From Microlunatus elymi (GTDB lineage Bacteria; Actinomycetota; Actinomycetes; Propionibacteriales; Propionibacteriaceae): a DNA stretch of 64,000 nucleotides. A program made the position numbers and the translations under genes. This document shows, in pieces, positions 1 through 64,000 of the stretch. The stretch lies in the NCBI RefSeq assembly GCF_007362775.1, contig NZ_CP041692.1, forward strand, positions 3,968,001 to 4,032,000, read 5' to 3'. The notes below the pieces were generated by a model. That model was not told the DNA's origin. It saw only the letters and a program-made list of their open reading frames with translations, and searched no databases. Within the stretch, counting starts at the first letter, position 1. Every line of letters starts with the position of its first letter.

Positions 1-1546
<1,546 letters not shown>

Positions 1547-1552
1547 TGCGGC

Positions 1553-1558
1553 ACTATC
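1553..1558 (-). promoter_or_regulatory. Candidate -10 box of whiA (leaderless)
   Basis: GATAGT on the minus strand, six nucleotides before the whiA ATG. The first base departs from the TAnnnT form seen at other genes here, so this is a weaker case. Confidence 0.35.
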
Positions 1559-1592
1559 TCACAACGAGCGGCAGCAGGTGAGCCGTCCCGGA

Positions 1593-2117
1593 TCATCCCT
1601 GCTGCCCGTCCGGGTCCCGGCCCTCGAGCGCGGACGCGACCAAAGGCACCCCGTGTTCGATCGCGTACGCGGAGCTCAGCACGGTGCCGAAGTTCATCGC
1701 CCAGAGCAGATGATCCTGGTTGTCGCCGGTGGACCAGATCACCCGGCCGGCCGCGGTGGAGTCGAGCCGGGTCACCAGCCGTTCGTTCTTCAGCTTCGTC
1801 AACTGGCCGGAGTCAGTGCACCAGTGCACCAGATCGAGCTCCCCGAGCAGATCGAGTCGCTCGGCGCTGAGCGCAGCCGAGTATTCCTTTCCGGCGAGTT
1901 CGTCCAAGGTGGGATGGAGCTGCAATCCCACGCCGGTCAGGAAGGTCGTCCGCGGTGCCGACCGGCCGAGCACGTCGAAGTCGGGTGCGTAGTACTCGGC
2001 ACATGCCGCGGATTTCTGCTGCCAGTCAGGATGCTGAGCCCGAACCGCGGCGAAGGCGGCGTCGACCTCGGCGACCAACCTCGCCGAGCTTTGTGGGTAC
2101 CAGCCTTCGTCGAGCGA
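1593..2117 (-). pseudogene. Remnant of iron-siderophore ABC substrate-binding protein (C-terminal half)
   Basis: The open frame gives about 175 residues, and its only possible start codon is a TTG at 2076-2078 (161 aa) with no usable ribosome site. The sequence resembles the C-terminal lobe of FecB/TroA-type siderophore-binding proteins: a long helix (AEVDAAFAAVRAQHPDW), a central sheet, then SAERLDLLGELDLVHW, AAGRVIWSTGDN and a final NFGTVLSSAYAIEHGVPLV that matches the family's usual 'LSxPYALDxLVP' ending. A full protein would have about 150-180 more residues with a signal peptide and lipobox; none is present. A stop codon at 2118-2120 and a DtxR box follow at once. I read it as a gene whose front was deleted while its iron operator survived. 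Family assignment is by pattern, not alignment. Confidence 0.6.
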
Positions 2118-2122
2118 TCAGA

Positions 2123-2141
2123 TTAGGTGACCCTAACCTAA
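2123..2141. promoter_or_regulatory. DtxR/IdeR iron box
   Basis: TTAGGTGACCCTAACCTAA is a 19-bp palindrome that matches the DtxR/IdeR consensus (TTAGGTTAGGCTAACCTAA) at 16 of 19 positions. It lies about 45 bp upstream of the TTG of the binding-protein remnant and beyond the end of yvcK, so the remnant is its natural target. Such boxes let an iron-loaded repressor shut off siderophore-uptake genes, which agrees with the identity proposed for the remnant. Confidence 0.75.
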
Positions 2142-2157
2142 TCGAGGGTGCTGTCCC

Positions 2158-3144
2158 TCAGACGCCCATGATGTCGGCGTAGGCGGACGCCAGCCGGAGT
2201 GGGTCGTGCCGCGGGCTGCCGTCGCGGTGGGCGACGTCGGCGAGCACCAACTCGGCACCGAGCGATCGGGCGTACGTCTCCAGGTGCGGATCGTCGCGGG
2301 CGAAGCTTCGATCCGCGATCACCACGTCCAGCCGCAGCTTCGGTGCGTGTTCGGCCAGCAGCTCCAGGTGCCTGGCCGCCGACGCGCCCTTGGTCTCGGC
2401 GTCGGACTGCACGTTCATGGTGAGGATCCGGCGGGCTCCCGTGTCCACGATCGCCCGGGCCAACTCCGGCACCAGCAGGTGCGGGATCACCGAGGTGAAC
2501 CAGGAGCCGGGACCGAGGACGAGCCAGTCGGCGTCGCCGACCGCGCGCACCGCCTGCGCCGAGGCCGGCGGATCGGCCGGGTTCAGCCGAACGGCCCGGA
2601 CCTCGGCCATGGTCTTGGCGACCTGCGCCTGACCTCGTACGGTGCTGACCTCGTCGGGTGCGGCGGCGTCGAGCCCGACCACGTCGGCCTCGATCTGCAG
2701 CGGTACCGCCGACATCGGCAGCACCCGACCCTTGGCGTCGAGCAGTCGCGCCACCATGTCCAGGCCGGCCACCGGGTCGCCGCCGAGCCGCTGCCACAGA
2801 CCGGCGATCAGCAGGTTGCCGATCGCGTGCCCGCCCAGGCTGCCGTCGCCGGGAAAGCGATACTGCAGCACCTCGGCCCAGGTCCGGCCGGACTCGTCGT
2901 CACCGCACAGCGCCGCCAGCGCCATCCGCAGGTCGCCGGGCGGCAGGCAGTCCAGCTCGTCGCGCAGCCGACCGGACGAGCCGCCGTCGTCGGCCACCGT
3001 GACGATCGCGGTGAGCCGGTCGGTGATCCGACGCAGCGCGGTCAGGCTGGAGGCCAGTCCGTGGCCGCCGCCGAAGGCCACCACCGCCGGTAGCCGACCG
3101 AGGCTGACTTCCTCGGCCATCCCGTCAGTGCCGGTCAAGATCAC
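2158..3144 (-). CDS. yvcK: YvcK/CofD-like gluconeogenesis factor
   Basis: A 328-residue protein of the YvcK (GlmR/CofD-like) family, which in Bacillus is needed for growth on gluconeogenic carbon, binds UDP-sugars and affects cell-wall precursor supply. Family motifs are visible: AFGGGHGLASSL (residues about 23-34), VADDGGSSGRLRDEL (about 50-64), GGHAIGNLL and LVLGPGSWFTSVIPHLL. The start is a GTG whose four bases GTGA overlap the rapZ stop, indicating translational coupling; a later ATG (M9) is possible. It belongs to the uvrC-rapZ-yvcK-whiA cluster. Confidence 0.95.
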   Translation of the reverse strand: MILTGTDGMAEEVSLGRLPAVVAFGGGHGLASSLTALRRITDRLTAIVTVADDGGSSGRLRDELDCLPPGDLRMALAALCGDDESGRTWAEVLQYRFPGDGSLGGHAIGNLLIAGLWQRLGGDPVAGLDMVARLLDAKGRVLPMSAVPLQIEADVVGLDAAAPDEVSTVRGQAQVAKTMAEVRAVRLNPADPPASAQAVRAVGDADWLVLGPGSWFTSVIPHLLVPELARAIVDTGARRILTMNVQSDAETKGASAARHLELLAEHAPKLRLDVVIADRSFARDDPHLETYARSLGAELVLADVAHRDGSPRHDPLRLASAYADIMGV

Positions 3145-4058
3145 TCCCGACCAAGATCACGATGCAGCACGTTGGTGGCCACGCCGGCCTCCCGCAGCCG
3201 CCGGGCGAACTCCTCGGCGATGGCGGTGCTGCGATGCTTGCCGCCGGTGCAGCCGATCGCCAGCGTGGCGAACCGTTTGCCCTCGCGGATGTAGCCGGCC
3301 CCGATCACCTTGATCATCTCCTGCAACTGGGAGATGAACTCCTCGGCACCCGGCTGCTCCAACACGTACGAGCTGACCTCGCGACTCAGACCGGTGAGCG
3401 GACGGAGCGCCGGAATCCAGTGCGGGTTGGGCAGGAACCTGACGTCGAAGACCAGGTCGGCGTCGATCGGGATGCCGTTCTTGAAGCCGAACGAGACCAC
3501 GGTCATCCGCAGTTGATCTTGACCGAGGCCGCCGAAGGCGTGATTGATCCGGGTACTGAGCTGATGGACGTTCAGCGACGAGGTGTCGATCACCAGGTCC
3601 GCGGCCGCACGCAGGGTGGCCAGGCTGGTCCGTTCGGCGGTGATGCCGTCCATCAGCCGGCCGTTGCCCTGCAACGGGTGCGGGCGGCGGGCCGACTCCT
3701 GGCGGCGGACGATCACGTCGTCGCCGGCCTCCAGGTAGACGATCTCGGGCTGGATGCCGGCGTTACCCAGATCGGCGAACATGTTCGGCAGTTGCTCGAA
3801 GAACGATCGGGTGCGCACGTCCAGGACGACGGCCAACCGGGTCTGACGGGCCTGCCGGGCCAGCGTGCAGAACTCCAGCAGCAGGCTCGGCGGCAGGTTG
3901 TCCACCACGTACCAGCCGATGTCCTCCAGCGCGTTGGCCGCGGTGCTCCGACCCGCCCCGGACATCCCGGTGACGATCACCACCCGGAAGTCGTCCTTGT
4001 CTGCGGAGGTCTTGTCGGCGTCGGTGGAGCCGGCCTGGTCGGTCGTTGCGCTGCTCAC
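3141..4058 (-). CDS. rapZ: RapZ/YvcJ nucleotide-binding protein
   Basis: A 305-residue RapZ-family ATPase/adaptor; in E. coli RapZ steers decay of the small RNA GlmZ and thus glucosamine-6-phosphate synthesis. A P-loop GMSGAGRST lies at residues 31-39; the C-terminal domain shows GCTGGKHRSTAIAEEFARR and ends HRDLGRE. The frame is open upstream to 4409, but that upstream protein is arginine-rich junk lying over the pentapeptide gene. I take the GTG at 4056-4058 (VSSATTDQ), which also gives the usual family length. An AATAAT box sits six nt before it. It overlaps yvcK by four bases. Confidence 0.93.
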   Translation of the reverse strand: MSSATTDQAGSTDADKTSADKDDFRVVIVTGMSGAGRSTAANALEDIGWYVVDNLPPSLLLEFCTLARQARQTRLAVVLDVRTRSFFEQLPNMFADLGNAGIQPEIVYLEAGDDVIVRRQESARRPHPLQGNGRLMDGITAERTSLATLRAAADLVIDTSSLNVHQLSTRINHAFGGLGQDQLRMTVVSFGFKNGIPIDADLVFDVRFLPNPHWIPALRPLTGLSREVSSYVLEQPGAEEFISQLQEMIKVIGAGYIREGKRFATLAIGCTGGKHRSTAIAEEFARRLREAGVATNVLHRDLGRE

Positions 4059-4069
4059 GCGGCCATTAT

Positions 4070-4765
4070 TCACGGCTGCGTCGATCCGTCGTCGACCCCG
4101 ATGCCGAGTGCGGCGGCAAGTGTCTCGGCCAACTCCAACAGATCGGCCCGGTCGACGGTCGCGCCGGCCAGACCGGCGACGCCGCCGATCCGGACCAGCC
4201 GGCAGCGTTCGAACCGGACCCGGGAGAGCGATGCGTTGCTGAACTCCGCCTCGGTCAGATCGCAATCGGCAAAGACGACGTCGACGAGTCTGCTGGAGCC
4301 GAAGTCCGTGCCGGCCAGCACACAGTTCTCGAACCGGACCCGTTCGGCTTGCAGGAAACGCAGATTCGCCAAGTTGATCATGGTGTCGGCGATGACCACG
4401 TTCTTCCAACTGCAGCCGGATGCTTGCAGCCCGAGCATCCGGCTGTGCCGCACCTCGACCCGCTGCCAGCCGGACTCGACGAACTCCGCGTTGGCCAGGT
4501 CGCAGCCGGAGAAGCTGCAGTCGGCGAAGGCGGCGTGCCGCCAGTTGGACGAGGCCAGGGTGACGTCGGCGAAGCGCGACCCGGAGGCCTCGGCGTAGTC
4601 CGACTCCAGTGCAGCAAGATCAACTCCGGCCAGCGCGATCGCGTTCATGATCAGGTCGTCGCCGCCGGTGGGCGCGTCCGCGGCCGGTCTGGCCTTGCCG
4701 GTACGCGGTGCCAGCGGCGGTCGCGGTGCCCGATCCGGGCCCGCGTCGACGGAGTTGTTGATCAT
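4070..4765 (-). CDS. Pentapeptide-repeat protein
   Basis: A 231-residue protein. After a Pro/Ala-rich leader of about 45 residues come degenerate pentapeptide repeats of the A(D/N)LxX kind ([61 protein letters not shown]), which form a right-handed beta-helix. Some family members protect gyrase; most have no known role. Its ATG overlaps the uvrC stop (ATGA), so it is translated with uvrC, and rapZ starts just after it. This gene is not part of the usual uvrC-rapZ junction, which makes it a lineage-specific insertion. Confidence 0.85.
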
Positions 4766-6747
4766 GAACCGTCGAGGATCTCGCCGGTGGCGGTGTTGAT
4801 CACCTCGCCGTTGGGTCGCTGATCCAGGGCCGCCTTCACCGCGGTCGCCGTCCGGTCACCGAAGCCGGGCACCGCGGCGATGTCCTCGACTCGGGCCTCG
4901 CGCAGTTTCTTCAACGAGCCGAAGTGCGAGAGCAGGGCCTTGCGCCGTACCTCACCCAGGCCGGGAACCTGATCCAGCACCGACTCCACCATCGACTTGC
5001 TGCGCCGGGACCGGTGATGGGTGATGGCGAAGCGGTGCGCCTCGTCCCGGACGCGTTGCAGCAGGTAGAGCCCTTCCGAAGTCCGCGGCAGGATCAGCGG
5101 ATCCTCCTCGTCCGGCAGCCACACCTCCTCCAACCGCTTGGCCAGGCCGCACAGGGCGACATCGGTGATGCCGAGCTCGTTCATCGCTGCATCCGCTGCG
5201 GCGACCTGCGGCGGCCCGCCGTCGACCACCACCAGCGCCGGGGCGTAGGCGAACTTCTTCGGCGCGCCGGTGGTCGGGTCGACCAGCAACGGACCCTCCC
5301 CCGTCGCCGCGTCCCCGGGCGCCTGCATCGACGCCTGCTCGTCCAGCAGCCGCCTGAATCGGCGGGTGATCACCTCGTGCATCGCGGCGACGTCGTTCTG
5401 TCCCTCGAACCCCTTGATCACGAACCGCCGATACTCGCTCTTGCGCGGCAGGCCGTCCTCGAAGACGACCATCGAGGCGACCACCTCGGTGCCCTGCAGG
5501 TTGGAGATGTCGTAGCACTCGATCCGCAGCGGCGGCGCCGGCAGCTCCAGCGCAGTCTGGATCTCCTCCAGCGCACGGTTGCGGGTGGACAGGTCCTGAG
5601 CCCGGACCGTCTTGTGCCGGACCAGCGCCTCCCGGGCGTTCTTCGCCACGGTGTCCATCAACACCCGCTTGTCGCCGCGCTGCGGGACTCGGATGTCGAC
5701 CTTGCTGCCGCGGATCTCACCCAGCAGCTCGGTCAGCGACTGCTGGCTCGGTGGCAGCGCCGGCACCAGAATCTCCCGGGGGATGGCCTGCTGATCCGGA
5801 TCGGAGGTGTCGGCCTCGGAGTAGAGCTGCAGCAGGAACTGCTCCACCAACTCGCCGGTGTCGCCCTCGTCGGCCCGGTCGGCCACCCAGCCGCGCTCTC
5901 CGCGGACGCGCCCACCGCGGACGTGGAAGATCTGCACGGCGACCTCCAGCGGATCCTCGGCCAGCGCGATCACGTCGGCGTCGGTGCCGTCGCGGAAGGC
6001 GATCGCGTTCTTCTCCATCGCCCGATGCAGTGCACCGAGATCGTCGCGGAGCCGGGCGGCCTTCTCGAACTCGAGATCGTCACTGGCCTGTTGCATCTGG
6101 CGCTTCAGCCGTCGTTCGACCGGTGCGGTCTGACCGGCCATGAACTTGCAGAAGTCCTCGACGATGTCGCGATGGTCATCGGCGCTGATCCGGCCGACAC
6201 AAGGCGCCGAACACTTGCCGATGTAGCCGAGCAGGCAGGGCCGGCCGACCTGCTGCGCGTTGCGGAAAACCCCCTGCGAGCAGGACCGCATCGGGAACAC
6301 CCGCAGCAGCAGATCGACCGTCTCGCGAATCGCCCAGGCATGACCGTACGGGCCGAAGTAGCGGTTGCCCTTGCGCTTGGCGCCGCGGCCGACGTGCACC
6401 CGCGGGAACTCCTCCGACCAGGTCACCGCCAGCCAGGGATAGGACTTGTCGTCGCGGTATTTGATGTTGAACCGCGGGTCGTACTCCTTGATCCAGGAAT
6501 ACTCCAGGGCCAGCGATTCGACCTCGCTCTGCACCACCGTCCACTGCACCTTGGCGGCGGTGTGCACCATCGCGTACGTCCTCGGGTGCAGCCCCCTGGG
6601 GTCGGCGAAGTACGAATTCAGCCGGGACCGCAGACTCTTCGCCTTGCCGACGTAGATGACCCGGCCGTGATCGTCGCTGAACCGATAGACCCCCGGCTGG
6701 TCCGGGATCGACCCCGGACGCGGACGATAACTCTGCGGATCTGCCAC
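4762..6747 (-). CDS. uvrC: UvrABC excinuclease subunit C
   Basis: A 661-residue UvrC, the nuclease that makes both incisions in nucleotide excision repair. The N-terminal GIY-YIG domain (PGVYRF...[14 protein letters not shown], residues about 18-45) makes the 3' cut. A UvrB-interacting UVR region follows near 210-245 ([16 protein letters not shown]), then the RNase H-like 5' nuclease ([20 protein letters not shown]) and tandem helix-hairpin-helix motifs ([18 protein letters not shown] and [12 protein letters not shown]). The start is GTG, with TAGGCT ending six nt upstream, so the transcript is probably leaderless. It heads the pentapeptide-rapZ-yvcK run through four-base overlaps. Confidence 0.98.
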
Positions 6748-6753
6748 GGCGAC

Positions 6754-6759
6754 AGCCTA
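6754..6759 (-). promoter_or_regulatory. -10 box of uvrC (leaderless start)
   Basis: TAGGCT on the minus strand, six nucleotides before the GTG of uvrC; TTCGAG lies about 16 bp further upstream as a possible -35. No ribosome site fits between box and start. Confidence 0.6.
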
Positions 6760-6821
6760 GGAGGCACTACGGACACTCGAACATCGGAGTTGTCAGCGGC
6801 AGAGGTCGCTATCGCGCGTCC

Positions 6822-7505
6822 TTATGCTGACAGCTCGGCGATGACGGAGAAGATCCGCTCCGGTTCGGTCCGCTGCTCGGACAGGTCATAGACCCGATCG
6901 GCAATCTCGTCCGGATCCAGCGACAGCCGGGCCAGAGCCTCGGCGTCGATGTCGGTGCCGGCGAACTGGTCCGACCGGGCGGTCATCGCGGTGTGGATGT
7001 CGCCGCCGCGGATGCCGCCGCCGATCACCAGCGACCCGACGAAGACGCCTTGGTCGGCGACCGCGGCGTTCAGGGTCAGCGCGTAGCTGCGGAGGGCGGC
7101 CGAGGTGATCGCCAGATTGCCGAGCTCGGGCATCGGCCGGATCGCGCTCAGGCCGGTCGGCAGCAGGATCGTCCCGCGGCCACGTTCCAGCATCCCGGGC
7201 AGTACCGCAGCCACCGCGTCGGCCGCGGCGGGCACCAGCGCGAACCCGTCCCGTACGGCGGCGCCGGTGACCTGCACGATCGGCACCGGCAAGCTCGCCG
7301 GATCCATCGCCGCCGGACCGAAGTAGAGCACCTCGATCGGACCGAGACGATCCTGGATTCGGGCCAGTGCCGCGTTCAGTTGCTCGCCGTCCAGGACGTC
7401 GGCCACCTCGGCGGTCGCCGTCACCCCTTCGGCGACCAACTGCTCCAGGTAGGCCGGGTGCCGCGCGTCCGACCGGGACACCACGGCGACTCCGTCCGCT
7501 CCCAT
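6822..7505 (-). CDS. Short-chain dehydrogenase-like protein lacking the N-terminal cofactor motif
   Basis: A 227-residue protein that matches the SDR fold from the second strand onward: VVSRSD at the expected basic position, VADVLD (strand 3 acidic), ALARIQDRLGPIEVLYFGPAA, GRGTILLPTGLSAIRP with the catalytic-region serine, then NLAITSAALRSYALTLNAAV. The normal opening strand and TGxxxGxG loop that hold NAD(P) are absent. The frame runs only about nine codons above the ATG before a TAG. A promoter-like pair (TTGAGG, 17 bp, TAAATT at 7543-7571) lies just upstream, so it may still be expressed. Either a 5'-truncated gene or an unusual variant; catalytic activity is doubtful. Confidence 0.65.
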   Translation of the reverse strand: MGADGVAVVSRSDARHPAYLEQLVAEGVTATAEVADVLDGEQLNAALARIQDRLGPIEVLYFGPAAMDPASLPVPIVQVTGAAVRDGFALVPAAADAVAAVLPGMLERGRGTILLPTGLSAIRPMPELGNLAITSAALRSYALTLNAAVADQGVFVGSLVIGGGIRGGDIHTAMTARSDQFAGTDIDAEALARLSLDPDEIADRVYDLSEQRTEPERIFSVIAELSA

Positions 7506-7518
7506 CGATCCGATTAAG

Positions 7519-7534
7519 TTGAGGCGCTACTCAA
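7519..7534. promoter_or_regulatory. TetR-type operator, site 1
   Basis: TTGAG-N6-CTCAA inverted repeat between the divergent SDR and TetR genes, at the expected transcription start of the SDR gene. It shares its outer arms and 16-bp length with the stronger site at 7556-7571. Confidence 0.5.
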
Positions 7535-7555
7535 GTATGGCCAATTTAGGCGAAA

Positions 7556-7571
7556 TTGAGGTTGACCTCAA
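7556..7571. promoter_or_regulatory. TetR-type operator, site 2
   Basis: TTGAGGTTGACCTCAA is a perfect inverted repeat with 7-bp arms around TG, 43 bp before the TetR start. It covers the candidate -35 of the SDR gene. Size and position suit autoregulation by the divergent TetR protein; binding is inferred. Confidence 0.6.
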
Positions 7572-7614
7572 GATCTGATTCCGGTCGGCTCGGCCGACGC
7601 TCCGAACCAGTACG

Positions 7615-8286
7615 GTGGGCCGGGTGACGAACGTGACGACCGGGCCAGCTGCCCAAGCCGGCGTGGCCAGACGCCGGGACGCGGTGGCGAACCGGACCAA
7701 GCTGGTGGACGCGGCCGCTGCCGTCTTCGCCGAGCGCGGTGTGGACGCGCCACTGGAGGCGATCGCCCGTCGCGCGCAGGTCAGCATCGGCACGCTCTAC
7801 AACCACTTCCGCACCCGCGAACAACTGCTGGACGCGATCTACCCGGACCGGATCGCAGATCTTGCGGCCGCCGCCGACGCGGCGCTTGCCGACGAGGACA
7901 GCTGGCTTGGCTTCAGCGGATTCCTGTTGCAGGTGTTCGAGCTCCAGGCCACCGACCGCGGGCTGAACGACGCGATGACCTTGCGCTACCCGGACGCCGC
8001 GCTGCTGACCGAGGCCTGCGACCGCGGCTTCGCCCGGGCCGGCGAGTTGATCAAACGGGCTCAGCTGGCCGGGACGCTGCGGAAGGACTTCACCGTCGAG
8101 GACCTGGCCTTCCTGATCTGGGCCACCTCGCGGGTGATCGCCGCCACCGCGGACATCGCCCCGACGGCCTGGCGGCGCTACGTCGGCCTGCAGCTGGACG
8201 GGCTCAGAGCGGCGGCCGCGCACCGGTTGCCGGTGCCGGCGATGACTCCAGATCAGGTAGCTCAAGCAATGCAGTCGCGCCCATGA
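7615..8286 (+). CDS. TetR-family transcriptional regulator
   Basis: A 223-residue regulator. The N-terminal helix-turn-helix (residues about 26-72) reads LVDAAAAVFAERGVDAPLEAIARRAQVSIGTLYNHF, given here in outline; the second helix pair SIGTLYNHFRTREQLL is typical of TetR. The C-terminal domain (about 80-195) would bind an unknown ligand. Starts at GTG 7615 or GTG 7624 are both possible. It is divergent from the SDR gene with two matching palindromes between, so it most likely represses that gene and itself. Confidence 0.85.
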   Translation: MGRVTNVTTGPAAQAGVARRRDAVANRTKLVDAAAAVFAERGVDAPLEAIARRAQVSIGTLYNHFRTREQLLDAIYPDRIADLAAAADAALADEDSWLGFSGFLLQVFELQATDRGLNDAMTLRYPDAALLTEACDRGFARAGELIKRAQLAGTLRKDFTVEDLAFLIWATSRVIAATADIAPTAWRRYVGLQLDGLRAAAAHRLPVPAMTPDQVAQAMQSRP

Positions 8287-8299
8287 TCCGGGTAGCGGC

Positions 8300-8932
8300 C
8301 TAGCGGGCGGCGCCGCAGACCCAGGCGGTGGCCCGCTGAACGGCGTTGTCCCAACGCCGGTGCTGCTCCTCGTCGGCCTTCGAGACCTCGCGGAAGGTGA
8401 GCCGCTCGAGTTCGGGTGAGCCCAGGAACGGCCCGATCTGATCACGCCAGAGCACACCGAGCGAATCGGTCTGCGCGTCCCGCCGATCGAGCGACTGATC
8501 GGAGGTGTTGATCACCAGTACCCGCCGCAGGTTGGGCGCGGGCTTCGGTGTCGCGGACGCCTGTTCGTCGGCCAACAGCACCCGGTCCAGCCAACCGGCG
8601 ACGATGGCCGGCGGTTTGCCCCACCAGTCCGGATGGATCACCACCAGTGCCTGAGCCTCGGCCAGCTCCTGCCGGTGCCGCCGTACCAGCGGATCCGGCG
8701 ACGGAGCAAGATCACGTACCTGATCCGAACTGGTGCCGCGGGTCCAGACCTCGCCGGCGATGGCCTCCGGCTCGGTCAGCACCGGATCGAACGACTCGGC
8801 GTAGAGGTCGTGGCTGGTCTGCCGGACGCCGGTCTGGGCCAGCACCGTACGCACCCGGTCGGCCAGTTCAAGATCAAGACTGCCGGCGCGCGGATGCGCG
8901 ACCACGATCATCACCGGCGAAAGCACGTTCAC
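8300..8932 (-). CDS. NAD(P)H oxidoreductase, flavodoxin-2 family
   Basis: A 210-residue flavodoxin-like protein of the NQO1/MdaB/YwrO kind, expected to bind FMN or FAD and reduce quinones with NAD(P)H. MIVVAHPRAGSLDLEL is the phosphate-binding start, and IHPDWWGKPPAIVAGWLDRVL is the family signature for the flavin and helix region. The start is GTG at 8930-8932 with TACTCT seven nt upstream. It converges with the TetR gene, 13 bp between stops. Confidence 0.85.
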   Translation of the reverse strand: MNVLSPVMIVVAHPRAGSLDLELADRVRTVLAQTGVRQTSHDLYAESFDPVLTEPEAIAGEVWTRGTSSDQVRDLAPSPDPLVRRHRQELAEAQALVVIHPDWWGKPPAIVAGWLDRVLLADEQASATPKPAPNLRRVLVINTSDQSLDRRDAQTDSLGVLWRDQIGPFLGSPELERLTFREVSKADEEQHRRWDNAVQRATAWVCGAAR

Positions 8933-8939
8933 GCGGGTC

Positions 8940-8945
8940 AGAGTA
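8940..8945 (-). promoter_or_regulatory. -10 box of the NAD(P)H oxidoreductase gene (leaderless)
   Basis: TACTCT on the minus strand, seven nucleotides before the GTG start; no ribosome site intervenes. Confidence 0.45.
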
Positions 8946-9018
8946 ATCGAGTCGATCTCGGTACGATCTTGACGTCACCGCGCCCCGGGCGCTCCGCTCT
9001 CCGACAGGTCGTGAGGTC

Positions 9019-9672
9019 ATGACTGTTCTGCCGCACATCCCCCAGAGGTTGCATGCCATCGGCCAGGCCGGCGTGATCGCCGTGCTGCGAGCGCCGTCGT
9101 CGGAGGCTGCCGTGGCCGCAGCGGAAGCGGTGATCGCCGGGGGTGTGACGGCCATCGAGGTCACCTACAGCACGCCGAGCCCGGCGGCCGCCATCGCCCG
9201 GATCGCGCAGGAATTCCCGGAGGCCATCGTCGGCGCCGGCACCCTGACCCGGGAACCGCAGGTCAACGAGGCGGCGGCCGCCGGCGCTGCCTTCCTGGTC
9301 AGCCCGGGCACCTCACCGTCGATCGTGACCGCGATGGTCGACACCGGCCTGCCCACGATGAGCGGAGCCGTCACGCCGACCGAGGTGATGTCGGCCATGG
9401 AGCTCGGCGTGAACGCGGTGAAGATCTTCCCGGGGTCACTGGTCGGGCCGAGCTATCTGAGGGCGCTGCGCGGGCCCTTCCCTGACGTGCCGCTGATGCC
9501 GACCGGGGGCGTATCGGTCGACAACCTCGCCGATTGGCTGGCGGCCGGCGCGTTCGCGGTCGGCGCCGGCAGCGAGTTGTGCAGCGCCGCCGACATGGAA
9601 GATCAGAACTGGCAGCTGATCACCGACAAGGCCACCCGATTCAGTGAAGCACTGGCCGCCGCCCGCAGCTGA
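9019..9672 (+). CDS. eda: KDPG/KHG aldolase
   Basis: A 217-residue class I aldolase that splits 2-keto-3-deoxy-6-phosphogluconate (or 4-hydroxy-2-ketoglutarate) to pyruvate and an aldehyde, the last step of Entner-Doudoroff-type sugar acid use. Visible are the catalytic Glu region IEVTYSTP (E47), the phosphate loop VGAGTL, and the Schiff-base lysine K135 in VNAVKIFPGSLVGPSYLR. GGVS and VGAGSEL near the C-terminus complete the barrel. No edd or kdgK neighbour lies nearby. TACGAT at 8961-8966 may be its -10 box. Good family-length match. Confidence 0.92.
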   Translation: MTVLPHIPQRLHAIGQAGVIAVLRAPSSEAAVAAAEAVIAGGVTAIEVTYSTPSPAAAIARIAQEFPEAIVGAGTLTREPQVNEAAAAGAAFLVSPGTSPSIVTAMVDTGLPTMSGAVTPTEVMSAMELGVNAVKIFPGSLVGPSYLRALRGPFPDVPLMPTGGVSVDNLADWLAAGAFAVGAGSELCSAADMEDQNWQLITDKATRFSEALAAARS

Positions 9673-9689
9673 TCTCGATCCGTCCGGCG

Positions 9690-10655
9690 TCAGCCGGGGC
9701 CGGCACCTAGCAACGCGTAGCCCAGGCTCGAGGGACTGTGGACCACGCTGTTCGCGCGACGGATCGACGTAACCAGGCCCGCCTGCCGCAAGATCGTGGT
9801 GTGGTGACTCGCGGTCGCCAGTGAGATGCCGACCCGAGCCGCCACCTCACTGGTGCTTGCCCCGTCGGCGATGGAGCTCAGGACGGCCGCCCGCGTGCTA
9901 CCGATCAACTCGGCGATGCCGTCCGAGCCTGCCTCGCCGACGGCATGCTCGATCGGATAGACCAGCACCGGATCGAGCGAATCGTCGGCCAGCATGACCG
10001 GCATCCGGAAGCAGAAGAACGACGGCACCAGCAGCAGTCCGCGCCCCTTCAGTTCGACCGTCCGCTCGACCGGATAGGCACTCTCCAGCCACGGCGATCG
10101 CCAACGGCCGCCCGCGAACAACGTGTCCAGCACAGCCTCCACGCCGCCTTGCATCATCGTCTGCATCACGTCGGCCCGATGGGTTCCGATCGCGGTCTCG
10201 ATCGCGGTACGGTCCGGTTCGACCAGCGCCCGGTAATAGCCCCGCAGCACGTCACCGAATCTGGTCAAGACCGTGGTGTCGCCCTTCGCCATGCCGCTCA
10301 GCCACGGGCGTCTGGCGTCCAACTGTCCGATCTCGGATCGCAGCCGAGGCAGCGGGGTGGACAGTACGGTGTCCACCTCGTCCTCGAAGCCGCCGGTCGG
10401 CTGATCGGGAGTGAGGAAGTCGGGAAAGTAAGCGCTCCTCGGCGCGATGGCTGCCAGCACGCCGGCGGCGTTGCGGACGGCCGGCTGCTTCCGGCCGACC
10501 CGCCAGCGCCGCACCCAGCTCTCGTAGCCGACCGGCCGTTGGGCAGCGTTCAACTGGAGCAGTTGGACGCTCCCGATCAGTTCCCACATCGGATCCATCG
10601 CCTGACACACCCGGACACGGGTCAGGTCCTCCGGGGTGAACTGAATTCTGAGCAC
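9690..10655 (-). CDS. ArsR-type winged-helix regulator
   Basis: A 321-residue regulator. The last 90 residues hold a winged helix (AAVLSSIADGASTSEVAARVGISLATASHHTTILRQAGLV in outline) close to ArsR/SmtB proteins. The first 220 residues are the long conserved N-terminal domain found in many actinobacterial regulators of this shape (MLRIQFTPEDLTRVRVCQ, DPMWELIGSVQLLQ). No metal-binding Cys pair like CxCxxC is visible, so metal sensing is unlikely. The ligand and target are unknown. It converges with eda and has a 189-bp AT-richer upstream region. Confidence 0.82.
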   Translation of the reverse strand: MLRIQFTPEDLTRVRVCQAMDPMWELIGSVQLLQLNAAQRPVGYESWVRRWRVGRKQPAVRNAAGVLAAIAPRSAYFPDFLTPDQPTGGFEDEVDTVLSTPLPRLRSEIGQLDARRPWLSGMAKGDTTVLTRFGDVLRGYYRALVEPDRTAIETAIGTHRADVMQTMMQGGVEAVLDTLFAGGRWRSPWLESAYPVERTVELKGRGLLLVPSFFCFRMPVMLADDSLDPVLVYPIEHAVGEAGSDGIAELIGSTRAAVLSSIADGASTSEVAARVGISLATASHHTTILRQAGLVTSIRRANSVVHSPSSLGYALLGAGPG

Positions 10656-10725
10656 AATGCCTCAATCGCAGCGACCTTGATCGACCCGCGACATTCTGCT
10701 GGAAATCCGGTCAGAAGAACACAGT

Positions 10726-10738
10726 GAATTCGTAATTC
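10726..10738. promoter_or_regulatory. Small inverted repeat upstream of the ArsR-type gene
   Basis: GAATTCGTAATTC, arms GAATT/AATTC around CGT, in the AT-rich stretch 71 bp before the regulator's start. It could be its own operator; nothing but position supports this. Confidence 0.25.
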
Positions 10739-10844
10739 GCGCAATAATCCACCGCAAGTCGTACCCGTCGGCGCATTGATCAATCCAGCGGTGGGATTTG
10801 GCTGATCAGTCAGTTATTCCGTGATCAATCGACCGGCACTCGCG

Positions 10845-11282
10845 TCAGGCGGAGACGTCGAGTTGATTTCCGTCGGCAGTCACCTTGGCGGGGTTCAACG
10901 GCTTGTCGGCCGGGCCGCGGAGAACCGATCCGTCCTTGATCGAGAACTGGCTGCCGTGGCAGTTACAAGTGATCGTTGTGCCCTGGATCTGGCTGACCGG
11001 ACAGCCCTGGTGGGTGCAGGTGCTGCTGAACGCCTTGAAATCGCCGGAGCTGGGCTGGGTCACCACGTACGCCCCCTTGATCACGCCGCTGCCGGACGGG
11101 ACGTCGGATTTCGCAATCGTCATCGGCGCGGCCGACGATGCACCGGAAGCCGCACCACCAGCTCCGCCGGAGCAGGCGCCCAGCACGGCCGCGCCGCCAC
11201 CACCCAAGGCGATCAGGCCGAGGGACCGGAACAGGTCTCGACGGGATCCGGGTTTGGACGACTTGAGGAACGCCTCGACCAT
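10845..11282 (-). CDS. Rieske 2Fe-2S lipoprotein
   Basis: A 145-residue exported Rieske protein. A twin-arginine leader (SRRDLFRSLG) runs into a hydrophobic stretch and the lipobox LGAC with Cys37. The Rieske domain has C89-T-H91 and C106-x-x-H109, which bind the cluster, plus C94 and C108 placed for the stabilising disulfide. The ATG at 11280-11282 has a strong GGAGG eight bases upstream, so the longer open frame to 11339 is not used. Such small Rieske lipoproteins of actinobacteria are linked to electron transfer at the membrane; the partner is not evident here. Confidence 0.88.
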   Translation of the reverse strand: MVEAFLKSSKPGSRRDLFRSLGLIALGGGGAAVLGACSGGAGGAASGASSAAPMTIAKSDVPSGSGVIKGAYVVTQPSSGDFKAFSSTCTHQGCPVSQIQGTTITCNCHGSQFSIKDGSVLRGPADKPLNPAKVTADGNQLDVSA

Positions 11283-11383
11283 GCTGTTGACCTCCAGGGT
11301 GTGTGCTGCGGACACGCTAACTGATCGTTCAATCACCAAGGTGAACGCAGCATGGCCCTCGGAGGTTCACGTCCTCAGCTCTC

Positions 11384-14470
<3,087 letters not shown>

Positions 14471-14564
14471 GCTAGGGCGAGCCTCCGACAGAACATCTTT
14501 CCGCGTCTGCCGGCGGCCGGATCGGGGCTGAGGACCGGCCGATTGCCTGCTCGACTGCCGGCAT

Positions 14565-14570
14565 TAGGTT
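14565..14570 (+). promoter_or_regulatory. -10 box of the maleylpyruvate isomerase-like gene (leaderless)
   Basis: TAGGTT ends six nucleotides before the ATG at 14577. No ribosome site separates box and start. Confidence 0.5.
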
Positions 14571-14576
14571 GGTGGC

Positions 14577-15344
14577 ATGAGTGAGCGGCCAACCCCAGAC
14601 CAGCCCGCACCACGGCACGCCGCCGAGGCCGCCGACGACGCAGTAGGCGGCGAGACCGACGTTCGATCGCTGCTGGCCGGCGCCCATCGGCGGCTGCTCG
14701 GCGACACCATCGCGGTTTCCGACCCCGACTGGAAGGCGCCGTCGAAGCTGCCGGGCTGGAGCCGCGCCCAGGTGGCCACCCACATCGCCCGGCACGCCGA
14801 CGCGATCTATCGGCTCGCAGACTGGGCGCTGACCGGCGTCGAGCAGGAGATGTATCCGAACAACCGCGATGCCGAGATCGATGCCGGCGCGGATCGGACC
14901 GGCCTGGAGATCCAGACCGATCTGGACACCAGTGCCGGCCGGCTGGAAGAGCAGCTGGAGAAGCTGGCCGAGGCCGACGCCTGGGACCGGACGGTACGGT
15001 TCCGCGACGGCAGCACGGCGGCCGCCACGTTGCTGCCGAACGGGCGGCTGTGCGAGGTGCTCGTCCACCATCTTGATCTTGATCTCGGCGTCGGGGTCGC
15101 CGACCTCGATCAGGCTGCGGCCGAAGCGGCCTTGGCCTGGGCCGCGTTCCGGCAGTCGCATCGGCCGGGCTACCCGTCGCTGAAGTTGATCACCGACTCC
15201 GGTGCGGTGATCACGATCGGCGATGTTGATCATGACCCGTTGGCGGTACGGGGGCCGGCGAATCTGTTGCTGGGTTGGCTTACTCAGCGGTCCGGGACGG
15301 ACGGGTTGACCGGTGCCGTCGACGATCTGCCGTCCTTCGGGTGA
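14577..15344 (+). CDS. Maleylpyruvate isomerase family mycothiol-dependent enzyme
   Basis: A 255-residue DinB-like four-helix-bundle protein. Family marks are LPGWSRAQVATHIARHADAIYRLADWA (outlined; helix 2 with a metal His), and LCEVLVHHLDLDLGVG with the His pair of the third site. The N-terminal domain of this family uses mycothiol, the actinobacterial thiol, to open or isomerise substrates; here the substrate is unknown. It is divergent from uvrA and followed 21 bp later by an MBL hydrolase, a pairing seen beside uvrA in other actinobacteria. The first 30 residues are disordered Pro/Ala-rich. Confidence 0.85.
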   Translation: MSERPTPDQPAPRHAAEAADDAVGGETDVRSLLAGAHRRLLGDTIAVSDPDWKAPSKLPGWSRAQVATHIARHADAIYRLADWALTGVEQEMYPNNRDAEIDAGADRTGLEIQTDLDTSAGRLEEQLEKLAEADAWDRTVRFRDGSTAAATLLPNGRLCEVLVHHLDLDLGVGVADLDQAAAEAALAWAAFRQSHRPGYPSLKLITDSGAVITIGDVDHDPLAVRGPANLLLGWLTQRSGTDGLTGAVDDLPSFG

Positions 15345-15365
15345 ACGTCCGGTGAGGTGAGAGTG

Positions 15366-16025
15366 ATGCCAGGGTTGGGACACGTGGAGCCGGGCGGGCA
15401 TCCACTCGTGCAGGGTCTGTCCGCCGCGATGACCATGATCAAGATGTCGGTCGGACCGATGGACAACAACAGCTATCTGCTCCAGGTCCGGTCCGGCGAG
15501 ACCCTGCTGATCGACGCCGCGAACGACGCCGACCGACTCGTCGCGATGGCCGGTGAGCACCCACCGGAGATGATCATCACCACCCACCGGCACCAAGATC
15601 ATTGGCAGGCGCTGGCGGTGCTGGCCAACCGGTGGCATCCGGATCTGTACGCCGGAACCCCTGACCTGCAAGCGATCCAGCGCGATGCCGACGTCGACGA
15701 CGTACAGGGTCTGTGGGACGGCGACCAGCTCAAGCTGGCCGACGAGTACGTGGAGATCATCGGGTTGGTCGGCCACACTCCGGGCTCGATCGTGATCATC
15801 TACCGCGGCGACGTCACCCACCTGTTCACCGGTGACGGGCTGTTCCCCGGGGGAGTCGGCGCAACTCGTACACCCGAGGACTTCCGGTCGCTGCTGGCCG
15901 ACGTGGAGAACAAGATCTTCAACATCTACGACGACGACACGGTGATCCATCCCGGACACGGCGACGACACCACGGTCGGCCGGGAACGTCCGCACCTGGA
16001 GGAGTGGCGAAACCGAGGCTGGTGA
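15366..16025 (+). CDS. MBL-fold metallo-hydrolase
   Basis: A 219-residue metallo-beta-lactamase-fold hydrolase of the glyoxalase II-like group. The metal motif is THRHQDHW (HxHxDH), followed by GHTPGSIVI, FTGDGLFPGGVG and IHPGHGDDT, which supply the remaining His and Asp ligands. ATG 15366 has GAGGTGA upstream; GTG 15357 is an alternative. With a mycothiol-type enzyme just before it, a role on a thiol ester or mycothiol conjugate is plausible, but that is inference. It converges with a TetR gene, six bp apart. Confidence 0.88.
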   Translation: MPGLGHVEPGGHPLVQGLSAAMTMIKMSVGPMDNNSYLLQVRSGETLLIDAANDADRLVAMAGEHPPEMIITTHRHQDHWQALAVLANRWHPDLYAGTPDLQAIQRDADVDDVQGLWDGDQLKLADEYVEIIGLVGHTPGSIVIIYRGDVTHLFTGDGLFPGGVGATRTPEDFRSLLADVENKIFNIYDDDTVIHPGHGDDTTVGRERPHLEEWRNRGW

Positions 16026-16031
16026 GGCAGC

Positions 16032-16595
16032 TCAGGCCAGCGGGGCCAGCAACTCCAGCGCGAGCTTGCGGGCCGCTCTGCTTCTCACTGCCTGGCTACC
16101 CCGCAACGACAGCGGGTTGTCCTCCACCGAGGCCATCAGCAACGCACCGAACGCCAACGGCGGCCTCAGGGCGTCCTCGGCCGACGGGCGGTCACCGGCG
16201 AGAAGGGTGACCAGTCTCGGCACCAGGTCGGTGAAGTCCATGTCGGCACCTTCCCGCGCCATCACCGTCGGGTTGGCCTGACCGAACCGCATCACCAGCG
16301 CGGCGTCGCTGTCGAAGAGCTGCTGGATCCTGTCGACGAAACCCTCCAACCGAGCCATCCCTGCAGGCTGCTCCGGGTACCAGTCGAGAATCGCCCCGAT
16401 CTGCTCCCAGTAACCGGCGAACGCCACCCGGACGATGTCGTCCTTGGTCCGGAAGTGGTAGTACAGCGCGGCCTTGGTCACCCCGACCTGCTCGGCGATC
16501 TCCCGCAGCGAGGTCTTGTCGTAGCCCTGCTCGATGAACAATCTCATCGCGGTGGTCAGAATCTCCGACCTGGTCTGTGACGGCTTCCTCGGCAT
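16032..16595 (-). CDS. TetR-family repressor of the adjacent MFS pump
   Basis: A 187-residue TetR regulator starting MPRKPSQTRSEILTTAMRL, with helix-turn-helix through TSLREIAEQVGVTKAALYYHF. ATG 16595 has GAGG five bases upstream; the frame runs on to 16667 but covers the promoter region. The C-terminal ligand domain is of average length. It is divergent from the MFS gene and separated from it by a perfect operator-like palindrome, the standard drug-sensing arrangement. Confidence 0.88.
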   Translation of the reverse strand: MPRKPSQTRSEILTTAMRLFIEQGYDKTSLREIAEQVGVTKAALYYHFRTKDDIVRVAFAGYWEQIGAILDWYPEQPAGMARLEGFVDRIQQLFDSDAALVMRFGQANPTVMAREGADMDFTDLVPRLVTLLAGDRPSAEDALRPPLAFGALLMASVEDNPLSLRGSQAVRSRAARKLALELLAPLA

Positions 16596-16649
16596 CCGGA
16601 CCTCGCTCTCGCTCCGAAACGATTCTTCTGCTCCCCTCAGGAATCCTAC

Positions 16650-16678
16650 TTGACGCCCGGCTAGCAAACTGTTTACCT
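16650..16678 (+). promoter_or_regulatory. Candidate promoter of the MFS gene
   Basis: TTGACG (16650-16655), a 17-bp gap and TTACCT (16673-16678) point towards the MFS gene. The predicted start site falls inside the palindrome at 16678-16709, as expected for a TetR-blocked promoter. Confidence 0.4.
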
Positions 16679-16709
16679 GTCGTACGGCAAGTTTCCTAGC
16701 CGTACGACA
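16678..16709. promoter_or_regulatory. TetR operator (perfect 11-bp inverted repeat)
   Basis: TGTCGTACGGC, ten bases, then GCCGTACGACA. Each half contains the palindrome CGTACG, with the two centres 20 bp apart, so two repressor dimers could bind on one face. It lies between the TetR start (16595) and the MFS start (16731). Confidence 0.75.
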
Positions 16710-16730
16710 AGTAAGCTACGGAGTGATGAG

Positions 16731-18287
16731 ATGACCGTTGCACCACCGCGGACGCCGAGCCCCCGGACACGTTCCGGACCGCACCTCGGATTGATCATGA
16801 TCAGCCTGATCCTCGCTCTGGTTCCGCTCCAACTGGATGGGCTGGTCGCCGCCACGGCGGCGCCGACCATCGCCGGTGAGCTGGGCGGATTCGGCCAGAT
16901 CGCGTGGATCGCCACCACCTACCTGCTCACCATGGCCGTCGGCACGATCACGGCCGGTCGGATCGGCGACATGTTCGGCCGCAAGACGACCCTGCTCACC
17001 GCGCTGTTGATCTTCCTCGCGGGTTCGGCGGCCGCGGGACTGGCCGGCTCGATGGCGTGGCTGATCACCGCTCGAGCAATCCAAGGGCTCGGCGGCGGGA
17101 TGGTCCTGACCACCCTGATGGCGGTGATCGCAGACGTCGCACCGCCGGACAAGCGATCCCGCTATCAGAGCGTGATGGGCGCGGTCGCGCCGATTTCCAT
17201 GATCATCGGTCCGTGGATCGGCGGGCTGGTCACCGAACATCTCGGCTGGCGATGGATCTTTCTCCTCAACCTCCCGCTGGTCACCATTGCCGTGATCGGC
17301 GTGGCGATCCTGCTGAAGCTGCCCAGCCGCAGAACGGGTGGACGAGTCGACATCGGCGGCCTGACCGCGCTGTCCATCGCCAGCACGGCCATCGTGCTGG
17401 CGATGACCTGGGGCGGACACCAGTACGCCTGGGACTCGCCGCAGGTGATCGGCGCCGCCGTCGTCGGACTGCTCGCCCTGTTGGCGTTGCTGATCATCGA
17501 GCGCCGAACCGCACATCCGGTGATGCCGCCACAACTGTTCGGCAACCGCGCCGTGCTGGTCAGCATGGTGATCATGTTCCTGAGCACCGGCGCGATCATG
17601 ATGGCTGCGATGAACTACCTGCCGATCTTCCTCCAACTGGTGCAGGGACAGTCCGCCTCCAACAGCGGCCTGTTGCTGTTGCCGATGCTGCTGTCGGCCA
17701 TTGCGGTGTCCATGATCACGGGCCTGTTCACCACCCAACCGGGGCGCTTCCGTCCCGCCCTGATCATCGGTACTTCTGTGCTGGCAGTGGCGTGTGGGCT
17801 GCTGGCGACGATGGACACCGGCACGTCCAGCTGGTTGACCGGCGCCTACATGGCACTGGTCGGGGTCGGACTCGGCATGCTCTTCCAGACACCCCTGGTG
17901 CTGATCCAGAACGCGTCGCCGGCAGGCGAGGTCGGCGCGGCCACCGGATCGGCCATGTTCCTGCGGACGATCGGCGGATCGATCGGCGTCGGTGCGCTCG
18001 GCTCGTTGTTCACCGGCACCCTCGCCGGCCACCTGACCGACCACGGCGCGGCCGCCGGTAGGACCGATCCGGCCGCGCTGACGCCCGCCCAGGTGCACGG
18101 CCTGCCGGATCAACTGCAACAGCTGATCGCCCAGGCGACCGCGGCCGGAACCTCGGCGATGTTCTGGGCTGCGTGCGCCGCAGCGGTGGTCGCCGTCGTC
18201 GCCGCCCTGCTGGTGCCGCGACTGGTCGGCGGACACCAGCAGCGGGCGGACGAGAAGTTGATCAAGGTCGAGGCCGATCAGGGTTGA
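16731..18287 (+). CDS. MFS efflux transporter, DHA2 (14-TM) type
   Basis: A 518-residue membrane protein of the drug:H+ antiporter-2 group. Motif A-like GRIGDMFGRKTTLL follows TM2, ARAIQGLGGGM is the motif for TM4, and GPWIGGLVTEHLGWRWIFLLN is the antiporter motif C region. Length and hydrophobic pattern fit 14 helices. GGAG lies seven bases before the ATG. The divergent TetR and palindrome suggest induction by the exported compound, whose nature is unknown. Confidence 0.9.
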   Translation: MTVAPPRTPSPRTRSGPHLGLIMISLILALVPLQLDGLVAATAAPTIAGELGGFGQIAWIATTYLLTMAVGTITAGRIGDMFGRKTTLLTALLIFLAGSAAAGLAGSMAWLITARAIQGLGGGMVLTTLMAVIADVAPPDKRSRYQSVMGAVAPISMIIGPWIGGLVTEHLGWRWIFLLNLPLVTIAVIGVAILLKLPSRRTGGRVDIGGLTALSIASTAIVLAMTWGGHQYAWDSPQVIGAAVVGLLALLALLIIERRTAHPVMPPQLFGNRAVLVSMVIMFLSTGAIMMAAMNYLPIFLQLVQGQSASNSGLLLLPMLLSAIAVSMITGLFTTQPGRFRPALIIGTSVLAVACGLLATMDTGTSSWLTGAYMALVGVGLGMLFQTPLVLIQNASPAGEVGAATGSAMFLRTIGGSIGVGALGSLFTGTLAGHLTDHGAAAGRTDPAALTPAQVHGLPDQLQQLIAQATAAGTSAMFWAACAAAVVAVVAALLVPRLVGGHQQRADEKLIKVEADQG

Positions 18288-18318
18288 TCAACATCCTCCT
18301 GTCGGACGGCCGACAGGA

Positions 18319-19692
18319 TCAGCAGGCGCTCTCGGCCGCCGGTTCGGCCGCCGGCGGTGTGATCGGGTGGGCCGCCGACATCGACCGGCCCCAGTGCCGC
18401 TGGCTGCCGACGCTGGCCACACAACAGATGGCGACCGCGAGCGCGGCACCGCCGAACGACCAGCCGACACCGTGAGCGTCGATCAGCATCCCGGCCAGCG
18501 CGGTCCCGACGGCGGCGCCGACCTGATTGACCGAGGACAGCATCGACTGTGCCTCGTTCAGCCGGTTGGTCGGCGTCAGGTGGTCGACCAACCCCTGCAT
18601 CATGATCAAACTCGGCGCGATGGTCAGCCCGGTGCAGAACAGCAACGGCAACAGCAGCCACAGCGACGGCCGGCCGGTGCCGACCAGGAGCGCGATCGCG
18701 ACCAACAGCGTCGCGAACCCGCCGGTGGTCAGCATCAGTGCGCGGCGTTCGGAGATCGGCCAGTTGCGGGAGCCGAAGATCAGACCTCCGACGGAGCTGC
18801 CGCCGGCGATCGCCATGAACAGGATGCCGACCCGGTCGGTGCCGCCGAGCAGCTCGCCGGCGGTGCCAGCCATCGAGGTGTCCAACTGGCCAAACCCCGT
18901 ACTCAACGCCAGCATCACCACCAGCACCGCGGCCACTCCGGGCACCGTGATCGCCGAACGGTGATGCCGCACACCGGGATGGCCGAGCACCGTCGGCGGG
19001 TGGATGCCCGGACGAGACCGCCGCGCCGCCGAGGTCCGGCAGTAGCCGACGCCGCCGACCGCCATGCAACCGGCCGCCACCAGCACCGGCACCATCGGCG
19101 AGGTCAATGCCAGCAGCAACGAGAGCAGCAGCGGTCCGAGCACGAACAGCAACTCGACCGCGGTCGCGTCCAGCGCGAACGCGACCCGCCGCGAGGCCGG
19201 ATTGGGGAAGATCACCCGCCAGGCCGAGCGGATCGCCGGGCTGAGCGGCGGGAACGCGAAACCGGCCAGTCCGGCCAGCACGATCAGCACCGGCAACGGC
19301 GCGCCGGCGACCGTGGCCACCGCGTCGACGGTCAGGAACAGTGCGGACACCAGCGAGGTCGGCAGCAGGGTACGGATCTGACCGAGCCGATCCATCAACC
19401 TGCCCCACAGCGGAGTGCCGATGGCACAACCGACCGCGAAGGCTCCGGTCACCACTCCTGCGACACCGTAGGCACCGCGTTCGGATTCGACCAGCAACAG
19501 CAGGCCCAGTGGGGCCATCGCGATGGCCAGCCGCCCCACCACGGCGGTCAGGAACGGGATCGCCGCCGGCCGGTATCGCAGAAGTCGCCCGTACGCCTTG
19601 AGCCCGGTGCCCAGCTCCGCGCCGAACGGCGCGTCGTCCCCCATCTTCGTCATCTCACCGAGAATCATCGCACCCCGGTCGGCGCCGACCAA
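18319..19692 (-). CDS. MFS transporter (12-TM type)
   Basis: A 457-residue major facilitator protein; about twelve hydrophobic segments, with GTPLWGRLMDRLGQIRTLLP as the loop 2-3 motif and PPLSPAIRSAWRVIF later. The 45-residue start and 30-residue end are soluble. Several Met codons near the start (1, 9, 14 and 17) make the exact N-terminus unsure, and no clear ribosome site decides. Tail-to-tail with the DHA2 pump and co-directional with terC. Substrate unknown. Confidence 0.82.
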   Translation of the reverse strand: MVGADRGAMILGEMTKMGDDAPFGAELGTGLKAYGRLLRYRPAAIPFLTAVVGRLAIAMAPLGLLLLVESERGAYGVAGVVTGAFAVGCAIGTPLWGRLMDRLGQIRTLLPTSLVSALFLTVDAVATVAGAPLPVLIVLAGLAGFAFPPLSPAIRSAWRVIFPNPASRRVAFALDATAVELLFVLGPLLLSLLLALTSPMVPVLVAAGCMAVGGVGYCRTSAARRSRPGIHPPTVLGHPGVRHHRSAITVPGVAAVLVVMLALSTGFGQLDTSMAGTAGELLGGTDRVGILFMAIAGGSSVGGLIFGSRNWPISERRALMLTTGGFATLLVAIALLVGTGRPSLWLLLPLLFCTGLTIAPSLIMMQGLVDHLTPTNRLNEAQSMLSSVNQVGAAVGTALAGMLIDAHGVGWSFGGAALAVAICCVASVGSQRHWGRSMSAAHPITPPAAEPAAESAC

Positions 19693-19708
19693 AGCGACGC
19701 CCGATGGT

Positions 19709-20704
19709 TCAGCCGGCGGGCCGGACCGGCTCGGAATCGCTGTCCTGCTTGGACTTGACCAGGCTGGCGATGGTGGTGACCGCGAGCACCACGATGATCA
19801 CCGACAGCGACAGCCAGATCGGGATCTCCAGCGAGAACGGGATGTGCAGCTTCTCGTCCAGGTGGTACTCGTGCATCGCGTGGAAGACCAGCTTGACGCC
19901 GATGAAGGCGAGGATGATCGACAGCCCGACGGACAGGTAGACCAGCCGCTTGAGCAGCCCGCCGATCAGGAAGTACAGCTGCCGCAATCCCATCAGGGCA
20001 AAGACGTTCGCGGTGAAGACCAGGTAGGGCTCCTGGGTCAGCCCGTAGATCGCCGGGATCGAATCGAGCGCGAACAGCAGGTCGGTGCTGCCGAGAGCGA
20101 TGATCACGAAGAGCATCGGGGTGATCAGCCGCTTGCCCTGCTCGCGCACGGTCAGCTTCGTACCGTGGAACTCTTCGGTCGACGGCACCCGGCGCTTGAC
20201 CAGCCGCATCAGCGGATTGTCCGGCGCCTCCTCGTCGTGATCGTCCTTGCGGTAGTCGAGGTAGAGCTTGACCGCGGTGTAGATCAGGAACGCGCCGAAG
20301 ATGAAGAAGATCCAGTTGAACAGACTGATCAGGCCGGCGCCGAGCGCGATGAAGATGCCGCGGAAGAGCAGGGCAAGCAGAATGCCGATCATCAGCGCGA
20401 ACTGCTGATACTGCCGGGGCACCTTCATCTTCGTCATGATGATCACGAAGATGAAGAGGTTGTCGATGGACAGGCTGTATTCGGTGAGCCAGCCGGCGAA
20501 GAACTGACCGGCGTAGTTGCCGCCGGAGACCATCCAGACGCCGAGGCCGAAGAGCACCGCCAGCCCGACGAAGACGCCGATCGCCAGACCGGCTTCCTTC
20601 ATCGACGGTTCGTGCGGGCGGCGGCCAATGATGAAGACGTCGAAGCCGAGGATCAGGACCATCACCGCAACGGTGATGACCCAGGTGTAGATGTGAACGT
20701 CCAA
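19709..20704 (-). CDS. TerC-family membrane protein (manganese-responsive)
   Basis: A 331-residue integral membrane protein with eight or nine helices. TerC signatures are LTEYSLSIDNLFIFVIIM and IALGSTDLLFALDSIPAI, whose acidic residues (SxDN, TDxxFAxDS) lie in the membrane and are thought to handle Mn2+. Relatives (Alx, YceF, YkoY) export manganese or supply it to exported enzymes. The start codon is TTG at 20702-20704 with GGAGG nine bases upstream. A yybP-ykoY-type riboswitch precedes it, giving independent support for a manganese role. Confidence 0.93.
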   Translation of the reverse strand: MDVHIYTWVITVAVMVLILGFDVFIIGRRPHEPSMKEAGLAIGVFVGLAVLFGLGVWMVSGGNYAGQFFAGWLTEYSLSIDNLFIFVIIMTKMKVPRQYQQFALMIGILLALLFRGIFIALGAGLISLFNWIFFIFGAFLIYTAVKLYLDYRKDDHDEEAPDNPLMRLVKRRVPSTEEFHGTKLTVREQGKRLITPMLFVIIALGSTDLLFALDSIPAIYGLTQEPYLVFTANVFALMGLRQLYFLIGGLLKRLVYLSVGLSIILAFIGVKLVFHAMHEYHLDEKLHIPFSLEIPIWLSLSVIIVVLAVTTIASLVKSKQDSDSEPVRPAG

Positions 20705-20748
20705 CTCGGGTTTCCTCCGAGATCTCTGAGAGCGGATGTGCGTGTCTC

Positions 20749-20890
20749 AGAGGTCTCTTCCGCCGATCGATGGCCCGTACGGGCTTCCGTACGAGCCGTA
20801 CGGGGATCGGCCGACGGCACCGGGCGTGATCCGGGTTCCCCCGGGGTGATCCGTGGTGACGATGCCGTCGCGAAAGGAATACTCCCCTCC
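20749..20890 (-). ncRNA. yybP-ykoY manganese riboswitch
   Basis: Leader of the TerC gene, read on the minus strand. The outer stem GGAGG (20886-20890) pairs with CCTCT (20749-20753); the conserved loop GGAGTA (20880-20885) faces GAGA (20754-20757); then TTCC pairs with GGAA. This is the same order as in the Lactococcus yybP-ykoY aptamer (GGAGUA facing AAGA next to the outer stem). Inside, CGACGGCA pairs with TGCCGTCG and a long CCCGTACGG hairpin forms the second leg. The 3' strand of the outer stem continues as CTCTGAGA, which can instead pair with TCTCAGAG just before the ribosome site, a plausible switching hairpin. Assigned by motif; a covariance search was not run. Confidence 0.8.
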
Positions 20891-21231
20891 GCGGACCATT
20901 CTTCCATCCCGGGTACGGCCGGGGGAAATCCTGAGTTCACGCGCACCGTCGGCGCTCCCGCGGAAGTTCCTACCTGCGCGGCTGCGCCGGGGATGCGCGG
21001 GAACGGGTGGTGGAGGGATGGCGACCATGCTGGAGGCGGCACCCAGCCTGGGCCTTCGACCGCTGAGCTGGATCGGCCGTCATCGATCGAAGCCCGTTGA
21101 AGCACCCGCATCTGAGCACCTGGGGTGTCGCTGGCGGACCGGGGTCAACAGCGATGTCGATTCTCCGAGGCCGGCTCCGATCTCGGGTCGAGGACGCCCA
21201 CCCGGGGCGCCGACCAAGATCAGGAGTCAGC
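20891..21231. other. Gap between the terC leader and the FAD-oxidase pseudogene
   Basis: About 340 bp without a credible gene. The side next to the riboswitch must hold the terC promoter, but I cannot name a good -35/-10 pair. The frames open here have no support. An AGGAG six bases before 21232 serves the next gene. Confidence 0.4.
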
Positions 21232-22606
21232 ATGCTCGACAGCACCAACATCACCCGGAACACCAACCTGGACAGCTTGCGCCGAGAAATCGGCGGCACC
21301 GTCATCGGGCCGGCGGATCCCGGCTTTCCCCAGTCTGCTCGGACCCTGACCGTGCAGGGCAGCCCTACTGCGGTGGTGAGCTGCAGCTCGAAGCGAGGAC
21401 GTTGCCGTCGCCCTGCGGCATGCGCGCGAGCACGGCCTGCCGATCGCGGTCCGCAGCGCCGGACATCATCTGGCCGGCTTCGGCACCAACAACGGTGGAC
21501 TGGTGATCGACGTCCGCCGGCTGAACCGGATCGAGATCCTCTCCGAGCGACCCCGGGCCGGCGCAACCATTCGGATCGGTACCGGCGCGACCTGGGGCTC
21601 GGTTGCCCAAACCCTCTCCCCTCCCGGGTTGGCGATCTCTTCCGGCGACACCGCGAGCGTCGGCGTCGGCGGCCTGCTCGGCGGCGGAGGGATCGGCTGG
21701 ATGGTCCGCCGGCACGGGCTCGCGATCGACGCGGTCAGCGCAGCCGAGGTGGTGACCGCCGACGGGAACCTGCGCCGGGTCGACGCGCACACCGAGCCAG
21801 AGCTGTTCTGGGGTGTCCGGGGCGCGGCCGGGAATCTGGGCGTCGTCACCGCGTACGAGGTGACGGCCGTCCATCAACCCACGGTGTTGTTCGGCAGCCT
21901 GATGTATCCGGCCGAGCAGGCCAGGCAGGTGCTGACCGGCTGGACGCGTTACCTGCCGGACGCGCCGACCGAGCTCACCTCGACGTTCGTGCTGCCGCCG
22001 AGCATGGTGGCCGACGGCAACGCACCGGCGATGATCAACATCTGCTTCGCCGGCGACCCCGCTGATGCCTCGAACGTGCTGGCACCACTGCGATCCGTCG
22101 GCACGGTGATCAAGGACACGATCACGTCGATGCCGTACGGCGACGTGCTGACGACGGAATCGATGCCGCCCGGTTTCGTACCCCGCATCCGCAACGGCCT
22201 GGTCGACGACTGGTCACCCCACAGGACCGACCTGCTGATCGACGGCCATGATCAGATCCCGGCGATGGCAGTCGAGGTCAGGGCCATCGGCGGCGCTCTC
22301 AACCGGACCGACGCCGCGGCCACCGCGTTCGCCCACCGCTCCGCCCAGTTCATGATCAACACGGTGCTGGTCGGGACACCGGCGCAGCAGCAGCCGCACC
22401 TGCCTGCGTTCGCACGACTGTCGGACGAGCTGCGGCCGGACGGGATCTACGGCAACTTCCTGTCCCATCCGACCGATGCCGACACCGACCTCTGCTATCC
22501 GGAGCCGACCCGGTCGCGGCTGGCCGCGGTGAAGGCGACCTACGACCCCGAGAACGTGTTCTGCTCGACCGTCAACGTCCCGCCGGCGACGCGCGGGCGT
22601 CGGTGA
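21232..22606 (+). pseudogene. FAD-linked oxidase (BBE type), frameshifted
   Basis: Two frames together make one complete berberine-bridge-enzyme-like flavoprotein of about 457 residues. The first 54 codons (ATG 21232, AGGAG upstream) read MLDSTNITRNTNLDSLRR...SPTAVVSCSSK; homology then continues in another frame from about 21394 as EDVAVALRHAREHGLPIAVR. One extra base near 21393 explains the break. Downstream the FAD domain is intact: SAGHHLAGFG with the FAD-linking His, GGLLGGGGIGWMVRRHGL, ELFWGVRGAAGNLGVVT, and a normal BBE end (YPEPTRSRL...YDPENVFC). Either a recent pseudogene or one sequencing error; substrate unknown. Confidence 0.8.
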
Positions 22607-22615
22607 GCGGCAGGC

Positions 22616-23923
22616 TCACTCGGCCGTCAGCCGATCGATCTGCTCGCGCAGGTAGCCCTGCTCGGCGGCGTTCTGCGTACGCGTCAGCGCCGCCCGGAAG
22701 TGCTCGACAGCTCGTTCATGATCATCGGCGAGCCGATACAGGTGTCCGAGCACCGACAGCCGACGATGGTGATCACCGAGCTGGCGATCCGCCGACAGCG
22801 GCTCCACCATGGCGATGGCCTGCTGCGGTCCGTCCACCATCGCGACCGCGACGGCCATCCCCAGGGTGACCATCGGGCTTGGATCGTAGGTCGCCAGCAG
22901 CCGGTAGAGCTGCAGGATCTGTTGCCAGTCGGTGCTCTGGACCGAGTCGGCCTCCGCGTGCACGGCGGCGATCGCGGCTTGCAGCTGGTACGGCCCGAGC
23001 GGCCCGTGTTGCAACGTCGCCTGGATCAGCGCGGTGCCCTCGGCGATCTCGCCGACGTGCCACCGGGTCCGGTCCTGGCGTTCGGCGGGGATCAGGTCTC
23101 CGTCCGGAGCGGTCCGCGTGTCGCGACGGGCGTGGGTCAAGATCATCAACGCCAGCAGCCCGGCAACCTCACCGTTGTCGGGTTCGGCGCGCTGCACCAT
23201 CCGGGTGATCCGAATGGCCTCGGCCGCAAGATCGAGGCGCTGCAGTTGGTCCCCCGTACTGGCCGTGTGCCCCTCGTTGAAGATCAGGTAGAGCACCTGC
23301 AGTACGACCCGTAGTCGATCTTGGTACGCGGCCGGTTCCGGCAGCTGCAGCCGCCCGCCGGATTCCTTGATCAACTTCTTCGCCCGGCTGATCCGCTGCG
23401 CCGCGGTCGTCTCGGTGATCAACAGCGCCGACGCCACCTCGGCCGTGGTCAGGCCACCGACGGCACGCAGGGTCAACCCGATCTGGGCCGCCGGGGTGAG
23501 CGCAGAGTGGCAGCACATGATCAACAGCTGCAGGGTGTCGTCGCACTGCCGTCCCGGGTCGAGATCGGTCCACTGGTCAGTGGGCGTGCGCAGCTGATCG
23601 TTCAGTTCGCGACGGCGGCGCGCGTTGTCACTGCGGCGGATGTCGAGCAACCGGCGATTCGCGGCGGTGATCAACCAGCCGGCGGGCTGTTCGGGAATGC
23701 CACGCCGACGCCACTGCACGGACGCTTCGAGCAGCGCGTCCTGAGCAGCATCCTCACACCGGTCGAAGTCGCCGTACCGACGGGTCAGCGCGGCCAACAC
23801 CTGCGGCACCGCCGTACGCAGCGTCGCGTCCAACTCGGCCGGATCGGGTTCGGCTGCGGGCCACATCGGAGTCGGCGAAGAGGCTCGGCTACCGGCCGGG
23901 CCCGACCGCGGTGGCAAGATCAA
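22616..23923 (-). CDS. ECF sigma factor with C-terminal DUF6596 domain
   Basis: A 435-residue sigma factor of the group that pairs with YCII/DGPF proteins (ECF42-like). Region 2 is near residues 45-110 (RRYGDFDRCEDAAQDALLEA, GWLITAANRRLLDIRR), region 4 near 140-190 (TTAEVASALLITETTAAQRISRAKKLI). The C-terminal 230 residues are the helical TPR-like DUF6596 domain (YLIFNEGHTAS, GLLALMILTHARRD), which replaces an anti-sigma factor in this group. Start choice: TTG 23923 sits three bases after GGAGG, a second TTG (23917) nine bases after, and ATG 23866 further in. The early starts overlap the YCII gene by 29-35 bp, implying coupling. Confidence 0.9.
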   Translation of the reverse strand: MILPPRSGPAGSRASSPTPMWPAAEPDPAELDATLRTAVPQVLAALTRRYGDFDRCEDAAQDALLEASVQWRRRGIPEQPAGWLITAANRRLLDIRRSDNARRRRELNDQLRTPTDQWTDLDPGRQCDDTLQLLIMCCHSALTPAAQIGLTLRAVGGLTTAEVASALLITETTAAQRISRAKKLIKESGGRLQLPEPAAYQDRLRVVLQVLYLIFNEGHTASTGDQLQRLDLAAEAIRITRMVQRAEPDNGEVAGLLALMILTHARRDTRTAPDGDLIPAERQDRTRWHVGEIAEGTALIQATLQHGPLGPYQLQAAIAAVHAEADSVQSTDWQQILQLYRLLATYDPSPMVTLGMAVAVAMVDGPQQAIAMVEPLSADRQLGDHHRRLSVLGHLYRLADDHERAVEHFRAALTRTQNAAEQGYLREQIDRLTAE

Positions 23924-24281
23924 GATCCTCCAGCGTCCGGGTCGGACGAATCTCGATCCGTTGCACCGCGGCGTACGGCAACTCGGCGGCGATCTCGACC
24001 GCCCGCTCCATCGTCGGACAATCCAGCAGCAACGCGCCGGCGAGGAACTCCTTGGTCTCCAGGAACGGTCGGTCGGACACCACCGGCGCTCCGTCGCGGC
24101 GCTGCACCGTCCGCGAGCTGCTCGGATCCGCCAACGCCAGCACGTTGATCAACTCGCCGTCGCGTTGCAACTCCTCGATCCGGGTGGCCAGACGTTCACC
24201 GCCGATCAGCTGGAAACGCTCTTCGTCGCTCAGCCCCTCGAGCGCCTGCGGATTGTTGTGGATCAGCAGCAGGTACTTCAT
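23889..24281 (-). CDS. YCII/DGPF-domain protein
   Basis: A 130-residue ferredoxin-like-fold protein beginning MKYLLLIHNNPQALEG, with the family's VSDRPFLETKEFLAGALLLDCPTMERAVEIA stretch (outlined). YCII proteins have a conserved His/Asp pair and unknown chemistry; actinobacterial DGPF members lie next to ECF42-type sigma factors, exactly as here. It overlaps the start of the sigma gene, so both come from one mRNA. The sensed signal is not known. Confidence 0.9.
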   Translation of the reverse strand: MKYLLLIHNNPQALEGLSDEERFQLIGGERLATRIEELQRDGELINVLALADPSSSRTVQRRDGAPVVSDRPFLETKEFLAGALLLDCPTMERAVEIAAELPYAAVQRIEIRPTRTLEDLDLATAVGPGR

Positions 24282-24339
24282 GGCTTCATTCTTCTCGATC
24301 CGCGGCCGGGTGTCGGCACACTTTTCGTGTGGCCCGTGG

Positions 24340-26448
<2,109 letters not shown>

Positions 26449-26455
26449 GATTGCG

Positions 26456-26461
26456 AGCCTA
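26456..26461 (-). promoter_or_regulatory. -10 box of uvrB (leaderless)
   Basis: TAGGCT on the minus strand, seven nucleotides before the uvrB ATG. It is the same hexamer used at uvrC, in the same place relative to the start. Confidence 0.6.
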
Positions 26462-26643
26462 TGCCCGAGCTCCGACAGTCTTGATACGCAGTCGAGCTGG
26501 GTGCCGCTGCCGCTTCCCGGTCTGGCGTCTCACCTTGCGGGGACGACCCCCGCACCCCCGCCGTGGTTGCGCTCGACGGGAGTCTCACGCCGACTCCTCC
26601 GCTTCGCTGCGGAGCCGGTCTCGCGCTGGGGCGCTCGACGTGA

Positions 26644-26807
26644 GTTCAATCTGGCCTGCAAGCGTTCGTGGCGGCGATCGTCCGGTTCAATCTGGCCTGC
26701 AAGCGTTCGTGGTGGCGATCGTCCGGTTCAATCTGGCCTGCAAGCGTTCGTGGTGGCAATCGTCCGGTTCAATCTGGCCTGCGAGCGTTCGTCGTGGCAG
26801 CCGTTCG
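26644..26807. repeat. 41-bp tandem repeat, four units
   Basis: Units begin at 26644, 26685, 26726 and 26767 with GTTCAATCTGGCCTGCAAGC. The first three differ at only two positions; the fourth drifts in its second half. The period of 41 is not a multiple of three, so it is not a protein repeat. No unique spacers lie between units, so it is not a CRISPR. Confidence 0.92.
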
Positions 26808-26904
26808 GAACTCGTCTTCGGGTGGAAAACGAACGCTCCGAACGTCGATCTGAGTGTCCGAATCCAACGGTGGTTGGAAAACGAACGGCGAGGCGGGCGT
26901 TTTC

Positions 26905-26927
26905 GGCCCTTCGACGAGCTCAGGGCC
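26905..26927. repeat. REP-like palindrome
   Basis: GGCCCT-TCGACGAGCTC-AGGGCC. The same core occurs at 52245, 52304, 54771, 60825 and, weakly, 60886. Here it lies 48 bp beyond the stop of the minus-strand gene at 26975 and could act as its terminator. Confidence 0.75.
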
Positions 26928-26974
26928 TGGACCGGCCGGAAGCGAGGACCTCGGTTTCAGCGAACCGGTCCCGG

Positions 26975-28012
26975 TTACACCATGCTCTTCCAGAGGGAGA
27001 CCTGCATGACGCCGAAGTCCTTGTTGAGTTGATCGACGTCACTGTCGGCGGTGTACCAGACGGTCAGCAGGCCGCCGAGGTGCTCGCTGTTGAGGGTGGC
27101 GATGGCCGTGACGCCGTACTTCACCGAGCCCTGACTGGTGGTCTCGGTGTAGGTCATGTTCTCCTGGGCCGCCTTCAGCTTCGAAGTCGGTGTCTTGACC
27201 GTCGATGCCGACTCCCTCTTCACGTCGGTGCCGTCCTCGGCCAGCATGTCCAGCCAGCGGTCTACCAGCGCCCCGGGATCCTTGTCGTCGACGGTTGCGC
27301 ACTGAGCGTTGGCCATGTCGCCGTCGGCGTTGGTCAACACCGCGACGCCCTTCTCCTGCTGTGCCAACTGCCAGCCGTCCGGCACCGTGATCGAACAGGC
27401 CTTGGCCAGATCGACCGTCCCGCCGGAGCTGCCGCCGGTCGTCGGGCTGCTGGGGTCGGTCTGCTTCGGTGCCTGCGCCGACGGCGTCCCGGTGTTGGGG
27501 TGGATCGTCGATCCGGACGCCTGGCTGCCCCGGTTCACGGTCATGATGATCGCGCCGATCAGCACCAGCAGCGCGATCACGCCCGCGACGATGCCGAGGA
27601 TCAGCGCGGTGCTGCGCGGTCTGCGGCCACCTGGTTGCGGTGCACCAGGTCCGGGTGGAAAGCCGCCGGGCGGCTGCTGGCCGTATCGCTGTTGCTGGCC
27701 GGGCTGCCCGTACGAGCCTTGTTGGCCGTACGCCTGCTGCTGACCGGGTTGACCGGGCTGCCCGGATGGGCCCTGCTGTCCGTACGAACCTGGTTGCCCA
27801 GGTTGACCAGGCTGTCCGAACTGCCCCGGATGCTGGCCGAATTGGCCCGGCTGCCCGTACTGCCCGGGCGGACCGTACTGTCCCGGCTGCCCATGTTGTC
27901 CCGGCTGCCCATATTGTCCCGGCTGCCCGTATTGTCCCGGCTGCCCGTATGGCGGTTGACCTTGTTGGCCGGGCTGCTGGCCGCTGTTCTGCTGCCCCCA
28001 CTGGTCGCTCAT
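26975..28012 (-). CDS. Membrane protein with Gly/Gln/Pro/Tyr-rich cytoplasmic region
   Basis: A 345-residue protein in three parts. Residues 1-130 are low-complexity (repeats of [20 protein letters not shown]). Then GGRRPRS and one membrane helix ([20 protein letters not shown], about 135-155). The last 185 residues are predicted outside: a Ser/Thr/Gly linker, then a compact domain ([20 protein letters not shown] to the C-terminus) with two Cys. Similar prion-like regions followed by one helix occur in many actinobacterial envelope proteins. Its ATG overlaps the stop of the PrsW-like gene (ATGA), so the two are co-translated. Function unknown. Confidence 0.82.
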
Positions 28013-29340
28013 GCCTGACCTCCCTGCTCGGGATCGCGGCGCTTGGTCGGCGTCGGTTGCGAGGACGGATGCGGCTCCGGTTCGTTCTGCGCGGACGGTG
28101 CCGAATGTGCCGAACTGGCCGGTTCGGCGGTCGTGACGACAGCACCGGGCGTCATCGCCGATTCGTACCCGGCCTCGGCCGCCGACGGCGCAGGGCTGCC
28201 GGAGCGGCGCGGGCCGATCCGCACCGCCGTACCGCAGGCGTTGCAGAAGGACGCCCCCGGCACCAACGGCATCTCGCAGGCGGCGCAGAAGTCCAGCTCA
28301 CCGTCCGCACCGACGCCCTGATGGCTGCGCGCGGCCTGCTCCAATGCGGCCTCCATCAGGCCGGCGTGCAGCACGTTGCGCACCCGCAGGATCAGGATGC
28401 CGAGGATGATCACCCCGAGCACCAGCGTGAGCATCAGCCCCTGCGACGTCGGCAGGAAGCTAAAGAGGTAGCCGCCGACCTGGTAGGCGATCACGGCCAG
28501 CATCGCCTCGGCCAGACCGCGGGCGTAGCGCAGCGTGAAACCGTCGTACCCCTTGCCCAGACCGGAGAATTCGGCCGCGGCGACACCGGCAGCGGTGCCG
28601 ATCAGCAGCGGCTGGATGAAGCCCTCGAGGAAGATCAACGCGACCCAGGTCGCGGCATCCTGATGCCCGGCCGCGCCGCCGAACAGCGCGCCGCGATGCA
28701 GCACCAGCGTCTCGAAGGTGGAGTAGGCGACACCGGAGATGACGCCGAAGGTCAGCCCGTCCATCAGGTCGTCGAACTTCGGCCGACTGGCCAGGAACAC
28801 CGGGCCGAGCTGAATGATCAACATCCCGATGATCGGCACCAGCACGCCGACCAGCAGCAGTGTGCCGACCTGCGGCCCGCCGGACGAACCGCCGTCGAGG
28901 CTCGGCATCCGCACCTGCGGATTGCGGAAGTGCGACCAGATCAGGGTGAACGCCACGGTCAGCGCGCCGGTGACCAGGAAGGCGGCAACGGTGACCTGAA
29001 CCGGCTCGTCCTCCCACAGGTTCACGTCGTACAGATAGACGATGTAGACGACCGGGATGGTGAACGCTGCCACCAGGATCGCGATCGGCAGCGCACCGAA
29101 GATGGCTGCGATCAGGGCGACGGCCAGTCCGATGACGAGGGCGATCCGGTAGGTCTGCGGACGCTTGCCGGTGCCCCGCGGCATGATCGTCGAGATCAGC
29201 GCGAACGAGGCCACGGCTTCATCCGGCTTGGCCGCGAACGACTTCTTCCGGGCCAGGTCGCCAGACCTGAGATCCAGTCCGCAGACCTGACAGAAGTGAG
29301 CCACCTCTGTGGTCTGTGCGCCGCACCGTTGACAGGTCAC
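28009..29340 (-). CDS. PrsW-like membrane protease with N- and C-terminal zinc ribbons
   Basis: A 443-residue polytopic protein. Residues 1-21 form a zinc ribbon (CQRCG...CQVCG); residues about 65-350 hold eight or more helices of PrsW type, with NLWEDEP at the position of the usual acidic EE motif, later [14 protein letters not shown] and [13 protein letters not shown] second ribbon follows ([19 protein letters not shown], about 360-378), then a disordered 65-residue Ser/Pro/Glu tail. PrsW in Bacillus makes the first cut in an anti-sigma factor; no anti-sigma gene lies here. The partner gene overlaps its stop. Start GTG/ATG uncertain by a few codons. Confidence 0.75.
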
Positions 29341-29399
29341 GGCCTACCTCCTCGTTTCATCCGAGCCGCCGCAGGCAGTGATCGCGGCACTGCCAGATC

Positions 29400-30038
29400 C
29401 TAAGGGTTCCCTACCGCCGGGCCACCCGGCGTCCCGTTCGCGTGCTCGGATTGCCACGATCGAAAGATCTCGGTCACCCGCTGTCGCAGTTGATCAAGGC
29501 CAGCATCGCTGTTGTCGATCACCACATCGGCAACGGCCAGCCGATCCGCCCGGCTCGCCTGCGCGCCGATCCGGGCTTCGGCTTCCTGTTCGGTCAGTCC
29601 GTTCCGGTCGGCCAGCCGCTGCCGCTGAACTTCAGGCGGTACGTCGACCACGACGAGCCGGTCGAAGGCGTCCGCCTGTCCGGTCTCCACCAGCAGCGGA
29701 ATCATCTGCACCACAACGGCATCCGAGCCGGCAACGGCCTCCAACTCGGCCGCCCGGCGGCGTACCGCAGGATGAATGATCGACTCCAGGTCGGCACGGG
29801 CACGAGGATCGGAGAAGATGATCTTGCCCAACGCTGCTCGGTCCAGCCGGCCGTCGCTGATCACCCGATCGCCGAACCGTTCGATGATCTTGGCCAGCCC
29901 TTCGGTGCCCGGCTCGACCACCTCCCGGGCCAACAGGTCGGAGTCGATGATCACTGCACCGAGATCAGCGAGGATCCCTGCCACCGTTGACTTTCCTGAA
30001 GCGATCCCGCCGGTCAATCCGATCCGCAACCGTGCCAT
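29400..30038 (-). CDS. coaE: Dephospho-CoA kinase
   Basis: A 212-residue kinase for the last step of coenzyme A synthesis, phosphorylating the 3' hydroxyl of dephospho-CoA. P-loop GLTGGIASGKSTVAGIL at residues 7-23; IIDSDLLAREVVEPGTEGL holds the catalytic Asp; IPLLVETG and ADRNGLTEQEAEARIGAQ are further family marks. Single-domain form, unlike mycobacterial CoaE with an extra GrpB-like domain. ACCCTA on plus (TAGGGT on minus) lies eight bases before the ATG, so it has its own promoter after the rpsA terminator. Confidence 0.95.
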   Translation of the reverse strand: MARLRIGLTGGIASGKSTVAGILADLGAVIIDSDLLAREVVEPGTEGLAKIIERFGDRVISDGRLDRAALGKIIFSDPRARADLESIIHPAVRRRAAELEAVAGSDAVVVQMIPLLVETGQADAFDRLVVVDVPPEVQRQRLADRNGLTEQEAEARIGAQASRADRLAVADVVIDNSDAGLDQLRQRVTEIFRSWQSEHANGTPGGPAVGNP

Positions 30039-30073
30039 AATCCGCGACCCTACCGTCCACGACGCAGAAGCGA

Positions 30074-30096
30074 CCCCACACCATGACGGTGTGGGG
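30074..30096 (-). terminator. rpsA terminator hairpin
   Basis: CCCCACACC-ATGAC-GGTGTGGGG, perfect nine-base arms, 45 bp past the rpsA stop and before the coaE promoter. No T-run follows on the minus strand, as is common in actinobacteria. Confidence 0.7.
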
Positions 30097-30140
30097 CCGC
30101 TTCCATGATCAACTGATGATCAGGTGATCATCGCGTGCGA

Positions 30141-31625
30141 TCACTGACCTCCGGTCAGCTTCTCCCGCAGAGCCTGCAGCGCCTCGTCCGAGGCCAGCGA
30201 ACCCTCCGGATCGGCGGCCGGTGCGGCCGGACGCGCGGCAGCCCCGTTGTTGCTGGCACCGCCCGAGGAGTACGACGCCGGCGCGGCCTGCGCCTCGCCC
30301 TCGGCGGCTTCCGCCTCGGCAACCTGCTTCTTGTGCTGCTCCCAGCGAGCGTGCGCCTCGGCGTACTGCGCCTCCCAGGCTGCGCGCTGCTCGTCGTAGC
30401 CCTCGAGCCAGTCGTTGGCCTCGGGGTCGAAGCCCTCCGGGTAGAGGTAGTTGCCCTGGTCGTCGTAGCTGGCCGCCATGCCGTACAGCGTCGGGTCGAA
30501 CTCGTCGGAGTTGACGTCGATACTCTCGTTGGCCTGCTTCAGCGACAGCGAGATCCGGCGACGCTCGAGATCGATGTCGATGATCTTGACCATCACCTCG
30601 TCGTTGACCTGGACGACCTGCTCCGGGATCTCGACGTGACGCTCGGCCAGCTCGGACACGTGCACCAGACCCTCGATGCCCTCCTCGACCCGGACGAACG
30701 CACCGAACGGCACCAGCTTGGTGACCTTGCCCGGCACGATCTGACCGATCTGGTGGGTACGAGCGAAGGCCTGCCACGGATCTTCCTGGGTCGCCTTCAG
30801 CGACAGCGAAACCCGCTCGCGATCCATCTCCACCGAGAGCACCTCGACGGTGACTTCCTGGCCGACCTCGACCACCTCGGACGGGTGGTCGATGTGCTTC
30901 CAGCTCAGCTCGGAGACGTGCACCAGGCCGTCCACGCCGCCCAGATCGACGAAGGCGCCGAAGTTGACGATCGAGGAGACCACACCCTTGCGGATCTGGC
31001 CCTTCTGCAGCTGGGTGAGGAAGTTCTGCCGGACCTCGGACTGGGTCTGCTCGAGCCAGGCGCGCCGGGACAACACCACGTTGTTGCGGTTCTTGTCCAG
31101 CTCGATGATCTTGGCCTCGAGCTCCTGGCCGACGTACGGCTGCAGGTCGCGGACCCGGCGCATCTCCACCAGCGAAGCCGGCAGGAAGCCGCGCAGACCG
31201 ATGTCGATGATCAGACCACCCTTGACGACCTCGATCACCGAACCGGTGACCACGCCGTCCTCTTCCTTGATCTTCTCGATCGTGCCCCAGGCGCGCTCGT
31301 ACTGAGCCCGCTTCTTGGAGAGAATGAGGCGACCTTCCTTGTCCTCTTTCTGCTGGACCAGGGCCTCGACCTCATCGCCGACGCTGACCACCTGATGCGG
31401 GTCGACGTCGTGCTTGATGGAGAGTTCCTTGGAGGGGATCACACCCTCCGTCTTGTAGCCGATGTCGAGAAGGACTTCGTCTCGATCGACCTTGACAACG
31501 GTTCCGGTGACGATGTCACCGTCGTTGAAGTACTTGATGGTCTTGTCGACTGCTTCGAGGAACTCTTCCGGCGAGGAGAAGTCGTCGACCGCGACCTGCG
31601 GGGCTGCCTCAAGGGAGGACGTCAT
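30141..31625 (-). CDS. rpsA: 30S ribosomal protein S1
   Basis: A 494-residue S1 protein, which helps mRNA onto the ribosome. Four S1 (OB-fold) domains lie at about 35-105 (GDIVTGTVVKVDRDEVLLDIG), 120-190 (GVVTGSVIEVVKGGLIIDIG), 205-280 (GQIRKGVVSSIVNFGAFVDLG) and 290-365 (GQIVPGKVTKLVPFGAFVRVE), each quoted only by part. An acidic Tyr/Glu/Ala-rich tail ends it. Actinobacterial S1 has four domains, not the six of E. coli. The upstream leader of about 135 nt has its own sigma-A promoter. Confidence 0.97.
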   Translation of the reverse strand: MTSSLEAAPQVAVDDFSSPEEFLEAVDKTIKYFNDGDIVTGTVVKVDRDEVLLDIGYKTEGVIPSKELSIKHDVDPHQVVSVGDEVEALVQQKEDKEGRLILSKKRAQYERAWGTIEKIKEEDGVVTGSVIEVVKGGLIIDIGLRGFLPASLVEMRRVRDLQPYVGQELEAKIIELDKNRNNVVLSRRAWLEQTQSEVRQNFLTQLQKGQIRKGVVSSIVNFGAFVDLGGVDGLVHVSELSWKHIDHPSEVVEVGQEVTVEVLSVEMDRERVSLSLKATQEDPWQAFARTHQIGQIVPGKVTKLVPFGAFVRVEEGIEGLVHVSELAERHVEIPEQVVQVNDEVMVKIIDIDLERRRISLSLKQANESIDVNSDEFDPTLYGMAASYDDQGNYLYPEGFDPEANDWLEGYDEQRAAWEAQYAEAHARWEQHKKQVAEAEAAEGEAQAAPASYSSGGASNNGAAARPAAPAADPEGSLASDEALQALREKLTGGQ

Positions 31626-31768
31626 GTAGTAGGGCTCCGATATGGATGATGAGTTGTACGGTGTGCTGCAGCCCGTGTTTCACCCCCGAGATTCCGCGAT
31701 GCGGGAATCGGCGATCGGTGAGCGAGACCTACTCCGTCCGAAGTCTGCGCAGACCACAGCGACGTTAC

Positions 31769-31798
31769 AGCCTAACGTCGGGCCGCGAATGCGGTCAA
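31769..31798 (-). promoter_or_regulatory. rpsA promoter
   Basis: On the minus strand TTGACC (31793-31798), 18 bp, TAGGCT (31769-31774). It is the best consensus-like promoter in the window and would give a 5' leader of about 135 nt, which contains a small GATTCC/GGAATC hairpin near 31690. Confidence 0.75.
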
Positions 31799-31900
31799 TT
31801 CGGTTATGGCTGCACAGGCGACAACCACCGCGAACCGGTGAACATTCCACGTCGCGGCAGCCTCATGCGGAGAGCGTCCCCACACCTACCGCGCTGATCG

Positions 31901-31936
31901 GGTGAGATTCGTACCGAGCACGGTGCGAATCGCACC
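31901..31936 (-). terminator. murA terminator hairpin
   Basis: GGTGAGATTCG and CGAATCGCACC form 11-bp arms with one mismatch; an inner ACCG/CGGT pair extends the stem into the loop. It lies 29 bp past the murA stop. The stretch from here to the rpsA promoter shows nothing else. Confidence 0.55.
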
Positions 31937-31964
31937 CAACCAGCATCGGGCTGCGGCGGAAGGC

Positions 31965-33266
31965 TCAGCGGGCACGGAGGTTCAGGCCGAGGGCCCGGAA
32001 CTGCTCGACCGGGCGGTGGTAGCCGCGTTCGATGTGATGGACCCCGCGCAAGGTCGAGGAGCCGTCGGCCACGGCGGCCGCGAGCACCGCCGAGAAGCCG
32101 GCCCGGATGTCGGGCATGGTCACGTCGCCGCCGCGCAGCCCGGTGACGCCGCGGACCACGGCCGAGTGGACCGCGGCGGTGTCGTGATAGCGACAGGCCG
32201 GTCCACCCAGGCAGGTGTCATAGGTCTCGATCTCGGCGCCCATGCTCTGCAGCGCGGGCACGTAGGCGAGCCGATTCTCGTACACCGTTTCGTGCAGCAC
32301 CGACATCCCGTCGGCCTGGGTGAACAACACCATCAACGGCGTCTGCCAGTCCGTGGCGAAGCCCGGATGGGTGCCGGTCTGCACCGCCGCCGGGCGCAAT
32401 CCATTGCCTGCCGAGGCCATGATCCAGTCGTCGGTGATCTCGAACTCGGCGCCCATCCGGGCCAGCGTGGTGATGGCGGTGACCAGCCGGTCCTGCGGGC
32501 AGCCGTGCACTCGTACCTCCCCGCGGGTGACCAGACCGGCGACCAGGTAGGAGAACGCCTCGATCCGATCGCCACCCAGCGTGGTGGTTACGCCGTGCAG
32601 TCGGTTGACCCCCTCGATCACGATGCGCCGGTCCGGGGCGAACGAGATCCGGGCCCCCATCCGCTGCAGGAACAGCGCCAACTCGACGATCTCCGGTTCG
32701 GTGGCGGCGTTGCTGATCACGGTCTTGCCCTCGGCCCGGACCGCGGCCAACAGGGTCGTCTCGGTGGCACCGACGCTCGGGTACGGCAACTCGATCCGGG
32801 TGCCGACCAGCCGCGTCGCTCGAGCGTGGATGCCGTCCGGCTCCAGCGTCACCTCGGCTCCGAAGGACCGCAGTGCACCGACATGGAAGTCGACCGGACG
32901 GCGGCCGATCGGGTCGCCGCCGACCAGAGGTACGAAGGCCTCGCCGGTCAGGTGCAGCAGCGGGCCGAGCATCAGGATCGGGATCCGGTTCAGGCCGCTG
33001 AACGCCTTGCCGACGCTCGGCTCGGACACCGGCTTGGGCACCACCGTGACCGCATCGGCCGTACGTTCGGTGGCCATCCCGATGTGCTCCAACATGCCGG
33101 CGGTGATCGCCACCTCGCCGACGTCGGGAGCATTTCGGATGGTGCTCGGCTCGTCGCCGAGCATGGCCGCGACCATGTGTTTGCTGACCGCGTTCTTGGC
33201 GCCACGTACGGTCACGTCGCCGCGCAACGGCCCGGACGGTTCGATCTCCCAGATGGTCTCGGTCAC
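31965..33266 (-). CDS. murA: UDP-N-acetylglucosamine 1-carboxyvinyltransferase
   Basis: A 433-residue EPSP-synthase-fold enzyme that adds enolpyruvate to UDP-GlcNAc, the first committed step of peptidoglycan synthesis. RGAKNAVSKHMVAAML carries the substrate Lys-Asn pair; the active loop reads VGGDPIGRRPVDFH, with Asp118 where E. coli MurA has the fosfomycin-sensitive Cys115. Asp at this site is known in mycobacteria and gives natural fosfomycin resistance. I chose GTG 33266 (VTETIWEI); TATAGT ends six nt upstream, making a leaderless start, while the open frame to 33344 has no family match. A second murA elsewhere in the genome is possible. Confidence 0.9.
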   Translation of the reverse strand: MTETIWEIEPSGPLRGDVTVRGAKNAVSKHMVAAMLGDEPSTIRNAPDVGEVAITAGMLEHIGMATERTADAVTVVPKPVSEPSVGKAFSGLNRIPILMLGPLLHLTGEAFVPLVGGDPIGRRPVDFHVGALRSFGAEVTLEPDGIHARATRLVGTRIELPYPSVGATETTLLAAVRAEGKTVISNAATEPEIVELALFLQRMGARISFAPDRRIVIEGVNRLHGVTTTLGGDRIEAFSYLVAGLVTRGEVRVHGCPQDRLVTAITTLARMGAEFEITDDWIMASAGNGLRPAAVQTGTHPGFATDWQTPLMVLFTQADGMSVLHETVYENRLAYVPALQSMGAEIETYDTCLGGPACRYHDTAAVHSAVVRGVTGLRGGDVTMPDIRAGFSAVLAAAVADGSSTLRGVHHIERGYHRPVEQFRALGLNLRAR

Positions 33267-33272
33267 CGCAGC

Positions 33273-33278
33273 ACTATA
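33273..33278 (-). promoter_or_regulatory. -10 box of murA (leaderless)
   Basis: TATAGT on the minus strand, six nucleotides before GTG 33266; it decides the start choice. Confidence 0.6.
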
Positions 33279-33355
33279 TGAGCGGACGAGCGTCCGATGA
33301 CGGGCACAGACTACGGTGGCCCGGCCATCGACAGCCGACGACAACGGGAGACGAC

Positions 33356-33649
33356 ATGCCGATAACCGCCATGCTCGACGTGCACTTCGGAGCCGACCAC
33401 TTGGTCGACGGGCCTGCGATGTTCACCGCGATCCTCAAGGAAACCCGGAGTTTCGCCGGCTGCCTGCGGGTCGATCTGCTCGCCGACATTGCCGACCCTG
33501 CTCATTACGTTGCCTACGAACTCTGGGAGTCGAACGAGCACGATCTCGCCTACCGTGCCTGGCGCCAGGGTGAAGGGGCGACAAAGTTGCGCGACGTCCT
33601 GGACCGTGATCCCGTTCTCACGAAGTTCGAGACCGCCGTGCAGTCATAG
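33356..33649 (+). CDS. Antibiotic-biosynthesis monooxygenase (ABM) domain protein
   Basis: A 97-residue ferredoxin-like-fold protein. It starts MPITAMLDVHFGADHL at ATG 33356, with GGGAG six bases upstream; VDLLADIADPAHYVAYELWESNEHDLAYR (outlined) is the classic ABM centre with the Trp-Glu-Ser triad. These small dimers act as quinol monooxygenases or haem-degrading enzymes; the substrate here cannot be told. Divergent from murA. Confidence 0.85.
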   Translation: MPITAMLDVHFGADHLVDGPAMFTAILKETRSFAGCLRVDLLADIADPAHYVAYELWESNEHDLAYRAWRQGEGATKLRDVLDRDPVLTKFETAVQS

Positions 33650-33720
33650 TCGGCTGGTGAGCTGTCAGACGGGTTTGCGCGAAGGTATTCTCACTACCTG
33701 TCTCGCAATAGGTGGCCACA

Positions 33721-33945
33721 GTGGATACTCCAAGTCCTGGGCAGAACCCGGCAGGCGACTCGGCACGACGCGCGATCTCAGTCATCGCAGCGGGGTTGCT
33801 GGTGGCTGTCAGCGTCGAGGTGATTTCGCGGGTGCTGGACGAGCACAAGGTCGAGGAAGAGTCGAGGGCTCGTCGTCGCGAATCCATGCGGCAAGTCGGG
33901 GAACGATGGCACTTCCGCCAATGGGAGCAAGACCTCCGCAAGTGA
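33721..33945 (+). CDS. Small single-helix membrane protein, hypothetical
   Basis: A 74-residue frame: a short polar head (VDTPSPGQNPAGDSARR), one hydrophobic helix (AISVIAAGLLVAVSVEVI) and a charged tail rich in Glu and Arg (VEEESRARRRESMRQ). GTG 33721 has AGGTGG five bases upstream; GTG 33712 is an alternative. No family is recognised. The sensible topology and ribosome site favour a real gene; no homology supports it. Confidence 0.45.
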   Translation: MDTPSPGQNPAGDSARRAISVIAAGLLVAVSVEVISRVLDEHKVEEESRARRRESMRQVGERWHFRQWEQDLRK

Positions 33946-33974
33946 CCTCGCGCGACTGGGGGCAGAATGCGGCC

Positions 33975-34274
33975 ATGCCCACCTACACGGTCCGCGACGG
34001 GGACGGCAACACCATCTCGGAGGTCGCACCGAACAGTCTGCTGCGCTTCCTGAACGACTGCTCCAGCTACGCCGAGTTGAGTCGGGACGACTGGCCGGGC
34101 CGATCGGTACTGGCCCGGCCCAGCGGCGAGCAGTGGCAGGTCGAGATCGTCAACGGCACGCACCGGCTGGTCGCGACCACGCCGAACGTCGACGCCACCC
34201 TGGACGTGATGCGGGCCTGGGCCGAGTCCGACGGCTGGTGGGCCGAGGCGTTCACCTGGCGGCCGGTCAGCTGA
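33975..34274 (+). CDS. Conserved-looking hypothetical protein, 99 residues
   Basis: A compact acidic, Trp-rich protein starting MPTYTVRDGDGNTISEVAP; FLNDCSSYAELSRDD and a repeated Trp cluster near the end (WAESDGWWAEAFTW). No membrane segment or signal. Third-position G+C is high, as expected for a coding frame here. Family not recognised. It precedes the AraC-type gene by 34 bp on the same strand. Confidence 0.6.
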   Translation: MPTYTVRDGDGNTISEVAPNSLLRFLNDCSSYAELSRDDWPGRSVLARPSGEQWQVEIVNGTHRLVATTPNVDATLDVMRAWAESDGWWAEAFTWRPVS

Positions 34275-34308
34275 CAGCCGGCACTGCGACTGCCGGCCGG
34301 CAACGACC

Positions 34309-34776
34309 ATGACGACCGAGGCCGTCCCGAGCGAACTGCTCCCGCACCTGCGCCGGGCCCGCGATCTGATCGACCGCGACTACGTCCGCGGTCCCGGGTT
34401 GGACGAGTTGGCCGCGACGGCCGGACTGTCGAAGTATCACTTCCTGCGTTGCTTCGCGGCCGCGTACGGGCAGACGCCTGCGCTCTACCTGACCCATCGC
34501 CGGATCGAACGCGCCCAGGACCTGCTCCGCGCCACCAACCTGACCGTGACCGAGGTGTGTGTCCTGGTGGGCTACGGCAGCCTCGGCTCCTTCAGCAGCA
34601 AGTTCACCGCGCTGGTCGGGGTCAGCCCGTCGGCCTACCAACAGAGGTACGCCGACGGCGCACCCCGGATCCCCGGCTGCTTCGTGTTCATGATCGGGCT
34701 GCAAGATCGCGACCATCAGGATCGCATCGGGCAAGATCACGACCGGGACGGTTCCGCAATCGGGGAGAAGCGCTGA
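34309..34776 (+). CDS. AraC-family regulator (stand-alone DNA-binding domain)
   Basis: A 155-residue protein made almost only of the AraC double helix-turn-helix: LDELAATAGLSKYHFLRCFAAAYGQTP and LTVTEVCVLVGYGSLGSFSSKF, given in part, then GVSPSAYQQRY. It lacks a sensor domain, so control may depend on its level. Such short regulators often precede a VOC protein in actinobacteria, which is the case here 28 bp downstream. They probably act as one unit. Confidence 0.88.
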   Translation: MTTEAVPSELLPHLRRARDLIDRDYVRGPGLDELAATAGLSKYHFLRCFAAAYGQTPALYLTHRRIERAQDLLRATNLTVTEVCVLVGYGSLGSFSSKFTALVGVSPSAYQQRYADGAPRIPGCFVFMIGLQDRDHQDRIGQDHDRDGSAIGEKR

Positions 34777-34804
34777 TCAGGAACGAGCTTCTACGGTGAG
34801 CTTC

Positions 34805-35239
34805 ATGATCACTGGAGTTTCTCTCTTCACCGTCTGGGTCAAGGACATCGACGACTCACTGAAGTTCTACACCGACAAGTTCGGGTTCACCGTGCACACC
34901 GACATCACCCTCGGCGACGGCTACCGCTGGGCCACCATCGTCCATCCCGATCACCCCGAACTCGAGGTCAACCTGCAGGTCCCCGGCCCGCCCGTGGACC
35001 CCGAATCGGCCGAGGTGATGAAACGGGCGATGGACAAGGGCACGCTGCATGCCTTCGGCTTGGCGACCACCGACTGCCAGCAGACCTACCGCGAGCTGAC
35101 CGACAAGGGCGTCGAATTCATCCAGGAACCGGCCGAGCGGCCATACGGGACCGAGGCGATCGCCCGTGACAACTCCGGCAACTTCGTGGTGATCGTGCAG
35201 CAACGCCCCTACACCGGCGAGGACTTCGCGCACGCCTGA
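34805..35239 (+). CDS. VOC (glyoxalase/bleomycin-resistance) family protein
   Basis: A 144-residue two-repeat VOC fold. MITGVSLFTVWVKDIDDSLKFYTDKFGF is the first beta-alpha-beta unit, in outline; later HAFGLATTDCQQTYRELTDKGVEF and YGTEAIARDNSGNFVVIVQ with the C-terminal Asp/Asn-Gly turn. Metal-binding residues at three or four usual sites are not all clear, so enzyme and binding roles are both open. GTG 34796 is an earlier possible start. Follows the AraC gene. Confidence 0.87.
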   Translation: MITGVSLFTVWVKDIDDSLKFYTDKFGFTVHTDITLGDGYRWATIVHPDHPELEVNLQVPGPPVDPESAEVMKRAMDKGTLHAFGLATTDCQQTYRELTDKGVEFIQEPAERPYGTEAIARDNSGNFVVIVQQRPYTGEDFAHA

Positions 35240-35258
35240 CCTCCCGGGCGAAGGGGTC

Positions 35259-35264
35259 TAGGGT
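35259..35264 (+). promoter_or_regulatory. -10 box of the PPOX gene (leaderless)
   Basis: TAGGGT, seven nucleotides before ATG 35272. Confidence 0.5.
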
Positions 35265-35271
35265 GGCGAAC

Positions 35272-35754
35272 ATGCCGCGCAGCATCGCCACCACGACCGC
35301 CGTCGACCTTGATCACCTTCTGGACTTCGTCCGGCCTCGGCATCACGTCATCCTGACGACGCGACGATCCGACGGGGCGCCGCAGCTGTCGCCGGTGACC
35401 GCCGGAGTCGACGCGTCCGGCCGGATCGTGATCTCCAGCTATCCCGGCCGGGCGAAGACCCGCAATGCCGAACGGCGACCGCAGGTGTCGGTGCTGGTGC
35501 TGTCCGACGACTTCGGCGGCCCCTGGGTGCAGGTCGACGGCGAGGCCGAGGTGCTGCACACGCCGGAGGCGATCGACGGCCTGGTGGACTACTTCCGCTG
35601 CATCTCCGGCGAACACCCCGACTGGGACGAATACCGGGAGGCGATGCGGGTGCAGGGCAAGTCGTTGATCCGGATCACTCCGACCCGTTGGGGCCCGATC
35701 GCCACCGGCGGCTTCCCCGCCGACGTCGCCGCCCGGTTGGACGCGCAGGACTGA
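35272..35754 (+). CDS. PPOX-class flavin/F420-dependent protein
   Basis: A 160-residue split-barrel protein of the pyridoxamine-phosphate-oxidase-like superfamily. FVRPRHHVILTTRRSDGAP and VISSYPGRAKTRNAERRPQVSVL match the cofactor-binding part of actinobacterial F420-dependent members (TIGR03618-like), then WVQVDGEAEVL. Exact cofactor (FMN or F420) cannot be read from sequence alone. Its leaderless promoter overlaps the end of the VOC gene region. Converges with the response regulator. Confidence 0.85.
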   Translation: MPRSIATTTAVDLDHLLDFVRPRHHVILTTRRSDGAPQLSPVTAGVDASGRIVISSYPGRAKTRNAERRPQVSVLVLSDDFGGPWVQVDGEAEVLHTPEAIDGLVDYFRCISGEHPDWDEYREAMRVQGKSLIRITPTRWGPIATGGFPADVAARLDAQD

Positions 35755-35771
35755 CGCTCAGCGGCGGGTCC

Positions 35772-36473
35772 TCAATCGAGTCGGTTGGCCAGCCGTACGG
35801 CCTGGGCCCGGTCGCGAATGCCGAGCTTGGCGAACAGGTTGTTGATGTGGGTCTTGACCGTCGCCGTACTGACGAAGAGTTTGTCGGCGATCTCCGCGTT
35901 GTTCAGTCCGTCGCCGATCAGCCGGAGCACTTCGCGTTCTCGGCGCGTCAACTCGTCCAATCCGCCGCCTGTTTCATGATCATCACTTCCATGATCGTCT
36001 GGCGCTCCGGAGCCGATCGGAGCGCCGGAAGTCAACCCGGACAGGAGTTTCGCCGAGACGCCCGCGTCAAAGGTGGCCTGTCCCCGTGCGACCGAGCGAA
36101 GTGCGGCGGCGATGTCGTCGCGGGAGGCGTCCTTGGTCAGGTAGCCGCGGGCACCGGCGCGCAGCGCCCCGGCGATCGACGCGTCGTCGTCGAACGTGGT
36201 GAGCACCAGCACGGCGGTCCGCGGATGTCGGGTGGTGATCAACTCGGTGGCCGCGACGCCGTCCATCACCGGCATCCGCAGATCCATCAGCACCACCTCG
36301 GGCGCCAGCTCGTCCACCAGTTCACAGGCCCGCTGTCCGTTGTCGGCGCTGCCGACCACCTCGACGCCGTCGACCAGGGAGAGCACCGTGACCAGACCGT
36401 CCCGGACGATGTCCTGATCGTCGACGATGATCACTCGGATCGGTTGTTGATCTTCAGCCGCGTTCATCGACAA
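35772..36473 (-). CDS. NarL/LuxR-type response regulator
   Basis: A 233-residue two-domain regulator. Receiver: [14 protein letters not shown] with acidic pocket, Asp64 in LMDLRMP as phosphoryl site, Thr/Lys switch region TTFDDDASI and YLTKDAS. Output: [36 protein letters not shown] (outlined), a LuxR helix-turn-helix. A polar linker of about 30 residues lies between. The start overlaps the end of the kinase gene by about 20 bp; M3 (36467) is an alternative start. Target genes unknown. Confidence 0.93.
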
Positions 36474-37803
36474 CGGTTCCGTCCTTGTCCCGTGCGATCG
36501 TCTCGGTCGGCACCGGCCAGTCGGCCGACACCACCCAGCGACTCCCCTGCCGACCCGCCGTCAACGTGCCACCGATCTCGGCGAATCGCTGTCGCATCCC
36601 GGCCACTCCGAAGCCACCGCCCGTGCCCGCCAGCTCCGGTACGAGTTGATCATGGTGGGTCGGCAGCGAGTTGATCAACTCCAACCTGATCAACTTCGGT
36701 TCGAAGATCAAGGTCGCAACCGCACGACCACCGCCGCCGTCGGTGTCGGGGCCATGATTGTTGATGCCCGAATGCTTGTTGATGCCCGAATGCTTGTTGA
36801 TGTTGGTCACCGCCTCGCGGGCCACGGCGACGAACGCCTGAGCGGCCGGGGCGGGCACCGGCCGATGTTCCCCCACAAGATCGAATTCGATGCCAAGCTG
36901 CAGCCCGACCGGCCCGCGCACGATGGTTTCGACAGCTGCGGCCAGATCCACCGACTCGGACGGATCACCGATCTCCCCGGTCCGCAGCTCACGTACCGCT
37001 GCTCGAGCTTCCTTGAGTCCGTCGACCGCCAGTTGCCGCGAGGTCCGAACTCTCCTGGCCGCCTGGTCGCGATCGCCACCGGTCGTCAGAACGGCATCGG
37101 CAGCGTCGAGCTGAACCACCAGGCCGCCGAGCGAATGCGCCAGCACGTCGTGCAGATCGCGGGCGATCCGGTTGCGTTCCTCCAGCGCGGCAGCCCGCGC
37201 GGTTTCGGTGCGGGCCCGTTCGGTCTGCTCGATCAGCTCGCGATTGCGTTGCTCGAGCTCTCGGGTGCGGGCTGCGAGTTCGCGTTCCTGTTCGCGTCGG
37301 ATCCGGCTCAGCCGGCGGCTGTAGCCCATCACGCCGATGCCGAGCACCGCCAGCGTGTTGAGCGCCACCGACTCCGCCACCGGCGGCTGGTTGAACGAGC
37401 CGATCACGATCGGGATCGCGGTCAATGCGGTGATCACCACCGCCAACCGCAGGTCGACCCGCTGGACGCCGAGGATGCCGATGGTGCCGATGGCGAACAG
37501 GATCCAGCCGATCACGCTGGTCTGGATGGTGAGCGATGCGCCGGCCGCCATCATCACCGCCATCACGACGGAGATCCACCGGTTCGGGCCGAACCAGGCC
37601 AGCACACCCCAGGTCAAGGTCGCCGCGATGGCCACCGCCGCGACCACAGCAGTCGCGGTCGAGTGCGCGAAACCTCCTTGCAGGACACCGAAGTAGCTGA
37701 TCGCGATCGCGACCGCGATCCGCAACACCTTCGCGTACGAGTCGACGCGCGACCCGTCCGGCGATGGTTCCTGCTGCACGGCTCCTGAGCTTAGTGCCGA
37801 CAT
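36454..37803 (-). CDS. Sensor histidine kinase, HisKA_3 type, with N-box duplication
   Basis: A 449-residue NarX/DesK-type kinase. Five or six membrane helices (residues about 30-165), a coiled coil ([22 protein letters not shown], shown in part), the phosphoacceptor box [20 protein letters not shown] and a C-terminal ATPase domain ending with [12 protein letters not shown] and [13 protein letters not shown]. The N-box, normally AVTNxxKHS, is followed by repeats [17 protein letters not shown] from an 18-bp tandem duplication. ATG 37803 is listed; GTG 37779, eight bases after TAAGCT, may be the real leaderless start. Paired with the response regulator. Confidence 0.9.
36758..36802. repeat. 18-bp tandem duplication inside the kinase N-box
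   Basis: TTGTTGATGCCCGAATGC occurs twice in a row, followed by half a third unit (TTGTTGATG). In frame on the minus strand it encodes the repeated INKHSG hexapeptide. Confidence 0.9.
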
Positions 37804-37827
37804 CGGTCTGCGCTCCGATCATGAAGC

Positions 37828-37856
37828 TGCCGGGCCGGTCTACGACCGGCCCGGCA
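37828..37856 (-). terminator. Terminator hairpin before the kinase gene
   Basis: TGCCGGGCCGGTC-TAC-GACCGGCCCGGCA, perfect 13-base arms, 27 bp past the stop of the gene at 37884. No T-run follows. It separates that gene from the two-component pair. Confidence 0.7.
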
Positions 37857-37883
37857 TCGGGTTGCCGGTGTTGAGTGGACTGT

Positions 37884-38402
37884 TCAGATCCGGCTGTAGC
37901 TGTCGTACGCGACCTGCCGGGACTGTTCGTGCCGAGCCACCCGCTCCCGTACGGTCAGGGCCTGGGTCGCCTTCACGATCGCGACCATGAAGAGGATCAG
38001 CGGCGTGCTGGAAGCCAGCGCGAGGTGATCGGCGTGGGCCAGCACCTCGCCGCCGATCCGGATCGCGATGAAGCCGAACCAGACCGCCAGACCGGCCGGC
38101 CGCAGCCGAGACTGGGTGACGCCGTTGATGGTGTCGATCTGGGTCATCCGCCCCATCAGCAGACCACCGACCACCGCGACACCGGCCTCGGCGGCGATCA
38201 GGACCAGGTCCGCGCCATGGACGTGCAGGGCACCGGGATGGTCGAAGGTCTGCGCGGCCAGAACCAGCCCGACCAGTGCCATGATCATCGGCAGTTTCAG
38301 CATGCTGGCCGCGTTCACCTTCGTCCAGCTCATCTGCCGGACGGAGATGAAGATCAACAGGGCCAGTCCGATCAGGATCGGGAGGATTGTGCTGGGAGTC
38401 AT
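37884..38402 (-). CDS. Integral membrane protein, CcdC/DUF1453-like
   Basis: A 172-residue protein with about five helices (TILPILIGLALLIFISV, MLKLPMIMALVGLVL, ADLVLIAAEAGVAVVGG, AGLAVWFGFIAIRIGG, PLILFMVAIVKATQAL). The pattern 'VNAASMLKLPMIM' and GGLLMGRMTQID resemble CcdC/DUF1453 membrane proteins. ATG 38402 is nine bases after AAAGG; ATG 38411 is possible. It is divergent from the WYL regulator, which may control it. Confidence 0.72.
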   Translation of the reverse strand: MTPSTILPILIGLALLIFISVRQMSWTKVNAASMLKLPMIMALVGLVLAAQTFDHPGALHVHGADLVLIAAEAGVAVVGGLLMGRMTQIDTINGVTQSRLRPAGLAVWFGFIAIRIGGEVLAHADHLALASSTPLILFMVAIVKATQALTVRERVARHEQSRQVAYDSYSRI

Positions 38403-38558
38403 CGGAGGCATCCTTTTCCGTTGGGTTGGTGACTCCAGTCTTCGGGTTCGGCCCCCTGCGGCCCACCAACCGTGGGTGGAGATGCGGGTGGAGAAACGTC
38501 GGTGGCGCTAGCGTCGGATCCGAAATTCCTGCCCGGTCCCGAGCTCGGGAGATGACGA

Positions 38559-39506
38559 ATGGCACACGATGAGAGCCCGACCGCTCGGGCGCTGCTGGCG
38601 CTGGAGTTGATCCAGTCCGCGCCCGGAATCACGGCCGAGCGGCTGGGCGAGCGGCTGCGCGTCACCGACCGGGCGGCGCGGCGGTACGTCGGGATCCTGC
38701 GGGAGGCCGGATTGCCGGTGGAGTCGGTCCGCGGCCCGTACGGGGGTTATCGGCTCGGCCGCGGATCCCGTACGCCGCTGATGTTCAGCACCGCCGAGGC
38801 CCTCGGCCTGGTGATGGCCGTGCTCGACGGCCACCACGACGTCAGCGACAGCGACTCTCCCGTGGGTGCCGCGATCGGCAAGATCACCCGTGCGCTGCCG
38901 GAGCCGGTTGCGCACACGGTCCAGGCGGTCCGCCGGGCGACCTCGCCGGCACCGGATCGATCGGCGGCCCGACCGGACGCCGATATCACCAGCGCGCTGG
39001 TGCAGAGCTGCGTCGACCGACGGCAACTGCGTATCGACTACCGGCTGCGGCCGGACCGGACCAGGACGATGATCGTGGATCCGTGGGCGGTGGTGGTCCG
39101 GCACGCCCGGTGGTATCTCCTGTGCTGGTCGCACACCGCGGACGCGCGCCGGGTGCTGCGGATCGATCGGGTGGCGTCGTCGATCGAGACCGGCGAGACG
39201 TTCCACCCCGCGGACGTCGATCCGGTGGCCGCGGTCGAGGAGAATCTCGCCGAGGGTTGGGAATACCGCACCGAGGTGATCTTCGACGGGCCGCAGGAGT
39301 TGATCTTGCGCTGCATTCCGCGCAGCCTCGGCCGGATCGAAGCGATCGACGCCGGCGGGACCCGGCTGGTCGGCAGCACCAGTGACCCTCAGTGGTACGC
39401 CGAGGAGCTGGCCGCTTCCCCGGTCGACTTCAAGATCATCGGCGGCGACGAGCTCCGTGATGCGGCCGTCGTGTTGGGCCGGCGACTGCTCGCTGCGGGC
39501 TCCTGA
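38559..39506 (+). CDS. WYL-domain transcriptional regulator (YafY-type)
   Basis: A 315-residue DeoR-like regulator: N-terminal winged helix (residues about 8-60, ITAERLGERLRVTDRAARRYV, VRGPYGGYRLG), then a WYL domain (about 140-225; LRIDYRLRPD, VVVRHARWYLLCW, RVLRIDRVAS) and a C-terminal WCX-like part. WYL domains sense nucleic-acid or small ligands. GGGAG lies seven bases upstream of the ATG. The divergent membrane-protein gene is the likely target. Confidence 0.9.
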   Translation: MAHDESPTARALLALELIQSAPGITAERLGERLRVTDRAARRYVGILREAGLPVESVRGPYGGYRLGRGSRTPLMFSTAEALGLVMAVLDGHHDVSDSDSPVGAAIGKITRALPEPVAHTVQAVRRATSPAPDRSAARPDADITSALVQSCVDRRQLRIDYRLRPDRTRTMIVDPWAVVVRHARWYLLCWSHTADARRVLRIDRVASSIETGETFHPADVDPVAAVEENLAEGWEYRTEVIFDGPQELILRCIPRSLGRIEAIDAGGTRLVGSTSDPQWYAEELAASPVDFKIIGGDELRDAAVVLGRRLLAAGS

Positions 39507-39520
39507 TCAACAGAAGTTGA

Positions 39521-40795
39521 TCACCCGGCCGGGCTGGGTTGTGGCAGCGCCGGCTCACGTCCCTGCAGCGCGGCCGGAATGTCGATCAGCATCAGATCCA
39601 GTGCTCGGCCGTCGGTCGGACGGCCCGACTGGATCAACACCCGCTTGCTGTCCGGGCTGAAGATCGGATGGGTGTGGTCGGGCCGCATCTTGTGATCGGT
39701 GGTGAGCACGGTCAGCTCGCCGCTGCGCCGATCGATCAGGGTGACGTTGCCGGTGAAGTCGTCGGCCACCGCCCAGCGCCGATCCGGGGATCCGTTGCAG
39801 TGCCAGAAGCCCTGCCCCGGCGCCTGACCGAGCACCCGCATCGCACCGGTGCGAAGATCAACAACGCAGACCCCGCTCGGCTTCTGCGCCAGATACGGCA
39901 GATGAGCCATCAGGTTGAACATCACCTCGTCCGCCCCGGACACGGTCTCGTGGGTCACCCACTCGTCCGGCGTCTCCACATACAACGGTCGGTTGTCACT
40001 GCCGTCGGCTCGTACGGTCCAGATCCGTTGTGGCGCGTCACCAGTGGTCTCGTGGCAGTAGATGATCTCGCCGGGCACCCACGGGTTGGTCTGCACGTGA
40101 CCCATTCGGAAGTCGACGTCGATCACCGTACTCAGCTCGCCGGTGATCAGGTCGATCCGGCGGATGCCGCCCGGTCCGCGGCCCTGGATCTCGAACCGGA
40201 GCCGAGCAGCCTCACGTTCCTCGGTCGGATCGAGGTTTTGTTGATCAATCACCCGCCGGCCCGCCGTGGCCAACGCGGCGCTGCGGTCCGGCGCCGGGCC
40301 GAACCCGACACCCCAGTAGGCCGCCGATCCGTCGGCGTCGATGGCGAACCCGCCGGAGTCTCGCAGGTCAGGAGGCAGCGTGCTGATCACCCGCTCGTAC
40401 TCCGTACGCGGGCCGATCGAGCCGGCCAACGCGTCCGGGATCAGCGTCTTCAGGTTCAGCCCGATCAGCTGACGTCCCTCGTCGGCCCGGCGCATGAAGT
40501 AGAGGGTGTTGCTGGCCGGATCGAGATTCAGGCTCCCGGTGTCGGTGGCGCCCTCGGTCAGTTGCAGGATGTCGCCGCGGGTCTCGTGCACCAGGTAGGC
40601 CTGAGCTCCGTCGTCACGATCGGAGCGGAACAGGATCCACTCGCCGTCGGCGGTCCAGGTCGGGTGGGTCTGGTACGGCTTCGAGCTGCCGGCCGGGTGC
40701 GAGGTCAGGACCTTGACCTCGACTCCGGTGACCGGATCGGTGTAGTGGCTCGTCTCGCTGGGCAGGAGGCGGCCGAAACCGGTCGGCTCAGGCAT
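39521..40795 (-). CDS. Oligogalacturonate lyase-like enzyme (PL22 family)
   Basis: A 424-residue cytoplasmic seven-bladed beta-propeller. Matches to oligogalacturonate lyases: THPTWTADGEWILFRSDRD near residue 45, the metal site residues in GHVQTNPW (about 232-239), CHETTGD, WVTHETV and PDHTHPIFSPD (about 372-383). These enzymes split unsaturated or saturated digalacturonate using Mn2+. No signal peptide, so it works on imported oligomers. The start ATG 40795 (nine bases after GGAG) overlaps the stop of the PL11 gene; ATG 40801 is possible. Last gene of the pectin operon. Confidence 0.82.
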   Translation of the reverse strand: MPEPTGFGRLLPSETSHYTDPVTGVEVKVLTSHPAGSSKPYQTHPTWTADGEWILFRSDRDDGAQAYLVHETRGDILQLTEGATDTGSLNLDPASNTLYFMRRADEGRQLIGLNLKTLIPDALAGSIGPRTEYERVISTLPPDLRDSGGFAIDADGSAAYWGVGFGPAPDRSAALATAGRRVIDQQNLDPTEEREAARLRFEIQGRGPGGIRRIDLITGELSTVIDVDFRMGHVQTNPWVPGEIIYCHETTGDAPQRIWTVRADGSDNRPLYVETPDEWVTHETVSGADEVMFNLMAHLPYLAQKPSGVCVVDLRTGAMRVLGQAPGQGFWHCNGSPDRRWAVADDFTGNVTLIDRRSGELTVLTTDHKMRPDHTHPIFSPDSKRVLIQSGRPTDGRALDLMLIDIPAALQGREPALPQPSPAG

Positions 40796-42782
40796 GATCA
40801 TCTTCTCCGTGCTGGTGTCGGGTGTCGGGGTAGCTGATGTCGGGCCGGGCCGGCGTCTGCATGCCGGTGCCGAGGAAGTAGCTGGTGTGCGGCGGCTGGT
40901 TGTAGGCGACGTTCTGCCACACCACGCCCAGCCGGTAGACCGGGTCCTGCATCAGGGTGACCAGCCGATGCTGGGTCGGAGCGGTGGTGGTGTAGATCCG
41001 CAACGCGGTCGAGTCGGCGGTCCGATACATCAACTCCTCGCGCCAGTCTCCGAACAGGTCGGCCTGCAGCGACGGGTTGCCCTTGGTGGTGTTGTTGGTC
41101 AGGGTGCCGGTCGCGGTGAAGATCGGCACGGCGGCGTCGGCCTGCGGGTTCCATTTCGAGATCACCGGCACGCCGGCTGCGGTGTCGCTGTCGTAGTTGT
41201 GGTCGGCGATCTCCCGGCTCAGGTCGCCGTCCCACCAGACGTCGAAGTTGGCCGGCGGCAGGTTGGTCGACACCAGGCTGCCGTCGACGTTGCGCAGCTC
41301 CGGTTTCTTCCCTTCGGCCGTCGACCCGGAGGCCCAGCCCTCGGCTCCCGGATGGGTCGGGTCGATGTCGTCCATAGCCGCTCGGCCGGTGTCCTTGATG
41401 CCGGGGATGGACCAGTAGACCTCGCCGGTGGCGGCGCTGCGAAAGGTCGCGCCGCGATTGCCGTTGGCGTCGGTGTCCTCGTGTGCCGCGAACACCTCCA
41501 GTCCCGGCCGGAACGGGTCGAAGTCGCCGACGTGCAGTGCGTCGCCGTGATGCAGATTCGTGTTGTAGAGCACGGATCCGTCGTCGTCCAGAGTCATCGA
41601 GCCGAAGACGATCTCGTCGCGTTGATCATGGTCGACGTCGGCCACGGCCAGGTTGTGGTTGCCCTGGCCCTCGTACTGCTTGCCGGCCTCGTCGGAGTCG
41701 AAAACCCAACGCTGCACCAGATGCCGGCCGTCGAAGTCCCAGGCCGCGACCACCGTACGGGTGTAGTAGCCGCGGGAGAAGAAGGCGCTGGGATGTTTGC
41801 CGTCGAAGTAGCCGACCCCGGCCAGGAAGCGGTCCACCCGGTTGCCGTAGCTGTCACCCCAGTCCGCCACGTTGCCGCGGCCGGGCAGGTAGTCGACCGT
41901 GTCGATCGCTCGACCGGTCTTTCCGTTGAAGACGGTCAGATACTCCGGGCCACTGAGCACGTAGCCGGCCGAGTTGCGGTAGTCGGCGTCCTTGTCGCCG
42001 ATCACCGTGCCGCCGCCGTCGACGGTGCCGTCGGCGGTCTTCATCATCACCTCGGCCTTGCCGTCGGAGTCGAGGTCGTAGACGACCATTTGGGTGTAGT
42101 GCGCGCCGGCGCGGATGTTGCGACCAAGATCAATTCGCCACAGCCGGGTGCCGTCCAGCTTGTACGCGTCCACGTAGACGTTGCCGGTGTAGCCGGATTG
42201 CGAGTTGTCCTTGGAATTGCTCGGATCCCATTTCAGGATGATCTCGTACTGCCCGTCCCCGTCGACGTCGCCGACACTGGCGTCGTTGGCCCGATAGGTG
42301 TACGACTTGCCGTCCGGGGTGACGCCGTCGGCCGGTTTGTCCAGCGGCACGTCGAGATGGTTCTGACTCCACACCCGGAACCGCTGGCTGAGGCGCTGCT
42401 GGGCTGCGCCGCCGACCGCACGGATCTGGTAGACGGAGTCGGCGGTGCCGTGTGGATCGACGTAGTTGGTGCTGCCCCGCAAGGGTTTCGGCGTGATCAG
42501 CTTGCCGTCGCGCAGCACCTGGAACGCGGTCGAGGCCGGGTCCGAGGCGAGCAGCCGCCAACCCACGTACACCCCGCCGTCGGTCTTCACCGCCACCGGG
42601 GATCGGTCCAGCCGCTCCATGATCCGACCATGATCAACAGCGCGGTCGGGTGCCGGCGCGGCCAGCGCCGCACCGGCCGGGATGATCATCGCGGCGGCGA
42701 GTGCACCGGCGGCGACGGCCCGGGCGATCGGCTTCCTGGCCCCGGGAACCGGCTTCCTGGATCGGCGTAGTGGATGGGTCAT
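40788..42782 (-). CDS. Secreted rhamnogalacturonan lyase (PL11 family)
   Basis: A 664-residue exported enzyme close to YesW/YesX. A basic start and hydrophobic stretch with an AxA site (GAALAAPAPD) form a signal peptide of about 42 residues. The catalytic eight-bladed propeller has repeated calcium loops: VGDVDGDGQYEIILKWDPS, YDLDSDGKAEVMMKTADGT, VADVDHDQRDEIVFGSM, and ADLFGDWREELMYR, each quoted alone. It cleaves the rhamnose-galacturonate backbone of pectin hairy regions. It sits between the sugar ABC permeases and the PL22-like gene. Confidence 0.93.
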   Translation of the reverse strand: MTHPLRRSRKPVPGARKPIARAVAAGALAAAMIIPAGAALAAPAPDRAVDHGRIMERLDRSPVAVKTDGGVYVGWRLLASDPASTAFQVLRDGKLITPKPLRGSTNYVDPHGTADSVYQIRAVGGAAQQRLSQRFRVWSQNHLDVPLDKPADGVTPDGKSYTYRANDASVGDVDGDGQYEIILKWDPSNSKDNSQSGYTGNVYVDAYKLDGTRLWRIDLGRNIRAGAHYTQMVVYDLDSDGKAEVMMKTADGTVDGGGTVIGDKDADYRNSAGYVLSGPEYLTVFNGKTGRAIDTVDYLPGRGNVADWGDSYGNRVDRFLAGVGYFDGKHPSAFFSRGYYTRTVVAAWDFDGRHLVQRWVFDSDEAGKQYEGQGNHNLAVADVDHDQRDEIVFGSMTLDDDGSVLYNTNLHHGDALHVGDFDPFRPGLEVFAAHEDTDANGNRGATFRSAATGEVYWSIPGIKDTGRAAMDDIDPTHPGAEGWASGSTAEGKKPELRNVDGSLVSTNLPPANFDVWWDGDLSREIADHNYDSDTAAGVPVISKWNPQADAAVPIFTATGTLTNNTTKGNPSLQADLFGDWREELMYRTADSTALRIYTTTAPTQHRLVTLMQDPVYRLGVVWQNVAYNQPPHTSYFLGTGMQTPARPDISYPDTRHQHGEDDHA

Positions 42783-42838
42783 GCGTCGAACCTCCGTTGT
42801 TCAGCCCCGAGCACTGGTGGTGGAACCTGAGGTGTTGA

Positions 42839-43816
42839 TCAGCCCTTGACCGAGCCGATCAGCACCCCCTTGGCGAAATGCTTTTGCAGGAAGGGATAGA
42901 AGAGCAGGATCGGCACGGTGGCGATCACCACGGTGGCGAACTTGATGCCCTGAGCCGGCGGCACCCAGTCCGGGTCGACCTGCCCGGTCACGTTGGCCAC
43001 GTCGGCGGAGACGGTGACCTGGCGGACGAACATCTGCAGCGTCCACTTCGACGGCGAGCTGATGTAGAGCAGCGGCGACATGAAGTCGTTCCAGATGCCG
43101 ACCGCGTAGAACAACGCGAACGTGGCCAGGATCGGCTTGGACAGCGGCAGCACGATCCGGGTGAAGACACCCAGCTCGGTGCAGCCGTCGATCCGGGCGG
43201 CTTCCTGCAACTCCTCCGGCAACTCCTGGAAGAAGTTCTTGGCGATCACCAGGTAGAAGGCGTTGATCGCCGCCGGCAGGAACAGTGCGGCGTAGTTGTC
43301 CAGCAGCCCGAGCGCCTTGACGATCAGGAAGGTCGGGATCATCCCGCCGCCGAACACCATGGTGAAGATAATCAGGTTCAAGATCAGATTGCGGCCGGGC
43401 AGTTCACGCCGGGACAGCGGATAGGCCATCAGGAAGGTCATCGCGACCTGGACGGCGGTGCCGACCACGGTGACGCCGATGGTGACGATCAGGCTGCGCA
43501 GGAACGCGTTGGTGGAGAAGATGTAGTTGTAGCTGGACATCACGAACTTGTGCGGCCAGATGAAGAACGGCCTGGACGTGATCTCGGCCTCGCCGGCGAA
43601 CGAGCCGGCGATCACGTACAGGAACGGCAGTACGGTGATCAACGCCAGCCCGATCAAGATCAGATAGTTCAGACTGTCGAAGATCGTGCCGGACACGCTG
43701 CGCCGGATCCGGCGACTCTTGATCTTCTGCTGTGGCTTGCGTTGGTCGCCGATCGCCAGACCGGTCGAGGTCTCGGTGGTCCGCGCGGAGCGCGGCGCTG
43801 GATCAGATGTAGTCAT
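42839..43816 (-). CDS. Carbohydrate ABC transporter permease (LplC/YtcP type)
   Basis: A 325-residue MalG-like permease with six helices after a 40-residue polar start. The EAA loop reads ELPEELQEAARIDGCTELGVFTRIVLPLSKP in outline, the contact site for a shared MsmK-type ATPase. The end VLIGSVKG is typical of this family. Twelve bp after the other permease gene. No ATPase gene is in the locus, so a shared one must serve. Confidence 0.93.
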   Translation of the reverse strand: MTTSDPAPRSARTTETSTGLAIGDQRKPQQKIKSRRIRRSVSGTIFDSLNYLILIGLALITVLPFLYVIAGSFAGEAEITSRPFFIWPHKFVMSSYNYIFSTNAFLRSLIVTIGVTVVGTAVQVAMTFLMAYPLSRRELPGRNLILNLIIFTMVFGGGMIPTFLIVKALGLLDNYAALFLPAAINAFYLVIAKNFFQELPEELQEAARIDGCTELGVFTRIVLPLSKPILATFALFYAVGIWNDFMSPLLYISSPSKWTLQMFVRQVTVSADVANVTGQVDPDWVPPAQGIKFATVVIATVPILLFYPFLQKHFAKGVLIGSVKG

Positions 43817-43828
43817 TGCGCTCTCCCC

Positions 43829-44812
43829 TCAGAACAAGCCGGTCTGGCCGAGACGGCGGGCGAGCCAGTTCGAGCCGAAGATCAAGATGATGCCGACCAC
43901 GGCCTTGAACAGACCGACCGCGGTGGAGTAGCTGTACTGGCCCTGGGTGATGCCGATGTAGTAGACGTAGGTGTCGAACACGTCGGCGACGTCGCGGTTG
44001 AGACTGTTGGTCATCAGGTAGATCTGTTCGAAGCCGCTGTCCAGCAGGTTGCCGGTCATCAGGATGGCCATGATCACGACGGTGGAGCGGATCGCCGGCA
44101 GGGTGATGTGCCACGTCTGCTTCCACCGATTCGCGCCGTCGATCCGCGCAGCCTCGTACAGGTTCTCGTCCACGCCGGCGAGTGCGGCCAGATAGATGAT
44201 CGTCCCCCAGCCGGTGGACTTCCACAGCGTCTGCAAGATGATCAACGGCCGGAACCAGTGCGGATCGGACAGGAAGTCGAAGTTGGCGCCGAAGATCGAA
44301 TTCATCAGATGCGTGATCGCACCGGTGTCCATCGCGAACAGCAGATAGGTCAGCGACGCCACGATCGTCCAGGACAGGAAGTGCGGGATGTAGATCAACG
44401 ACTGCACGCTGCGCTTGAGGACCTGCAACCGGACCTCGTTCAACAGCAACGCGACGATGATCGGCGCCGGGAAGGCGAAGACTGCATGCAGCAAAGCCAA
44501 GATCAATGTGTTGGCCATCAACCGACCGAAGTCCGGGCTGGCGAACAACTCCTGGAAATGCTCGAATCCGACCCAGGGACTACCCCGGAATCCCAAGAAG
44601 GGAAGGTAATCCTGGAAGGCGATGGTGATCCCGTACATCGGCGCGTACTTGAAGATCACGAAGTACGCGGCGCCCGGGATCAGCATCAGGTAGAGCCAGC
44701 GGAAGCGGTACATCCTCCGCGCCAAGCTGACCTTGCGGGGCACGATCGGCTCGTCCGGGGCCGGGGAGGCCCCGGAGTCCGGACGGAGCTGATCAACTGC
44801 TGCAGCAGACAC
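43829..44812 (-). CDS. Carbohydrate ABC transporter permease (LplB/YteP type)
   Basis: A 327-residue MalF-like permease. YLMLIPGAAYFVIFKYAPMYGI marks the first helix of the LplB group (quoted in part), VDENLYEAARIDGANRWKQTWHI holds the EAA loop. Start GTG, six bp after the binding-protein stop, with GAGG upstream. Together with LplC-like permease it takes up pectin-derived oligosaccharides, by analogy with YteP-YtcP-YtcQ of Bacillus. Confidence 0.93.
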   Translation of the reverse strand: MSAAAVDQLRPDSGASPAPDEPIVPRKVSLARRMYRFRWLYLMLIPGAAYFVIFKYAPMYGITIAFQDYLPFLGFRGSPWVGFEHFQELFASPDFGRLMANTLILALLHAVFAFPAPIIVALLLNEVRLQVLKRSVQSLIYIPHFLSWTIVASLTYLLFAMDTGAITHLMNSIFGANFDFLSDPHWFRPLIILQTLWKSTGWGTIIYLAALAGVDENLYEAARIDGANRWKQTWHITLPAIRSTVVIMAILMTGNLLDSGFEQIYLMTNSLNRDVADVFDTYVYYIGITQGQYSYSTAVGLFKAVVGIILIFGSNWLARRLGQTGLF

Positions 44813-44818
44813 CAGGCC

Positions 44819-46348
44819 TCAGCCCTTCTGGTAGAGATCGCTCAGCTCCTGGGCGACTTGGTCGCCGCCGGAGCTGTGCCAGCGCTGGATCTCGGACTTG
44901 AACTTGACCAGATCGATCTGGCCGGCCAGGTACTTCAGCAGCGCGTCGCCGACGATCAGATCGAGCTGAGCACCCTTGCTGACGTAGGTCGGCGAGACGT
45001 AGGGCAGGCTCGGGTCGAACACGGCATGCTCCAAGTCGGACTTGTGGAACGCGTCACGCTTGGCCGCCAGAGCGTCCGGCTTGGTCTTGTACGCCTTGTA
45101 GCCGCCGACCGCCATCCCGAGCTGAGCGAACGACTTGACGTTCGCGCCGATCTCCTCGTCCTCCTTGACGTTCTCGTTGATGGTGACCGCGTAGCCGTCC
45201 TTGACGTCGAAGTTCTTGCCCTGGATGCCGTTGTTCAGCAGCACCTGCCCTTCCTTGGTGTTGAGCTTGGCCAGCACCTTGAGCACCTCGTCCAGGCCGG
45301 ACTCGTCGCGCACACTCTGCTTGGAGATCGCGATGAAGCCGTTGTAGCCGGTGGTCGGGTAGGCGTGCAGTTGGCCGTCCGGACCGGTCAGGGTGCCGGT
45401 CATGTCGACGTACTTCGTGTAGTGCTTGGGATCCTTCTCCTGGAACAGAGCCTGCAGCGCGAGACCCCGGGAGCTGACGTCGAGGATCATGCCGCCGTCG
45501 CCGTTGAAGAACGGGTCGTTCCACTTGGCGCTGTCCAGGGTGGCGAAGTCCTTGTTGACCAGACCCTCGTCGATCATCTTCTTGATGAAGTCGACGGCCT
45601 CGAAGAACTCGTCGGTGTCGAACCCGGGGACGAACTTGCCGTTGTCCACCTTCCACTTGTTCGGTGCGCCGTACCAGACCTCGATCACGTCGTACGGACT
45701 GGCTGAGCCGTAGCCGCCGGGCCACTTCGGGATGATCAGCCCGGTGCAGTCCTTCTTGCCGTTCGGCTTCTCGGTGTGGAAGGCCTTGGCGATGTCGTAC
45801 AGATCCTGGGTGGACTTCGGCAACTCCAGATTGAGCTTGTCCAGCCAGTCCTTGCGGATGCTGAGGGCGCTGCGCATCGCGTCGCGGCCCTTGTAGATGC
45901 CGTAGATCTTGCCGTTGATCGAGGAGTTCTTCTGGATCTGCTCGTTGTCGGACTTGAGCTCGGGGTACTTGCCGATCTTGTCGGTGAGCTCCCAGAATGC
46001 GCCGGCTTCGGCGGAGCGGACGAAGGTCGGCGACTTGTCCGCGGCCATCAGCATCGGGATCTTGTCCGAGGCCAGGGTGACGTTGATCTTGTCGTCGTAG
46101 CTGGCATTCGGCACCCAGCTGATGTCCAACTTCTTGCCGATGAACTTCTCGATCGCCTGCTGCATCTCGCCGGTCGCGGCCGGCGCGGAGGTGTCGTACA
46201 GCGGCAGCATCATCGTCAGGGTGCTCAGGTCGGACTTGCCGCCGCTGCCCTTGCTGCCGCTGTCGTCGCCACCGCAACCGGTTACTCCGACCGCGGTGGC
46301 CGCCAGTGTCCCGGCGCCGGCGAACATCAGGAATTTCCGTCGATCCAT
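44819..46348 (-). CDS. Extracellular solute-binding lipoprotein (LplA/YtcQ type)
   Basis: A 509-residue family-1 sugar-binding lipoprotein. It begins MDRRKFLMFAGAGTLAATAV with lipobox VTGC, then a Gly/Ser linker. Long two-lobe body with YGIYKGRDAMRSALSIRKDW and ISKQSVRDESGLDEVLKVL, features of the LplA group. ATG 46348 has AAAGG seven bases upstream; the longer open frame upstream covers the intergenic hairpin. The ligand is inferred from neighbours as rhamnogalacturonan oligomers. Confidence 0.93.
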   Translation of the reverse strand: MDRRKFLMFAGAGTLAATAVGVTGCGGDDSGSKGSGGKSDLSTLTMMLPLYDTSAPAATGEMQQAIEKFIGKKLDISWVPNASYDDKINVTLASDKIPMLMAADKSPTFVRSAEAGAFWELTDKIGKYPELKSDNEQIQKNSSINGKIYGIYKGRDAMRSALSIRKDWLDKLNLELPKSTQDLYDIAKAFHTEKPNGKKDCTGLIIPKWPGGYGSASPYDVIEVWYGAPNKWKVDNGKFVPGFDTDEFFEAVDFIKKMIDEGLVNKDFATLDSAKWNDPFFNGDGGMILDVSSRGLALQALFQEKDPKHYTKYVDMTGTLTGPDGQLHAYPTTGYNGFIAISKQSVRDESGLDEVLKVLAKLNTKEGQVLLNNGIQGKNFDVKDGYAVTINENVKEDEEIGANVKSFAQLGMAVGGYKAYKTKPDALAAKRDAFHKSDLEHAVFDPSLPYVSPTYVSKGAQLDLIVGDALLKYLAGQIDLVKFKSEIQRWHSSGGDQVAQELSDLYQKG

Positions 46349-46422
46349 GATCGTGCCTTTCTTTTCCGGCTCGCTGCATTGGGGCCGGCCAGTCGTGAAT
46401 GATTGGGGTCGTTCGTGCGCGC

Positions 46423-46440
46423 CGCGATCCTCCGATCGCG
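46423..46440 (-). terminator. Intercistronic hairpin between yesL-like and binding-protein genes
   Basis: CGCGATC-CTCC-GATCGCG, seven perfect pairs, 17 bp after the stop of the YesL-like gene. Could lower read-through or protect mRNA so the binding protein is made in excess. Confidence 0.4.
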
Positions 46441-46457
46441 ATCGCCAGCGGATGAGC

Positions 46458-47147
46458 TCAGTGCGTACGAAGAGGTTCGGTGGGCAGCGCGAACACGTCG
46501 TCGTTGCCGCGGGTTCGTCCGCCGACATGATCAACTTGTTCGGTGGCGGCGGCGCGGCGAGCCTCGTTCTCGGTGAAGAACCTCAGGCCGAGCCAACTGC
46601 TGGTGTGCAGCCAGACGCCGACCGCGATCGGCGCCAAGATGATGATCTTGTACGTGCCGAAGACGACGGCTGCGCTGACCAAGATCATCAACACGCTCCA
46701 CAGCGGTCGAGCGAAGACGATCCGGATGGCCTGCAGCAGGTACCGGTGCCGACGCAGGTCGTAGAACGCATACAGGGCAGGCAAGTAGCACGCGGCTAGG
46801 GCCATCAGGGCCAGCGCGGCCAGGGTGAGCAGCCGCGGCGTGAGCTGCGGCACGCCGGCGAACCACTGCAGATTGAGCAGCAGCAAAAGCATGATCAACA
46901 GGGCCGGGGTGAGAGCCAGGTTGGCCGAGACGAACTCGCTGCGGTAGATCCCGACGGCGTCGCGGAACCGCACCCGCTCGCCCCGGCTGCGGCGCCGGAC
47001 TGCGATCGCACCGGTGGCCGAGGCCGGGGCTGCGCCGAACACCCCGAGACCGATCGCGGTCAACAACCACCACCAGATGCTGAGCTTGATCATCCAGGCC
47101 ACGGTGTCGGCCGCAGCCTGCGCTTTCGTCGTCCAGTGTTCCGTCAT
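46458..47147 (-). CDS. YesL-like DUF624 membrane protein
   Basis: A 229-residue membrane protein with six or so helices. WMIKLSIWWWLLTAIGLGVFGAAPASATG is the DUF624 opening (quoted in outline), later YLPALYAFYDLRRHRYL. YesL genes lie at the head of rhamnogalacturonan and similar sugar operons in Bacillus; the role is unknown. ATG 47147 has GAGGAGG seven bases upstream. It is the first gene of the operon facing the LacI regulator. Confidence 0.88.
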   Translation of the reverse strand: MTEHWTTKAQAAADTVAWMIKLSIWWWLLTAIGLGVFGAAPASATGAIAVRRRSRGERVRFRDAVGIYRSEFVSANLALTPALLIMLLLLLNLQWFAGVPQLTPRLLTLAALALMALAACYLPALYAFYDLRRHRYLLQAIRIVFARPLWSVLMILVSAAVVFGTYKIIILAPIAVGVWLHTSSWLGLRFFTENEARRAAATEQVDHVGGRTRGNDDVFALPTEPLRTH

Positions 47148-47192
47148 CGGCACCTCCTCATTGAGTGCTGGACCGCGGAGAGGCTGTCATCG

Positions 47193-47208
47193 CTGTGATC
47201 GTTTACAG
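47193..47208. promoter_or_regulatory. LacI-type operator
   Basis: CTGTGATCGTTTACAG, arms CTGT/ACAG around a central CG, 46 bp before the YesL-like start. Form and size suit a LacI/GalR dimer; the divergent LacI gene is the likely owner. Confidence 0.55.
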
Positions 47209-47361
47209 CCGCGGTCACACTAGGGGAAAGCGGTCTCCGCGGTCAAGGCACCATCGCCGCTATCGCAACGAGAACGGGAATCCGTGACGCAATTGATACC
47301 TGGTCGATGCTTCGAACGGGGCCGATCGGCGAGTCGGAATCCGTCACAAAACCGCACAGTA

Positions 47362-47392
47362 TTGTCAGCGATCACGGTCCGGTTGCTAGTCT
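47362..47392 (+). promoter_or_regulatory. Promoter of the LacI gene (leaderless)
   Basis: TTGTCA (47362-47367), 19 bp, TAGTCT (47387-47392), the latter ending seven bases before GTG 47400. It decides the start over an upstream open frame. Confidence 0.55.
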
Positions 47393-47399
47393 GCAGCCC

Positions 47400-48443
47400 G
47401 TGGTGACACCGGACCGGCGTGCCCCTCAGAGGCCAAGGGCGGGCCGGCGACGGCCGACGATCCACGACGTCGCCCGCGAGGCCGGGGTCTCGTACGGGAC
47501 CGTGTCCCGCTTCCTCAACGGCGGCAAGTGGGTGAGCGCCGAGGCACGGCGATCCATCGAGCGGGCGATCTCCCGTACCGGTTACACGGCCAACCCGCAT
47601 GCTCGATCACTGGTCACCGGACGCTCCGGTTCAATCGCATTCCTGCTGCCCGAACCGCAGCATGTGCTCTTCGAGGATCCGAACCTGTCGATCCTGCTCC
47701 GCGGCGTGACGCAGGCAGTGTCGGACCGCCAACTCGCGTTGATCTTGATGATCGCGAGCACCGACGCCGAGCGTGATCGGGTGGTCGAGTACCTGGCGGG
47801 CGGCCACGTCGACGGGGTGCTGCTGATCTCCTCGCACAACGGCGATCCGCTGCTGCCCCGGCTGGCGGCTGCGGACGTACCCGTCGTTGCCACCGGCCGT
47901 CCCGGCTTCGAGGAGTCGATCGGCACGGTGACCGCGGACGACTTCGCCGGCGCTCGCAGCGCGGTCGATCATCTGCTCCGCGTCGGCCGTCGGCGGATCG
48001 CCACCATCACCGGCCCGCAGGACACGTCGGGCGGCACCGAACGTTTGCGCGGATTCCGGCAATCGCTGGCATCCCACGATCGAAGCGAGGACGAGGCGCT
48101 GATCGAGTACGGCGACTGGTCCCGCGACAGCGGCAGCGCCGCGATGCGGAAGTTGCTGGACCGCTGCCCCGACCTGGATGCCGTGTTCGCGGCGAACGAC
48201 CTGATGGCCGCGGGCGCCCTCACGGTGTTGCGCGACGCAGGCAGGATCGTGCCCGACGACGTACACCTGGTCGGTTTCGACGACACCGGTCTGGCCGAGA
48301 CCCTCGACCCGCCGCTGACCACCGTCCGCCAGCCACTCGACCGGATCAGTCGGGAGATGGTCCGGCTGATCACCGAGAACGCCGACAGCCTGCCCATGTC
48401 CGTCACCATCCCGACCAAGTTGATCATCCGCGAGAGCGGGTGA
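47400..48443 (+). CDS. LacI-family regulator of the pectin locus
   Basis: A 347-residue regulator: helix-turn-helix at residues about 20-65 (TIHDVAREAGVSYGTVSRFLN, hinge YTANPHARSLVTGRS), then a periplasmic-binding-like ligand domain (SIAFLLPEP, GVLLISSHN, AVFAANDLMAAGAL, LVGFDDTGLA). GTG 47400 or 47403 starts it. It faces the YesL-like operon, so it most likely represses it until a pectin-derived sugar is present. Confidence 0.9.
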   Translation: MVTPDRRAPQRPRAGRRRPTIHDVAREAGVSYGTVSRFLNGGKWVSAEARRSIERAISRTGYTANPHARSLVTGRSGSIAFLLPEPQHVLFEDPNLSILLRGVTQAVSDRQLALILMIASTDAERDRVVEYLAGGHVDGVLLISSHNGDPLLPRLAAADVPVVATGRPGFEESIGTVTADDFAGARSAVDHLLRVGRRRIATITGPQDTSGGTERLRGFRQSLASHDRSEDEALIEYGDWSRDSGSAAMRKLLDRCPDLDAVFAANDLMAAGALTVLRDAGRIVPDDVHLVGFDDTGLAETLDPPLTTVRQPLDRISREMVRLITENADSLPMSVTIPTKLIIRESG

Positions 48444-48490
48444 TCAGCAATCCAACGGGCGCGCGGGTCTGGGGGTGGCGCCCGGATGTC

Positions 48491-51265
48491 TCAGTGCGCA
48501 GCAGCGTGCCAGCTGTGGCCTACCCCGACGGAGACGTCCAGGGGGACGGCCAGATCGACGGCGTGGCCCATCTTCTCCCGGACCAGCGCCTCCAGCGCGT
48601 CGCGCTCCCCCACGGCGATCTCGAAGATCAACTCGTCGTGCACCTGCAGCAGCATCCGTGACTGCATGCCGGCATCTTCGATGGCTCGTTCGACGTCGAG
48701 CATGGCGATCTTGATGATGTCGGCGGCCGATCCCTGGATGGGCGCGTTCAACGCCATCCGCTCTGCCATCTCCCGGCGCTGCCGGTTGTCGCTGATCAGG
48801 TCGGGCAGGTAGCGGCGGCGGCCCAGGATCGTCTCGGTGTATTCGGTCCGGCGGGCGTCCTCGACCAGCGACCGCAGATAGTCCCGTACGCCGCCGAACC
48901 GCTCGAAGTATTCGTCCATCAGACCGCGCGCCTCGGACACGTCGATGTTGAGCTGCTGACTCAACCCGTACGCGCTCAGACCGTAGGCCAGGCCGTAGTT
49001 CATCGCCTTGATCTTGGCCCGCTGCCCCGGCGTCACCTCGTCGGCCGCGACCCCGAAGACTCGCGACGCGGTGACGGTGTGGAAATCGACGCCGGAGTTG
49101 AAAGCCTCGATCAAGCCGGCGTCGGAGGACTGGTCGGCCATGATCCGCATCTCGATCTGGCTGTAGTCCGCGCTCATCAAGGCGTCGTAGCCGGGGCCGA
49201 CCACAAATGCCTCCCGGATCCGGCGGCCCTCCTCGGTCCGGATCGGAATGTTCTGCAGGTTGGGGTCGGTGCTGGACAACCGGCCGGTGGCGGCGATCGT
49301 CTGCATGTAGGTGGTGTGAATGCGTCCGTCGTCGGAGATCGAAGCCAGCAGGCCTTCGACGGTCTGCTTCAGCCGGATCGCGTCGCGGTGAGCGAGCAGA
49401 TAGGCCAGGAACGGGTGCTCGGTCTTCTCGAACAGTCCCTGCAGGGCGTCGGCGTCGGTGGTGTAGCCGGTCCGAGTCCGCCGGGTCTTCGGCATCCCGA
49501 GCTCCTCGAACAGCACAACCTGGAGTTGTTTCGGCGAGCCGAGGTTGATCTCCTTGCCCAGCACGTCGTACGCGGCCTGCGCCGCGTCGGTGACCTTCGC
49601 CCCGAAATCGGACTCCAGCGACTGCAGATGATCAACGTCGACAGCGATGCCGGTCTGCTCCATCCGGGCCAGCGTCCGCTGCAGGGGCAACTCGACCTCC
49701 TGCAGCAACTTCGTCCCACCATGATCATCAATGGCGGTGTCCAACGCAGCAGCAAGATCAACAACGGCACGGGCCTGAACCATCGCGGCGTCGGCGGCGG
49801 CGCGTTGATCGGCACCGTCGTCGAAGTCCAACGCGAGTTGATCTTGGTTGCCGTCGGCGGCCTGGTCGGAGACGTCGATCTTGAGCTCGCGTTTGAGGTA
49901 GCGGACAGTCAGATCGTCGAGCTGATAGCTGCGCTGATCCGGCCGTACCAGGTAGGCGGCCAACTGGGTGTCGGAGACCAGCCCCTGCAACTGCCAACCG
50001 CGGGACCAGATCGCCAGCATCGGGCCCTTGGCGTCGTGAATCACCTTCTGCCGTTGAACATCGGTCAACCAGTCGGCCAGGGCCTGTTCGTCCTCCGGCA
50101 CCAGATCGACGGTGGACAGGTAGCAGGCCGCGCCGTCACCGGCGGCCAATCCGACCGCGGTCAGGTCACCGGCGCCTGCTGCCCAATGCCCGAGCGGCGC
50201 CACCCCGACGCGGCCGACGCCGGCGTGCTCGGTCAGCCACTCGCCCAGTTGCCCGTCCTCCAGCAGGGTGCCGGCAACCTCGAACCCGCCCTCGGGCTCG
50301 GCGTCGTGTGCGGGCAGTGTTTCGAGCAGCCGGTCCCGGAGCACCCGGAACTCCAGCCCGTCGAAGAGTTGGTGGACCGCCTCCCGATTCCAGTCCTTGC
50401 GGAGCAGGTCGGGGACGGTGATGGGCAGGTCGAGGTCGCAGACCAGCGCGTTGATCTGCCGGTTCAGCTTGACGTCGGCGATCCGCTCCCGGAACGCGTC
50501 GCCCGCCTTGCCCTTGATCTCGCCGGCGCGGGTGATCAGATTCTCCAGGCCGTCGTAGGTGGTCAGCCACTTCGCGGCGGTCTTCGGGCCGACCCCGGGG
50601 ATGCCCGGAAGGTTGTCGCTGGTCTCGCCGACCAGCGCGGCCAGCTCGGGATAGCGCGCCGGCGCGACCAGATACCTCTCCTCGACCGTGGTGGGCGTCA
50701 TCCGGGCCAGGTCGGAGACGCCCTTGCGCGGGTAGAGCACGGTGGTCTTCTCGTCGACCAGTTGGAACGAGTCCCGGTCGCCGGTGCAGATCAGCACCTC
50801 GAGATCCTCGGCCCCGGCCTGCTTGGTCAGGGTGCCGATGATGTCGTCGGCCTCGAAACCGTCCTTCTCGACGTAGACGATGTTGAGTGCGTCCAGGACT
50901 TCCTTGATCAGCGCGACCTGACCCTTGAACTCGTCTGGCGACTTGGAGCGATTGGCCTTGTACTCCGCGTACGCCTCGGTCCGGAACGTCTTCCGGGACA
51001 CGTCGAACGCGACCCCGACGTGGGTCGGCTGCTCGTCCCGCAGCACGTTGATCAGCATCGAGGTGAAGCCGAAGACCGCGTTGGTGTGCTGGCCGGTCTG
51101 GGTGGAGAAATTCTCCACCGGCAGGGCGAAGAAGGCACGGTAGGCCACCGAGTGGCCGTCGATCAGCAGCAGCCGCGGCTTGCTCGGATCCGGGCCCGGG
51201 GCGGCAGCCTTCTTCGCCGCTGCCTTACGGGCGGCGGCTCGTACGGTTTGAGTCTGGGTCGGCAC
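48491..51265 (-). CDS. polA: DNA polymerase I
   Basis: A 924-residue family A polymerase. The 5'-3' nuclease (residues about 30-300) has LLIDGHSVAYRAFFAL, CTGDRDSFQLV and GIPGVGPKTAAKWL. The middle 3'-5' exonuclease domain lacks the acidic DxE residues, as usual in actinobacteria, so no proofreading is expected. The polymerase part has SADYSQIEMRI, YGLAYGLSAYGL and the catalytic QVHDELIFEI. GTG 51265 is chosen: TAGAGT ends seven nt before it. The start region carries an Ala/Lys-rich stretch (RAAARKAAAKKAAAP). An earlier start at 51301 would overlap the HhH gene. Confidence 0.97.
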   Translation of the reverse strand: MPTQTQTVRAAARKAAAKKAAAPGPDPSKPRLLLIDGHSVAYRAFFALPVENFSTQTGQHTNAVFGFTSMLINVLRDEQPTHVGVAFDVSRKTFRTEAYAEYKANRSKSPDEFKGQVALIKEVLDALNIVYVEKDGFEADDIIGTLTKQAGAEDLEVLICTGDRDSFQLVDEKTTVLYPRKGVSDLARMTPTTVEERYLVAPARYPELAALVGETSDNLPGIPGVGPKTAAKWLTTYDGLENLITRAGEIKGKAGDAFRERIADVKLNRQINALVCDLDLPITVPDLLRKDWNREAVHQLFDGLEFRVLRDRLLETLPAHDAEPEGGFEVAGTLLEDGQLGEWLTEHAGVGRVGVAPLGHWAAGAGDLTAVGLAAGDGAACYLSTVDLVPEDEQALADWLTDVQRQKVIHDAKGPMLAIWSRGWQLQGLVSDTQLAAYLVRPDQRSYQLDDLTVRYLKRELKIDVSDQAADGNQDQLALDFDDGADQRAAADAAMVQARAVVDLAAALDTAIDDHGGTKLLQEVELPLQRTLARMEQTGIAVDVDHLQSLESDFGAKVTDAAQAAYDVLGKEINLGSPKQLQVVLFEELGMPKTRRTRTGYTTDADALQGLFEKTEHPFLAYLLAHRDAIRLKQTVEGLLASISDDGRIHTTYMQTIAATGRLSSTDPNLQNIPIRTEEGRRIREAFVVGPGYDALMSADYSQIEMRIMADQSSDAGLIEAFNSGVDFHTVTASRVFGVAADEVTPGQRAKIKAMNYGLAYGLSAYGLSQQLNIDVSEARGLMDEYFERFGGVRDYLRSLVEDARRTEYTETILGRRRYLPDLISDNRQRREMAERMALNAPIQGSAADIIKIAMLDVERAIEDAGMQSRMLLQVHDELIFEIAVGERDALEALVREKMGHAVDLAVPLDVSVGVGHSWHAAAH

Positions 51266-51272
51266 GGGTCCG

Positions 51273-51278
51273 ACTCTA
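51273..51278 (-). promoter_or_regulatory. -10 box of polA (leaderless)
   Basis: TAGAGT on the minus strand, seven nucleotides before GTG 51265; it overlaps the stop codon of the HhH gene. Confidence 0.55.
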
Positions 51279-51497
51279 GACGGCCCCACCGACATCGCCA
51301 CCGGCCCGGGCCTGGTTCAACAGTCGGATCGCGCGCGGTCCGACTCCGTGCAGGGACAACAGTTCATCGAGGTCCGCAGGCAGGTCCGCCAGCGTTCGGT
51401 AGCCGGCGTTGATCAGTGCCCCGGCCGCCGGTCGACCGATCCTTATCCCGTCGAACGCCGGTCCCGGATCGCGGACGGGATGCCTTTCCTCGGCCAT
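51276..51497 (-). CDS. Small helix-hairpin-helix DNA-binding protein
   Basis: A 73-residue protein with IGRPAAGALINAGYRTLADL and LLSLHGVGPRAIRLLNQA, an HhH pair like the RNA polymerase alpha C-terminal domain or DNA-ligase HhH. ATG 51497 has GGAGGAG four to eight bases upstream. Likely binds DNA without enzymatic role. It lies just before polA on the same strand, so a repair link is possible but unproven. Confidence 0.8.
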   Translation of the reverse strand: MAEERHPVRDPGPAFDGIRIGRPAAGALINAGYRTLADLPADLDELLSLHGVGPRAIRLLNQARAGGDVGGAV

Positions 51498-51564
51498 CGA
51501 TCTCCTCCTTCGCCGCTTGACCGACCGCTCGGCCGATCTGTCCGTCAGCGTACGGAAAGACACT

Positions 51565-51570
51565 TAGGGT
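51565..51570 (+). promoter_or_regulatory. -10 box of the thioesterase gene (leaderless)
   Basis: TAGGGT, six nucleotides before ATG 51577. Confidence 0.5.
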
Positions 51571-51576
51571 GTGCAC

Positions 51577-52008
51577 ATGGTTGACGCTGCCCCGACGCCC
51601 GATGCCACCAATCTTCCGGACTGGGTTCGAGACATGCCGAGCGCGCTGGACCAGGCGATGGGGATGGAGTTGCTCGAGGTCACGCCCGAGCGGGTGGTCG
51701 GGCGGATGCCGGTCGCGGGCAACACCCAACCGATCGGGCTGTGGCACGGCGGCGCGTCCTGCGTGATGGCCGAAACGCTGGCCTCGTACGGAGCGGTGGC
51801 GCACGCACGACCGGACAAGTTCGCCGTCGGCATCGACATCAACGCCACCCATCATCGGTCGGTCCGGTCCGGCCACGTCACCGGCATCGCGACCGCGCTC
51901 AAGCTCGGTCGCACGGTGGCGATGTACGAGATCGTGCTGGTCGACGACCACGGCAACCGGGTCTGCACCGCACGACTGACCTGTCAACTGGTCGCCGCGC
52001 CGAAGTAG
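51577..52008 (+). CDS. PaaI-type hotdog thioesterase
   Basis: A 143-residue hotdog-fold acyl-CoA thioesterase. TPERVVGRMPVAGNTQPIG, LWHGGASCVMAETLASYGA (the HGG catalytic loop with acidic residue) and GIDINATHHRSVRSGHVTG match YdiI/MenI and PaaI proteins. It could hydrolyse 1,4-dihydroxynaphthoyl-CoA in menaquinone synthesis or another aryl-CoA; the context does not decide. The earlier GTG at 51571 is less likely, given the leaderless box. Confidence 0.88.
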   Translation: MVDAAPTPDATNLPDWVRDMPSALDQAMGMELLEVTPERVVGRMPVAGNTQPIGLWHGGASCVMAETLASYGAVAHARPDKFAVGIDINATHHRSVRSGHVTGIATALKLGRTVAMYEIVLVDDHGNRVCTARLTCQLVAAPK

Positions 52009-52244
52009 TACCGAGTCATCCGACAACCGAAGTCACGGACCACGCCGAGACCGCACCGGCCAACGTCGCGCCGACCGACGAGGGCAGGGAGCAGATCCAC
52101 GCTGCACGATGCGGAGGCTGGTCTCGGGATCAGCTGACAAGCTCAGGTTGTGGCAAACGATGGCTTATTCGGATGCAGTAGTTGAGTATGGGTTTTGATC
52201 ATGGTCGATCCATTGGGGTGGGATCCAGTCGGGTCCCGCGTGGC

Positions 52245-52267
52245 GGCCCTTCGACAAGCTCAGGGCC
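52245..52267. repeat. REP-like palindrome
   Basis: GGCCCT-TCGACAAGCTC-AGGGCC, same core as at 26905, one base different in the loop. Confidence 0.8.
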
Positions 52268-52303
52268 CCTCCGTCGAGTCCCTGCCTAACGACGCGCCTT
52301 ACT

Positions 52304-52325
52304 GCCTTTCGACGAGCTCAGGGCC
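52304..52325. repeat. REP-like palindrome
   Basis: GCCTTTCGACGAGCTCAGGG and following CC; second copy 37 bp after the previous one, in the same orientation. Confidence 0.7.
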
Positions 52326-52381
52326 TTGTTGCGGTTTGTGCGGGAACGGTCGGTTCGGCAGCGCGGTGGGGCGGGCGGATC

Positions 52382-52387
52382 TACGCT
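52382..52387 (+). promoter_or_regulatory. -10 box of the methyltransferase gene (leaderless)
   Basis: TACGCT, six nucleotides before ATG 52394. Confidence 0.45.
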
Positions 52388-52393
52388 GCCGGC

Positions 52394-53257
52394 ATGGGGT
52401 TCAACGTGGCGGCCGAGCTGTACGGGCGGTTCATGGGCCGCTACTCCGAGCCGCTGTCCGCGCTGTTCAGCAACTACGCCGGGATTGCGCCGGGTCAGCG
52501 GGTGCTCGACGTCGGCTGCGGACCGGGCGCGTTGACCGCACGGCTGGCCGAGATCCTCGGACCCCAGCAGGTGACGGCCATCGACCCGTCGCCGCCGTTC
52601 GTCGAAGCGACCAGCACGCGCTGTCCCGGCGTCGAGGTCAGGCAGGGCGTCGCCGAACAACTCCCCTACCCGGACGCGACCTTCGATGCGGCGCTGGCCC
52701 AACTGGTCGTGCACTTCATGCGCGACCCGGTCGCCGGACTGCGGGAGATGAGTCGGGTCACCCGGCCGGGCGGAGTGATCGCGGCCTGCGTCTGGGATCA
52801 CGCCGGCGGGCACGGACCGGTCTCGACCTTCTGGGAGGTCGTGCACGAGCTCGACCCGAACGCCGGCGACGAATCCCAGCTTGCCGGCGTCCGTGAAGGT
52901 GAACTCGTCCGGTTGTTCACCGACGCCGGGATCACCGACGTCACCGACGACCGGCTCACCGTACGAGTGCAGTACCGCGACTTCGACGAGTGGTGGGAGC
53001 CGTACACCCTGGGCGTCGGTCCGGTCGGCGACTACCTGGGCGGCATCTCCGAAGCGGATCAGGAACAGATCCGACGCGAATGCGCACGCCGACTCCCCGA
53101 CACGAGTTTCGTCGTGACCGCCGAGGCGTGGGCGGCCCGTGGCTCAGGTCTCGGCGTTCTTGGCCCAGACGAAGCAGTAGAAACCGAAGCAGGCCAGCCC
53201 AGCGGCGAGCACGGTCAGCAGCACCGGCCCGGCGGGTTGGTCGCGGACCAGCCGTAG
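52394..53257 (+). CDS. Class I SAM-dependent methyltransferase
   Basis: A 287-residue frame. SAM motif I is VLDVGCGPGALTARLAEIL (residues about 37-55), motif II AIDPSPP, then PYPDATFDAALAQLVVHFM and VTRPGGVIAACVWD. The family normally ends near AWAARG (about residue 250). Here no stop follows and translation runs another 37 residues antisense to the DUF1206 gene (53144-53257). The true end is therefore abnormal; the enzyme core is intact. Substrate unknown. Confidence 0.85.
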   Translation: MGFNVAAELYGRFMGRYSEPLSALFSNYAGIAPGQRVLDVGCGPGALTARLAEILGPQQVTAIDPSPPFVEATSTRCPGVEVRQGVAEQLPYPDATFDAALAQLVVHFMRDPVAGLREMSRVTRPGGVIAACVWDHAGGHGPVSTFWEVVHELDPNAGDESQLAGVREGELVRLFTDAGITDVTDDRLTVRVQYRDFDEWWEPYTLGVGPVGDYLGGISEADQEQIRRECARRLPDTSFVVTAEAWAARGSGLGVLGPDEAVETEAGQPSGEHGQQHRPGGLVADQP

Positions 53258-54001
53258 CGCCTCGTCCAGACCGCCGGCTCGCTTCGGGTCGTACGTCAGC
53301 GCCGCCCAGCCGAACAAGCCGCCGACCAACACCAGCGAGATCCCCTTGGCGATGTAGCCGACCACCCCGAGCCCGATCGCGGGTGCTGCGGTCGACCCGC
53401 GCAGATCCTCGGTGAAAGTCATCCGAGCGCCCTTGATCACCTGGTTGACGCCGACGGCGAGGATCGCCAGGCCGATCGCGGCCACCAAATACCGGCCGAA
53501 TGGGTGGGCCATCAGCTGTCCGGTCATCGTCTCCTCGTGTTGCGATCCGCCGGAACTGCCGGAGCCGCCGACGAATCGGAAGGCGCTGATCCCGAGCGCG
53601 AGGTAGACGATCGCACGGCCGGCCGAGGCGAACCGTTTGACGGTACGACGTTTCGGATCGTGTTGCTGGGCCACTCGGCCGTGCCCCAGCAGCGCCTCGA
53701 ATCCCTGCCACGGCACCAACGCCAGCAGGCCGACACCGAGCACGATCAACACCACCGGACCCACCGGGGTACTGGCGATGGCACGCAACGCACCCTGTTC
53801 GGACGGCTGGCCGCCGCCGCTCCAGGCGACCTGCAGCGCGATGCCCGCCACAAGCAGGTGCACCACCCCGTACGCACACAAGCCGAGCGCGACCAGCCAC
53901 CGATAACCGCGGGTCCGGCGGATCCGCTGATTCAGCGCCTCAGCGGTGTCTCGGGCATCGTCGGCAGCGTCCTTGGCAGTGTCCTCGACCTCGGAACCCA
54001 T
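53144..54001 (-). CDS. DUF1206 membrane protein
   Basis: A 285-residue protein with six helices in three similar pairs (WLVALGLCAYGVVHLLVAGI, AIVYLALGISAFRFV, GYIAKGISLVLVGGLFGW), the DUF1206 layout. A charged 30-residue start precedes them. The function is unknown. Its last 114 bp overlap the end of the methyltransferase frame on the other strand. Confidence 0.88.
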   Translation of the reverse strand: MGSEVEDTAKDAADDARDTAEALNQRIRRTRGYRWLVALGLCAYGVVHLLVAGIALQVAWSGGGQPSEQGALRAIASTPVGPVVLIVLGVGLLALVPWQGFEALLGHGRVAQQHDPKRRTVKRFASAGRAIVYLALGISAFRFVGGSGSSGGSQHEETMTGQLMAHPFGRYLVAAIGLAILAVGVNQVIKGARMTFTEDLRGSTAAPAIGLGVVGYIAKGISLVLVGGLFGWAALTYDPKRAGGLDEALRLVRDQPAGPVLLTVLAAGLACFGFYCFVWAKNAET

Positions 54002-54042
54002 CGGACCTCCCGTCGTACCAGTCGGCTGTCCGGGGCTGGTGA

Positions 54043-54750
54043 TCAGTCCTCGCCCAGATACGCCTTGCGGACGCCCTCGTCGGCGAGCAATGCGCGGCCG
54101 CTGTTGTGCAGGGTGATCATCCCGGTCTCCAAAACGTACCCGTAATCGGCCAGCGACAACGCTGCCTGCGCATTCTGCTCCACCAGCAGGATGGTCACGC
54201 CCTCGGACTGCAACTCGGCGATCGTGGTCATGATCCGCTGCATCATCAGCGGAGACAGCCCCATCGACGGTTCGTCCAACATCAACAACCGGGGATGACT
54301 GAGCAGCGCCCGGCCGATCGCCAGCATCTGCTGCTCACCGCCGGAGAACAGGCCGGCCGGCTGGCTGCGCCGGTCGTGCAGGACCGGGAAGAGCTCGTAC
54401 GCCCGCTGCAGATCCTTGGCGATGCCGCCCTTGTCCTTGCGGGCGAAGGCACCCAACCGCAGATTGTCCTCCACCGTCAGCCGGGGAAAGATCCGCCGTC
54501 CCTCCGGCGAATGAGCCAACCCGAGGCTGACGATCTGGTGCGCCGGGGTGGTGTCGATCCGCCGTCCGTCGAACCAGATCTCGCCGGCCTCCGGGCGAAG
54601 CAGCCCGGAGATGGTCTTCAGCGTGGTCGTCTTGCCGGCGCCGTTGGTGCCGAGCAGAGTGACGATCTGTCCCTCCTCGACGGTGAAGCTGATCCCCTTC
54701 ACCGCGCGGACCCGGCCATAGGCCACCTGCAGATCCTTGACCTCAAGCAT
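54043..54750 (-). CDS. livF: Branched-chain amino acid ABC transporter ATPase LivF
   Basis: A 235-residue ATPase: Walker A LLGTNGAGKTTTLKTISGLL, signature LFSGGEQQMLAIGRAL, Walker B LLMLDEPSMGLSP and switch His region LVEQNAQAAL. LivF is marked by GLAHSPEGRRIFPRLTVEDNL. ATG 54750 is chosen: the family start MLEVKDLQVAYG is exact, and the longer frame to 54825 is only livG read in another frame. It overlaps the livG stop by eight bases. Confidence 0.95.
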   Translation of the reverse strand: MLEVKDLQVAYGRVRAVKGISFTVEEGQIVTLLGTNGAGKTTTLKTISGLLRPEAGEIWFDGRRIDTTPAHQIVSLGLAHSPEGRRIFPRLTVEDNLRLGAFARKDKGGIAKDLQRAYELFPVLHDRRSQPAGLFSGGEQQMLAIGRALLSHPRLLMLDEPSMGLSPLMMQRIMTTIAELQSEGVTILLVEQNAQAALSLADYGYVLETGMITLHNSGRALLADEGVRKAYLGED

Positions 54751-55621
54751 CGTGGCCGCCCTTCGATTCAGGTCCTTTGACAAGCTCAGGACCCTTGTCC
54801 TGCAAGGCTTCTTCGGCTTCGGCACCGGTGCCGATGTAGGCCTCGATCACGCGCGGATCGGACTGCACCTCGGCCGGGGTGCCGAGCACCAGCGGACGGC
54901 CCTGCACCAGGCAGAGCACCCGGTCGCACAACGTGAAGATGAAGCGCATGTCGTGCTCGATGGTGACCACCGCGAGCCCGGAGTCCCTGATCTTGAAGAT
55001 CAACTCCTCGGCCTGCCTGGTCTCCTGCGGGTTCATCCCGGCGGTCGGCTCGTCCAACAGCAGCAGCTGCGGATCTGTGGCCAGTGCGCGTGCGATCTCC
55101 AACCGACGTTGATCACCGTACGGAAGATTCCTGGCCAGATTGCCGGAGACCTTGGTCAACCCGACGAAGTCCAGCAACTCGGCCGACTTCTCCCTGGTCT
55201 CCCGTTCCTCCCGGCGGAATTTCGGCCCGCGGATGATCGAGGTGAACGGGCCGGAGGTGGTCCGGCAGTAGCGGCCCACCATCACGTTCTCCAACGCGGT
55301 CATGTTGGCGAACAACCGGATGTTCTGGAAGGTACGGGCCATCCCGGCCTGCACCACCTTGCGGGGTTTGGGTGCCAACACCGATCCGTTGAACAGCACC
55401 TGCCCACTGGTCGGCTTGTAGAGGCCGGTCAAACAGTTGAAGAAGGTCGTCTTGCCGGCCCCGTTCGGCCCGATCAGACCGACGATCTCCCCCGGATGGA
55501 CGTCAAGATCAACAGAGTCGACCGCCACCAGGCCGCCGAACCGCATCGTCACCCCGGTTGCCCGCAGCAGCGGTTCGGCGCTTTCGGACCGTGGTTCGGT
55601 GATCTGGTGGGTCGCCGTCAT
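54743..55621 (-). CDS. livG: Branched-chain amino acid ABC transporter ATPase LivG
   Basis: A 292-residue ATPase: Walker A LIGPNGAGKTTFFNCLTGLY, signature NLPYGDQRRLEIARALA, Walker B LLLLDEPTAGMNPQET, His in VTIEHDMRFIF. The normal end is EAYIGTGAEA. After it comes a tail of about 20 residues with GPELVKGP, encoded by an inserted REP-like palindrome at 54771-54793. Starts four bases inside livM (GTGA/ATGA type overlap). Confidence 0.95.
   Translation of the reverse strand: MTATHQITEPRSESAEPLLRATGVTMRFGGLVAVDSVDLDVHPGEIVGLIGPNGAGKTTFFNCLTGLYKPTSGQVLFNGSVLAPKPRKVVQAGMARTFQNIRLFANMTALENVMVGRYCRTTSGPFTSIIRGPKFRREERETREKSAELLDFVGLTKVSGNLARNLPYGDQRRLEIARALATDPQLLLLDEPTAGMNPQETRQAEELIFKIRDSGLAVVTIEHDMRFIFTLCDRVLCLVQGRPLVLGTPAEVQSDPRVIEAYIGTGAEAEEALQDKGPELVKGPESKGGHDA
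54771..54793. repeat. REP-like palindrome inside livG
   Basis: GGTCCT-TTGACAAGCTC-AGGACC. On the minus strand it is read in frame as part of the LivG tail. Arm bases differ from the GGCCCT/AGGGCC copies but stay paired. Confidence 0.8.
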
Positions 55622-57335
55622 CGCAGCGCCTCCTGCGACTTGTCGATGCGGTCCGCGGCGATCTCTTCTTCCTCGATCCGATCGGCCAATTCTTCATCCT
55701 CGGCATGGAATTCCAGTTGTCGGCGTTCGCTGGCGATCAAGCCCTCCGGCCGGAACCGCATCATGATCACCAGCAGCAGCCCGAAGATCATCAACCGATA
55801 CTCGTTCACGAACCGCAACTTCTCCGGCATCATCCGCAGCAGCGTCGCGCCGATCAGCACACCGAGCACGGTGCCCATGCCGCCGAGTACGACCGCGGCC
55901 AGCAGGAACGCCGACTCCAGGAAGATGTACTGATCCGGTGTCACCGAGATGTCGTGATGGGCCTTGATCGAGCCGGTGACACCGGCCAGGAAGGCCCCGC
56001 TGGCAAAGGCGAAGAGCTTCAAACCGAAGGTGTTCACGCCCATCGCCTCGGCCGCCTTCTCGTCCTCCCGGATCGCTACCCAGCCGCGGCCGATCCGTGA
56101 GTTGTTGAGCCGGACGAAGATCGCGATGATGGCCGCCAGCAGCACCAGCAGCAGGAAGTAGTAGTTGCCGTACATGCCGATCTCGACGCCGAAGATCGTG
56201 TGCGTGTCGTCGAAATCGAAGTTGCCGATCTTGAGCCCGGGCACGCCGGGGATGCCGTTCGATCCGTGGGTCAGATCCGGTCCGTCGGTGCCGTCCAAGT
56301 TGATCATGGCCAGCCGGAAGATCTCACCGAAGGCCAGCGTGATGATCGCCAGATAGTCACCGGACACCCGTAACGTCGGCGATCCGATGATCAAGCCGAG
56401 GGTGGCCGACACGCAGCCGCTGATCAGCATCACCACCAGGAAGGGCGGATGCCAGCCGATGGTGGCGAAGGCGGAATTGGACATCATCGCCGCCACGAAC
56501 GCACCCGCACCCAGGAAGGCGATGTAACCCAGGTCCAGCAGGCCGGCCAGACCAACCACGATGTTCAGCCCCATCGCGGTGGCGGCGAAGATCAACACCT
56601 GGGTGGCGATCGACATGTTCGCCTGCTGGCCGCCCTGGGTGAAGGGGAAGAGGAAGGCGACGATGAAGGCCGACAACACCAACACCTTGCGATGGGCCCG
56701 GGAGACCGCGGTCAGCCAACCCATCACGCCCGTCCTGATCAAGGTGGCGACCACCGCCCCGGCGTAGACGCCGAAGACGACGAACGTGCCCGGATCGCTT
56801 TGGTCCAACGCGTAGTAGGCGGCGAACAACACCACCAGCATGATCACCGCAATCGCCAGGATCGCCAGCCAGGCAGGAGTTTTCGCCGTTGCCAGGTTCG
56901 GCTGGGTCTCGGTGATCATGAACCGGGTGGCGACGAAGGCGAGCAGCGCTGCCGCCGTGGCAACCCAGCCGCCATACATGATGTTGATGGTGCCACCGAG
57001 CTCGACCGCGATCGCCAGGTCGACAACCACCATCGCGATCAGGCTGCCGGTGGCCGCGGCCCGGGCGCCGGCGATCCAGCCGATCCGCAACCGACCTACG
57101 CCGCGAGGAAACACCCGGGACAAGATCACCAAGCCGGCGATGCACAACCCGAGGCCGAGCGCGATGAACTGGGTGAACGACGGACCGCCGAGATAGCTGA
57201 CGTTGTCCAGCGCCTCGGCACCGTACGCCCAGGGCAGGTAGGCAGAGCCGGCCAGTACGATTCCTGCCGCCGCGGCGGTGACCTTGGCCGCGGACTCGTA
57301 CCGCCGGGTCAGCTCGACCGGAATTCCAGGGATGA

Positions 57336-57339
<4 letters not shown>
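55618..57339 (-). CDS. livM: Branched-chain amino acid ABC transporter permease LivM, extended
   Basis: A 573-residue permease. The core LivM domain is residues about 235-535: NIVVGLAGLLDLGYIAFLGAGAF, SPTLRVSGDYLAIITLAFGEI, and the EAA loop GWVAIREDEKAAEAMGVNT. The first 230 residues add five or six helices (LAGSAYLPWAYGAEAL, QFIALGLGLCIAGLVIL, AWLAILAIAVIMLVVLFAAYY in part), absent from E. coli LivM of about 425 residues. The C-terminal tail is acidic. Overlaps livG and livH by four bases. Confidence 0.94.
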
Positions 57340-58265
<926 letters not shown>

Positions 58266-58272
58266 TCGCTGG

Positions 58273-59496
58273 TCACTTGAATTCGTCGGTCTTGACCGGC
58301 TGCCAAGCGTCGCCCTTGACCTGGTAGACGGTCAGCACCCGCGCCGTCGCATCGCCGAACTCGTCGAAGGAGACGTGGCCGGTGGCACCGTCGAAGTCGA
58401 CCTTGGCGACGGCCTCGATGGTCGCTTCCCGAGCGGAGCCGGCGTCCTCGGCGTTGGCCAGCGACGTCTTCAGCGCGTTGATGATCGCGTTCGCGGCGTC
58501 GTAGGAGTAGGCGCCATAGGCCTCGTACGGATCCTTGTAGCCGCCGTTGGCGTAGGCGTCGACAAAGTCCTTCGCCGACGGCAGGGTGTCGGCCGGAGCG
58601 CCGACCGAGGTCGCCAGGTCACCGCCGGAGGTCTTGCCGGCCTGCTTGATGTAGTTCGGCGAGTAGATGCCGTCGCCGCCCATCAGTGGAACGTTCAGAC
58701 CGCCGGCCTTCATCTGCTGGCTGAGCGGGCCTGCCTGCGGGTACTCACCGCCGTAGTAGACGCCGGCCGGCTTGGCCGACTTCACCTTGCTGATCACCGG
58801 GCCGAAGTTGGAGTCGTCGGGGTTGATCGTCTGCGCGGAAACCACCTCACCACCGAGCTTCTTGAATTCCTCGGTGAACGCCGTGACCAGGCCCTGCCCG
58901 TAGGCCTTCTTGTCATGGATCGTCGCGACCTTCTTGATGCCGGCGGTCTGGTACATGTACCGAGCGGCGAACGGGCCCTGGATGTCGTCGGTGGTGCAGG
59001 TGCGGAAATAGCTGTTGTACGGCCGCTTCGGATTTGCGGCGTCCTCACCCTTGGTCAGCGAGACGCCGGTGTTGGCGGGCGACACCTCGACGATCTTGGA
59101 ACTGTTCAGCACCGGCTGCACGGTCTGGCCGACGGACGAGTTCAGCGGACCGACCACGCCCACCACCGTCTTGTCGCTGGTCAGGTTGGTGGCCGCGTTG
59201 CGCCCGGAGTCGGGCTTGGCCTCGTCGTCCTCGGCCCGGATCTTCAGCGTCCAGCCGGGAATGGTCTTGTTCTCGTTGGCCTGTTTGACCGCCAGGTCGA
59301 CCGAGTTCTTGATCCCGATCCCCATCGCGGCCAGGTCCCCGGTCAGCGGGGAGATCACGCCGATGGTGGCGACCTTGGTCGCCTGGTCGGCGGTGTCACC
59401 GTTGGCGCCCGATTCGGACCGCGTCCCGCAGGCGGTCGCGGTCAAGGACAACGCCAGGACGGCGGCCCCGGCAATGACGAGTCGATGCTTGCGCAC
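58273..59496 (-). CDS. livJ: Branched-chain amino acid ABC transporter substrate-binding lipoprotein
   Basis: A 407-residue LivJ/K-type lipoprotein: signal MRKHRLVIAGAAVLALSL and lipobox TATAC, a Ser/Gly linker, then IGVISPLTGDLAAMGIGIKN and GVVGPLNSSVGQTVQPVLNS, with C-terminal FDGATGHVSFDEFGDATAR. The start is GTG with AGGAGGAAGA just upstream. First gene of the liv operon, so it can be made in excess. Ligand range (Leu/Ile/Val or others) cannot be read out. Confidence 0.95.
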   Translation of the reverse strand: MRKHRLVIAGAAVLALSLTATACGTRSESGANGDTADQATKVATIGVISPLTGDLAAMGIGIKNSVDLAVKQANENKTIPGWTLKIRAEDDEAKPDSGRNAATNLTSDKTVVGVVGPLNSSVGQTVQPVLNSSKIVEVSPANTGVSLTKGEDAANPKRPYNSYFRTCTTDDIQGPFAARYMYQTAGIKKVATIHDKKAYGQGLVTAFTEEFKKLGGEVVSAQTINPDDSNFGPVISKVKSAKPAGVYYGGEYPQAGPLSQQMKAGGLNVPLMGGDGIYSPNYIKQAGKTSGGDLATSVGAPADTLPSAKDFVDAYANGGYKDPYEAYGAYSYDAANAIINALKTSLANAEDAGSAREATIEAVAKVDFDGATGHVSFDEFGDATARVLTVYQVKGDAWQPVKTDEFK

Positions 59497-59610
59497 TCTT
59501 CCTCCTGAATTGGACGGCCTCGTGGGCCGCTACCGGTGACTCGTGGAGGAGCACCCCCAGCGTCGGCGAGCCCGGATGGGGATGAACTTTAAATCGAACT
59601 GAGGACGGTT

Positions 59611-59626
59611 GTGAGATGAGGCTCAC
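59611..59626. promoter_or_regulatory. Inverted repeat upstream of the liv operon
   Basis: GTGAGATGAGGCTCAC, arms GTGAG/CTCAC, 115 bp before livJ. It may be an operator; no neighbouring regulator points to it. Confidence 0.25.
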
Positions 59627-59669
59627 CGTGTTGCCTGTTTGTTACCCAACGGTTCGAGGCAGAGCACAC

Positions 59670-59703
59670 GAGCGCCCGACCGCAGACGTGCGGTCGGGCG
59701 CTC
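59670..59703 (-). terminator. Terminator of the PdtaR-like gene
   Basis: GAGCGCCCGACCGC-AGACGT-GCGGTCGGGCGCTC, perfect 14-base arms, 51 bp past the stop. No T-run on the minus strand. Separates it from the liv operon. Confidence 0.75.
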
Positions 59704-59753
59704 TCACTTCTTTGCTGGGTGGAAACCGTTCGGGTCGCGGGCGAGGCGGCTGA

Positions 59754-60410
59754 CTACTTGCCCGGCTTCGCGCCGTGCGCGATGACTCCCTCGGCCACCT
59801 CGCGCATCGACTTGCGCAGGTCCATCGCCGTCTTCTGGATCCAGCGGAATGCCTCGGGCTCGGTCAGCCCGAGTCCGACCTGCAGCAGCCCTTTGGCCTT
59901 GTCGACCACCTTGCGCGACTCCAGCCGCTCCTCCAGGTCGGCCACCTCGGCCTCGACCGCCAGGATCTGCTGGTAGCGGGCGATGGCGATCTCGATCGCC
60001 GGCACCAGATCGTCCTTGCCGAACGGCTTGACCACGTATGCCATCGCACCCGCCTCGCGGGCCCGTTCGATCAGCTCACGCTGGCTGAACGCCGTAAGCA
60101 TCACGACCGGGGCGATCCGGTCGGCGGCGATCTTCTCGGCCGCGGAGATGCCGTCCAGCTTGGGCATCTTGACGTCCATCACGATCAGGTCGGGCTTGAG
60201 TTCGGTGGCCAGCGTCACCGCCTGCTCGCCGTCACCGGCCTCGCCGACGACGTCGTACCCCTCCTCGGTGAGCATCTCGACGAGATCGAGCCGGATCAGG
60301 GACTCGTCCTCGGCGACGACGACGCGCGGCGGCGCGCCCTTGGCTGCCTTGCTGCTCGACTTCGCTGCGCTCTTCGTCTGCGGTGGAACCGCCGCTTTGC
60401 TCTCGGTCAC
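59754..60410 (-). CDS. pdtaR: ANTAR-output response regulator (PdtaR-like)
   Basis: A 218-residue regulator. Residues 1-27 are Lys/Ser/Ala-rich. The receiver (28-145) has VVVAEDESLIRLDLVEML, phospho-Asp79 in VMDVKMP and LTAFSQ, VVKPFGKDDL. An ANTAR RNA-binding domain follows (about 155-210): LESRKVVDKAKGLLQVGLGL, with the Ala/Arg-type EAFRWIQKTAMDLRKSM. In mycobacteria PdtaR with kinase PdtaS acts on transcript termination by binding RNA hairpins. GTG 60410 is chosen; TAGAGT ends seven nt upstream. No kinase gene lies beside it, as usual. Confidence 0.93.
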   Translation of the reverse strand: MTESKAAVPPQTKSAAKSSSKAAKGAPPRVVVAEDESLIRLDLVEMLTEEGYDVVGEAGDGEQAVTLATELKPDLIVMDVKMPKLDGISAAEKIAADRIAPVVMLTAFSQRELIERAREAGAMAYVVKPFGKDDLVPAIEIAIARYQQILAVEAEVADLEERLESRKVVDKAKGLLQVGLGLTEPEAFRWIQKTAMDLRKSMREVAEGVIAHGAKPGK

Positions 60411-60417
60411 GGGCCTA

Positions 60418-60423
60418 ACTCTA
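60418..60423 (-). promoter_or_regulatory. -10 box of the PdtaR-like gene (leaderless)
   Basis: TAGAGT on the minus strand, seven nucleotides before GTG 60410. Confidence 0.55.
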
Positions 60424-60540
60424 TCCAGCGGCCCGGCGTGTTGCCGAGCCACGCCCGGGTGCGCTTCATCACCAAGACCTGTGGCACAATGATCGTCGCT
60501 CCAAACGGGCTTGCTGATCGCACGATCCGTTTGGTACCCG

Positions 60541-60623
60541 GCCGGGGTGGCGGAATGGTATACGCGGACGGCTCAAACCCGTCTGCCCGCAAGGGCGTAG
60601 GGGTTCGACTCCCCTCTCCGGCA
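60541..60623 (+). tRNA. tRNA-Leu (CAA)
   Basis: An 83-nt class II tRNA. Acceptor GCCGGGG pairs with CTCCGGC (one G-T), discriminator A at 60623; anticodon stem GACGG/CCGTC with loop CTCAAAC gives anticodon CAA (reads UUG); long variable arm GCCC-GCAA-GGGC; T arm AGGGG-TTCGACT-CCCCT. The 3' CCA is not encoded. It decodes the rare UUG codon, which is also used as a start codon here. Confidence 0.97.
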
Positions 60624-60635
60624 CGGCGGTGTTTT

Positions 60636-60780
60636 CTGGGGCCGAGCCCCAGACCCACGTTCCTACCGTGTTTATCTGGGGCCGAGCCCCAGACCCGCGT
60701 TCCTACCGTGTTGCGCTGGGCGGTCGCCCGATTTTGCTGGCCGTTCTCGGCGCCGCGGGCGCCTCGAACGACGCTGCCGC
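60636..60780 (-). repeat. Structured repeat, copy C (inverted, with tail duplication)
   Basis: Minus-strand copy of the ~107-nt element. Read on the minus strand it has GCGGCAGCGT, stem 1 GTCGTTC...GAACGGC closing the GGCGCC-CGC-GGCGCC hairpin, GGGCGACCGCCC, then CGGTAGGAACG and the end hairpin CTGGGGC-TCG-GCCCCAG. The last 40 bp are duplicated (60636-60675 and 60676-60715). The end hairpin lies 13 bp past the tRNA and may terminate it. Confidence 0.85.
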
Positions 60781-60950
60781 TGCGGGCGCGGAGTCTCAAC
60801 GGTCGGCGATCCCTCCGTCATGAATCCTGAGCCTGTCGAAGGACCGGGTACGCGAGTCCGACGAAGAACCGGACTTATGGCGCTCGAGTCTGTCGAAGGT
60901 CCGAAGGCCCGTCCGCTCACAGGTCGACGAGGCCGAGAGATCTCCCCAAA
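60781..60950. other. Spacer between the inverted repeat copies
   Basis: 170 bp with no gene recognised. Contains a REP-like element (60825-60843) and a weak second one (60886-60902). Flanked by inverted copies C and A. Confidence 0.45.
60825..60843. repeat. REP-like palindrome (opposite orientation)
   Basis: TCCTGAGCCTGTCGAAGGA, the reverse form of the core at 26905. A degenerate copy GAGTCTGTCGAAGGTCC follows at 60886-60902. Confidence 0.7.
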
Positions 60951-61057
60951 GCGGCAGCGTGATCTGAGGCGCCCGCGGCGCCGAAGATCACCAAAAGGTC
61001 GGGCGATCGCCCAACGCAACACGGTCGGAACGCGGGGTCTGGGGGCTCGGCCCCCAG
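60951..61057 (+). repeat. Structured repeat, copy A
   Basis: A 107-bp copy: GCGGCAGC, stem 1 GTGATCT...AGATCAC around GGCGCC-CGC-GGCGCC, then GGGCGATCGCCC, CGGTCGGAACG and the end hairpin CTGGGGGC-TCG-GCCCCCAG. Its right end touches the damaged start of the methyltransferase gene. Confidence 0.88.
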
Positions 61058-61714
61058 AGAGTTCAGTACGAGCTGATCGCGCCGCATTGCGGGGCGGAGG
61101 TGCTGGAGGTCGGCGCGGGGCTCGGTGACTTCTCCAGTCAGCTGGTGGATCGGGACCGGGTGGTCGTCACTGACGTCGATCCGGAGGCGGTCGATTCGAT
61201 GGCCCGGCGGTTCTCCGGCCGGCCGGGAGTGCAGGCGCGTCGGCTGGACGCTGCGACGCTCACTCCGCAACGGGCAGAGCAATTGACCTCCGACCAGGGT
61301 GCGGTCGACTCCGTACTGGCGATCAACGTGCTGGAGCACATCGAGAACGACGTCGACACCCTGCAGGCGCTGTCGCGTCTGGTACGTCCCGGCGGCACGG
61401 TGATCCAGTGGGTGCCCGGCTACATGAACCTGTACGGCGACTTCGACCGGTCGGTCGGCCACGTCCGGCGTTACACCCCGAAGACGCTGGCCGCGGCCGG
61501 ACACCAAGCGGGCCCGGAGGTCCGCAGCTGCCGGCCGGTGAACCTGCTCGGCGGTGTCGCCTGGTGGGCCGCAGTCCGCAGGGGCGGCACCGGTACCCCC
61601 AAACCCGGCCTGGTGAAGATCTACGACTCCGTCGTGGTCCCGATCACTCGCATCCTCGACCGCTTCCCGATCCCCTTCGGCCAGTCCGTCCTCGGCGTCT
61701 TCACCCGCTCCTGA
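61058..61714 (+). pseudogene. SAM-dependent methyltransferase, 5' end lost to a repeat
   Basis: The frame starts abruptly at the edge of repeat copy A with QRVQYELIAPHCGAEVLEVGAGLGDFSS (outlined), the usual run-up to SAM motif I, but no start codon lies upstream in frame; the first possible is GTG 61100 inside motif I. From there 204 residues are normal: VTDVDPEAVDSM, VLAINVLEHIENDVDTL, LVRPGGTVIQWVPG, HVRRYTPKTLAAAG, and FGQSVLGVF. Perhaps 5-20 residues are missing. It may be unexpressed or start weakly at 61100. Confidence 0.65.
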
Positions 61715-61873
61715 CCCGACGAATTGCAGGAGCTGACGCACCCATAAGCACCCCCGAGATCACCGGAACCTCCTGCAATCGCCCAACCAGCTTCCCGGTC
61801 GACCCGCGGTGCTGACCGTCCCGGAACGGAGCCGGCGGTCAGATCCCCGACCACGAAGACCCCGCGCCCCGCC
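61715..61873. other. Short gap after the methyltransferase remnant
   Basis: About 160 bp; I see nothing definite. Structured repeat copy B starts at its end. Confidence 0.4.
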
Positions 61874-61980
61874 GCGGCAGCGTGATTTCGGCGCCCGCGG
61901 CGCCGAAAATCGCCAGAAAAATCGTACGAAGCCCAACTCAACCCGGTAGGAACGTGGGGTGTGGGGGCTCGGCCCCCACA
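61874..61980 (+). repeat. Structured repeat, copy B
   Basis: A 107-bp copy, the same length as A: GCGGCAGC, stem 1 GTGATTT...AAATCGC around GGCGCC-CGC-GGCGCC, then CGGTAGGAACG and the end hairpin TGTGGGGGC-TCG-GCCCCCACA. The middle GGGCG palindrome of A and C is replaced by TCGTACGA. Its hairpin ends 2 bp from the pyk stop and probably terminates pyk. Confidence 0.88.
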
Positions 61981-61982
61981 AG

Positions 61983-63398
<1,416 letters not shown>

Positions 63399-63404
63399 AG
63401 CGTG

Positions 63405-63410
63405 ACCCTA
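63405..63410 (-). promoter_or_regulatory. -10 box of pyk (leaderless)
   Basis: TAGGGT on the minus strand, six nucleotides before GTG 63398. Confidence 0.55.
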
Positions 63411-63516
63411 TTACGTCCGGACGAGGGGCCGTGCCTCACCCCCGGCCGCTGAGCCCTCGGCCCAGTCTGTCCTCAGCCTCGGGGCCGCGTCGACCGTTTC
63501 ACCGACGTCGCGCAGG

Positions 63517-64000
63517 TCACGGCGAACGGATGAGGTCCAGCGCGTGTTGCAGATCCTCCGGATACGGGGATTCGAACTCCACCCAGTCCCCGGTCGCCGG
63601 GTGGGTGAACCCGAGCCGGACCGCGTGCAGCCATTGCCGGACCAATCCGAGTTCGGCGGCCAGCCGCGGATTCGCGCCGTACGTCGGGTCGCCGACACAC
63701 GGATGCTTGATCGCGGCCATGTGCACCCTGATCTGGTGAGTCCGACCGGTCTCCAGCTTCACCTCGAGCAGGGTCGCCCCGCGATGCGCCTCCAGCGTCC
63801 GGTAGTGCGTCACGCTGTGCCGGCCGCCGGCCAGCACGGCCATCTTGTAGTCCGCGCCGGGATGCCGGCCGATCGGTGCGTCGATGGTGCCCTCGAACGG
63901 ATCCGGGTGTCCCTGGACGAGGGTGTGGTACGTCTTGTCCACGGCGCGATCCCGGAACGCCTGCTTCAACACGGTGTAGGCACGTTCGCTCTTGGCCAGC
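63517..64000 (-). CDS. RluD-type 23S rRNA pseudouridine synthase, 3' part
   Basis: The C-terminal 160 residues of an RluA/RluD-family pseudouridine synthase; the start and catalytic HRLDxxTSG lie beyond the window. Visible are [47 protein letters not shown] (the family's second signature), [10 protein letters not shown] and a normal end. In actinobacteria it commonly follows lspA. Convergent to nothing; co-directional with pyk, 118 bp upstream of it. Confidence 0.93.

Follow-up and report, generated by a model that had tools for sequence, protein, structure and literature searches.

Two-hairpin extragenic palindromic repeats in Microlunatus elymi as probable transcription-end elements

The single-contig, 5.12 Mb genome of Microlunatus elymi harbours seven full copies of a two-hairpin element of approximately 107 bases together with two partial copies, with three of the full copies located inside the window, that is, the whole stretch of 64,000 nucleotides analysed here (contig NZ_CP041692.1, positions 3,968,001 to 4,032,000). 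The reading preferred here, with a probability of about 0.6, is that these copies constitute a small, species-restricted and spreading family of extragenic palindromic repeats which serves, in a REP/BIME-like fashion, as transcription-end elements. As judged from position and structure, the first module would halt RNA polymerase and/or shield the RNA 3' end just past a stop codon or a tRNA, while the second module most likely would mark the unit for copying as DNA. The family would have been gained and subsequently spread within the lineage of Microlunatus elymi, with selection presumably retaining most copies at gene ends. One hairpin family is found at several gene ends of a single species, while different hairpins follow these genes in sister species; should copying be active, repeats would provide part of the gene-end signals of these bacteria.

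Copies and architecture of the element

In the direction of the gene upstream of it, the element reads TCTGGGGGCCGAGCCCCCAGA and then CCCC(G/A)CGTTCC(T/G)ACCG(T/G)G, which together make up module 1, a GC-rich, U-less and terminator-like hairpin with a CCCNCGTTCC tail. Approximately 30 variable bases then lead to the second palindrome, module 2, which ends in CACGCTGCCGC and has not been found on its own in the genome. A blastn search of the genome with copy A as the query gave nine places (40 of 53 candidates scored), namely the full copies A, B and C in the window and D (L002), E (L003), F (L005) and G (L007) elsewhere, and the partial copies C' and L008. A covariance model built from the seven full copies recovers, by construction, the same seven (E of about 1e-19 to 3e-21, 119 to 128 bits; 150 of 2894 candidates scored), with the next-best match in the genome at 30 bits. 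Equally, the tail pattern searched with at most one mismatch is present without mismatch in the seven full copies and in C' and with one mismatch at seven other places, compared with one place for the reversed control. Six of the seven full copies are situated between 3.81 and 4.45 Mb.

The initial annotation had described the window copies A, B and C, with C opposite in orientation to the other two, and had proposed a genome-wide search for more; the trio was indeed recovered and the search added four full copies. Some of its boundaries need revision. The start of copy C had been placed at 60636, a span that includes an additional, incomplete end hairpin in front of the actual start, and the exactly equal length ascribed to A and B is only near-equality, as one nucleotide of stem 2 in A is deleted in B.

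Table 1. Features around the three window copies (positions in the window)
Feature	Position	Strand	Basis
tRNA-Leu (anticodon CAA), module-1 units behind its 3' end	60541..60624	+	Rfam tRNA 60541-60623; ARAGORN on L006, L009
Partial copy C', module 1 only (hairpin + CCCACGTTCCTACCGTG)	60632..60671	+	direct repeat, 95%, in tandem with module 1 of copy C
Copy C, full; hairpin-1 end faces tRNA-Leu	60675..60780	+	blastn, covariance model
Copy A, full; hairpin 1 61038-61058, hairpin 2 60959-60991	60951..61058	-	blastn, covariance model
Methyltransferase frame without the ~51 first codons present in G006	61063..61714	+	comparison with G006
Copy B, full; hairpin 1 61960-61980; 2 nt past the pyruvate kinase stop codon	61874..61980	-	blastn, covariance model
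Pyruvate kinase gene, ends at copy B	61983..63398	-	

The neighbourhood of the copies is rich in other repeats. Within the window, short repeats of the CCTGAGCCTGTCGAAGGACC type are located at 60826-60850 and 60886-60912, which also occur elsewhere in the same genome and in the related genomes G011 and G018, and an inverted repeat TTGCAGGAG...CTCCTGCAA with relatives at G000:2994740 and G000:314065 occupies 61722-61782 between the methyltransferase gene and copy B. Outside the window, a distinct repeat of around 170 nt (L003:1800-1985) has, among the matches listed, about a dozen more full or partial matches in the same genome, and the similar loci L049 and L056 (G000:3087051 and 4037054) carry a GGGGTCTGGGGGTCGCCCCCC hairpin inside a longer shared sequence.

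Hairpin 1 at gene ends and the pairing of hairpin 2

In four of the seven full copies (B, D, E and G), hairpin 1 begins 2-8 nt past a stop codon, and counting the partial copy L008 the start lies at most 8 nt past a stop codon in five of eight. As a background, a distance of 0-10 nt after a gene end applies to 521 of the 21,702 intergenic base-strand starts of the window (2.4%), which results in binomial values of 1.1e-5 (4/7) and 4.2e-7 (5/8) that are optimistic, since the 53 genes stem from a home-made gene caller and the copies are related to each other. A stable hairpin directly after a gene 3' end is thus found in four of the seven full copies and, after a tRNA, in C', the hairpin foot of which is located approximately 10 nt past tRNA-Leu with copy C in tandem behind it. 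Copies A, C and F do not have a stop codon within 10 nt; ahead of F stands another long palindrome, with GTTTAT at its end. Some of the pairing in the outer part of hairpin 1 is lost in D and E. The U tract of the classical intrinsic terminator is absent, with an ACCCC-type sequence following hairpin 1 instead, and a terminator scan of 60000-62700 did not call hairpin 1. Four to five nucleotides before hairpin 1, copies A, E and G have the 7-mer GTACTGA in common, which in the case of A lies inside a gene and is not a stop codon; this motif could reflect a target preference or microhomology, and beyond it no match between the three flanks can be seen by eye.

Copy A is a clear exception to the gene-end placement, as it adjoins the truncated 5' side of the methyltransferase gene. 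The homologous gene in G006 has around 51 codons ahead of the residues QYDL. In M. elymi, homology sets in again at 61063, five bases past hairpin 1 of copy A, and the first in-frame ATG, GTG or TTG is found at 61100. The start of the gene and the region upstream, present in G006 and G012, have been lost, and in the preferred reading A would be a misplaced copy that cost the methyltransferase gene its start. As the catalytic domain still gives a Pfam match, the protein may be truncated and not dead. Copy A meets the reading frame at the hexamer CAGTAC, which is also present in G006 and beside copies E and G.

Units resembling module 1 can be traced beyond the species. The pattern GGGGCCGAGCCCC-N(1-5)-ACCCCNCGTTCC occurs in 18 stretches of an 84,980-species collection, 17 of them in the Micromonosporaceae genera Asanoa, Paractinoplanes and Mangrovihabitans and one in Microlunatus speluncae (L033), the latter being omitted from the Micromonosporaceae count as a member of another family and identical to a locus of G004 (L010) over 2,800 of 2,800 letters. 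At 14 of the 17 Micromonosporaceae loci, ARAGORN places a tRNA 3' end 48-63 nt upstream of the hairpin core on the same strand; at the other three (L023, L035 and L038) no tRNA was called, yet a tRNA-like sequence is visible in the alignment. Within the genus, G004 and G008 carry a module 1 unit behind tRNA-Phe. Also at the G004 locus L010, the terminator-like hairpin of tRNA-Phe is followed by about three tandem repeats of a CCCGCGTTCCT(A/G)GCCCGC-like unit. Placement behind protein genes was considered for the look-alikes and was encountered within 80 nt at none of the 18 loci (the 17 and M. speluncae), most of which follow tRNAs. As the loci had been chosen by a pattern containing core and tail, the conservation of those letters proves nothing, whereas neither the association with tRNA genes nor the outer stem pairs were constrained by this pattern. 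The foot of the hairpin appears in the variants TCC/GGA, CTG/CAG, GTG/CAC, TGC/GCA and ACG/CGT, and at the first three outer positions 11, 12 and 12 of 13 distinct contexts from across the genera are paired, compared to shuffled expectations of 6.0, 8.1 and 8.0, values matched in 3, 0 and 4 of 2000 shuffles, respectively. The fourth outer pair has no pairing excess among the 13 contexts, from which copy F was omitted since its core lies outside the pattern. A pseudoknot of the tail CGTTCC with the upstream loop of the look-alike loci was judged by eye and dismissed as inconsistent in the alignment. With look-alikes after tRNA genes and a covarying foot, the most fitting reading of hairpin 1 is that of a tRNA-type terminator which in M. 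elymi was joined to module 2 and put at other gene ends. A hairpin followed by ACCCCNCGTTCC behind the tRNA genes of two families thereby represents a concrete and testable terminator candidate.

In hairpin 2, over 13 pairs and seven copies, 91 of 91 cells are paired (shuffled mean 91.3%, matched in 0 of 500 shuffles), five of the 13 pairs have a double-sided change (shuffled mean 1.9, matched in 1 of 500 shuffles) and the eight cells with such a change were matched in 0 of 500 shuffles, while six of six slid registers gave no double change. The number of further pair types is ordinary (matched in 84 of 500 shuffles). A core GGCGCC-CGC-GGCGCC regarded as constant by the initial annotation varies as well, with D and G carrying GCCGCC/GGCGGC by a compensatory G-C to C-G swap; one double-changed pair of hairpin 2 falls within this core. 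Covariation beats the controls, as the initial annotation had required of its proposition that compensatory change points to selection on structure, but all counts rest on seven related copies, a relatedness that inflates them and limits the claim, and the pattern might equally stem from DNA palindromes being corrected by template switching.

Furthermore, the two strands of hairpin 2 are not equivalent. On the A/B strand the 13 counted positions are all Watson-Crick or G-U. A symmetric GA/GA internal loop is present in five of the seven copies (A, C, D, E and G), in place of which F has normal pairs and B pairs through with one bulge. The A/B strand is the better folder in seven of seven copies, with a margin in A of only 0.7 kcal/mol, and summed over the seven copies folding amounts to -158.5 kcal/mol on the strand antisense to the gene versus -132.0 kcal/mol on the other. 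This preference, behind which there are few independent changes, favours recognition of the A/B strand as RNA or single-stranded DNA. It is not predicted by a pure mRNA 3'-end role, and a function of hairpin 2 as ordinary RNA of the mRNA strand is weakened accordingly.

Probable gain in the lineage and competing explanations

The covariance model found no copy in 19 other genomes of the genus (E at most 0.01; 150 candidates scored per genome), and the exact two-module pattern has no occurrence in the 84,980-species collection, which possibly does not include the genome of the window itself. One match in G006 to query positions 30-69, covering the linker and part of stem 2 (E 9.5e-4, L012), is located inside a reading frame of 386 codons and was taken as chance. 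The gene neighbourhood as such is preserved, with response regulator, tRNA-Leu, methyltransferase and pyk in the same order as in the window in G006 and G012, and blastn of the window region against these two genomes gave nothing matching A, B or C beyond short chance pieces. Equally, G011 has tRNA, methyltransferase and pyk in the same order, with around 4 kb between tRNA and methyltransferase, and does not match A, B or C in the two stretches compared. Absence of the element from the same gene neighbourhoods in relatives suggests that the family was gained and spread within the lineage; as the intergenic flanks cannot be aligned with those of relatives, this absence is not a clean empty site and exact insertion points are unreadable. 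The two genes that flank site E are 493 nt apart here, as against 57-209 nt in nine relatives in which these two pieces are likewise next to each other (G002 71, G007 121, G009 76, G010 102, G011 105, G013 96, G016 57, G018 115 and G019 209 nt, measured as distances between aligned pieces among the matches listed), the longer gap being filled also by other repeats, and at site G similarity in relatives ends at the stop codon.

Retention of hairpin 1 after the same genes in relatives was considered and discarded, as a scan of 45 loci (19 pyk, 15 M23 and 11 site-E) did not find the core GGGGCCNAGCCCC at any of them; two of the loci have the tail CCCNCGTTCC, each a single time and without the core. 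Instead, sister genomes have different hairpins at the ends of the same genes, and in G004 one palindrome with compensating arms stands behind both pyk and M23. This palindromic repeat, GCCGACTTGTCAGAA...TTCTGACAAGTCGGC (L136, L142, L145 and L159), has a centre that varies yet stays self-complementary and often directly follows stop codons. It gives 94 matches in G004, both strands counted, is matched in six of the 20 genus genomes including that of M. elymi, and is positioned at most 10 nt from a gene 3' end in four of six G004 copies and four of five M. elymi copies examined.

Carrying these observations further, the element might be a mobile terminator, that is, a tRNA-type terminator hairpin joined with a second palindrome into a transposable palindromic unit which targets the 3' ends of transcription units, in which case actinobacterial lineages would swap their gene-end hairpins for such lineage-specific families; in this strong form the proposition is doubtful. 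A section of an attenuator study is entitled 'A harvest of mobile terminators' in the available part of the text (PMC2965389). Rather unlikely, too, is a non-autonomous single-stranded-DNA transposon resembling REP or IS200-IS605 elements, with hairpins 1 and 2 of the A/B strand as transposase recognition sites, GTAG as cleavage tag and gene-end placement as target choice or tolerance. The strand-polar folding, the tandem G-A mismatches and G-T pairs on the A/B strand, the GTACTGA ahead of hairpin 1 in A, E and G and the same neighbourhoods without copies in relatives are consistent with such a transposon, and GTAG is indeed present in five of seven copies, but it is found 9-11 nt off the stem foot and is replaced by GTCG in A and D, and the copy number is only seven. 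PF01797 (RAYT, Y1 transposase), the only transposase family searched, has no match in the genome, as opposed to a detection in five of 14 control genomes, and so provides no mover. A parent insertion sequence was discarded as blastn with copy A revealed no longer element in the genome that shares the ends, with PF01797 absent, and mobile-element cargo as neither the 72,556 plasmid nor the 50,697 phage records contain a match to copy A, which equally speaks against the transposon.

Two further explanations fare less well. In a passive scenario, a duplicated terminator would have been spread by recombination or template switching, and palindrome-correcting DNA repair would have generated the covariation without selection on structure. 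Although the partial unit in tandem at tRNA-Leu, the CAGTAC at the junction of copy A with the methyltransferase gene and the clustering of six of seven full copies in one part of the genome agree with this scenario, it is distinctly unlikely, as the bias in placement towards gene ends needs selection or targeting and the flanks of A, E and G are alike by eye in GTACTGA alone. Still more improbable is a small RNA produced from the A/B strand and ending at hairpin 1. The multiple copies follow the gene ends of the opposite strand, a simple consensus scan of 60000-62700 found no sigma-70-like promoter and at the Rfam threshold only the tRNA matches, against which the better folding of the A/B strand as RNA, the restriction of hairpin 2 to Watson-Crick or G-U pairs on this strand and hairpin 1 as a natural 3' end can be set.

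Comparison with known families

At the gathering threshold, Rfam identifies the tRNA alone in the window, and for 60620-61990 its single hit (E 0.43) stays far under the gathering score of the family concerned, in agreement with the earlier statement that no known family matches. Of the affiliations put forward in the initial annotation, a dispersed palindromic repeat at gene ends of REP/BIME type with a terminator-like hairpin 1 can be maintained, but a MITE cannot, as the ends TCTGGGG and CAGCGGCAGC are not inverted repeats and no flanking target duplication is seen by eye. A related layout outside the family was met in G184, presumably a Streptomyces, in what we take to be a Streptomyces-type extragenic repeat ending in GGGGTCTGGGGGC...GCCCCCAGA. 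In three places of this genome an imperfect palindrome stands upstream of the GGGGTCTGGGGGC hairpin as in the element, whereas the sequence of module 2 looks unrelated by eye. The exact GGGGTCTGGGGGC hairpin pattern is rare (four of 296 genomes of the phylum, that of M. elymi included). Literature searches by sequence strings gave no paper on this Streptomyces-type repeat, and those on REP, terminators and MITEs in Actinobacteria gave nothing attributable to the element.

REP sequences, as portrayed in the accessible text of PMC3733652 (in which the word 'Actinobacteria' occurs 0 times), are short units of 20-40 bp that occur in high copy number, their palindrome bearing the tag GTAG or CGTC at one end, and REP/BIME are positioned mostly downstream of genes, often less than 20 bp from gene 3' ends and sometimes inside genes. 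The element has in common with them dispersed extragenic palindromes, placement at gene ends (in four of the seven full copies, with A, C and F as exceptions), compensatory stem variants and G-T pairs. On the other hand, with a tag that is separated from the stem and absent from two of the copies, its few copies, its size as a composite of around 107 nt made of two unlike hairpins and the lack of a match to the Y1 transposase family in its genome, the element does not qualify as a REP in the strict sense.

Transcript ends provide a second comparison. In Streptomyces clavuligerus, 353 of 535 highly structured 3' ends mapped by Term-seq do not have a U-rich tract, according to the part of PMC8269248 at hand, and with such U-less, 'I-shaped'-like actinobacterial 3' ends the element shares a strong GC hairpin, the missing U tract and the location at gene ends. 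It differs in that hairpin 1 is part of a family of repeats, in which a conserved tail and a second palindrome accompany it, and in being known from sequence, whereas the S. clavuligerus ends have been mapped. According to the available text of PMC2267715, terminators can likewise be made of DNA uptake sequences, a repeat family with this second role; seven copies would be far too rare for an uptake signal. In a group for which classical terminators are predicted only rarely, as stated in the accessible part of PMC2965389, the element would tie repeat families to transcription termination, working like REP/BIME, yet positioned outside the strict REP definition.
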